This document shows, one piece after another, positions 1-39,736 of a DNA stretch of 39,736 nucleotides. How positions within the stretch are numbered: the first letter of the stretch is position 1; the number at the start of each line of letters is the position of its first letter. Made by a program: the position numbers and the translations under genes. The notes under the pieces are model-generated. The model saw only the letters and a program-made list of their open reading frames with translations. It ran no database searches and was not told where the DNA came from. Origin of the DNA: Cyanobium sp. Prado107 (GTDB taxonomy: Bacteria; Cyanobacteriota; Cyanobacteriia; PCC-6307; Cyanobiaceae); contig JALOOQ010000002.1 of NCBI GenBank assembly GCA_025454305.1, forward strand, positions 1-39,736, written 5' to 3'.

Positions 1-1
1 C

Positions 2-157
2 TCCACCAAGGACCACCTCTACACGCGGATCCTCGAGGAGTTCGACCGGGCCGGCGATCGGGCCCGCATCGCCTCCGCCACCGTGCAGCTGGTGCAGCCC
101 CCTCCGTTCGAGGTGCGTCTGCGGTCACTCCGGCAGGACGACGCGCAGCAGCACTGA
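2..157 (+). CDS. C-terminal fragment of a protein truncated by the window edge, possibly MscS-like mechanosensitive channel
   Basis: Open frame from base 2 (STKDHLYTRILEEFDRAGDRARIASATVQLVQPPPFEVRLRSLRQDDAQQH*) ending in TGA at 155-157; family call only from resemblance of the tail. Confidence 0.4.
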   Translation, partial: STKDHLYTRILEEFDRAGDRARIASATVQLVQPPPFEVRLRSLRQDDAQQH

Positions 158-180
158 GCGCCTGGCTCAGAGGCCGGAAT

Positions 181-2697
<2,517 letters not shown>

Positions 2698-2826
2698 GGT
2701 GCGCTGGCGACCAGTTCGACTCTGGCTGTGCAAGCCGGTGGCGGCCGCAACTGTGAACGGCACGATGCACTGGGTGGAAGGGCGGATGGGTGGCACAGTG
2801 GTGCGTCTGTTCCCCAGCCCCGCCTC

Positions 2827-3276
2827 GTGCTCCGCTCCACCCACGCCTGGATCGCTTCGGCTGCGTTCACCCTGGCGACGGTCCTCACCCTGCCTGGCGC
2901 CGCTCAGGCGCAGGCCGCAGCTCCCGGAGCCGCGGCCCGCCCCATCTCTCAGGACGCCATGAACGACATGGCCCTGGCGGCCGCGGTGAGCGTCTGCGAG
3001 ATGGCCGTGGAAGAGAAGGTGGCCGTTCAGAAGACCGTGCTCTCCGCTGCCAAGGCCATGACCTACGTGGTCACCAACCGCTACGGCTCCCAGGTCGCCA
3101 ACGCCGGCAAGCTCCAGCCCGAGCAGATCGCCAACGGCAGCATCATCCAGATCGTCGGCCGGGTGCGTCAGGGCTGCTACGACAAGCTCAGCGCGGCTGA
3201 CAAGAAGTTCGTGGACGACATCCTCGCCGAGTACAACAAGGCCGTCCAGAGTCAGGGTCAGGGCCAGCGCCGCTGA
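2827..3276 (+). CDS. secreted conserved hypothetical protein (signal peptide)
   Basis: In-frame GTG at 2827; N-terminus LRSTHAWIASAAFTLATVLTLPGAAQAQA looks like a signal peptide, followed by a non-low-complexity domain; divergent from ppsA. Confidence 0.7.
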   Translation: MLRSTHAWIASAAFTLATVLTLPGAAQAQAAAPGAAARPISQDAMNDMALAAAVSVCEMAVEEKVAVQKTVLSAAKAMTYVVTNRYGSQVANAGKLQPEQIANGSIIQIVGRVRQGCYDKLSAADKKFVDDILAEYNKAVQSQGQGQRR

Positions 3277-3320
3277 TCCGCCAGCGCCGCCGGCTTGGCC
3301 CCAGGGCCTCCTCGGATCAG
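3273..3320. terminator. 8-bp inverted repeat spanning both stop codons of a convergent gene pair
   Basis: CTGATCCG (3273-3280) ... CGGATCAG (3313-3320). Confidence 0.4.
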
Positions 3321-3520
3321 TCCTCGCCGTCGGGGGTCTGATCCGGCAGCAGCTGGGCGAGCAGCCCCGCCCCCATCAGCACCCCGCCGAGCAGCAATGC
3401 CAGGGTGCGGTTCCCGGCGGCGGGCCCGTCTCCGCTCCATGCCGCCGCGGCCATGAATGCTCCCCCCAGCAGCAGGGAGGGCACCAGCACGATCCCCTTG
3501 GCCGTGCGGTTGAGGCTCAT
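3317..3520 (-). CDS. small hydrophobic membrane protein
   Basis: [32 protein letters not shown]...; two hydrophobic segments; start overlaps upstream stop (ATGA). Confidence 0.55.
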   Translation of the reverse strand: MSLNRTAKGIVLVPSLLLGGAFMAAAAWSGDGPAAGNRTLALLLGGVLMGAGLLAQLLPDQTPDGED

Positions 3521-3936
3521 CGTGAAGCGCAGGCCTGAAGGTCGGCTCCGGCCAGCGGCTGTGCCAGCCCCTGGGCCACCAGCGCCTCTCCCAGGTCCAG
3601 CGCCGGATGGTGGCGGTCGGCCAGGGTCCGCACCCGGGCCAGGAGCACGCCATCGCGCTGCCCCACCGGACGCAGATTCACCCGGGTCCCTCGTGGTGCC
3701 CGCTCGCGCAGCCACTGGGTTGCGGCGTCCGCCTGTCCCGCTTCAACCGCCACGCAGGCCAGGGCCACGCCATAGCTGCGGTTGCTGTCACCCACCTGGA
3801 GCAGCGAGGCGCTGCGCACCTGTAGCACCTCGGCGGCCGCGGCGGTGCCGGGTGCCAGGAGAGCCAGCGGCAGGATCACCAGGGCCAGCACCAGCGACAG
3901 CAGCAGGCGGGTGGGGCTCAGAGCTTGGTGCCGCAA
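3517..3936 (-). CDS. secreted staphylococcal-nuclease-like (SNc/thermonuclease fold) protein
   Basis: 3' part of ORF 3517..4896; signal-like [31 protein letters not shown] then [23 protein letters not shown]...[17 protein letters not shown]...[14 protein letters not shown] start at 3934-3936 would overlap the ilvB stop. Confidence 0.55.
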
Positions 3937-5819
3937 CTGGGGCAGAAGAGGTGGGCACTGGCGGTGCTGGCCCCGCAGTGGCCGCACTGGCGGGTGGTGT
4001 CGATGGCCAGTTCGGGATGGCTCGGCAAGCCGACCATCTGAGCGTTGCTGGCACCCGGCGGCACCATCGGATAGCAGTTCTCGTTGCGGCGCACCTTCAC
4101 ATCGATGAAGGCCGGACCGGGATGGTCGAGGGCGTCCCGCAGCTGCTGCCTGAGGCTGGCGCGCTCGGTGATCAGCACGCCGCGCACCCCGAAGGCCTCG
4201 GCCAGGCGCTCGAAATCGGGCATGCCGCCGGTCATCTCCGAGGCCGAGTAGCGCTCCCCGTAGAAGCTCTCCTGCCACTGGCGCACCATGCCCTGCCAGC
4301 CGTTGTTGAGCACCACCACCTTCACCGGCAGGTCGTACTGGGCCAGGGTGCCGAGTTCCTGGATGTTCATCAGGATGCTGGCGTCGCCGGCCACGCAGAT
4401 CACCTGCTCGCTGGGGAAGGCGGTCTGCACGCCCATGGCGGCGGGCATGCCGAAGCCCATGGTGCCCAGACCGGCGGAACTGATCCAGCGGCGCGGCCCG
4501 TTGTGCAGGAACTGGGCCGCCCACATCTGGTGCTGGCCCACATCGGTGGTGTAGAAGGCGTCGGGCGCCAGTTCCCGCAGGGCCACCACCACCTCCTGGG
4601 GGGCGATGTCTCCCTCCGGGGACGGCACCACCAGGGGGTAGTGGTGTTTCCAGGTGGCGATGCGGTCCAGCCAGGCGTCGGTGCGGCCCTCGGCACTTTC
4701 CCCCTCGCTGGCGGCCAGCATGGTTTCGATGGCCTGCCGCACATCGCCCACCACGGCCACCTCCGGGATGCGGGTCTTGCCCACCTCGGCGGCGTCGATG
4801 TCGAAATGGATCACCTGGGCCCGCGGGGCGAACCCATCGAGGCGACCGGTGACGCGGTCGTCGAAGCGGGCTCCGGCGGCGATCAGCAGATCGCATTCGG
4901 TGACGGCGAAGTTGGCGTAGGCGGTGCCGTGCATGCCGAGCATGCCCAGGGCCAGAGAGTGCTTCTCATCGAAGACGCCCTTGCCCATCAGCGTGGTGGT
5001 GACGGGCAGCCGGAAGCGTTCGGCCAGCTGTCGGATCGCCTCGTGGGCGCCGCTGCTGATGGCGCCGCCGCCCACGTAGAGCAGTGGCCTGCGGGCCTGA
5101 CGGATCAGCGCCAGGGCTTGGTCGATCCGTTCACGGGAGGGCGCTGAGGGCAGCCGGAAGCCCTTGGGCACGGCCGTGCCCGGATCCACCGGCACGTAGT
5201 CGAACTCCTCCAGGCCCACGTCCTTGGGCACGTCGATCAGCACCGGGCCGGGCCGCCCGCTGGCGGCGATCAGGAAGGCCTCGGCCACGATCCGGCCGAT
5301 GTCCCGGGGGTCGCGCACCACCCAGGAGTGCTTCACGATCGGCAGGGTGATGCCGAAGATGTCCGTTTCCTGGAAGGCATCGGTGCCGATCGCGGCACGG
5401 GGCACCTGGCCGGTGATCACCACCATCGGCACCGAATCCATGTGCGCGGTGGCGATGCCGGTGACGAGGTTGGTGGCGCCCGGCCCGGAGGTGCCGAAAC
5501 ACACGCCCACCCTGCCGGTGGCCCGGGCGTAGGCGTCGGCGGCGTGGGTGCCGCCCTGCTCATGGCGCACCAGGATGTGCTTCAGCCAGCCCCGCTCCTC
5601 GGCCTTGTGCAGCTCGTCGTAGATGGGCAGGATGGCGCCGCCCGGGTAGCCGAAGATGTGCTCCACCCCGTGCCGGTGCAGAGCGTCCATGAGGGCGTAA
5701 CCACCGGTCACGCGTTGCACACGGGTGGCCGAGGCCTCCGCACCGGACCCGCTGGAGCGTGCGGGTTCGCTGATGCTGGTGTTGGTCTGGGCGGCAGAGG
5801 TGAGGGGCGAAAGCGTCAC
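3918..5819 (-). CDS. ilvB: acetolactate synthase large subunit with C-terminal zinc-ribbon-like extension
   Basis: TPP enzyme motifs [68 protein letters not shown]. Start likely GTG at 5817-5819 ([11 protein letters not shown]); ORF extends to 5864. C-terminus [23 protein letters not shown]. Confidence 0.95.
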
Positions 5820-5879
5820 GGCTGCGGCGGCCAAGCACCCTGGCCAGTGGAAAACTGCGCTCACCCTAGGCGCTGAATG

Positions 5880-5915
5880 GCCGTCTGAGGCCAGTCGTCG
5901 CAGGCCTCAGACGGC
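5880..5915 (-). terminator. perfect 13-bp inverted repeat overlapping the M23 peptidase stop codon (no T-tract)
   Basis: GCCGTCTGAGGCC-agtcgtcgca-GGCCTCAGACGGC. Confidence 0.65.
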
Positions 5916-6575
5916 TCCCTGCCTGGCCCTGGCCATCGCCCTGAGCACCAGGGCGGGATCCATCCACGCGTTGCGGAAGCGCATGCCCCAGTGCAGATGG
6001 GGTCCGGTGCTGCGGCCGGTTACCCCCACATGGCCGATCAGCTCACCGGTGCGGATCGCCTGACCGGCGCGGATCGCCACCGGTCCGCTGCGGTACACCC
6101 CCCCCGACACCGAGCCGGAGAGGTGGCAGTAGATGTGTTCGTAGTCCCCGGAGCGGATCACCAGGCCCAGACCGCAGGTGCCGTCGTTGATCACGCTCTC
6201 CACCACTCCGCCCCACCAGTTGCGGATCGGCGAACCCATGGGAGCGGCGATGTCCAGGCCGTAATGGGGTTCGACCGCGCCCCAGGGGCCGGTGCGGGTG
6301 CCGAAATGGCTGGTGTACCCCGCGAAACTCACCACCGGAAACACCCCCCGGTTCCACATGCTGCGGGCCTGGACCGGCTGGAGTTGCAACGGACCGCCGT
6401 GAAGCACCAGCGCGCCGGTGATGAGGCCACCCAGGGCGGTGGCGATCGCCAGGTGCCGTCCCCGGGGGGAAGCGTCCTGGAGGCGCAATCGCGCCCCTGC
6501 CCGCCATCCCCTCACGCCGGCGTCGCGGTCGGCGATCTCAGAGCAGCCCCAGAGCATGCAGCGGTCCCCTGCCAC
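5907..6575 (-). CDS. M23-family peptidase (LytM-like), membrane-anchored or secreted
   Basis: [22 protein letters not shown]...[19 protein letters not shown]...[23 protein letters not shown]; HxxxD and HLHW motifs present. Exact start uncertain. Confidence 0.85.
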
Positions 6576-7713
6576 TGATCAATTCCAGCAGAAAAGCGGA
6601 AAAACCGAGCATCGCCAGGCGGCCGTTCCACACCTCGGAGCTGTTGTTCCAGCCCCAGGCCCAGCGGTCCTGGGGATAGAGCTTCACCTTCCTGGGCAGG
6701 GACGCGGCCTGGTCGAGGTTCACCTCCGGGCCCTCGAGGGCCTGCTGCACCAGGTGCGCCAGGCCGTCGATGAAGGACGGGGTGGTGTCGAGGGCCGGAA
6801 CCCGCCGGAAGTTGGTGATCCCTGCCTCGGTGGCCAGCTCGCGGTACTCGATGTCGATCTCCTCGAGGGTCTCGATGTGCTCGCTCACGAAGCTGATCGG
6901 CACCACCACCAGATCCTTCACACCCTGCTGGCCCAGTTCCTCCAGGGCCTCGTCGGTGTAGGGCTTGAGCCACTCCACCGGTCCCACCCGGCTCTGGTAG
7001 GCCAGGGTGAACGCGTTGGCATGGCCCAGGTCGCTTTCCAGGCGCTCCATGATCAGCCGGGCGCAGGTCTCGATCTCCTCCTGGTACGGGTCGCCCGCCT
7101 CCTCCACGTAGCTCCTGGGCACGCCGTGGGCGCTGAAGAAGACGTGTGCCCGGGCCGGGTCCGGGCAGGCCTGGATCTCTCGCGCGATCAGCTCGGCCAT
7201 CGCTCCGATGTAGCCGGGGTCGTCGTAATAACTGCGGATGCAGCGGATCGGCAGGCGGGCGAAGGCCGGATCGCTCTGGCGCAGACGCTGGAGTTCCCGG
7301 AAGCTCGAGCCGCTGGTGCTGATCGAGAAATGGGGGTAGAGGGGCAGCACCACCACCTCGTCGATGGCGTCCGCCTTGATGTCGGCCACCGCCGATTCCG
7401 TGAAGGGGTGCCAGTAGCGCATCGCCACGTAGCTGGTGGCCTCGATCCCCCGCTGGCGCAGCACGCTCTGCAGTTCGCGCGCCTGCTGCTCGGTGATCCG
7501 CCGCAGCGGCGAGCCGCCGCCGATGGAGCGGTAGGCCTCCTGGGACTTGCTAGCCCGCAGACTGCTGATCAGCCAGGCCAGGGGTTTCTGCAGGGCCGGA
7601 TTCGGCAGCCGGATGATCTCCGGATCGGAGAAGAGGTTGTAGAGAAAAGGGCCGACGTCCTGGATCCGCTCCGGACCCCCGAGGTTCAGCAGCAGCACGC
7701 CCACCTTGGCCAT
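6538..7713 (-). CDS. hemH: ferrochelatase with C-terminal chlorophyll a/b-binding-like helix
   Basis: [34 protein letters not shown]...; C-terminal [26 protein letters not shown] is an HLIP/CAB-type motif. Confidence 0.95.
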
Positions 7714-7820
7714 GCCTTCGTTCCATCCGGCGCACCGCGCTGAGCGTAACGCTGGCCGCACTGCCCTAGCGCCCCTGCCGCCCCATCGATAGGTTCATGG
7801 CGACCACTGCCTGAACGGCC

Positions 7821-9071
7821 ATGGCGGCCAGCCCCGTCGCGTCCGGCCCGGGGGCGGCACTGGATGCCGCCCTGGCCGATCACAACGCCCGCCTGGCGGC
7901 GATCGGCATTGCCCTGAGGATCGAGCGGCGCGGCTCCAGGCTGGGTCTGCGCGGGCCTCTGCCCTGCAGGCAGGGCGGGCAGCGCCACACCGTGCAGCGC
8001 CTCAGCCTCGGCCTGCCCGCCACCGCCGCGGGCCTGGAGCAGGCCCGCCAGCAGCTGCGCGAGGTGCTGCGGCAGCTGGAACACAACTGCTTCGGCTGGG
8101 AGCGCTGGAGCCGGTCCCGCGACACCGCCGCCGCCGCTATCGGCCTGGAGGACAGCGAGGGCCACCTGGAGGGGATCTCCGATCTGGGGGTGCTGGTGGA
8201 CCAGTTCGAGCGCGCCTTCTTCCAGGATCACCAGCGCCGCCGCAATCCCGCCGGCAGCCGCACCACCTGGACCGCCGCCTACCGGCCTTACCTGCGCCGC
8301 TTGCTGCAGCAGGGCCAGTCCGAGCGCGCCCTGCCGCCGGCCGCGCTGAGCGAGCTGCTGGAGCGGGTGCTGGAGAGCTATGAGCCGGCCAGCAGCAGCC
8401 GCCAGCAGTGCGGCATCGCCCTGGCGGCCCTGGCCCGGCATGCCGGCATCCCCCTGCCGCCGGACTGGGGCGAGCGGGCCGCCGGCTACGGCCTGCACGC
8501 GGCCCGCTTCCGCCGGCTGCCCAGCGACAGGCAGATCCTCCAGCTCCTGGAGCTGATCCCCAGCCCCGCCTGGCGCCTGGCCTACGGCCTGATGGCCACC
8601 TACGGCCTGCGCAACCACGAGGTGTTCTACTGCGACCTCTCGGCCCTGGCCTCCGGTGGCGATCGGGTGATCCGGGTGCTGCCCACCAGCAAGACGGGCG
8701 AGCACCAGGTGTGGCCGTTCCAGCCCCAGTGGGTGGAGCACTTCGGCCTGGAGCGGCTCGGCGGTGATCCACGGTTGCTGCCGCCCGTGCGCACCGACCT
8801 GAACCGCACCACCCTGCAGCAGGTGGGCCGGCGGGTGGCCGAGCAGTTCCGCCGCTACGGCCTGCCGATCACCCCCTACGACCTGCGCCACGCCTGGGCC
8901 GTGCGCACGATTCACATCGGCCTGCCCGACACGGTGGCGGCGCGGATGATGGGCCACTCCGTGGCCATCCACACCCGCACCTACCACCACTGGATCACCC
9001 GTCGTGACCAGCAGCAGGCGGTGGACGCCGCCCTGGCCCGGCAGCGGCAGGGCGGTCAGCGGGTGGCCTGA
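7821..9071 (+). CDS. tyrosine recombinase / phage-type integrase family protein
   Basis: LMATYGLRNHEVFYCDL ... ITPYDLRHAWAVRTIHIGLPDTVAARMMGHSVAIHTRTYHHW, consistent with the R...(H/Y)xxR...GH...Y catalytic layout. Confidence 0.85.
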   Translation: MAASPVASGPGAALDAALADHNARLAAIGIALRIERRGSRLGLRGPLPCRQGGQRHTVQRLSLGLPATAAGLEQARQQLREVLRQLEHNCFGWERWSRSRDTAAAAIGLEDSEGHLEGISDLGVLVDQFERAFFQDHQRRRNPAGSRTTWTAAYRPYLRRLLQQGQSERALPPAALSELLERVLESYEPASSSRQQCGIALAALARHAGIPLPPDWGERAAGYGLHAARFRRLPSDRQILQLLELIPSPAWRLAYGLMATYGLRNHEVFYCDLSALASGGDRVIRVLPTSKTGEHQVWPFQPQWVEHFGLERLGGDPRLLPPVRTDLNRTTLQQVGRRVAEQFRRYGLPITPYDLRHAWAVRTIHIGLPDTVAARMMGHSVAIHTRTYHHWITRRDQQQAVDAALARQRQGGQRVA

Positions 9072-9108
9072 ACCCGCCAGAGTGGCAGACCCCGTCCCTG
9101 CTGCGCCC

Positions 9109-9786
9109 ATGCCGCCCACCCGCCTTGATCATGAGCTCGACATCCAGGCCGCCGAACTCGGGCCGGGAGGGGATCTGGCGCCGGAGGCGGATCAGGAGGC
9201 CTATCGCCGCCGCATGGCCCGCCGCCGGGAGGTGCAGCAGCAACGCGTGGGCGAGCGCAACCTGGAGAAGGGTCTGGTGCTGGTGTTCACGGGCGAAGGC
9301 AAAGGCAAGACCACGGCGGCTCTCGGCCTGGTGCTGCGCAGCCTCGGCCACGGGGAGCGGGTGGCGGTGGTGCAGTTCATCAAGGGCGGCTGGCAGCCGG
9401 GCGAGGCCAGGGCCCTGGAGCTGTTCGGCGATGCCCTGGCCTGGCATGCCCTGGGGGAGGGCTTCACCTGGGAGACCCAGGACCGCGAGCGTGACCGCCA
9501 GCTGGTACAGACCGCCTGGGAGCGCTCCTGCGCCTACCTGGCGGATCCCGGGCGCCATCTGGTGGTGCTCGATGAGGTGAACGTGGCCCTGAAGCTGGGC
9601 TATCTGGCGGTGGAGCAGGTGCTGGAGGGGCTGGCCCTGCGCCCCGAACTCACCCATGTGGCGCTCACCGGCCGCGGCGCGCCGCCGGCCCTGCTGGAGC
9701 GGGCCGATCTGGTGACGGAGATGAAGCTGGTGCGCCATCCCTTCCGGGAGCAGGGGGTGAAGGCACAGCGCGGCATCGAGTTCTGA
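9109..9786 (+). CDS. cobO: cob(I)yrinic acid a,c-diamide adenosyltransferase
   Basis: [60 protein letters not shown] at 9109 ([11 protein letters not shown]). Confidence 0.93.
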
Positions 9787-9787
9787 A

Positions 9788-9834
9788 GCCCCCCGGTGCC
9801 GCCATTGCTACGGTGCCGCAGATCGGCGGGGGGC
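9788..9834 (+). promoter_or_regulatory. inverted repeat whose 3' arm contains the pyrH Shine-Dalgarno
   Basis: GCCCCCCG (9788-9795) and CGGGGGGC (9827-9834), pyrH ATG at 9836. Confidence 0.5.
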
Positions 9835-9835
9835 G

Positions 9836-10543
9836 ATGGGGTTCAGGCGTGTGCTGCTCAAGCTCAGCGGCGAGGCTCTGATGGGCGAGCAGGGCTACGG
9901 GATCGACCCGGCGATCGTGCAGTCGATCGCCGCTGACGTGGCCGCCTGCGTGGCCGACGGCACCCAGCTGGCGATCGTGGTGGGCGGCGGCAACATCTTC
10001 CGGGGCCTCAAGGGCAGCGCCGCCGGCATGGACCGTGCCACCGCCGACTACGTCGGCATGCTGGCCACGGTGATGAACGCCATCACCCTCCAGGACGGGC
10101 TGGAGCGGGCCGGGGTGCCCACCCGGGTGCAGAGCGCCATCTCGATGCAGGAGGTGGCCGAGCCCTACATCCGCCGCCGGGCGATCCGTCACATGGAGAA
10201 GGGGAGGGTGGTGATCTTCGCGGCCGGCACCGGCAACCCCTTCTTCACCACCGACACCACCGCCGCTCTGCGCGCTGCGGAGATCAACGCCGACGTGGTG
10301 TTCAAGGCCACCAAGGTGGACGGGGTGTACGACCGCGACCCGGCCCGCCACCCCGATGCCCGCCGCTACGAGACGCTCTCCTTCCTCGAGGTGCTCAGCA
10401 GCGAACTGGAGGTGATGGACGGGGCCGCCATCGCCCTCTGCAAGGACAACGCCATCCCCATCGTGGTGTTTGATCTGTTCGGCCCCGGCAACATCGGCCG
10501 GGCCGTGCGCGGTGAGCCGATCGGCACCCGCATTCATCCCTGA
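9836..10543 (+). CDS. pyrH: uridylate kinase (UMP kinase)
   Basis: [21 protein letters not shown]...[10 protein letters not shown]...[15 protein letters not shown]...[10 protein letters not shown]. Confidence 0.96.
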
Positions 10544-10565
10544 GCCCCCAGTCTGAGCGATCGAC

Positions 10566-11105
10566 ATGGATCTGGAAGCCGCGATGCGCAAGTCGGTGGA
10601 CGCCGCCCTGCGCAACTTCAACACCATCCGCACCGGGCGGGCCAACACCTCCCTGCTGGACAAGATCAGCGTGGAGTACTACGGCGCCGAGACGCCGCTC
10701 AGATCGCTGGCCAGCCTCACCACGCCCGATTCCCAGACGATCCAGATCCAGCCCTTCGACCAGGGCGCCCTCGGCCTGATCGAGAAGGCGATCGCCATGA
10801 GTGACCTGGGTCTCACCTGCAACAACGACGGCAAGGTGATCCGCATCAACATCCCGCCCCTCACCGAGGACCGCCGCAAGGAGCTCTGCAAGATCGCCGC
10901 CAAGTACGCCGAGGAGGGGAAGGTGGCCCTGCGCAACAACCGGCGTGACGGCATCGACCGGATCAAGAGGCAGGAGAAGGACGGTGAACTCTCCGAGGAT
11001 CAGAGCCACGACGAGCAGGAGAAGGTGCAGAAGCTCACCGATCGCTTCATCGCCGAACTGGAGAAGCATCTGGCCGAGAAGGAGGCGGAGATCCTCAAGG
11101 TTTGA
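10566..11105 (+). CDS. frr: ribosome recycling factor
   Basis: [39 protein letters not shown]...; follows pyrH. Confidence 0.96.
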
Positions 11106-12283
11106 GTGCCGCCGTGGCCGGTGCCATTGATGTGATCGTGGTGGGTGCAGGGGCCGCCGGAGCCTCCGCCGCCCTTCACCTCGCCCGTGCCGGCCGCAGC
11201 GTCCTGGTGATCGATCAGGCCCGCTTCCCCCGCGCCAAGCCCTGCGGCGGCGGCATGGCGGCGTCGGTGCAGGCCTGGTTTCCGTGCGACCTCACCCCGG
11301 TGGTGGAAGCTGTGATCGATCGGGTCCGCTTCACCTGGGACCTCGGCGACCCGGTGGTGGCGGAGCTTCCCGGCGCGGCCCCGTTCTGGATCGTGCGCCG
11401 TTCCCGGCTGGATGCGTTCCTGCTGGCGCAGGCCACCGCAGCCGGGGCCGGCTTTCTCGGCGGTGCCACCGTGGAGGCGGTGCGGCGCCACGGGGACCGC
11501 TGGCGGGTGACCCTGGCCGCCGGCGCGGACGAGTTCCCCGGGGGTGGATCACCGGAGGCCCCGGGTCTGGTGATTGCGGATGGCTCGGGTTCACGCCTGG
11601 TGGACGGCCTGGGGTTGGGGCCCCGACGGCCCCGGTTCGCCACCACGGTGTCCGTGGAGCTGGAAGGGGAGGTGGCCGATCCCGCCACGGCCCATTTCGG
11701 CTTCGGGCTGGTTCCCCAGGGCTTCTGCTGGGCCTTCCCGCGGCAGGGGGGCTACAGCATCGGCCTCGGCAGCTTCATCGGCCGGCCCGCCGATCCCTCC
11801 GTCGCCCGCGCCGAGGCCGATTCCGTGCTGGCCCGGCTGCTGCCCAGCCTCGGCTTCGCCGCCGACGCGGGCCAGCGCACCACCGCCCGGCTGCGCATCT
11901 GGGACGGCCACCATCCCCTGCACGCTGAGGGGGTGGTCGTGGCCGGCGACGCGGCCTCGCTCTGTGATCCCTTCCTGGCCGAAGGACTGCGGCCGGCCCT
12001 GCTCAGCGGCTGCCGCGCCGCCAGCGCCATGGACCTCTGGCTGGCGGGTGACGCCGCGGCTCTCGGCCACTACAGCGAGGGCATGCGCCGCGAGTGGGGG
12101 GAGTCGATGGCCTGGGGACGCCGCATCGCCAGCGTGTTCTACCGGGTGCCGCGGGTGGGCTATCAGCTGGGCATCAAGCGTCCCACCGCTCCCCAGCGCA
12201 TCGCCCAGATCCTCTCCGGCGAGATGGGCTACGGCGACATCGCCCAGCGGGCGATCCGCAGGCTGCTGTTTCAGCGGGGCTGA
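11102..12283 (+). CDS. FAD-dependent oxidoreductase, geranylgeranyl reductase family
   Basis: [43 protein letters not shown] Rossmann/GGR signature; [30 protein letters not shown] start overlaps the frr stop. Confidence 0.85.
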
Positions 12284-12296
12284 GGGGATGCCCGTC

Positions 12297-12683
12297 TCAG
12301 ATGCGTGTGCAGTCCTTGAGATTGCGCAGGCGTTGATCGATCGAGCCGAGCAGCTCGATGGCGAACATCGGCGATTCCTGAACCGCGAAGAGAAACTTCT
12401 CGCGGTTCATCACCAGCAGGCGGCAGCTGGTGATCGCCTTCGCGTCTCCATAGCGCCTGTGCTCGCTGGTGACCAGCGCACCGGCGCCGAAGACATCGCC
12501 GGCCCTGATCTGCTCATGGCCGGCATCGCCGTTCCAGTTCAGCTGCACCTCACCCTCCAGCAGGCCGAACATGCAATCGCCGGGTTCGCCGGATCGGAAG
12601 ATCAGCTCGCCCGGTTCCACGGTGATCACCTCACCGCTGCTGGCGAGGGCGCGCATGGTGTCGAGAGCGTTCACAGCAGGCAA
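12297..12683 (-). CDS. stand-alone cyclic-nucleotide-binding (CRP-like effector) domain protein, no HTH
   Basis: VEPGELIFRSGEPGDCMFGLLEGEVQLNW...IRAGDVFGAGALV; 128 aa, ends before any DNA-binding domain. Confidence 0.8.
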   Translation of the reverse strand: MPAVNALDTMRALASSGEVITVEPGELIFRSGEPGDCMFGLLEGEVQLNWNGDAGHEQIRAGDVFGAGALVTSEHRRYGDAKAITSCRLLVMNREKFLFAVQESPMFAIELLGSIDQRLRNLKDCTRI

Positions 12684-12801
12684 GAGGGATCAGACGGACC
12701 GATGGTCCAGTGTGGACGAGGCCCCGCACCCCCAGTTCAAGAGGCGATTAAGAGCCTCCCGGTCAGAGCCTCCACTCCAGGCCTGCCCGGAGGTTCAGGG
12801 C

Positions 12802-13974
12802 TCAGGAGGCACTGACGGCCAGGGCAGCTCCCAGGCCGCCACGGACGTCGTCCGGCGCCAGCCGGCCATCCTTGTCGGTGTCCAGGGCATCGAACACTGC
12901 GTCGCTGCCCAGCCATTCCTCGCGGGTGATGCAGCCGTCGCCGTCGAGGTCGTTGAGGAGGAAGATCTCGTGCACGGCGTGGCCGAAGGCAGCGCCCCCC
13001 TCCAGTTCCGCCAGCCGGTGGGCCAGCTGGGCCTCGAGAGTCTCGATCGCCTTGCAGAAGCCGCGGATGCCCTCGTCGAGCTTCTCGGTGGCCATGGGGT
13101 CGGCGACGAGCATTGCCCGGAAGCGCTCCTCGTCGAGGTGGATCTGGGCTTCGGTGGGCGCCGGATCGAAGGGGTTCAGCTTGCGCTCCAGCACGCCGTC
13201 GGTGGTGCGCAGTTCGTTGAGCAGGGCCGGGGAGATGGTGAGCAGGTCACAGCCGGCCAGCTCGATGATCTCCTCGGAGTTGCGGAAGCTGGCCCCCATC
13301 ACCTCGGTCTTGTAGCCGTAGGTCTTGTAGTAGTTGAAGATCTGGGTGACGGAGATCACGCCCGGATCCTCGGCTCCGGGGTAGTGCTCACGGCCGGTGC
13401 TCTTCTTGTACCAGTCCAGGATCCGCCCCACGAAGGGCGAGATCCGGGTGACGCCGGCCTCAGCTGCGGCCACGGCCTGGGCGAACGAGAACAGCAGAGT
13501 GAGATTGCAGTGGATGCCCTCCTTCTCGAGTTCCTCGGCGGCGCGGATGCCCTCCCAGGTGGAGGCCACCTTGATCAGCACCCGCTCCTTGCCGATGCCC
13601 GCCTGGCTGTAGAGCTCGATGATGCGCCGGGCCTTGGCGATGGTGGCTTCGGTGTCGTAGCTGAGGCGGGCGTCCACCTCGGTGGACACCCGGCCCGGCA
13701 CGATCTTGAGGATCTCCTTGCCGAAGGTCACGCAGATCTCGTCGAGGGCCTCGCGCACCACCGCGTCGGCACCGGCATCGCTGCCCATCACCGCGCGTGA
13801 CTCGCGCAGGGAGCGGTCGATCAGCTCCTGGTAGGTGGGAATCTGGGCGGCCGCCAAAATCAGTGAAGGGTTGGTGGTGGCGTCACGCGGGGTGAACTGC
13901 TTGATCGCGTCGATGTCGCCCGTGTCGGCCACCACCACGGTCATGGCGGCGAGTTGGTCAAGCAGGTTGGCCAT
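12802..13974 (-). CDS. tal: transaldolase with C-terminal EF-hand pair
   Basis: [40 protein letters not shown]...[21 protein letters not shown]-terminal [13 protein letters not shown] and [13 protein letters not shown]. Confidence 0.95.
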
Positions 13975-14075
13975 GGCTGGCAGGGAAGCCGGTTGGCTGA
14001 ACGCTAGCCAGCACAGGCGCGGCTCCACAGCTTCTGGGGCGGTGCTTGCGCGAATGGCCACAGAGCGGCTTGGGG

Positions 14076-15911
14076 TCAGCCTGGCGTGGGCTTCGGCTTG
14101 GCCGGTGCGGAGAGGGGCATGGAGGGAGGAATCTGCTCCAGCACCAGCAATCCATCGATGATCTGTCGGGCCACGGGGGCGGCCACGGTGGAGCCGTAGG
14201 CGTTGCCGCCCTGGGGTTCATCCACCACCACCAGCACCACATAGCGGGGTTCCTCGATCGGCAGCAGCGCCACGAAGCTGGTGATCAGGGCGCCTGGGAT
14301 GTACACGCCACGGTCGGCCTTCTGCGCCGTGCCGGTCTTGCCACCGATGCGGTAGCCCGGCACATGGATCCCCAGACTCTGGCTTCGGGCCACCGTCCGC
14401 TCCATCCACCCCAACACCGTGCGTGTCACCGCCGGGTCCATCAGCTGGAGGCCCGTGTTGCCGGGCGTCTGGGCCAGGGCATCACCGGAGCGCAGGCCCC
14501 GGGTGATGTGGGGACTCACGAGGCGCCCACCGTTGGCGAGCATGGCATGCAGTTGGGCCAGCTTCAGCGGGGTGAGGGAGAAGCCCTGGCCGAAGGCGGC
14601 CACGGCCGGTTCGATCGGGTGGCCGGTGAACACTCCCCGGGGCTTCAGCTCCCCCGCCACGGCGCCCGGCAGATCGGTGTCGGGCCTGGTGTCGATGCCG
14701 AGCTTGTTCAGCCACTCCCAGAAGCGCTCCCGCTTCACCTGGGCCATGGCGTTGACCATGCCGACGTTGCTGGACACCTCCAGCACGGTGGGGAAGTCGA
14801 TCACGCCATTGCCCTGGCGGTTGGCGTTGAAGATCGGCCAGCCCCCGATCGTCAGCTGGCCTGGGTCATTGACCGTGCCCTTCGGGTCGATCGCCTTCTC
14901 CTGCAGGGCGATGGCCAGGTTGATGGGCTTGAAGGTGGATCCGGGTTCATAGAGATCCTGCACCGACCACTCACGGAACAGGCCGGGATTGAATTTCCAG
15001 AACTGGTTGGGGTCGTAGGTGGGATAGGAGGTGAGGGCCAGCATCTCGCCGTTGCGCACGTCCATCACCAGGGCGGCTGCCCGCTTGGCCTTCCACTTCG
15101 CCACCTGACTGGCCAGGGCCTGCTGGGCCAGCTGCTGCAAACGGGCGTCGAGGGTCAGCTGCAGGCGCAGGTCGTCTCCGTAGAGGGAACCGGCCTCGAG
15201 GCCCTCCGGCAGCGGGGTGCCGTCGGCACCGCGGCGCATGCTGATGGTGGTTTCCTGCCGCTGCAAGTCGCTGTCGCGGCTCTGTTCCAGCCCTGCCTGC
15301 GGGACCCGCTCGAGATTGAGAAAGCCCACCACATTGGCGAACAGGGACCCCTGGGGATAGATCCGCTGCGGATAGGCCTCCAGATCGAGGCCGCTGATGC
15401 CGAGGCTGCGGATGCGTTGCGCCGTTTCCGGATCGATGTCGGTGGCCACCTTCACACCGCTGGGGCGCCCCGCCATGCGCTCGTGAAGCACCTCGGCGGG
15501 CTGGGCGAGCACGGCTGCCAGACGCTCGGCCACCTCATCTCGGCTGCGCAGCTTCTGGGGGTCATCCCCCGGAAAGTTGAAGTAGCGGGGGTGGGCCCAG
15601 AGCGTGAAACGCTCCTCATCCAGGGCCACCAGGCGGCCGTTGCGATCGACGATCGTGCGGCGCTTGCCCAGGGGACGCTGGGACTGCGTCTGGATCGCCC
15701 GCGCCTTGGCCTGGAGGTTGTCGGTGTCGATCACCTGCAGCCAGGCCAGCCGCACCGCCAGGCCCAGGAGTCCGAGGCAGAGCAGGCCGTAGACAGCCAG
15801 AAGCCTGTGGTTGGTGAGGGGTTGGAGCGCCACCACACGCTGCTGCCGGCCGGATCCCATGCGCTGGTGCTGGACCGTCCGGCGGGAGCGTTGCAGCGGG
15901 GTCGTGCCCAT
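14076..15911 (-). CDS. ftsI: peptidoglycan transpeptidase, penicillin-binding protein (FtsI/PBP2-type)
   Basis: Single N-terminal TM ([24 protein letters not shown]), [16 protein letters not shown] (SxxK), SSNVG (SxN), [10 protein letters not shown] (KTG). Confidence 0.93.
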
Positions 15912-15992
15912 GAATCCGGCCAGGGAGTGAAACGAGGTGGGGATGGTGAGGCGAAGCCGGTGCCGGGCTGTCGGTGTCGGGCTGGAGGCGTG

Positions 15993-16511
15993 TCAGTAGC
16001 CGGCTGCTGCCTTCCTCCAGTCCAGCCCGGGCAGCAGGGCTGCCGTGGCTGGACCGGATCGCCGCGGTGGCGGCGGCACGAAGATCAGCTTGTCGCTGCT
16101 GGTGGGCACCAGTTGCCCGGGTTTGCCCACGACGCCGAGATGGTGCCGCTCCAGCTGGGCGGCGGCCTCCTGCAGGCGGTGCTCCAGCACCTGGGCGGCT
16201 TCGAGCTTCTGGTAGCTCACTGCCCACTCATTCTGCCAGTGGAGGGTGAGGCCGCTGAGGGCGAGCATGCACAGGCCGAGACCGGCAAGGGTGCCGTCGG
16301 CGGTGCGGTGCAGGCTCTTCAGCCATGGGCGGCGATGACCGCCGGCCCGTCCTGAGAGCGACCCCTGGATCACCTGCAGCGGGGCAGATGCGGTATCCAG
16401 ACGGAATCGCCGGCGGTCGGAGCTCTCGAGGTCGATGAGGCGCCTCGCGGCCCGCCCTGCTGTTTTGGAGGCGACCACGGAAGGGAGCCGAATGCTCCGC
16501 CAGTGAACCAC
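15993..16511 (-). CDS. bitopic membrane protein with short coiled-coil, candidate FtsL-like protein
   Basis: Cytoplasmic-like basic N-terminus, one TM (GTLAGLGLCMLALSGLTLHW), then YQKLEAAQVLEHRLQEAAAQLERHHLGV; immediately upstream of ftsI on the same strand. Confidence 0.6.
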   Translation of the reverse strand: MVHWRSIRLPSVVASKTAGRAARRLIDLESSDRRRFRLDTASAPLQVIQGSLSGRAGGHRRPWLKSLHRTADGTLAGLGLCMLALSGLTLHWQNEWAVSYQKLEAAQVLEHRLQEAAAQLERHHLGVVGKPGQLVPTSSDKLIFVPPPPRRSGPATAALLPGLDWRKAAAGY

Positions 16512-16548
16512 TCTGTCCGGCCCGCAGCAAGGCTGGCGAAAGGCGTCG

Positions 16549-17985
16549 TCAGACCCCGAGCAACAGCAGGTTGGCGAAGGTGAACCCGTTCCAGAGGCCG
16601 TGCATCAGCACGCACGGGCCCAGCCGCCCGCTGCGCAGACGCAGCCATCCCAGACCCAGGCCCAGCACCACCAGAGGCACCAGCTCCCCCAGGCTGAGGT
16701 GGGCCAGCCCGAAGACCAGGGCGCTGGCGGCCACCCCGGCAGCACCGCCCCAGCGGTTGCCGAGCACGGGCAGCAGCACACCCCGGAACAGGGTTTCCTC
16801 GAACAGGGGGGCGAGCACCATCGCCGTCAGGGCAAAACAGCCGAGCGCCAGCGGGTCACGGGCGGTGAGCACCAGTTCCAGCAGGGGATTGCTGCCCCCC
16901 GGATCACCAACCAGCCGATCCACCAGCCAGCCCGTCAAGGCCACCAGCGGCAACACCATCAGCATGTGGCCCAGGGCGCCGCGCAGTGCCGATCCGGCCG
17001 GCTGCCAGCGCCACTGCAGCCATCCCGCAGGCGGCCTCCGGGCGGCGAGGGGCCGCAGCTGGGCCCGCAGGATCAGCAGGGGCGGCACCGTCAGCCCCAG
17101 ATAGAGCAGCAGCACCTGCACGCCCTGCTGCCTCACCGGCATTGCTTCCAGGGGCGCCAGCAGGGGACGCAGAGCCGGCTCCAGCAGCAGCGGCACGCTC
17201 AGTTCGCCCAGCACCACGAACCCCCCGGCGATCAGCAGCGTCACGTCCAGCAGATCGAGCTGGGGGCCCAGCAGCGCCGGCATTGGGGTGGAGCGCCGCC
17301 GCCACAGCAGCCAGCCTTCCCGTGCCAGCAGGGCCAGACCCAGCAGCAGCAGCAGCCCCGGGAGCCAGCTGACGGCCAGCAGGCGTGCCAGGGCCCGGCG
17401 CTGCACTTCGGCATCGCCGCAGTCGGGGCGCTCCGGCTCCAGGGTCTGGCAGAGCAGCTGGCTGGTGAGCGGGCTCAGGTCTCCCTCCCAGGGCGCGGTG
17501 AGGCGGGCGAGCTGCGTTGAGGACGTGTCGTTCCCGGTGTCGTTTTCCTCCAGCAACGCCACCAGGGGCCGACGCTCCGGCGGCACCTGCCGGCGCAGCT
17601 CGGCCAGCACGGTTGCGGTGTGGTCCTGCCCCTGGCTGCGGCTGAGCAGGGCCAGCTGCAGCAACTGGTCGGGACTGCCGGGGCCGGGACCGGCGGCCAG
17701 GTTCTGCTCCAGTTGTCCGGCCAGGGCCGCGCGCGCCTCCTCTCCCGCCAGCCAGGGCCTCAGCCGTTCCGGCAGGGCGGGCTCCGCCAGCACCTGGAGC
17801 TGCAGCTGGCGCAGCTCCAGGGCATTGCCAACGGAGGGGCGGTTCAGGCTCTCCAGCAGTCCGTTGAACCAGAGCAGGGTGCAGAGCACAAGGCTGAGGC
17901 ACGCCAGAAGCAGCTTCCAGGGCGGCGCCGCTTCCGGCGGCTGAGATGCCGGCCGCTGCGCTGGCCGGTTCGGCGGGACGGTCAA
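16549..17985 (-). CDS. CPBP-family intramembrane glutamic endopeptidase (Abi-like)
   Basis: LAPLFEETLFRGVLLPVLGNRWG...SALVFGLAHLSLGELVPLVVLGLGLGWL...LMHGLWNGFTFANLL; EExxxR, FxxxH and HxxxN motifs. Start uncertain (TTG near 17985; ORF to 18192). Confidence 0.85.
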   Translation of the reverse strand: MTVPPNRPAQRPASQPPEAAPPWKLLLACLSLVLCTLLWFNGLLESLNRPSVGNALELRQLQLQVLAEPALPERLRPWLAGEEARAALAGQLEQNLAAGPGPGSPDQLLQLALLSRSQGQDHTATVLAELRRQVPPERRPLVALLEENDTGNDTSSTQLARLTAPWEGDLSPLTSQLLCQTLEPERPDCGDAEVQRRALARLLAVSWLPGLLLLLGLALLAREGWLLWRRRSTPMPALLGPQLDLLDVTLLIAGGFVVLGELSVPLLLEPALRPLLAPLEAMPVRQQGVQVLLLYLGLTVPPLLILRAQLRPLAARRPPAGWLQWRWQPAGSALRGALGHMLMVLPLVALTGWLVDRLVGDPGGSNPLLELVLTARDPLALGCFALTAMVLAPLFEETLFRGVLLPVLGNRWGGAAGVAASALVFGLAHLSLGELVPLVVLGLGLGWLRLRSGRLGPCVLMHGLWNGFTFANLLLLGV

Positions 17986-18076
17986 ACGCGGATCTGCGGT
18001 GTGGCGATGGCCTGGATTCTCCCCCTGCCGCAGCACCCCTGTAGGGCGGGCGGTTCCCGCAGGCTGCTCCCATACG

Positions 18077-19441
18077 ATGACGGCGCGCAGCCCTGGGTCC
18101 GTGTCGCTTCGGATTGTGCTGGTCCGCCACGGGCTCAGCAGCTTCAACGTCGAGCACCGGATCCAGGGCCGTGACGACCTTTCCGCCCTCACCGACGTGG
18201 GCGTGGCCCAGGCCCGGGCTGCCGGTGCGGCCCTGGCCGATGTGGGCTTCGACGCTGTCTACAGCTCACCCCTTCAGCGGGCCTGTGACACCACCGCCCA
18301 CCTGCTCGAGGTCCACGGCCGGGGGCTCGCCCCCGGCTTCGACGAGGATCTGCTGGAGATCGACCTGGCCCCCTGGAGCGGGCTGCAGCGCCGGGAGCTG
18401 CGGGAGCGTTTCCCCACCCAGGAGGCGCTCTGGAGGGCGGCACCCCACACCCTGGAACTGGAGCGGCAGGACGGCAGCCGCTACCGCCCCCTGCCGGAGC
18501 TGATGGAGCAAGCGGCCCGGTTCAACGACCGGCTTCTGGAACGCCATGCCGCGGCCCTGGACGGCGCCGACCACAGCGTGCTCGTGGTGGCTCACAACGC
18601 CATCCTGCGCTGTCTGGTGCTCACCCTGCTGGGGCTGGATGCCGCCGGCTTCCGTCGCCTGCGGGTGGACAACGGTTCGATTTCCGTGCTCAACCTCGAC
18701 CGTGGGGCAGCCGGAGCCCTGGCGGTGCAGGTGGAGTCGCTCAACGGCACCGCCCACCTCGGCGCGCCGCTTCCCCCTCGCGGCGGCGGTCCCCGTCTGC
18801 TGCTGGTGCGCCATGGCGAGACCGACTGGAACCGCCAGGGACGCTTTCAGGGGCAGATCGACATCCCCCTCAACAGCAACGGGCTGGCCCAGGCCGAGGC
18901 GGCCGGATCGTTCCTGGCCTCGGCGAGCATCCACCGGGCCTACACCAGCTCCATGGCACGGCCGCGGCAGACGGCCGAGGTGATCCTCAGCTCCCACCCC
19001 GGTGTGCCCCTCACCGCCACCCGAGGACTGGTGGAAATCGGTCATGGCCTCTGGGAGGGACGGCTGGAGCGGGAGATCGCCGAGTCCTGGCCGGAACTCC
19101 TGGCCGACTGGAAACGCGCTCCCCATACCGTGCAGATGCCCGAGGGCGAGACCATCCACGACGTCTGGACCCGTTCCCTGCAGACCTGGCACACGATCGC
19201 GGCCAGCCTCGACGACCAGGAGACCGCCCTGGTGGTGGCCCACGACGCCGTCAACAAGACGATTCTCTGCGCGCTGCTGGGGCTCTCCCCGGCAGACATC
19301 TGGACGATCAAGCAGGGAAACGGCGGCGTGACCGTGATCGACTACCCCCAGGGGGCGGGCGGCACCGCCGTGGTGGCGGCCATGAACCTCACCACCCACC
19401 TCGGCGGGGTGCTGGACCGCACCGCCGCCGGTGCGCTCTAG
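18077..19441 (+). CDS. tandem two-domain histidine phosphatase (phosphoglycerate mutase-like)
   Basis: Two RHG domains: IVLVRHGLSSFNVEHRIQGRDDLSALT and LLLVRHGETDWNRQGRFQGQIDIPLNSNG; distal His in VVAHNAILRCL and VVAHDAVNKTI. Confidence 0.9.
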   Translation: MTARSPGSVSLRIVLVRHGLSSFNVEHRIQGRDDLSALTDVGVAQARAAGAALADVGFDAVYSSPLQRACDTTAHLLEVHGRGLAPGFDEDLLEIDLAPWSGLQRRELRERFPTQEALWRAAPHTLELERQDGSRYRPLPELMEQAARFNDRLLERHAAALDGADHSVLVVAHNAILRCLVLTLLGLDAAGFRRLRVDNGSISVLNLDRGAAGALAVQVESLNGTAHLGAPLPPRGGGPRLLLVRHGETDWNRQGRFQGQIDIPLNSNGLAQAEAAGSFLASASIHRAYTSSMARPRQTAEVILSSHPGVPLTATRGLVEIGHGLWEGRLEREIAESWPELLADWKRAPHTVQMPEGETIHDVWTRSLQTWHTIAASLDDQETALVVAHDAVNKTILCALLGLSPADIWTIKQGNGGVTVIDYPQGAGGTAVVAAMNLTTHLGGVLDRTAAGAL

Positions 19442-19446
19442 GCCCC

Positions 19447-20742
19447 ATGGCCCCACCCCTCTGGCTCCGCCGTGTGCAGGTTCTCGCCGGTCCCGGTGAA
19501 GCGCCGCAGCACCAGGACGCCCTGATCGACGCTGAGGGTCGCCTCCAGGCGTGGGGCGAAGGGGCGCGGCGGCAGGGCGAGGAACTCGGACTGGATCCCG
19601 TGGCCGCAGAAGGCTGGCTGCTCGCTCCGGTGCTGGTGGATCCCCACAGCGTGCTGGAGCAGCCCTGGGACGGTGTGGCCGAAACCCTCGACAGCCTGGC
19701 CCGCTCTGCGGCCGCCGGTGGCTACGGCACTGTGGCTCTGCTCCCCTGGGCCCGTCCCTGGCGGGACCGTCCCGAGCGCCTGCAGGGCCTCGCCTGGCCT
19801 GCCCCCCTGCAGCTGCTGCTGTGGGGAAGCTTCAGCTCCGAGGGCGCTGATGCCGAACTGGCTCCCCACCGCGACCAGCTGCTGGCCGGCGCCATCGGGC
19901 TGGCCGGCGGTGATCAGGTCCCCCCCCTGCCGTTGCTGGAGCGAGGCCTGCTGCTGGGAGAGATGGGCGCACGGCCTGTGCTGGTGTCTCCGCGCAGCGC
20001 GGGGCTGTGTGCCGGTGGCTTCGTGCGCGAGGCGGTGGAGACGCTGCGGGCCGGCTGGCCCCCGGACCCGGTGCTGAGCGAGACGCTGCCCCTGCAGGGC
20101 CTGCTGGCCGTGGCGGCCGCCCGGCCCGGTGCCCGGCTCACGCTGATGAACCTGTCCACGGCGGCCGCGCTGGAGCTGCTGCGCGTTCTGGATACCCCGT
20201 TGCCCTGCACCGTGAGCTGGTGGCACCTGCTGGCCGACAGCGGCAGTCTTGACCCGGCGCGGGTGGGCTGGCGGCTGGTGCCCTCCCTCGGGGCTCCCCG
20301 CGATCGCCAGGCTCTGCTCACCGCGGCCGTGGAGGGCCTGATCTCCGCCGTGGCCGTCCACCACCTGCCCCTGGATGCGGAGGAGCAGCTGCTGCCCCTC
20401 GATCAGCGCCGCCCAGGCCTGGCCGGACACGGCGCTCGCCATGGCCTGGTGCTGCCCCTGCTGTGGCGGGAACTGGTGGACCGCCTGGGCTGCCCGGTGC
20501 AGCAGCTCTGGCAGCTGCTGAGCTGGGGGGGCTCCCAGCTGCTGGGACTCCCGCCGGAGCGCCTGGAAGGCGGCAGCCGGCGCTGGCTGCTGTTCGATCC
20601 CCAGGCGCAGTGGACCTGGACCCCGGGCGACTCGCTCTCGCTGGCGGCGAACCAGCCGCTGCTGGGTGAGCGGATCACCGGTCAGGTGGTGGCCAGCGGG
20701 CTCAGCGCCGGGTCGACCTGGCCACTGGCTGGTGACTGCTGA
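19447..20742 (+). CDS. dihydroorotase-like protein, predicted catalytically inactive
   Basis: DHOase-type scaffold (LLAPVLVDPHSVLEQPWDG; NLSTAAALELL; LDQRRPGLAGHGARHGLVLPLLW) with degenerate metal-ligand motifs. Confidence 0.7.
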   Translation: MAPPLWLRRVQVLAGPGEAPQHQDALIDAEGRLQAWGEGARRQGEELGLDPVAAEGWLLAPVLVDPHSVLEQPWDGVAETLDSLARSAAAGGYGTVALLPWARPWRDRPERLQGLAWPAPLQLLLWGSFSSEGADAELAPHRDQLLAGAIGLAGGDQVPPLPLLERGLLLGEMGARPVLVSPRSAGLCAGGFVREAVETLRAGWPPDPVLSETLPLQGLLAVAAARPGARLTLMNLSTAAALELLRVLDTPLPCTVSWWHLLADSGSLDPARVGWRLVPSLGAPRDRQALLTAAVEGLISAVAVHHLPLDAEEQLLPLDQRRPGLAGHGARHGLVLPLLWRELVDRLGCPVQQLWQLLSWGGSQLLGLPPERLEGGSRRWLLFDPQAQWTWTPGDSLSLAANQPLLGERITGQVVASGLSAGSTWPLAGDC

Positions 20743-21463
20743 TCCCCCCGGGCTCGGCACTCCGCAGGTCTCTCCGCGGCGGCTCGGGCGGAAGCAGGGA
20801 GCCCGCACGATCGAACGGATAGAACCGCCAGAACGCCCGGCCGATGACCTGGTCGGTGGGGATGAAGGGGCCGCCGGGCCAGAAGCGTCCGTCCCAGCTG
20901 TTGGCGCGGTTGTCACCCAGGGCCAGCACGTGATCCGGAGGCACCACGGCGTTGATGGTGCGGCAGGGGCCCATGCCCTGGGCATCCACCGGACAGAGGT
21001 TCTGCACGTAGGGCTCCTCCAGCCGCTGGCCGTTGATGCTCACCTGCCCCAGCGGATCCACCACCACCCGCTCTCCCGGCAGGGCCACCACCCGCTTGAT
21101 GTAGGCGTCACAGGCGGGGTTGGCCAGACCCGGCAGCGCGCCCACGACGGGAATGTTCACCAGCAGACAGCGCAGTGGATTGGCGTCCGAGCCGCTGGAA
21201 AGCACCGGATCGAAGCGGTGGGGGGAGCGGAACACCACGATCTCGCCGCGCTGCGGTGGCCGGCTTCGATAGGTGAGCTTCTCCACCAGCAGCCGGTCCT
21301 GGATCTGGAGCGCAGGCAGCATGGAGCCGGAGGGGATGTAGCGGGCCTCCACCAGCACCTGGCGGATGCCGAGGGCCACGGCCAGGGTGATGGCCACGCT
21401 GCGCCAGAAGGCCCAGGGATTGTCGGGATGGTGGGCTTGATCCTTCGGGTTCGGCTCGCTCAA
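20702..21463 (-). CDS. lepB: signal peptidase I
   Basis: EARYIPSGSMLPALQIQDRLLVEKLTYR...DAYIKRVVALPGERVVV...VLALGDNRANSWDGRFWPGGPF; catalytic Ser/Lys present. Confidence 0.95.
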   Translation of the reverse strand: MSEPNPKDQAHHPDNPWAFWRSVAITLAVALGIRQVLVEARYIPSGSMLPALQIQDRLLVEKLTYRSRPPQRGEIVVFRSPHRFDPVLSSGSDANPLRCLLVNIPVVGALPGLANPACDAYIKRVVALPGERVVVDPLGQVSINGQRLEEPYVQNLCPVDAQGMGPCRTINAVVPPDHVLALGDNRANSWDGRFWPGGPFIPTDQVIGRAFWRFYPFDRAGSLLPPEPPRRDLRSAEPGGISSHQPVARSTRR

Positions 21464-21545
21464 GGACAGGGGTCTCCTCCGGGATCACCGCAGCCAGGCG
21501 CCACGGCCAGGGCAGATTAGGCAGGCCTCCACCGCGCCCCGGCCG

Positions 21546-23090
21546 ATGGTCCGCCCCCGTTGGCAGATCCCCCGCCCTCCGTCCCGGGGCGCCCTGGAGC
21601 GGGGCTGGAACGGCTTCGTGGCGGTGTGGGCCGGTCTGAATCTGCTGTGGGTGGCCTTCGATCTCACCTACGTGCCGCTGCGGCCGTTCTGGCTGCAGCG
21701 CAACCTTCACCCGATCCCTGGGGTGCCCCTCTCGGTTCCCCTGCAGTTCGTGCCCGACATCACCGGGTGGGTGGACCCGATCAAGGGCATCGAGCCCCAT
21801 CGCGAGACCGAAACCTATCTCGCTCAGTTCGAGCGGCTGGACCAGGCGTTGCAGGACCTGCCCGCCGGAGCCAAGCCCACTGGCACCCAGCGCGCTCTGC
21901 TGGATCGGCAGGTGCAGCTCACCAGGGCGATGATCGACGGCAATCCCTTCCTGGCCTCGGGACAGTCAGGCACCCTCGAGAAGATCAAGAACCGCCTGGA
22001 GAAGCGGGCCGGCCTGGATTCCGGCAAACGCTCCGCGGAAGAGCTGCTCAGTGATGCCTGGCTTCAGCGGCATCCATGGGAGCAGGAACGTCGCTTCTGG
22101 CGTGAGCAGGTGCTGCCGCTGGTGGAGATCAACTACTGGCGCTCGATCGACGAGAACGCCCAGCCCACCGACCAGGCCTGGCGCATCGATCTGCTGCTGT
22201 TCCAGTGGGTGTTCCTGCTCGACATCCTCCAGCGGGTCGTACGGCTGCGGCGCCGCATTCCCGGCCTGTCCTGGCGTGATGCGGTGCTGCGGCGCTGGAT
22301 CGATCTGCCCCTGCTGCTGCCGTTCTGGCGCTGGTTGCGGGTGGTGCCTGTGGTGGAGAGGTTGCAGACCTCCGGGCTGGCAAACTTCGAGCCTCTGCGG
22401 GCGGTGGTGAGCCGGGGCGTGGTGGGGCTGCTGGCGCTGGAGTTGTTCGAGGTGCTGGCTCTGCAGCTGATGGACGGATTCCAGGGGGTGGTGCGCTCGC
22501 CCCGCTGGCCCCAGCGCATCCGCTCGCTGCGCAGCCATCAGACGGTGATCCGCAGCGAGGATGAGCGCCAGGTGCTGGAACTGGTGCGCATCTGGGGGCC
22601 TCTGCTGCTCTCGGAGGTGGCGCCGCGCCTTGCCCCAGAGCTGCAGGGCCTGCTGGCGTACAGCCTGCGCCAGAGCCTGGACCGCACCGTGGTGCCGCCG
22701 CCCCTGAGGCAGCTCGCCCCCTTGCTGCAGGTGGAAGCCGGTCTGAGCACCCAGCTGGCCGGAGGCATGGTGGACAGCCTGCTGGATCTCTCGCGCAGCA
22801 CGGGCTCCCGCCTGGCGCGCACCGACGACGCCCAGCTGGAGATGCTGCAGCGCTGCATCGATCGGTTCTGGGACGAACTCGCCCTCTCGCTGGAGACCGG
22901 GCCTGCGCTGCAGCGCACCCAGGATCTGGTCTGTGGCCTCATCGAGGGCCTCAAGTCCACGTATCTGAGTCAGATCAGCCGGGCGCGCATCACCTCCCTG
23001 ATCGACGAACTCGACCAGCTCATGGCCGCAGGCCCTCCTGCCCCGGCGGAGGGAGTGGAGTCCGACAGCCCACGCAGGACACAGCTCTGA
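21546..23090 (+). CDS. conserved hypothetical membrane-associated protein
   Basis: 514 aa ORF with hydrophobic segments near the N-terminus (WAGLNLLWVAFDLTYVPL) and middle (IDLLLFQWVFLLDILQRV); non-repetitive composition. Confidence 0.75.
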   Translation: MVRPRWQIPRPPSRGALERGWNGFVAVWAGLNLLWVAFDLTYVPLRPFWLQRNLHPIPGVPLSVPLQFVPDITGWVDPIKGIEPHRETETYLAQFERLDQALQDLPAGAKPTGTQRALLDRQVQLTRAMIDGNPFLASGQSGTLEKIKNRLEKRAGLDSGKRSAEELLSDAWLQRHPWEQERRFWREQVLPLVEINYWRSIDENAQPTDQAWRIDLLLFQWVFLLDILQRVVRLRRRIPGLSWRDAVLRRWIDLPLLLPFWRWLRVVPVVERLQTSGLANFEPLRAVVSRGVVGLLALELFEVLALQLMDGFQGVVRSPRWPQRIRSLRSHQTVIRSEDERQVLELVRIWGPLLLSEVAPRLAPELQGLLAYSLRQSLDRTVVPPPLRQLAPLLQVEAGLSTQLAGGMVDSLLDLSRSTGSRLARTDDAQLEMLQRCIDRFWDELALSLETGPALQRTQDLVCGLIEGLKSTYLSQISRARITSLIDELDQLMAAGPPAPAEGVESDSPRRTQL

Positions 23091-23102
23091 GGCCGGCGCT
23101 AC

Positions 23103-23447
23103 TCAGCCCAGCAGCAGCTGCTGCCATTCCGCGGGATGGAAGCCGGTGAGCACCCGGCCCCGGTGGAGCAGGAAGGGTCGCTTGACCAGCTTGCCGTCGG
23201 CTGCCAGCGCCGCCAGCGCCTGCTCGTCATCCATGGCCTGAACGGCGGCGGCGCCCAGCGCTCGGTAGCTCTGGCCGCTGGTGTTGAACAGACGCCTGCG
23301 GCCCAGCTGCTCCAGCCCCAGTCGTAGTTCCTCCAGGTCCGGAGGCTGGAGGGTGATGTCGATGGGCTCGGCGGACAGCTCGTGGCTGCGAAGCCAGGCC
23401 AGGGCCTTGCGGCAGGTGCCGCAGCGGGGATAGCTGTAGAGCTTCAA
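23103..23447 (-). CDS. ArsC/Spx/MgsR-family thioredoxin-fold protein
   Basis: MKLYSYPRCGTCRKALAWLRSHELSAEPIDITLQPP...LFNTSGQSYRALG...DGKLVKRPFLLHRGRVLTGF. Confidence 0.88.
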   Translation of the reverse strand: MKLYSYPRCGTCRKALAWLRSHELSAEPIDITLQPPDLEELRLGLEQLGRRRLFNTSGQSYRALGAAAVQAMDDEQALAALAADGKLVKRPFLLHRGRVLTGFHPAEWQQLLLG

Positions 23448-23505
23448 CGGAGCTTCAGGATGGCTTCAGGTGCCAGGTTTCAGCAGCGACGACCTTGGGC
23501 CCGAC

Positions 23506-23868
23506 TCACTTGCGTCCCACCAGCGCCTTGAGGGCACCCACCAGGCTGTTCGAGCCCTTGCCCACCCCGTCGTCGGGCCGGGTGCGCACCGTGACATCGC
23601 CGTTGACGCTGGTGCGGCAGCTGAGGCGGTAGCTGGCGGGCCGATCGGCCAGGTACACCTCTTCGACATCGGAGCGCGGCGAGAGGTTCTGCATTCCCTC
23701 GAGCACCTCCATGACACAGGTGCCGCACTGGCCCAGGCCGCCACAGTTGTTGAGATTGTTGAGGCCCTTGTAGGGGTTGATTCCGGCGTCGAGGGCCGCC
23801 TTGCGGAGATTGGCGCCTTCGATGCAACCGACCTGCTGGCCTTCCTGTTCGAAACGGATGGTGGGCAC
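23506..23868 (-). CDS. 2Fe-2S ferredoxin
   Basis: Cys cluster NNCGGLGQCGTCVMEVLEG ... YRLSCRTSVNGD; plant/adrenodoxin-type spacing. Confidence 0.88.
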   Translation of the reverse strand: MPTIRFEQEGQQVGCIEGANLRKAALDAGINPYKGLNNLNNCGGLGQCGTCVMEVLEGMQNLSPRSDVEEVYLADRPASYRLSCRTSVNGDVTVRTRPDDGVGKGSNSLVGALKALVGRK

Positions 23869-23914
23869 GGTCGGCTGGGGGTGAACGCGCCGCCAAACTT
23901 AGGCCCTCAGGGGT

Positions 23915-23933
23915 GGCGATGCCTAGCATCGCC
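23915..23933. promoter_or_regulatory. perfect 8-bp dyad with 3-bp spacer in the ferredoxin/methyltransferase divergent region
   Basis: GGCGATGC-CTA-GCATCGCC. Confidence 0.5.
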
Positions 23934-23951
23934 GCCAGTTGTTGCAAGCCC

Positions 23952-24704
23952 GTGGGAGAGAACCAGACCCTGCCTCAGCCCCCCTCTGCCGGCCCCAGCG
24001 GGAATCGCCCCCTCGTTGATTCCCCGTCGTGCGATTCCCCGCTCAGTGATTCCCAGGGCTACGACCTGGTGGTGCAGCAGCTGATCCCCGGTTACGCCAG
24101 CCTGGCCCGGCTGTCGGTGGCTCTGCTGGCGGCATCTGCGCGGGCCGGCCGGGAGGGTGCCGCGGTGCTGGTGGCGGGCTGCGGCACCGGCGCGGAGCTG
24201 GTGGAGGCCCGTGCCCAGCGGCCGGACTGGCGGATCACGGCCATCGACCCCTCCCTGGCGATGCTGGAGGCGGCGCAGCGGCGCCTCGGCGACGCCGGCA
24301 TCCAGTGGCAGCAGGCACGCGTGGAGGATCTGCAGGCGGAAGCCTGTTACGCCGGAGCTCTCTCGGTGCTGGTGCTCCAGTCGCTCCCGGATGACGGCAC
24401 CAAGCTGGCCTTTCTCACCACGCTGGCCCGCAGCCTCGAGCCGGGAGGGCAGCTGGTGCTGGTGGATCTCATGGCTCCGGAACGCTCACCGCTGCAGGCC
24501 CAGGTGCAGGCTGCCTGGCTGGGCTTCCAGCGGGCCAGTGGTCTGAGCGAACAGGAGAGCCGGCAGGCGGCCCTGGGCCAGGGTCTGCATCCGATCGGGG
24601 TGGCGAGGCTCACGGCTCTGGTGAACGCGGCCGGGTTCGGCGATCCGGCCCGGATCTTCCAGGCCCTCGGCTACGAGGGCTTTCTCCTGCAGCGCCCCGC
24701 CTAG
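23952..24704 (+). CDS. class I SAM-dependent methyltransferase
   Basis: VLVAGCGTGAELVEARAQRPDWRITAIDPSLAMLEAAQRR motif I/II; PGGQLVLVDLMAPE. Start uncertain (GTG 23952 preferred; ORF opens at 23913). Confidence 0.85.
   Translation: MGENQTLPQPPSAGPSGNRPLVDSPSCDSPLSDSQGYDLVVQQLIPGYASLARLSVALLAASARAGREGAAVLVAGCGTGAELVEARAQRPDWRITAIDPSLAMLEAAQRRLGDAGIQWQQARVEDLQAEACYAGALSVLVLQSLPDDGTKLAFLTTLARSLEPGGQLVLVDLMAPERSPLQAQVQAAWLGFQRASGLSEQESRQAALGQGLHPIGVARLTALVNAAGFGDPARIFQALGYEGFLLQRPA
24018..24062 (+). repeat. 15-bp tandem repeat, 3 units, in N-terminal methyltransferase coding region
   Basis: GATTCCCCGTCGTGC / GATTCCCCGCTCAGT / GATTCCCAGGGCTAC; encodes DSPSC/DSPLS/DSQGY. Confidence 0.75.
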
Positions 24705-25225
24705 CCCCGCTGCTCAAGGGTGGCGGCCTCGATGCAGCGCTCCAGCAGCGCCGGCACCGCCTCCACATCCAGCCAGCCCAGAATCTCGATCACCCTGCCC
24801 TCGATGTTCTTGTAGGTGCGGAAGAACTCGGCCACCTCCTCCAGCTGGTTGATCCCGATCTGGCGGATCGAGCGCACGCGGCTGTTGGGGATGTCGGCCT
24901 CGGGCACGCAGAGCAGCTTGCCGTCATGCGCTCCGCAGTCGACCATGTCAAGGATGCCGATCGGACGCGCCCGGATGAGACAGCCGGCGAAGGTCGGCTC
25001 CTCCATGATCACCATCGCGTCGAGGGGCGAGCCGTCCTGCGCCAGGGTGTTGGGCACGAAGCCGTAGTCGAAGGGGTACCGCACCGAGGAGTGCAGGATC
25101 CTGTCGAGCGCCATCACGCCGGCGGTGGCGTTGTATTCGTATTTATTGCGCGAGCCAGCGGGAATCTCCACCACCAGGTTCACGAGCCCGGGCGCTGGGG
25201 ATGCCGGCAGCTGGCTCAGATCCAT
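24701..25225 (-). CDS. ppa: inorganic pyrophosphatase
   Basis: VVEIPAGSRNKYEYN...LDRILHSSVRYPFDYGFVPNTLAQDGSPLDAMVI...DIPNSRVRSIRQIGI. Confidence 0.96.
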   Translation of the reverse strand: MDLSQLPASPAPGLVNLVVEIPAGSRNKYEYNATAGVMALDRILHSSVRYPFDYGFVPNTLAQDGSPLDAMVIMEEPTFAGCLIRARPIGILDMVDCGAHDGKLLCVPEADIPNSRVRSIRQIGINQLEEVAEFFRTYKNIEGRVIEILGWLDVEAVPALLERCIEAATLEQRG

Positions 25226-25451
25226 GAACGCTGGGAGGTGCTGGAGACGGGGGACGGGCGGCCAGCACGGTGGCCAGAGGGAGCACGATGGCGATCACTC
25301 CGATCAGGCCACCGAGCGCCTGGAGCAGCGGAAGCAGGCCCGGACTGTAAGGGTCTTCAGACTGCGCGGACGGCGACTCAGGCTGGCCAGGGTCGGCATC
25401 ACTGTCGTTCAGCTCAGGCGCGGCCAGATCTGGTTTGAAGGCGATGGTCAT
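25143..25451 (-). CDS. putative small single-TM protein, 3' end overlapping ppa
   Basis: MTIAFKPDLAAPELNDSD...GLLPLLQALGGLIGVIAIVLPLATVLAARP; same strand as ppa, 83 bp overlap. Confidence 0.4.
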   Translation of the reverse strand: MTIAFKPDLAAPELNDSDADPGQPESPSAQSEDPYSPGLLPLLQALGGLIGVIAIVLPLATVLAARPPSPAPPSVHGSEPAAGIPSARAREPGGGDSRWLAQ

Positions 25452-25599
25452 GGGGTGGGTGCCTGATCACCGCTTGGGAAGCGGCGGGCGTGGCGGCACC
25501 GGACGACCGGTCAGACCGGATGATCAATACGAAAACATTCTCGCACCCGCGCGCCTGTCCTGACACGGCCGGATTTCCGCTCTGGCCGGGACGGCAGGC

Positions 25600-26205
25600 T
25601 CAGGCAGCGGACCTGGCTTCGCCCTCGATGTCGAGCCGGTCCAGTCGACTGCGGATCGCCTGCAGTTCCGTGAGGATGGCACCGAGCAGCTGCTGGGTGG
25701 CCGTGGAGGGCGCGTTGAGCACCTCGACGGTCACTTCCTTGATGCGCAGCACATCCCGGGCGAAACGGGCGACCTCGTTGGGGTGGAACAGCAGGGGATC
25801 CTTCTGGTCGCTGCGGTACTCGGGGTTGAGCCGGCGTGGGTTGAACGCCGGGTTGAGGTTGCGCGGGTCGGTGTTGGTGTAGCGATACACCGATGCCCTG
25901 GAGCGGCTCAGCGCTTTCTGCACCTCATCGATGCCGAGCAGGCTGGTTGAGGAGTCACCGCCTCCGGCCGCCTCGGCAGAACCCACACCGGCACGCTCCG
26001 GATCTGGGAACCCCGCCCTGGAGGAAGGGTCTGGGTCGGGGTGGATCACCGGGTTATGCGCGCCGTGATTGAGCACGCCGTTGCCGGCGTGATTCAGAAG
26101 GCCGTTGCCGGATTGAGCGGTGTGCACGGGATCTGAATGGCCAGGAACGGACTGGAGATGGGGGGAGCGGCCCAGGGAATCGAAGCTGCCTGGGCTGGTG
26201 GCCAT
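25600..26205 (-). CDS. resolvase-HTH-like DNA-binding protein with low-complexity N-terminus
   Basis: LLGIDEVQKALSRSRASVYRYTNTDPRNLNPAFNPRRLNPEYRSDQKDPLLFHPNEVARFARDVL; HTH-like EVQKALSRSRASVYRY; C-terminal coiled-coil-like ILTELQAIRSRLDRLDIEGE. Confidence 0.65.
   Translation of the reverse strand: MATSPGSFDSLGRSPHLQSVPGHSDPVHTAQSGNGLLNHAGNGVLNHGAHNPVIHPDPDPSSRAGFPDPERAGVGSAEAAGGGDSSTSLLGIDEVQKALSRSRASVYRYTNTDPRNLNPAFNPRRLNPEYRSDQKDPLLFHPNEVARFARDVLRIKEVTVEVLNAPSTATQQLLGAILTELQAIRSRLDRLDIEGEARSAA
26064..26111 (-). repeat. 24-bp tandem duplication in resolvase-HTH-like gene
   Basis: cgtgattgagcacgccgttgccgg / cgtgattcagaaggccgttgccgg (3 mismatches of 24); encodes a GNGLLNHA/GNGVLNHG-type octapeptide repeat. 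Confidence 0.8.
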
Positions 26206-26329
26206 GAGACGCGAATGAGACGAGTGGGATCAGCGTTTGAACCTAGCAGGATCGCACCCGGGCCAGGGTGTCGGCTGTGACGGGTTCCCCGGCAGTGGTA
26301 GCTTCCGGCCTCCTTCAACGCAACCCCCC

Positions 26330-28159
26330 ATGCGCGTCTCCCGCCTGATGCTGGTGACGCTGCGGGAGGATCCGGCGGAAGCCGAGATCGCTTCCCACAA
26401 GCTGCTCCTGCGTGCGGGCTACATCCGCCGTCTGGCGCCGGGGATCTATGCCTACCTGCCGCTGATGTGGCGGGTGCTGCGCAAGGTGGCGCAAGTGGTG
26501 CGCGAGGAGATGGATGCCGCCGGTGCCCTCGAAGCGCTGCTCCCCCAGCTTCAGCCTGCCGATCTGTGGCGGCGCAGCGGGCGCTGGGCGGGTTACACCG
26601 CGGGTGAGGGGATCATGTTCCACCTCGAGGACCGGCAGGGCCGGCAGCTTGGCCTGGGTCCCACCCACGAGGAGGTGGTCACGGTGCTGGGGGCGGATCT
26701 CCTGAGGTCCTACCGCCAGCTGCCGGTGAACCTATATCAGATCCAGACCAAGTTCCGGGATGAGATCCGCCCTCGCTTCGGTCTGATGCGAGGTCGCGAA
26801 TTCATCATGAAGGATGCCTATTCCTTCCATGCCGACGAGGCCTGTCTGGCCCAGACCTACGCGGCCATGGACCGGGCCTATCGCCGCATCTTCGCCCGAT
26901 GCGGTCTGCGGGCGGTGGCGGTGGAAGCCGACAGCGGTGCGATCGGCGGCTCAGCCAGCCAGGAATTCATGGTCACCGCCGAGGCCGGTGAGGATCTGAT
27001 CCTCACCAGCCCGGACGGCCGCTACGCCGCCAACCAGGAACGGGCGGAGTCCCTCCCCCCCGACCCAGTGCTCCTGCCCGCCGGTCCGCGCAGTGGGGGT
27101 GCCGGGGAGCCTCTGGCCACCCCCGGCGAGACCACGGTGGAGCAGCTCTGCGCCGGCCACGGCCTCGATCCCAGCCAGGTTGTGAAGGTGCTGCTGCTGC
27201 TGGCCCGCTTCGAGGACGGCGCCCCTCAGCCCCTGCTGGTGGCATTGCGGGGTGATCAGCAGCTCAACGAGGTGAAGCTGTCCAACGCCGTGACCGCCCG
27301 CCTGGGGGCGCAGCACGGGGCGCTGCTGGAGTTGGCCGCCATCACCGCCGAGCTGCTCGCGGCTCAGGGACTGGATCCTCTCCCCTTCGGCTACTTCGGC
27401 CCGCAGCTCGAGGACCGGCTGCTGGCCGGCAGCCGAGGCTGGGCCCGCACTTTCCTGCGGCTGGTGGATCACACGGCCGCGGATCTGACGGCGTTCGTGT
27501 GCGGGGCCAACCGGATCGATCAGCACCTGGTGGGTGCCAGCTGGCAGGGCCTGAACCTGTCGCCGGACGTCGTCGATCTGCGCGCCGCCCAGCCCGGCGA
27601 CCGCTGCTGCCACGATCCGGCCCAGCGACTGGAGGCCACCCGCGGCATCGAGGTGGGCCACATCTTCCAGCTGGGCCGCAAGTACTCCACCGCCATGGAG
27701 GCCTGCTTCACCAGTGAGGCCGGCAGCAGCGAGCCCTTCTGGATGGGTTGCTACGGCATCGGCGTGTCCCGGCTGGCCCAGGCTGCCGTGGAGCAGCACC
27801 ACGACGCCGACGGCATCCGCTGGCCCCTGGCCATCGCCCCCTTCGAGGTGCTGGTGGTGCCGGCCAACGCCGCCGATCCGGTGCAGGCCGACCTGGCCGA
27901 GCACCTGTCTGCCCAGCTGGAGGAGGCCGGCGTGGACGTGCTGCTGGACGACCGGCCCGAGCGGGCGGGGGTGAAGTTCAAGGACGGCGATCTGCTCGGC
28001 ATCCCCTGGCGGGTGGTGGTGGGCCGTGGGGCCGCCGAGGGCCGGGTGGAGCTGGTGCAGCGCGGCGGGGAGGGGTCCCGGGATCTGCAGGCCCACGGCC
28101 TGCTCGACCATCTCCTGCCCAGGATCCGCCGCCAGAGGCGCGGCCTGCTGGAGGAGTGA
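26330..28159 (+). CDS. proS: prolyl-tRNA synthetase
   Basis: MRVSRLMLVTLREDPAEAEIASHKLLLRAGYIRRLAPGIYAYLPL...FRDEIRPRFGLMRGREFIMKDAYSFH...MGCYGIGVSRLAQAAVEQ. Confidence 0.97.
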   Translation: MRVSRLMLVTLREDPAEAEIASHKLLLRAGYIRRLAPGIYAYLPLMWRVLRKVAQVVREEMDAAGALEALLPQLQPADLWRRSGRWAGYTAGEGIMFHLEDRQGRQLGLGPTHEEVVTVLGADLLRSYRQLPVNLYQIQTKFRDEIRPRFGLMRGREFIMKDAYSFHADEACLAQTYAAMDRAYRRIFARCGLRAVAVEADSGAIGGSASQEFMVTAEAGEDLILTSPDGRYAANQERAESLPPDPVLLPAGPRSGGAGEPLATPGETTVEQLCAGHGLDPSQVVKVLLLLARFEDGAPQPLLVALRGDQQLNEVKLSNAVTARLGAQHGALLELAAITAELLAAQGLDPLPFGYFGPQLEDRLLAGSRGWARTFLRLVDHTAADLTAFVCGANRIDQHLVGASWQGLNLSPDVVDLRAAQPGDRCCHDPAQRLEATRGIEVGHIFQLGRKYSTAMEACFTSEAGSSEPFWMGCYGIGVSRLAQAAVEQHHDADGIRWPLAIAPFEVLVVPANAADPVQADLAEHLSAQLEEAGVDVLLDDRPERAGVKFKDGDLLGIPWRVVVGRGAAEGRVELVQRGGEGSRDLQAHGLLDHLLPRIRRQRRGLLEE

Positions 28160-28267
28160 CCGGATCTCAGGGGAGCCTGCCGGGTGGCTGACGATCCGGC
28201 TGCAGTCCCGCTGCCGCGGACCCGCGACAGGCGCGATCCCTAGGATTCGGATCCCTGCATCGTCGCC

Positions 28268-28696
28268 ATGGCCGCCTTCACCCTCTCGCTCCAGCGGTGG
28301 CGTGAGCGCTGGGGGCGTGCCCTGGCGGCGCTGGCGCTGGTGGGCTGTCTCCTGCTCGGCGCCTGCAGCGGCAGTTCGAGCCTCAGCGGCAACTATGTGG
28401 ACGACACCGTGGCGGTGGCTGACAGCCTGATCGCCACCATCGCCCTGGGCGCTGACGACCCTGGCCGGGGCGAGGCGGAGACCCGCGCCCGCGGGCTGAT
28501 CAACGACTACATGGCCCGCTACCGTCCGCGCGCGTCGGTCAACGGTCTGGCCTCCTTCACCACCATGCAGACCGCCCTCAACTCCGTTGCCGGTCATTAC
28601 GCCAACTACCCCAACCGCCCCGTTCCCGACGCCCTGCGTGAGCGGGTGACCAAGGAGCTGCAGAAGGCTGAGCGCGGCGTGGTGCGCGGGGCCTGA
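28268..28696 (+). CDS. psb27: photosystem II assembly lipoprotein Psb27
   Basis: Lipobox LLLGAC, then SGNYVDDTVAVADSLIATIALGADDPGR...MQTALNSVAGHYANYPNRPVPDALRERVTKEL. Confidence 0.92.
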   Translation: MAAFTLSLQRWRERWGRALAALALVGCLLLGACSGSSSLSGNYVDDTVAVADSLIATIALGADDPGRGEAETRARGLINDYMARYRPRASVNGLASFTTMQTALNSVAGHYANYPNRPVPDALRERVTKELQKAERGVVRGA

Positions 28697-28740
28697 TCCC
28701 GCCGCCCTTTACGAACTCCCCCACCGGATGAGAGGCTCTT

Positions 28741-28758
28741 CGCTTGTGCTCACAAGCG
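28741..28758. promoter_or_regulatory. perfect 8-bp dyad with 2-bp spacer between psb27 and purA
   Basis: CGCTTGTG-CT-CACAAGCG, 13 bp before the purA GTG. Confidence 0.5.
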
Positions 28759-28771
28759 GCCTCGGGCCGCC

Positions 28772-30091
28772 GTGTCCTTGGCCAACGTCGTCGTCATCGG
28801 TGCGCAGTGGGGTGACGAGGGCAAGGGCAAGATCACCGATCTCCTGAGCCGTTCAGCGGACGTGGTGGTGCGCTACCAGGGTGGCGTGAACGCCGGCCAC
28901 ACCATCGTCGTGGACGGTCGGGTGCTGAAGCTGCACCTGATTCCGTCCGGCATCCTCTATTCCGACACCACCTGTCTGATCGGTTCGGGCACGGTGGTGG
29001 ATCCGCGGGTGATGCTCAGCGAACTCGACATGCTGCTCGAGCTCGGCATCGCCGTCACCGGCCTGAGACTCGCCTCCACGGCTCACGTCACCATGCCCTA
29101 CCACCGCCTGCTGGATCAGGCGATGGAGCAGCGGCGCGGGGTCCGTCGCATCGGCACCACCGGCCGCGGCATCGGTCCCACCTATGCCGACAAGTCGGAG
29201 CGCAACGGCATCCGGGTGATCGACATCCTCGATGAGCAGAGACTCCGGGAACGGCTCGCAGGCCCGCTGGCCGAGAAGAACGAGATTCTCCAGAAGCTCT
29301 ACGGCCTCGATCCGATCGACTTCGAGGCCGTTGTGGCCGAGTACGTGGGCTACGGCCAGCGCCTGGCGCCCCATGTGGTGGACTGCACCCGGGCCATTCA
29401 CGAAGCGGCCCGTGCCCGCAAGAACATCCTGTTCGAGGGTGCCCAGGGCACGCTGCTGGACCTCGACCACGGCACCTATCCCTACGTCACCTCCTCCAAC
29501 CCGGTGAGTGGGGGTGCCTGCATCGGCGCCGGGGTGGGTCCGACCCTGATCGACCGGGTGATCGGCGTCGCCAAGGCCTATACCACCCGCGTCGGTGAGG
29601 GGCCGTTCCCCACCGAGCTCGAGGGGAGTCTCAACGACCATCTCTGTGACCGTGGAGGCGAGTACGGCACCACCACCGGCCGTCGCCGACGCTGCGGCTG
29701 GTTCGACGGCGTGATCGGCCGCTATGCGGTGCAGGTGAACGGCCTCGACTGCCTGGCGATCACCAAGCTGGACGTGCTCGACGAACTGGATGAGATCCAG
29801 GTGTGCGTGGCCTACGAGCTCGATGGCCTGCGGATCGAGCACTTCCCCAGCAGCGCCGAGGACTTCGCCCGTTGCCGGCCCATCTACCAGACCCTGCCCG
29901 GCTGGCAGACCTGCACCGCCGACTGCCGCACGCTCGAGGACCTGCCGGCCACGGCGATGAGCTACCTGCGCTTCCTGGCCGAACTCATGGAGGTGCCGAT
30001 CGCGATCGTGTCGCTGGGCGCGGGGCGTGACCAGACGATCGTGGTGGAGGATCCCATCCACGGCCCCAAGCGGGCCCTGCTGAGTGCCTGA
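28772..30091 (+). CDS. purA: adenylosuccinate synthetase
   Basis: [53 protein letters not shown] start. Confidence 0.97.
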
Positions 30092-31119
30092 TGCCCTCCC
30101 CCGCTCCTTCCCTCGACGTCGTCGCCATCGGCAACGCCATCGTCGACGTGCTCGTGCACGCCCCGGACCGCTTCCTGGGCGACCACGGGCTCACCAAGGG
30201 CACCATGACCCTGGTGGACGAGCAGCAGGCCCAGCGGCTCTACGGGAGCGTGGGTCCGGGCCTGGAGACCTCGGGCGGTTCGGCCGCCAACACCCTGGCC
30301 GGCATCGCCCAGCTCGGTGGCCGGGCCGGCTTCATCGGCCGCGTTCGCGACGATCAGCTGGGCGGGATCTTCGCCCATGACATCCGCGCGACCGGGGCTC
30401 ACTTCGACACGCCGCCCGCCACGACGGGGCCGTCCACGGCACGCTGCCTGATCCTGGTGACACCTGATGCCCAGCGCACCATGTGCACCTACCTGGGAGC
30501 CTCGGTGGGTCTGGACCCGGCGGATCTCGATCTGGAGATGGTCGCCCGGGCCCGGGTGCTCTATCTGGAGGGGTACCTCTGGGACTGCGACGCCGCCAAG
30601 CGGGCCTTCATCGCGGCCGCCGAGGTGGCGCGGGCCCACGGCGGTGAGGTGGCCCTGAGCCTCTCCGACGCCTTCTGCGTGGAGCGGCACCGGGAGAGCT
30701 TCCTGGAGCTGGTCGACGGTCACGTCGACCTGCTGTTCGCCAACGAGATGGAGATCACCGCCCTCTACCGCGCCAACAGCTTCACCGAGGCGGTGGAGCA
30801 GGTGCGCGGCCGCTGCCGGGTGGCCGCCCTCACCCGCAGCGAGGCGGGATCGCTGGTGCTCGCCGGTGACGAGAGCCACCCGATCGAACCGGTGACGCTG
30901 GGTCCCCTGGTGGACACCACCGGCGCCGGCGACCTCTACGCCGCCGGCTTCCTGCACGCCTACACCCGGGGCCGGGATCTGCTCACCTGCGGCCGTCTGG
31001 GCTCGCTCTGCGCCGGCCAGGTGGTGACCCAGCTGGGCCCCCGCTGCCAGGTGGATCTGCTCGAGCTGGCCCGCCGTCACCTGGGCTGGGAGCAGCCTTC
31101 GGCCAGCCAGGCGCCGTAG
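30091..31119 (+). CDS. PfkB-family carbohydrate/adenosine kinase
   Basis: DVVAIGNAIVDVLVHAP...GGSAANTLAGIAQLGGRAGFIGRV...DTTGAGDLYAAGFLHAYTRG; TGATG overlap with purA. Confidence 0.92.
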   Translation: MPSPAPSLDVVAIGNAIVDVLVHAPDRFLGDHGLTKGTMTLVDEQQAQRLYGSVGPGLETSGGSAANTLAGIAQLGGRAGFIGRVRDDQLGGIFAHDIRATGAHFDTPPATTGPSTARCLILVTPDAQRTMCTYLGASVGLDPADLDLEMVARARVLYLEGYLWDCDAAKRAFIAAAEVARAHGGEVALSLSDAFCVERHRESFLELVDGHVDLLFANEMEITALYRANSFTEAVEQVRGRCRVAALTRSEAGSLVLAGDESHPIEPVTLGPLVDTTGAGDLYAAGFLHAYTRGRDLLTCGRLGSLCAGQVVTQLGPRCQVDLLELARRHLGWEQPSASQAP

Positions 31120-31406
31120 CCGCCGCTGCAGCGCGCGGGCCAGTGGATCCACTCCGGCGTGGTGTAGCTGTGGAGCTCCTCCACCGCCTGACGCAGGGGC
31201 TCCAGGCAGGCGGGGTGCGTCTTGATCAGCAGCTGCACCTCCGGGCTGCACTCCAGCTGGCCCTGCCAGCGGTAGAGCGAGGTGAGCGGCAGCAGGGCCA
31301 CGCAGGCCGCCAGCCGCCGCTCCAGAATCGCCCGGGCGAGCGCTTCGGCCCGCTCCCCATCTGCCTCGGTGGTGAGCACCAGCACCAGATCGGCGTCCTC
31401 AGGCAT
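31077..31406 (-). CDS. cutA: divalent-cation tolerance protein CutA
   Basis: DLVLVLTTEADGERAEALARAILERRLAACVALLPLTSLYRWQGQLECSPEVQLLIKT...YTTPEWIHWPARCSGGYGAWL; ATG at 31404-31406. Confidence 0.92.
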   Translation of the reverse strand: MPEDADLVLVLTTEADGERAEALARAILERRLAACVALLPLTSLYRWQGQLECSPEVQLLIKTHPACLEPLRQAVEELHSYTTPEWIHWPARCSGGYGAWLAEGCSQPR

Positions 31407-31420
31407 GGTGGCTGCGTGGC

Positions 31421-32248
31421 TCAGCAGTCCCAGGCTGCCAGGGTCTGCAGCAGGGTCTCGGCACTGAGACCGGCTGTGGTGCTGCTCTGCCGCTGCGGCC
31501 TGCGCAGCAGCAGCAGCCTGCAGCCCTCGGCGGCTGCAACCCGGCGCCAGAGGGTTTCGGTGGGCGGCCCCGAGGCCCTGGCCAGGATCGCCGCGATCCC
31601 CCAGCGCCGCACCAGCGCCGCCTCGACCCGTCCCGTCGGCGGCTCGGCGCCGGTTCGCGGGTGCAGCGGTGCCAGGCGCTCCGGGGCCAGGCCCGCCGCC
31701 AGGGCCTGCCGCACCGCCGCCGGCTCGGGCAGCACCCGGGCGTGATGCAGGGCACCGGGGCTGCAGCGCAATGCCTCGGCGAGGTGGCGGGAGCCGATCG
31801 CGAGCAGCAGCCGGGTGCCGGCCAGAGGCACGGCCCCGAGGCTGGGGAGATCGGCGAGCTCCTGAACCGTTCCGCCGTCGCTCACCTCGCCGCCGCTGTT
31901 CCGCTCCAGCCTCAGCAGCGGCACAGCGGCGGCGGCACTCCCCTGCACCAGCTCCGCCTGAATGCGGCTGGCGAAGGGATGGGTGGCGTCCACCACCACG
32001 GTGAAGGGTTCGCCCAGCTCCCGTGCCTGCAGCAGCTGGCGGGCCAGGCCGGCGGCACCCCCCAGCCTCCCCACCCGCAGCTCCAGCCCTGGATGGGCGG
32101 GATACCGGTCGGCGGCGGCGCTGGTGAGCACACTCAGCCGCACCCGCCAGCCCAGGGCGAGCAGGCGCTCCGCCAGCGGCGGGCCCTCGCCCGTGCCGCT
32201 GAACAGCCACAGCCGCCTGTGCTGCTGCCGGGCCGGGGTGTCGTGCAT
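31421..32248 (-). CDS. cobK: precorrin-6A/cobalt-precorrin-6A reductase
   Basis: LWLFSGTGEGPPLAERLLALGWRVRLSVLTSAA...VVVDATHPFASRIQAELVQG...LLAIGSRHLAEAL. Confidence 0.9.
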   Translation of the reverse strand: MHDTPARQQHRRLWLFSGTGEGPPLAERLLALGWRVRLSVLTSAAADRYPAHPGLELRVGRLGGAAGLARQLLQARELGEPFTVVVDATHPFASRIQAELVQGSAAAAVPLLRLERNSGGEVSDGGTVQELADLPSLGAVPLAGTRLLLAIGSRHLAEALRCSPGALHHARVLPEPAAVRQALAAGLAPERLAPLHPRTGAEPPTGRVEAALVRRWGIAAILARASGPPTETLWRRVAAAEGCRLLLLRRPQRQSSTTAGLSAETLLQTLAAWDC

Positions 32249-32280
32249 CAGGATGGTCGACGTTGCGAGGGTCAGCGGGC

Positions 32281-32748
32281 GTGAATCACTGTCTTCTGGA
32301 GGTCGACGTGCTGGAGGCGCCCCAGGTTCGCTACACCCAGGACAACCAGACGCCGGTGGCGGAACTGCTCGTTCAGCTTGATGGACTCCGGCCTGACGAC
32401 CCGCCGGGTCAGCTCAAGGTGGTGGGATGGGGCAACCTGGCCCAGGATCTCCAGAACCGCGTGCAGCCCGGCCAGCGTCTTGTGGTGGAGGGCCGGCTGC
32501 GCATGAACACCGTGACCCGCCCCGACGGCATCAAGGAGAAGCGGGCCGAGCTGACCCTCTCCCGGCTGCATCCCCTCCAGGCTGCGCCCGACTACTCCGC
32601 ACCAGCCCATGCGGGCGTCGCGGCTGCGCCGGCTCCAGCCCGATCCGCCGCGCCTCAGGCCGCGGCAACCGCCAACCCGGCTCCCAGCTGGAATGCCGCG
32701 CCCCTGGTGCCCGACCTGTCAGAGGGGGAGGACGAGATTCCCTTCTGA
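32281..32748 (+). CDS. ssb: single-stranded DNA-binding protein
   Basis: OB-fold NHCLLEVDVLEAPQVRYTQDNQTPVAELLVQL...QRLVVEGRLRMNTVTRPDG; acidic tip EGEDEIPF; GTG start at 32281. Confidence 0.9.
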   Translation: MNHCLLEVDVLEAPQVRYTQDNQTPVAELLVQLDGLRPDDPPGQLKVVGWGNLAQDLQNRVQPGQRLVVEGRLRMNTVTRPDGIKEKRAELTLSRLHPLQAAPDYSAPAHAGVAAAPAPARSAAPQAAATANPAPSWNAAPLVPDLSEGEDEIPF

Positions 32749-32772
32749 TCCCGTCGCGCCCGCAGGCAACGA

Positions 32773-32997
32773 TCAGTCCCGGGTCCGGGAGTCCTGGGCC
32801 TGGGGATGCTCCCCCACCCGGTCCAGCAGTTCGCCCAGTTCCCTCTCCAGGGCCGCCAGATCCAGCCGCCAGCCCGGCCAGGCACCGCTGTCGATGTGGC
32901 GCAGCAGCCAGAGACGGTCGGCCTGAAGCTGGCGCACCAGCTCCGCCGCGCTGGGCGCGGCCTCCGCTGCGGCCTCGGGTGGGGTCGCGTCGGCCAT
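32773..32997 (-). CDS. small conserved-type hypothetical protein
   Basis: MADATPPEAAAEAAPSAAELVRQLQADRLWLLRHIDSGAWPGWRLDLAALERELGELLDRVG; coherent helical protein, divergent from the next gene. Confidence 0.5.
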   Translation of the reverse strand: MADATPPEAAAEAAPSAAELVRQLQADRLWLLRHIDSGAWPGWRLDLAALERELGELLDRVGEHPQAQDSRTRD

Positions 32998-33001
32998 GGG
33001 C

Positions 33002-33577
33002 ATGCTGGAAGATGACCTCATGCAAGCACTTCTCTCGCCCGGCAGCCTGGTCACCCTGGCCGGAGCGCTTCTCTCGGTGATCGGCTGGGTCGGCTACGCC
33101 AGCGGCAACCCCAATCTCAGCCTGCCGACGATCTTCTACGGCATCCCGATCCTGCTCGGAGGGCTGGCGTTGAAGTCGTCCGAACTGCCCCCACCCGAGC
33201 GGCTCACCCCCCCGGACCGCTTCCGGGACCTGCGCGAGCGGCCTGAGAGCGAACCGCTGCGCAAGCTTCTGGCCGATGTGCTGCGCTGGCGTTACGGCCA
33301 GAAGGCCCACCTGGAGAGTTCCCTGGAGGTGCTCAAGCTCTGGGATGAGGACAACCCTCCCCAGCTGGTGAGCGTCGAGGAGCTGGAGCAGCACGGCGGC
33401 TACGGTCTGCGCCTGCGCTTCCGCCGGGGCGCCGTGCCCTGGGAGCGCTGGCTCGAGCGTCGCGACCGCCTGGGCCGCTTCTTCGGCGACGGCCTCGTGG
33501 CCGAGCTGGAGCCCCTCGACGGAGACGGGCTCCAGCTCACCCTGTCGCCCCTGGCGGCCGCCGCGCCCGCCGGCTGA
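33002..33577 (+). CDS. DUF2854-like membrane protein (cyanobacterial/plastid family)
   Basis: VTLAGALLSVIGWVGYASGNPNLSLPTIFYGIPILLGGLALKSSELPP; two TM segments plus soluble domain. Exact start uncertain. Confidence 0.7.
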   Translation: MLEDDLMQALLSPGSLVTLAGALLSVIGWVGYASGNPNLSLPTIFYGIPILLGGLALKSSELPPPERLTPPDRFRDLRERPESEPLRKLLADVLRWRYGQKAHLESSLEVLKLWDEDNPPQLVSVEELEQHGGYGLRLRFRRGAVPWERWLERRDRLGRFFGDGLVAELEPLDGDGLQLTLSPLAAAAPAG

Positions 33578-33601
33578 GCCGCGACGCGCGCGGGCCCGAT
33601 C

Positions 33602-34534
33602 ATGGGGCCCTCACGTTCCCCGATCCCCCCTGCTGCCTTGAGCCCCGATCCCGCCATCACCCGCACCGATGCCCTGCGCGTCTCGGTGCTCAGTGAGGCC
33701 CTGCCCTACATCCAGCGCTTCTCCGGTCGCCGGGTGGTGGTGAAGTACGGCGGAGCGGCGATGGCCAGCGCCGACCTGCGCGACGCCGTGTACCGGGATC
33801 TGGTGCTGCTGGCCTCGGTGGGGGTGCGGCCGGTGGTGGTGCACGGCGGCGGTCCGGAGATCAACGACTGGCTGGGCCGGCTCAACATCCAGCCCCAGTT
33901 CAAGGCGGGCCTGCGGGTCACCACCCCCGAGACCATGGACGTGGTGGAGATGGTGCTCGTGGGCCGCGTCAACAAGCACATCGTCAACGGCATCAACACC
34001 GTCGGTGGACGGGCCGTGGGGCTCTGCGGCAGTGACGGCTCCCTTGTGGTGGCCCGCACCTATGACGACGGCAACCACGGACTGGTGGGCGAGGTGCAGG
34101 CGGTGGACCCGGCCGTCCTCTTCCCCCTGCTGGAGGCCGGCTACATCCCGGTGATCTCCAGCGTCGCCGCCGACCGCGAGGGCCAGGCCCACAACATCAA
34201 CGCCGACACGGTGGCCGGCGAGCTGGCCGCCGCCCTGCAGGCCGAGAAGCTGATCCTGCTCACCGACACCCCCGGGATCCTGCGCGATCGCCACGATCCC
34301 GCCTCGCTCATCCGCCAGGTCACCCTGGCGGGTGCCCGCGAGCTGATCGCCGAGGGGGTCGTGGAGGGCGGCATGACGCCCAAGACCGAGTGCTGCATCC
34401 GCGCCCTGGCCCAGGGGGTGGGGGCAGCCCACATCGTCGACGGCCGTGTGCCCCACGCCCTGCTGCTGGAGGTGTTCACCGATGCCGGCATCGGCACGAT
34501 GGTGGTGGGCAGCGAACGGCTGCTGCGGAGCTGA
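33602..34534 (+). CDS. argB: acetylglutamate kinase
   Basis: [11 protein letters not shown]...[20 protein letters not shown]...[15 protein letters not shown]...[13 protein letters not shown]. Confidence 0.96.
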
Positions 34535-34554
34535 GCCGGGCCGGTGCGCGCGCG

Positions 34555-35721
34555 ATGAGCCACGAGTCCTCCCCCCCAGATCCCCTCCCCACGGATCCTT
34601 CTCCAGATCCCTTTGCCCCTGCCCGCCAGGCTCTCGACCGCGGGGACTACGGAAAGGCGCTGCGGCTGCTGGAGCCGCTGGTGAGCCGCCATCCGCCGGC
34701 CACCCCGCAGGGCGGCCAGCTGCAGCTGCTGATGGCCACAGCCAGCATGGGCCAGGGCAACACTGCGGCCGCCCTGGCCTGCTGTCAGCAGGTGCGGCGC
34801 TGTGCAGACCCTGCCCTGCGGGTGCAGGCCCGCGAGCTGCTCGAGGTGCTGGAGGCGCCCTCCCTCCAGCGGCCCCGGGAGTGGTCGCTGACGTTGCCGG
34901 AACTGGGCGCGGTGGACCCGATCGCCGGCTCCCTCAGCCAGCGCTCCCGGCGCGGCGCTCCCCCCGGCCCGCCCCCGCCGCCGCCCCCGCCGGTGGGCCC
35001 GACCCGGGCACCGCAGGGCCTGGCGGTGCTGGCGCTGCTGCTGATGCTGCTCACCCTGCTGCTGGCGGGGTGCGTGGAGGTGCGGGCCGAGCTGCAGTTC
35101 GGGGCCCCCGGACGGCTGCAGCTGGTGGAACAGCTCAGCCCCGGTGAGGGGCAGTCCCCTGGGCCGTGGCAGCGGCAGTTCGCCGACCAGCTGCGGGATC
35201 TGGGGATGCGCCCGGCCGCGTCTTCAGCCCGCCAGGGCAGGCTGGACCGGCTCGAGGGGCGGATGCAACCGGCCGCCGACACCCTGGAGACGCTCGTCGC
35301 CAGTGCCGGCGAGGCGGCCCGGCTCGCCGGGGTGTCGCTGCCGCCACCCCGGGTGCAGTGGCAGGAGACCAACTGGCTGGTGGGGGTACGACAGGAGCTG
35401 GCGCTGGAGTTCGACCTGCGGGCGGCCGGTGTGGTGCCGGGCGTGGCCTTGGCCGTGGATCTGCGGCCCGTGCGGGCCCGCGCCGTGCGCCGGGCCGTGC
35501 CGGAGCCCGTGCTGGTGCTGCGCTCGGAGCACGGTCAACCGGGTCCGTTGCTGCGCTGGCCTCTGCGTCTCGGCCAGCTCAACCAGCTGCAGCTGCGCTG
35601 CTGGCGCTGGAGTCCGCTGGGCCTGGGCGCCGCCGCGATCGGCCTGGCTCTTGCCCTGGTGCTGCTGCTGGCCAGCCTGCGGCGGCGGCTGGGATTCGGC
35701 TGGCCCGAGTTGCCTGCCTGA
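34555..35721 (+). CDS. DUF3153-like protein with N-terminal helical/TPR-like region, polyproline linker and internal lipobox/TM
   Basis: PARQALDRGDYGKALRLLEPLVSRHPP...; GPPPPPPPPVGPTRAPQGLAVLALLLMLLTLLLAGCVEVRAELQFG; ends with a second TM (LGAAAIGLALALVLLLASLRRR). Confidence 0.75.
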   Translation: MSHESSPPDPLPTDPSPDPFAPARQALDRGDYGKALRLLEPLVSRHPPATPQGGQLQLLMATASMGQGNTAAALACCQQVRRCADPALRVQARELLEVLEAPSLQRPREWSLTLPELGAVDPIAGSLSQRSRRGAPPGPPPPPPPPVGPTRAPQGLAVLALLLMLLTLLLAGCVEVRAELQFGAPGRLQLVEQLSPGEGQSPGPWQRQFADQLRDLGMRPAASSARQGRLDRLEGRMQPAADTLETLVASAGEAARLAGVSLPPPRVQWQETNWLVGVRQELALEFDLRAAGVVPGVALAVDLRPVRARAVRRAVPEPVLVLRSEHGQPGPLLRWPLRLGQLNQLQLRCWRWSPLGLGAAAIGLALALVLLLASLRRRLGFGWPELPA

Positions 35722-35728
35722 GACCAGC

Positions 35729-38020
35729 TCAGAGCACCAGCGGGTCGGGGTCGATCGCCAGCCCCACCGCGGCGGGCAGCATGCGCCGCAGCTCCGCTTC
35801 CGCGGGCAGCGGCAGCGGGCTGGCCGCCGGACCGTGGAGCAGCAGCTGCCAGCGGCTGCGTCCCGCCACCCGGGCCACCGGTGCCGGTGCCGGTCCGATC
35901 ACGCACCAGCCCTGCAGCCGGGCCGCCGGCAGGACGCTCTCGGCCACGGATGCCGCGGCGGTGGCCGTGGCCGAGGCGCTGTGGCCACTGAAGCGCAACA
36001 GGCAGGCACGGCTGAAGGGCACCAGCCCGCCCTGGCGCCTGAGCTTCAGTTCCTCTTCCAGGAAGCGGCCATAGCGGCCATCCACCAGATGGCGGATCAC
36101 CGGATGTCCGGGGCTGTAGGTCTGCACCAGCACTTCCCCGGGCCGCTCACCCCGTCCCGCCCGCCCCGCCAGCTGCAGCAGCAGTTGCAGGCACTGTTCC
36201 CCCGCCCGCAGATCCGGCCGGTGCAGCAGACCGTCGGCCGCCAGCACCACCGCCAGCGTCACCCGCGGCAGGTCCATCCCCTTGGCGAGCATCTGGGTGC
36301 CCACCAGCACATCCGCTTCACCGTCCGCGAAGCGCTGCAGCAGCACACGATGGGCGTCGCGGCCGCGGGTGGTGTCGCGGTCGAAGCGCAGCACCCGCAG
36401 CCCCTCCAGCTCCCCCGCCAGCTGCTCCATCACCCGCTGGGTGCCGGCCCCGAAGGGCTTGAAGGCGGTGGAGCCACAGTGGCCGCAGCGCTCGCCCAGT
36501 TCAGCCCGGTGGTCGCACCAGTGGCAGCGCAGCCACTCCCGCCCGCCCCGTGAGCGGTGCACCGTCATCGCCACGTCGCAGTGGGGGCAGAGCACCGCCT
36601 CACCGCAGCTGCGGCAGCTCACGAAGGCGTGATAGCCACGCCGCGGCACCAGCACCACCGCCTGCTCGCCCCGCTCGCGCAGGGCCGCCAGCCGCTCCAT
36701 CAGCGGGCGGCTGAGCAGGCGGCGGTGCCCTTCGGCCAGCTCCTGGCGCATGTCCACCACCCGCACGGGCGGCAGGGGGCGCCCGCCGATGCGCTGCGGC
36801 AGGCGCAGCAGCCGGGTATCGGCCTGGGGCCCCTGGCAGGCCAGCCAGGTTTCCAGCGATGGGGTGGCGCTGCCCAGCAGCAGCCGCGAGCCGCTCAGGC
36901 GCGCCCGCAGCCGCGCCACGTCGCGGGCGTGGTAGCAGGGCATGGGGCTCTCCTGCTTGTAGGAGCTGTCGTGCTCCTCATCGAGCACGATCAGGTCCAG
37001 GGCGGGCAGCGGCAGGAACACCGCCGAGCGCGTGCCCACGGCCAGCAGCGGAGCACCGCTGAGGCAGCGGCGCCAGGTGCTCACCCGGGCACCTTCAGCC
37101 ATGCCGCTGTGGAACTCCACCACCTGCGCTCCGAAGCGCTCGCGGCAGCGGTCGAGCAGCTGGGGGATCAGGCCGATCTCCGGCGCCAGGATCAGCACGC
37201 TGCGGTCGCGTCCCAGGCTGCGGGCCGCGGCCTGCAGGTACACCTCCGTCTTGCCCGCGCCGGTCACGCCCCAGAGCAGCAGGGCCTGGGCGGCCGGGGC
37301 GCTGTCGATGACCTCGAGGGCCTCCGCCTGGGCCGCCGTGAGCTGGCGGCAAGGCACCGGCGGGGACGGTTGCGGCGGGACGCTGTCGACGCCGGTGCTG
37401 CCGTCCTGCCCGTCCGCAGCATCCCGGGGTGCGGGCCCCCGTTGCCGGCACACCAGCCCGCGCCGCTCCAGCGCCTGGACCACCGAGCGGCTGAAGCCGT
37501 CCCGGCCACAGACGCTGCGCAGGGGCAGAGGGGCTCCGGCCCTGCGGAGGTGGTCCAGCAGATCCCGCTGGCGTCGGCTGAGCTGCTCCTCGCCTCCTGC
37601 GGCAGGTGCCTGGCTGATCCCGAGGTACCAGATCGGTGACGGAACGGAGCTCCTGCCCTGGCGGCGTTGCCCCAGCCACCCGGGGGGCAGCGCGCTCTTG
37701 AGGGTTCTGAAGCGACTGGTGTGGCAGCGATCCGCCACGGCCGTGATCAGCTGCTGCCAGCTTCCGTCAACGGCCGCTGGCTGCAGCAGCCGTTGCACGG
37801 GCCGCAGACGGCGTGCCGCGAGATCCGGCGGTGGCGCGGTGAGGATCTCCACCACCAGTCCCGCATGGCTTCTGCCCTGCAGACCCACCTCCACCAGATC
37901 GCCGATGGCCAGGGGCAGGCCGTCGGGGTTGGCGTAGGTGAACACCTGGCCTTCCCGCCCGGCCTCCACCCAGATCTGGAGCCAGCCGGGGATGGATTTG
38001 CTTGCGGTGCTCACCGCCAC
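35729..38020 (-). CDS. priA: primosomal protein N' (replication restart helicase)
   Basis: LLWGVTGAGKTEVYLQAAARSL; LIVLDEEHDSSYKQ; zinc cysteines CRSCGEAVLCPHCDVAM...CHWCDHRAELGERCGHCGS; GTG start at 38020 or 38014. Confidence 0.95.
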   Translation of the reverse strand: MAVSTASKSIPGWLQIWVEAGREGQVFTYANPDGLPLAIGDLVEVGLQGRSHAGLVVEILTAPPPDLAARRLRPVQRLLQPAAVDGSWQQLITAVADRCHTSRFRTLKSALPPGWLGQRRQGRSSVPSPIWYLGISQAPAAGGEEQLSRRQRDLLDHLRRAGAPLPLRSVCGRDGFSRSVVQALERRGLVCRQRGPAPRDAADGQDGSTGVDSVPPQPSPPVPCRQLTAAQAEALEVIDSAPAAQALLLWGVTGAGKTEVYLQAAARSLGRDRSVLILAPEIGLIPQLLDRCRERFGAQVVEFHSGMAEGARVSTWRRCLSGAPLLAVGTRSAVFLPLPALDLIVLDEEHDSSYKQESPMPCYHARDVARLRARLSGSRLLLGSATPSLETWLACQGPQADTRLLRLPQRIGGRPLPPVRVVDMRQELAEGHRRLLSRPLMERLAALRERGEQAVVLVPRRGYHAFVSCRSCGEAVLCPHCDVAMTVHRSRGGREWLRCHWCDHRAELGERCGHCGSTAFKPFGAGTQRVMEQLAGELEGLRVLRFDRDTTRGRDAHRVLLQRFADGEADVLVGTQMLAKGMDLPRVTLAVVLAADGLLHRPDLRAGEQCLQLLLQLAGRAGRGERPGEVLVQTYSPGHPVIRHLVDGRYGRFLEEELKLRRQGGLVPFSRACLLRFSGHSASATATAAASVAESVLPAARLQGWCVIGPAPAPVARVAGRSRWQLLLHGPAASPLPLPAEAELRRMLPAAVGLAIDPDPLVL

Positions 38021-38040
38021 TTCATAGGATGGGTGCGTTG

Positions 38041-38058
38041 GGCAGTTCAATGACTGCC
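38041..38058. promoter_or_regulatory. 6-bp inverted repeat upstream of priA
   Basis: GGCAGT-tcaatg-ACTGCC. Confidence 0.3.
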
Positions 38059-38329
38059 GTCGGAACCCGACAGAGTTCCGTCCAGAGGGAAGACTCGAAG
38101 AGTTCGCCGGTGTCCGGGCCTTCGTGGCCGGGATTCTCTGGCCTGCATCTCCAGTCTGCGACCACCCCTGCCGATCCTGTCGCGGCCACCGCCAATTCCC
38201 CGTCCCGTTCTCCAGGCTGTCCTGTTTTCCCAGGTTTCCTGCGTCTGTTCCCAGATCCTGCAGCCCACCCGGCAGCAGGGTTCCCGGAAGATTCCGGTTC
38301 CTTGCGGCCATGGTCACACCGTGTGCCCG

Positions 38330-38413
38330 TGAGCCACTGATGTTCAGCCAAGGCTCCTCAGCCACGGCCCTTCAGCCATGCCCCCTCAGCCACTGCTCGT
38401 GAGCTGACCCTGG
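38330..38413. repeat. 14-bp-period imperfect direct repeat array (4 good units plus 2 degenerate flanks)
   Basis: TGAGCCACTGATGT / TCAGCCAAGGCTCC / TCAGCCACGGCCCT / TCAGCCATGCCCCC / TCAGCCACTGCTCG / TGAGCTGACCCTGG, contiguous at exact 14-bp steps. Confidence 0.85.
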
Positions 38414-38494
38414 CGCCAATCCTGCGATTGCTGCATCAGTGATCGTGCTCTGTCTGCGACCCTCCCCGTTCTGTCCCGCCCGTTCCCTGCATCG

Positions 38495-39736
<1,242 letters not shown>

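Follow-up and report, generated by a model that had tools for sequence, protein, structure and literature searches.

The rpoD gene of Cyanobium sp. Prado107, which encodes the principal sigma factor, is preceded by a short tandem array of 14-bp units. The question raised by this locus is whether the array acts on the gene or only occupies the sequence in front of it. The window analysed here is a stretch of 39,736 nucleotides from contig JALOOQ010000002.1 of assembly GCA_025454305.1, a draft genome of 242 contigs and 87.9% completeness, and it stops inside rpoD. The comparisons described below point to two separate elements within the rpoD leader. The array is likely a lineage-specific tandem expansion in an unconstrained distal part of the leader and would itself do little or nothing, and the functional part of the leader would be a structured RNA at positions 38036–38182.

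Structure and significance of the repeat array

The array comprises six units, starting at positions 38330, 38344, 38358, 38372, 38386 and 38400. The middle four begin with TCAGCCA and the outer two with TGAGC, and both the coordinates and TRF bear out the initial annotation of four heptamers at exact 14-bp spacing between degenerate flanking units. TRF delimits the repeat at 38344–38392, with a period of 14, 3.5 copies, 82% matches and a score of 63. The copies of CGTGAGC noted at the two ends of the array are indeed found 70 bp apart, at 38328 and 38398, and the proposed distance to the gene is likewise correct: 81 bp separate the end of the array at 38413 from the rpoD ATG at 38495. An assembly error within the repeat is conceivable, though at 84 bp the repeat is short. 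When the intergenic region was shuffled 2000 times with dinucleotide composition kept, no shuffle reached the 14-bp self-match of the array at any period from 5 to 30. A TRF score of at least 63 occurs somewhere in 21 of 200 whole-window shuffles, and 357 kb of the source genome yield 26 repeats scoring at this level with the array counted, most of them with periods that are multiples of three. The array is far above local chance, yet its TRF score is not extreme for a GC-rich genome.

Predicted position of the array in the rpoD leader

The identification of the downstream gene as rpoD is upheld by the alignment of the 414 amino acids encoded in the window with orthologues in all 13 genomes of the genus. 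Elements of a predicted promoter, matching TTGC and TA-N3-T hexamers (Table 1), stand at near-constant spacing ahead of the structured RNA in 13 of 13 genus genomes and in almost every one of 70 family loci. The −35 part of the promoter overlaps the first codons of the divergent gene priA, and part of its conservation may be coding. A generic promoter scan found no promoter, because its consensus is stricter than TTGC-N17-TAGGAT. The rpoD transcript is predicted to start at about 38036, which would place the array 294–377 nt from the 5′ end of a leader about 459 nt long. The initial annotation had assigned the array to the probable promoter or 5′ UTR; with the conserved promoter at its present position, the array would lie about 295 nt inside the leader, so that the second assignment stands as a prediction and the first does not, the predicted promoter being about 300 bp further upstream. 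We found no intrinsic terminator between 38000 and 38600.

Table 1. Coordinates of genes, predicted elements and repeats at the priA–rpoD locus (positions in the window)
Feature	Position	Strand	Remarks
priA, divergent neighbour	35729–38014	−	GTG start at 38014
Predicted rpoD promoter	38002–38030	+	TTGCGG 38002–38007, 17 bp, TAGGAT 38025–38030
Conserved structured leader RNA, predicted 5′ end of rpoD mRNA	38036–38182	+	covariance models R1 and R2
Hairpin P1	38041–38058	+	38041–38047 with 38052–38058; all 7 pairs changed on both sides in 70 sequences
Hairpin P2	38061–38080	+	38061–38066 with 38075–38080; variable loop; 95.5% of cells paired, few changes
Pseudoknot, P2-loop strand	38068–38073	+	CGACAG
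P3, 5′ strand	38083–38095	+	CAG-N-GGGAAGACU
P3, 3′ strand	38153–38170	+	AGUCUGCGACCACCCCUG; compensatory changes
Pseudoknot, 3′ strand	38177–38182	+	CUGUCG; fourth pair co-varies G-C/A-U
14-bp-period direct repeat	38330–38413	.	four TCAGCCA-N7 units (38344–38399), flanked by degenerate TGAGC units
rpoD, principal sigma factor	38495–39736	+	cut by contig end

The array in related genomes

Among the 13 genomes of the genus that were compared, the array is missing from the rpoD leaders of all 12 other than the source. The initial annotation had held that close relatives lacking the repeat, with no effect on rpoD expression, would speak against a function, and the sequence half of that expectation is what the priA–rpoD leaders of the relatives display. 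The nearest relative, G009, has an RpoD that is 92% identical, and its pairwise alignment with the source carries a 53-bp gap exactly on the array between conserved, unique flanks. The 5′ leader is nearly invariant in this alignment, and the stretch preceding the array is moderately conserved. The leader measures 459 nt in the source genome against 402 nt in G009, a difference of about 4 × 14 that the insertion of four 14-bp units would account for. Two TGAGC motifs lie about 17 bp apart in G009; such a pair probably served as the seeds from which slippage or unequal recombination produced the array. We regard the array as recent and its function as probably nil.

The distal part of the leader is variable in other lineages as well. 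The median leader length is 365 nt over 79 measurements, in which some genomes are counted twice. The distance from the 5′ end of the RNA to the start codon ranges from 230 to 690 nt across the measured leaders; the start codon behind the longest value, 693, was placed without confidence, and four loci gave no value. In several lineages the distal stretch contains unrelated tandem repeats with periods of 13, 15, 16, 17, 20 and 30: the repeat unit is 20 bp long in G056, 30 bp in G003 and G004, and 13–17 bp elsewhere. Within the source genome, the search suggested by the initial annotation placed the exact TCAGCCA-N7-TCAGCCA pattern at the rpoD locus only. A match to three array units with at most two mismatches was obtained in 19 of 400 family genomes, the source among them; the TCAGCCA-like arrays of the other 18 have mostly different units and contexts and were not accepted as counterparts.

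Alternative roles of the array

Two points bear against near-neutrality. The heptamer TCAGCCA is intact in four units while the other seven bases vary, a pattern that selection on the heptamer could explain instead of very recent copying. A secondary promoter nearer the array is also possible, the transcription start being a predicted one.

In the mRNA, the array might serve as a repeated site for an RNA-binding protein or a small RNA that tunes rpoD translation in this species. Its predicted transcription from the promoter upstream would suit such a role, and the heptamer repeats found in leaders of Beggiatoaceae have been suggested to act as post-transcriptional sites (PMC4679880). We consider this role unlikely, as the array is not conserved in relatives, the folding predicted for the array stretch is unremarkable (z = −1.27), and the genome holds no further copies. 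The heptanucleotide direct repeats of cyanobacteria and Beggiatoaceae (for example TAACTGA; PMC4679880) resemble the array in being short, intergenic, sometimes near start codons and variable between related strains. In those repeats, however, 7-bp units follow one another directly and recur at many loci in a genome, whereas in the array a heptamer of different sequence alternates with seven variable bases at one locus. With a 14-bp unit conserved in one half, and without dispersed copies, the array falls outside the STRR and TAACTGA-type repeats.

The first reading offered by the initial annotation was that the units are binding sites, repeated in the DNA, for a regulator of rpoD transcription. 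Successive units separated by a 14-bp step lie on different faces of B-DNA, which is one argument against this reading; it also finds no support in the comparisons, since none of the 12 genus relatives has a counterpart at the locus, the spaced heptamers are confined to this one place in the genome, and the array is some 295 nt downstream of the conserved predicted promoter instead of at or upstream of it. Four exact heptamers at fixed spacing near an essential gene speak for such sites, and we still hold the reading to be very improbable. A contingency-type spacer, varying between strains and setting rpoD output by its unit number, would agree with the tandem structure and with the between-species length difference of about four units, but is likewise very improbable; the units have diverged (82% match) and slippage is therefore probably slow.

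Lineage-specific tandem expansion thus remains our preferred account, and of the three readings offered by the initial annotation it is the slippage-variable spacer that fits best. The remaining one, a structured leader, holds for the locus and fails for the array: the structured stretch is the RNA at 38036–38182.

A conserved structured RNA at the predicted 5′ end of the rpoD mRNA

The leader RNA takes up roughly the first 150 nt of the predicted leader. It contains the hairpins P1 and P2, the long-range helix P3 and a pseudoknot that involves the P2 loop, together with invariant internal-loop bases. It is represented by two covariance models, R1 for the first 70 nt and the fuller R2 with 131 positions. 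A second conserved block downstream of the first model, GGUCUGMGANNNCCCCUG, pairs with CAG-N-GGGAAGAC to form the long-range helix P3, which was independently recovered by RNAalifold. The compensatory changes in P3 turn CAG/CUG into CAC/GUG and CAA/UUG, and GAC/GUC into GGC/GCC. RNAalifold also paired the P2 loop with CUGC further downstream, which corresponds to the pseudoknot. The fourth pair of the pseudoknot is Watson–Crick in 59 of 66 sequences against 40.8 ± 2.7 after shuffling, a value reached in 0 of 2000 shuffles; L223 and L224, which are close relatives, are distinguished by a G-C/A-U double change at this pair. For the helices of the R1 model, the observed covariation was reached in 0 of 500 shuffles and slid controls were far lower. 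All helices taken together have 12 pairs changed on both sides, against 4.0 in shuffles, which keep relatedness, and at most 4 in slid controls, which are the fairer comparison. Compensatory changes, and a conserved location ahead of a single gene and on its strand, give the segment the character of a structured cis-regulatory leader.

Distribution of the leader RNA

The R1 model matched 79 of 101 family genomes, nearly always in one copy, and gave only weak matches across the wider phylum. R2 found exactly one copy in each of 61 genomes of the order, all from one family and 15 genera, and 60 of the copies were near complete. Applied to 27 genomes that were weak or negative with R1, R2 matched 14, one of them marginally, and so picked up genera absent from the R1 results. 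Part of the sequences behind R2 came from those groups, and for some of them the result is therefore not blind. With the sensitivity used, no R2 match was obtained in genomes of 90–99% completeness from genus g9 and in single genomes of g19 and g49; several other R2 negatives are incomplete genomes. Among 194 genomes of the phylum, R2 produced 13 strong matches, all within the family, and in about 180 genomes outside it the RNA was not found, save for one weak, unchecked match in a distant genome (6e-4). The rpoD loci of Microcoleus and Chroococcus had no match to the RNA, and a search for cyanophage copies of the leader by one strict pattern found none.

All 70 fetched loci contain the RNA; priA flanks it in 69 of them and rpoD in 68, and the two loci without rpoD are short stretches. 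In further loci rpoD adjoins the RNA in 13 of 14, the rest being a weak match or a short stretch. Wherever gene order was checked, it is priA–RNA–rpoD. The RNA also lies upstream of rpoD in the Prochlorococcus loci L051–L053 and in an uncultured Synechococcaceae locus (L054), and it is present in essentially every Prochlorococcus/Synechococcus-type genome examined.

Novelty and possible function of the leader RNA

Novelty was judged against Rfam 15 and open-access papers. A comparison with Rfam 15 gave no match for the window region or for seven other leaders, and the open-access literature searched, including papers on non-coding RNAs of these bacteria, makes no mention of an rpoD leader in Prochlorococcus or Synechococcus. 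The leader RNAs described in marine cyanobacteria, namely psaA, psbNH, PhotoRC-I, glnA, Downstream-peptide, Cyano-1 and Cyano-2 (PMC2864571), are likewise conserved structured RNAs upstream of genes in the same bacterial group, but none of them matches the rpoD leader. The 5′ end of the rpoD mRNA in Prochlorococcus, marine Synechococcus, Cyanobium and their relatives may plausibly be an uncatalogued pseudoknotted regulatory RNA, present once per genome, which responds to a protein or metabolite and adjusts the amount of principal sigma factor.

Such an RNA would control rpoD in cis through a bound protein or small ligand, during or after transcription. We infer this mode of action from the sequence comparisons, because the RNA is single-copy, is specific to one strand and one gene, sits where the mRNA is predicted to begin, and has a fold with invariant bases in its internal loops. 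No intrinsic terminator is nearby, and several hundred bases usually separate the RNA from the start codon; the RNA may therefore, speculatively, act through the stability, processing or elongation of the transcript and not by direct masking of the start site. Alternatively, the leader segment might be released as a small RNA. Riboswitches share with the rpoD RNA a compact multi-helix 5′ leader, a pseudoknot and invariant internal-loop bases; the rpoD RNA differs in always lying upstream of the same single gene where checked, and the search for an expression platform found no intrinsic terminator between 38000 and 38600. The autoregulation of E. coli RNase E through the rne 5′ UTR (PMC10989929) likewise involves a long structured leader on a gene for a central enzyme of gene expression, and serves here as a functional model only.

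In the most abundant photosynthetic organisms of the ocean, the gene for the principal sigma factor would then start with a conserved structured RNA. Regulatory proteins are few in these bacteria, and a leader RNA on rpoD would offer a direct, testable handle on the global setting of transcription. The repeat array itself is ordinary.

Other repeats and reading frames at the locus

A minus-strand priA frame at 35729–38365 extends 117 codons upstream of the likely start at 38014, across the rpoD leader and into the array. This longer version was rejected: PriA homologues align from residues 1–12 of the 761-aa version and thus begin near 38014. Automatic annotation could overextend priA here. 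A peptide repeat or upstream ORF was also discarded as an explanation of the array, as the frame that crosses it from an upstream ATG is not kept in G009, where no ATG is found.

Further 14-bp-period arrays, with CAGCC-like or other units, occur in family genomes at L041 ~1501–1570 (G048), L048 713–789 (G304), L045 ~1501–1560 (G117) and L046 ~1501–1600 (G070), and two of the four directly follow an apparent stop codon. The source genome has other 14-bp tandem duplications with unrelated units at L135 19647–19690, L144 18056–18115, L148 14858–14885 and L169 3199, and at least some of its short duplications of this length lie outside obvious coding context. Seven exact 14-bp duplications were counted in 527 kb of the source genome, at least two of them in apparent coding context, against one or two per 400 kb in each of two relatives; these small numbers from one genome are suggestive of a genome-wide excess of 14-bp periods. 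The top TRF score in the window belongs to a 24-bp tandem duplication at 26064–26111, whose period is a multiple of three and which is probably coding.
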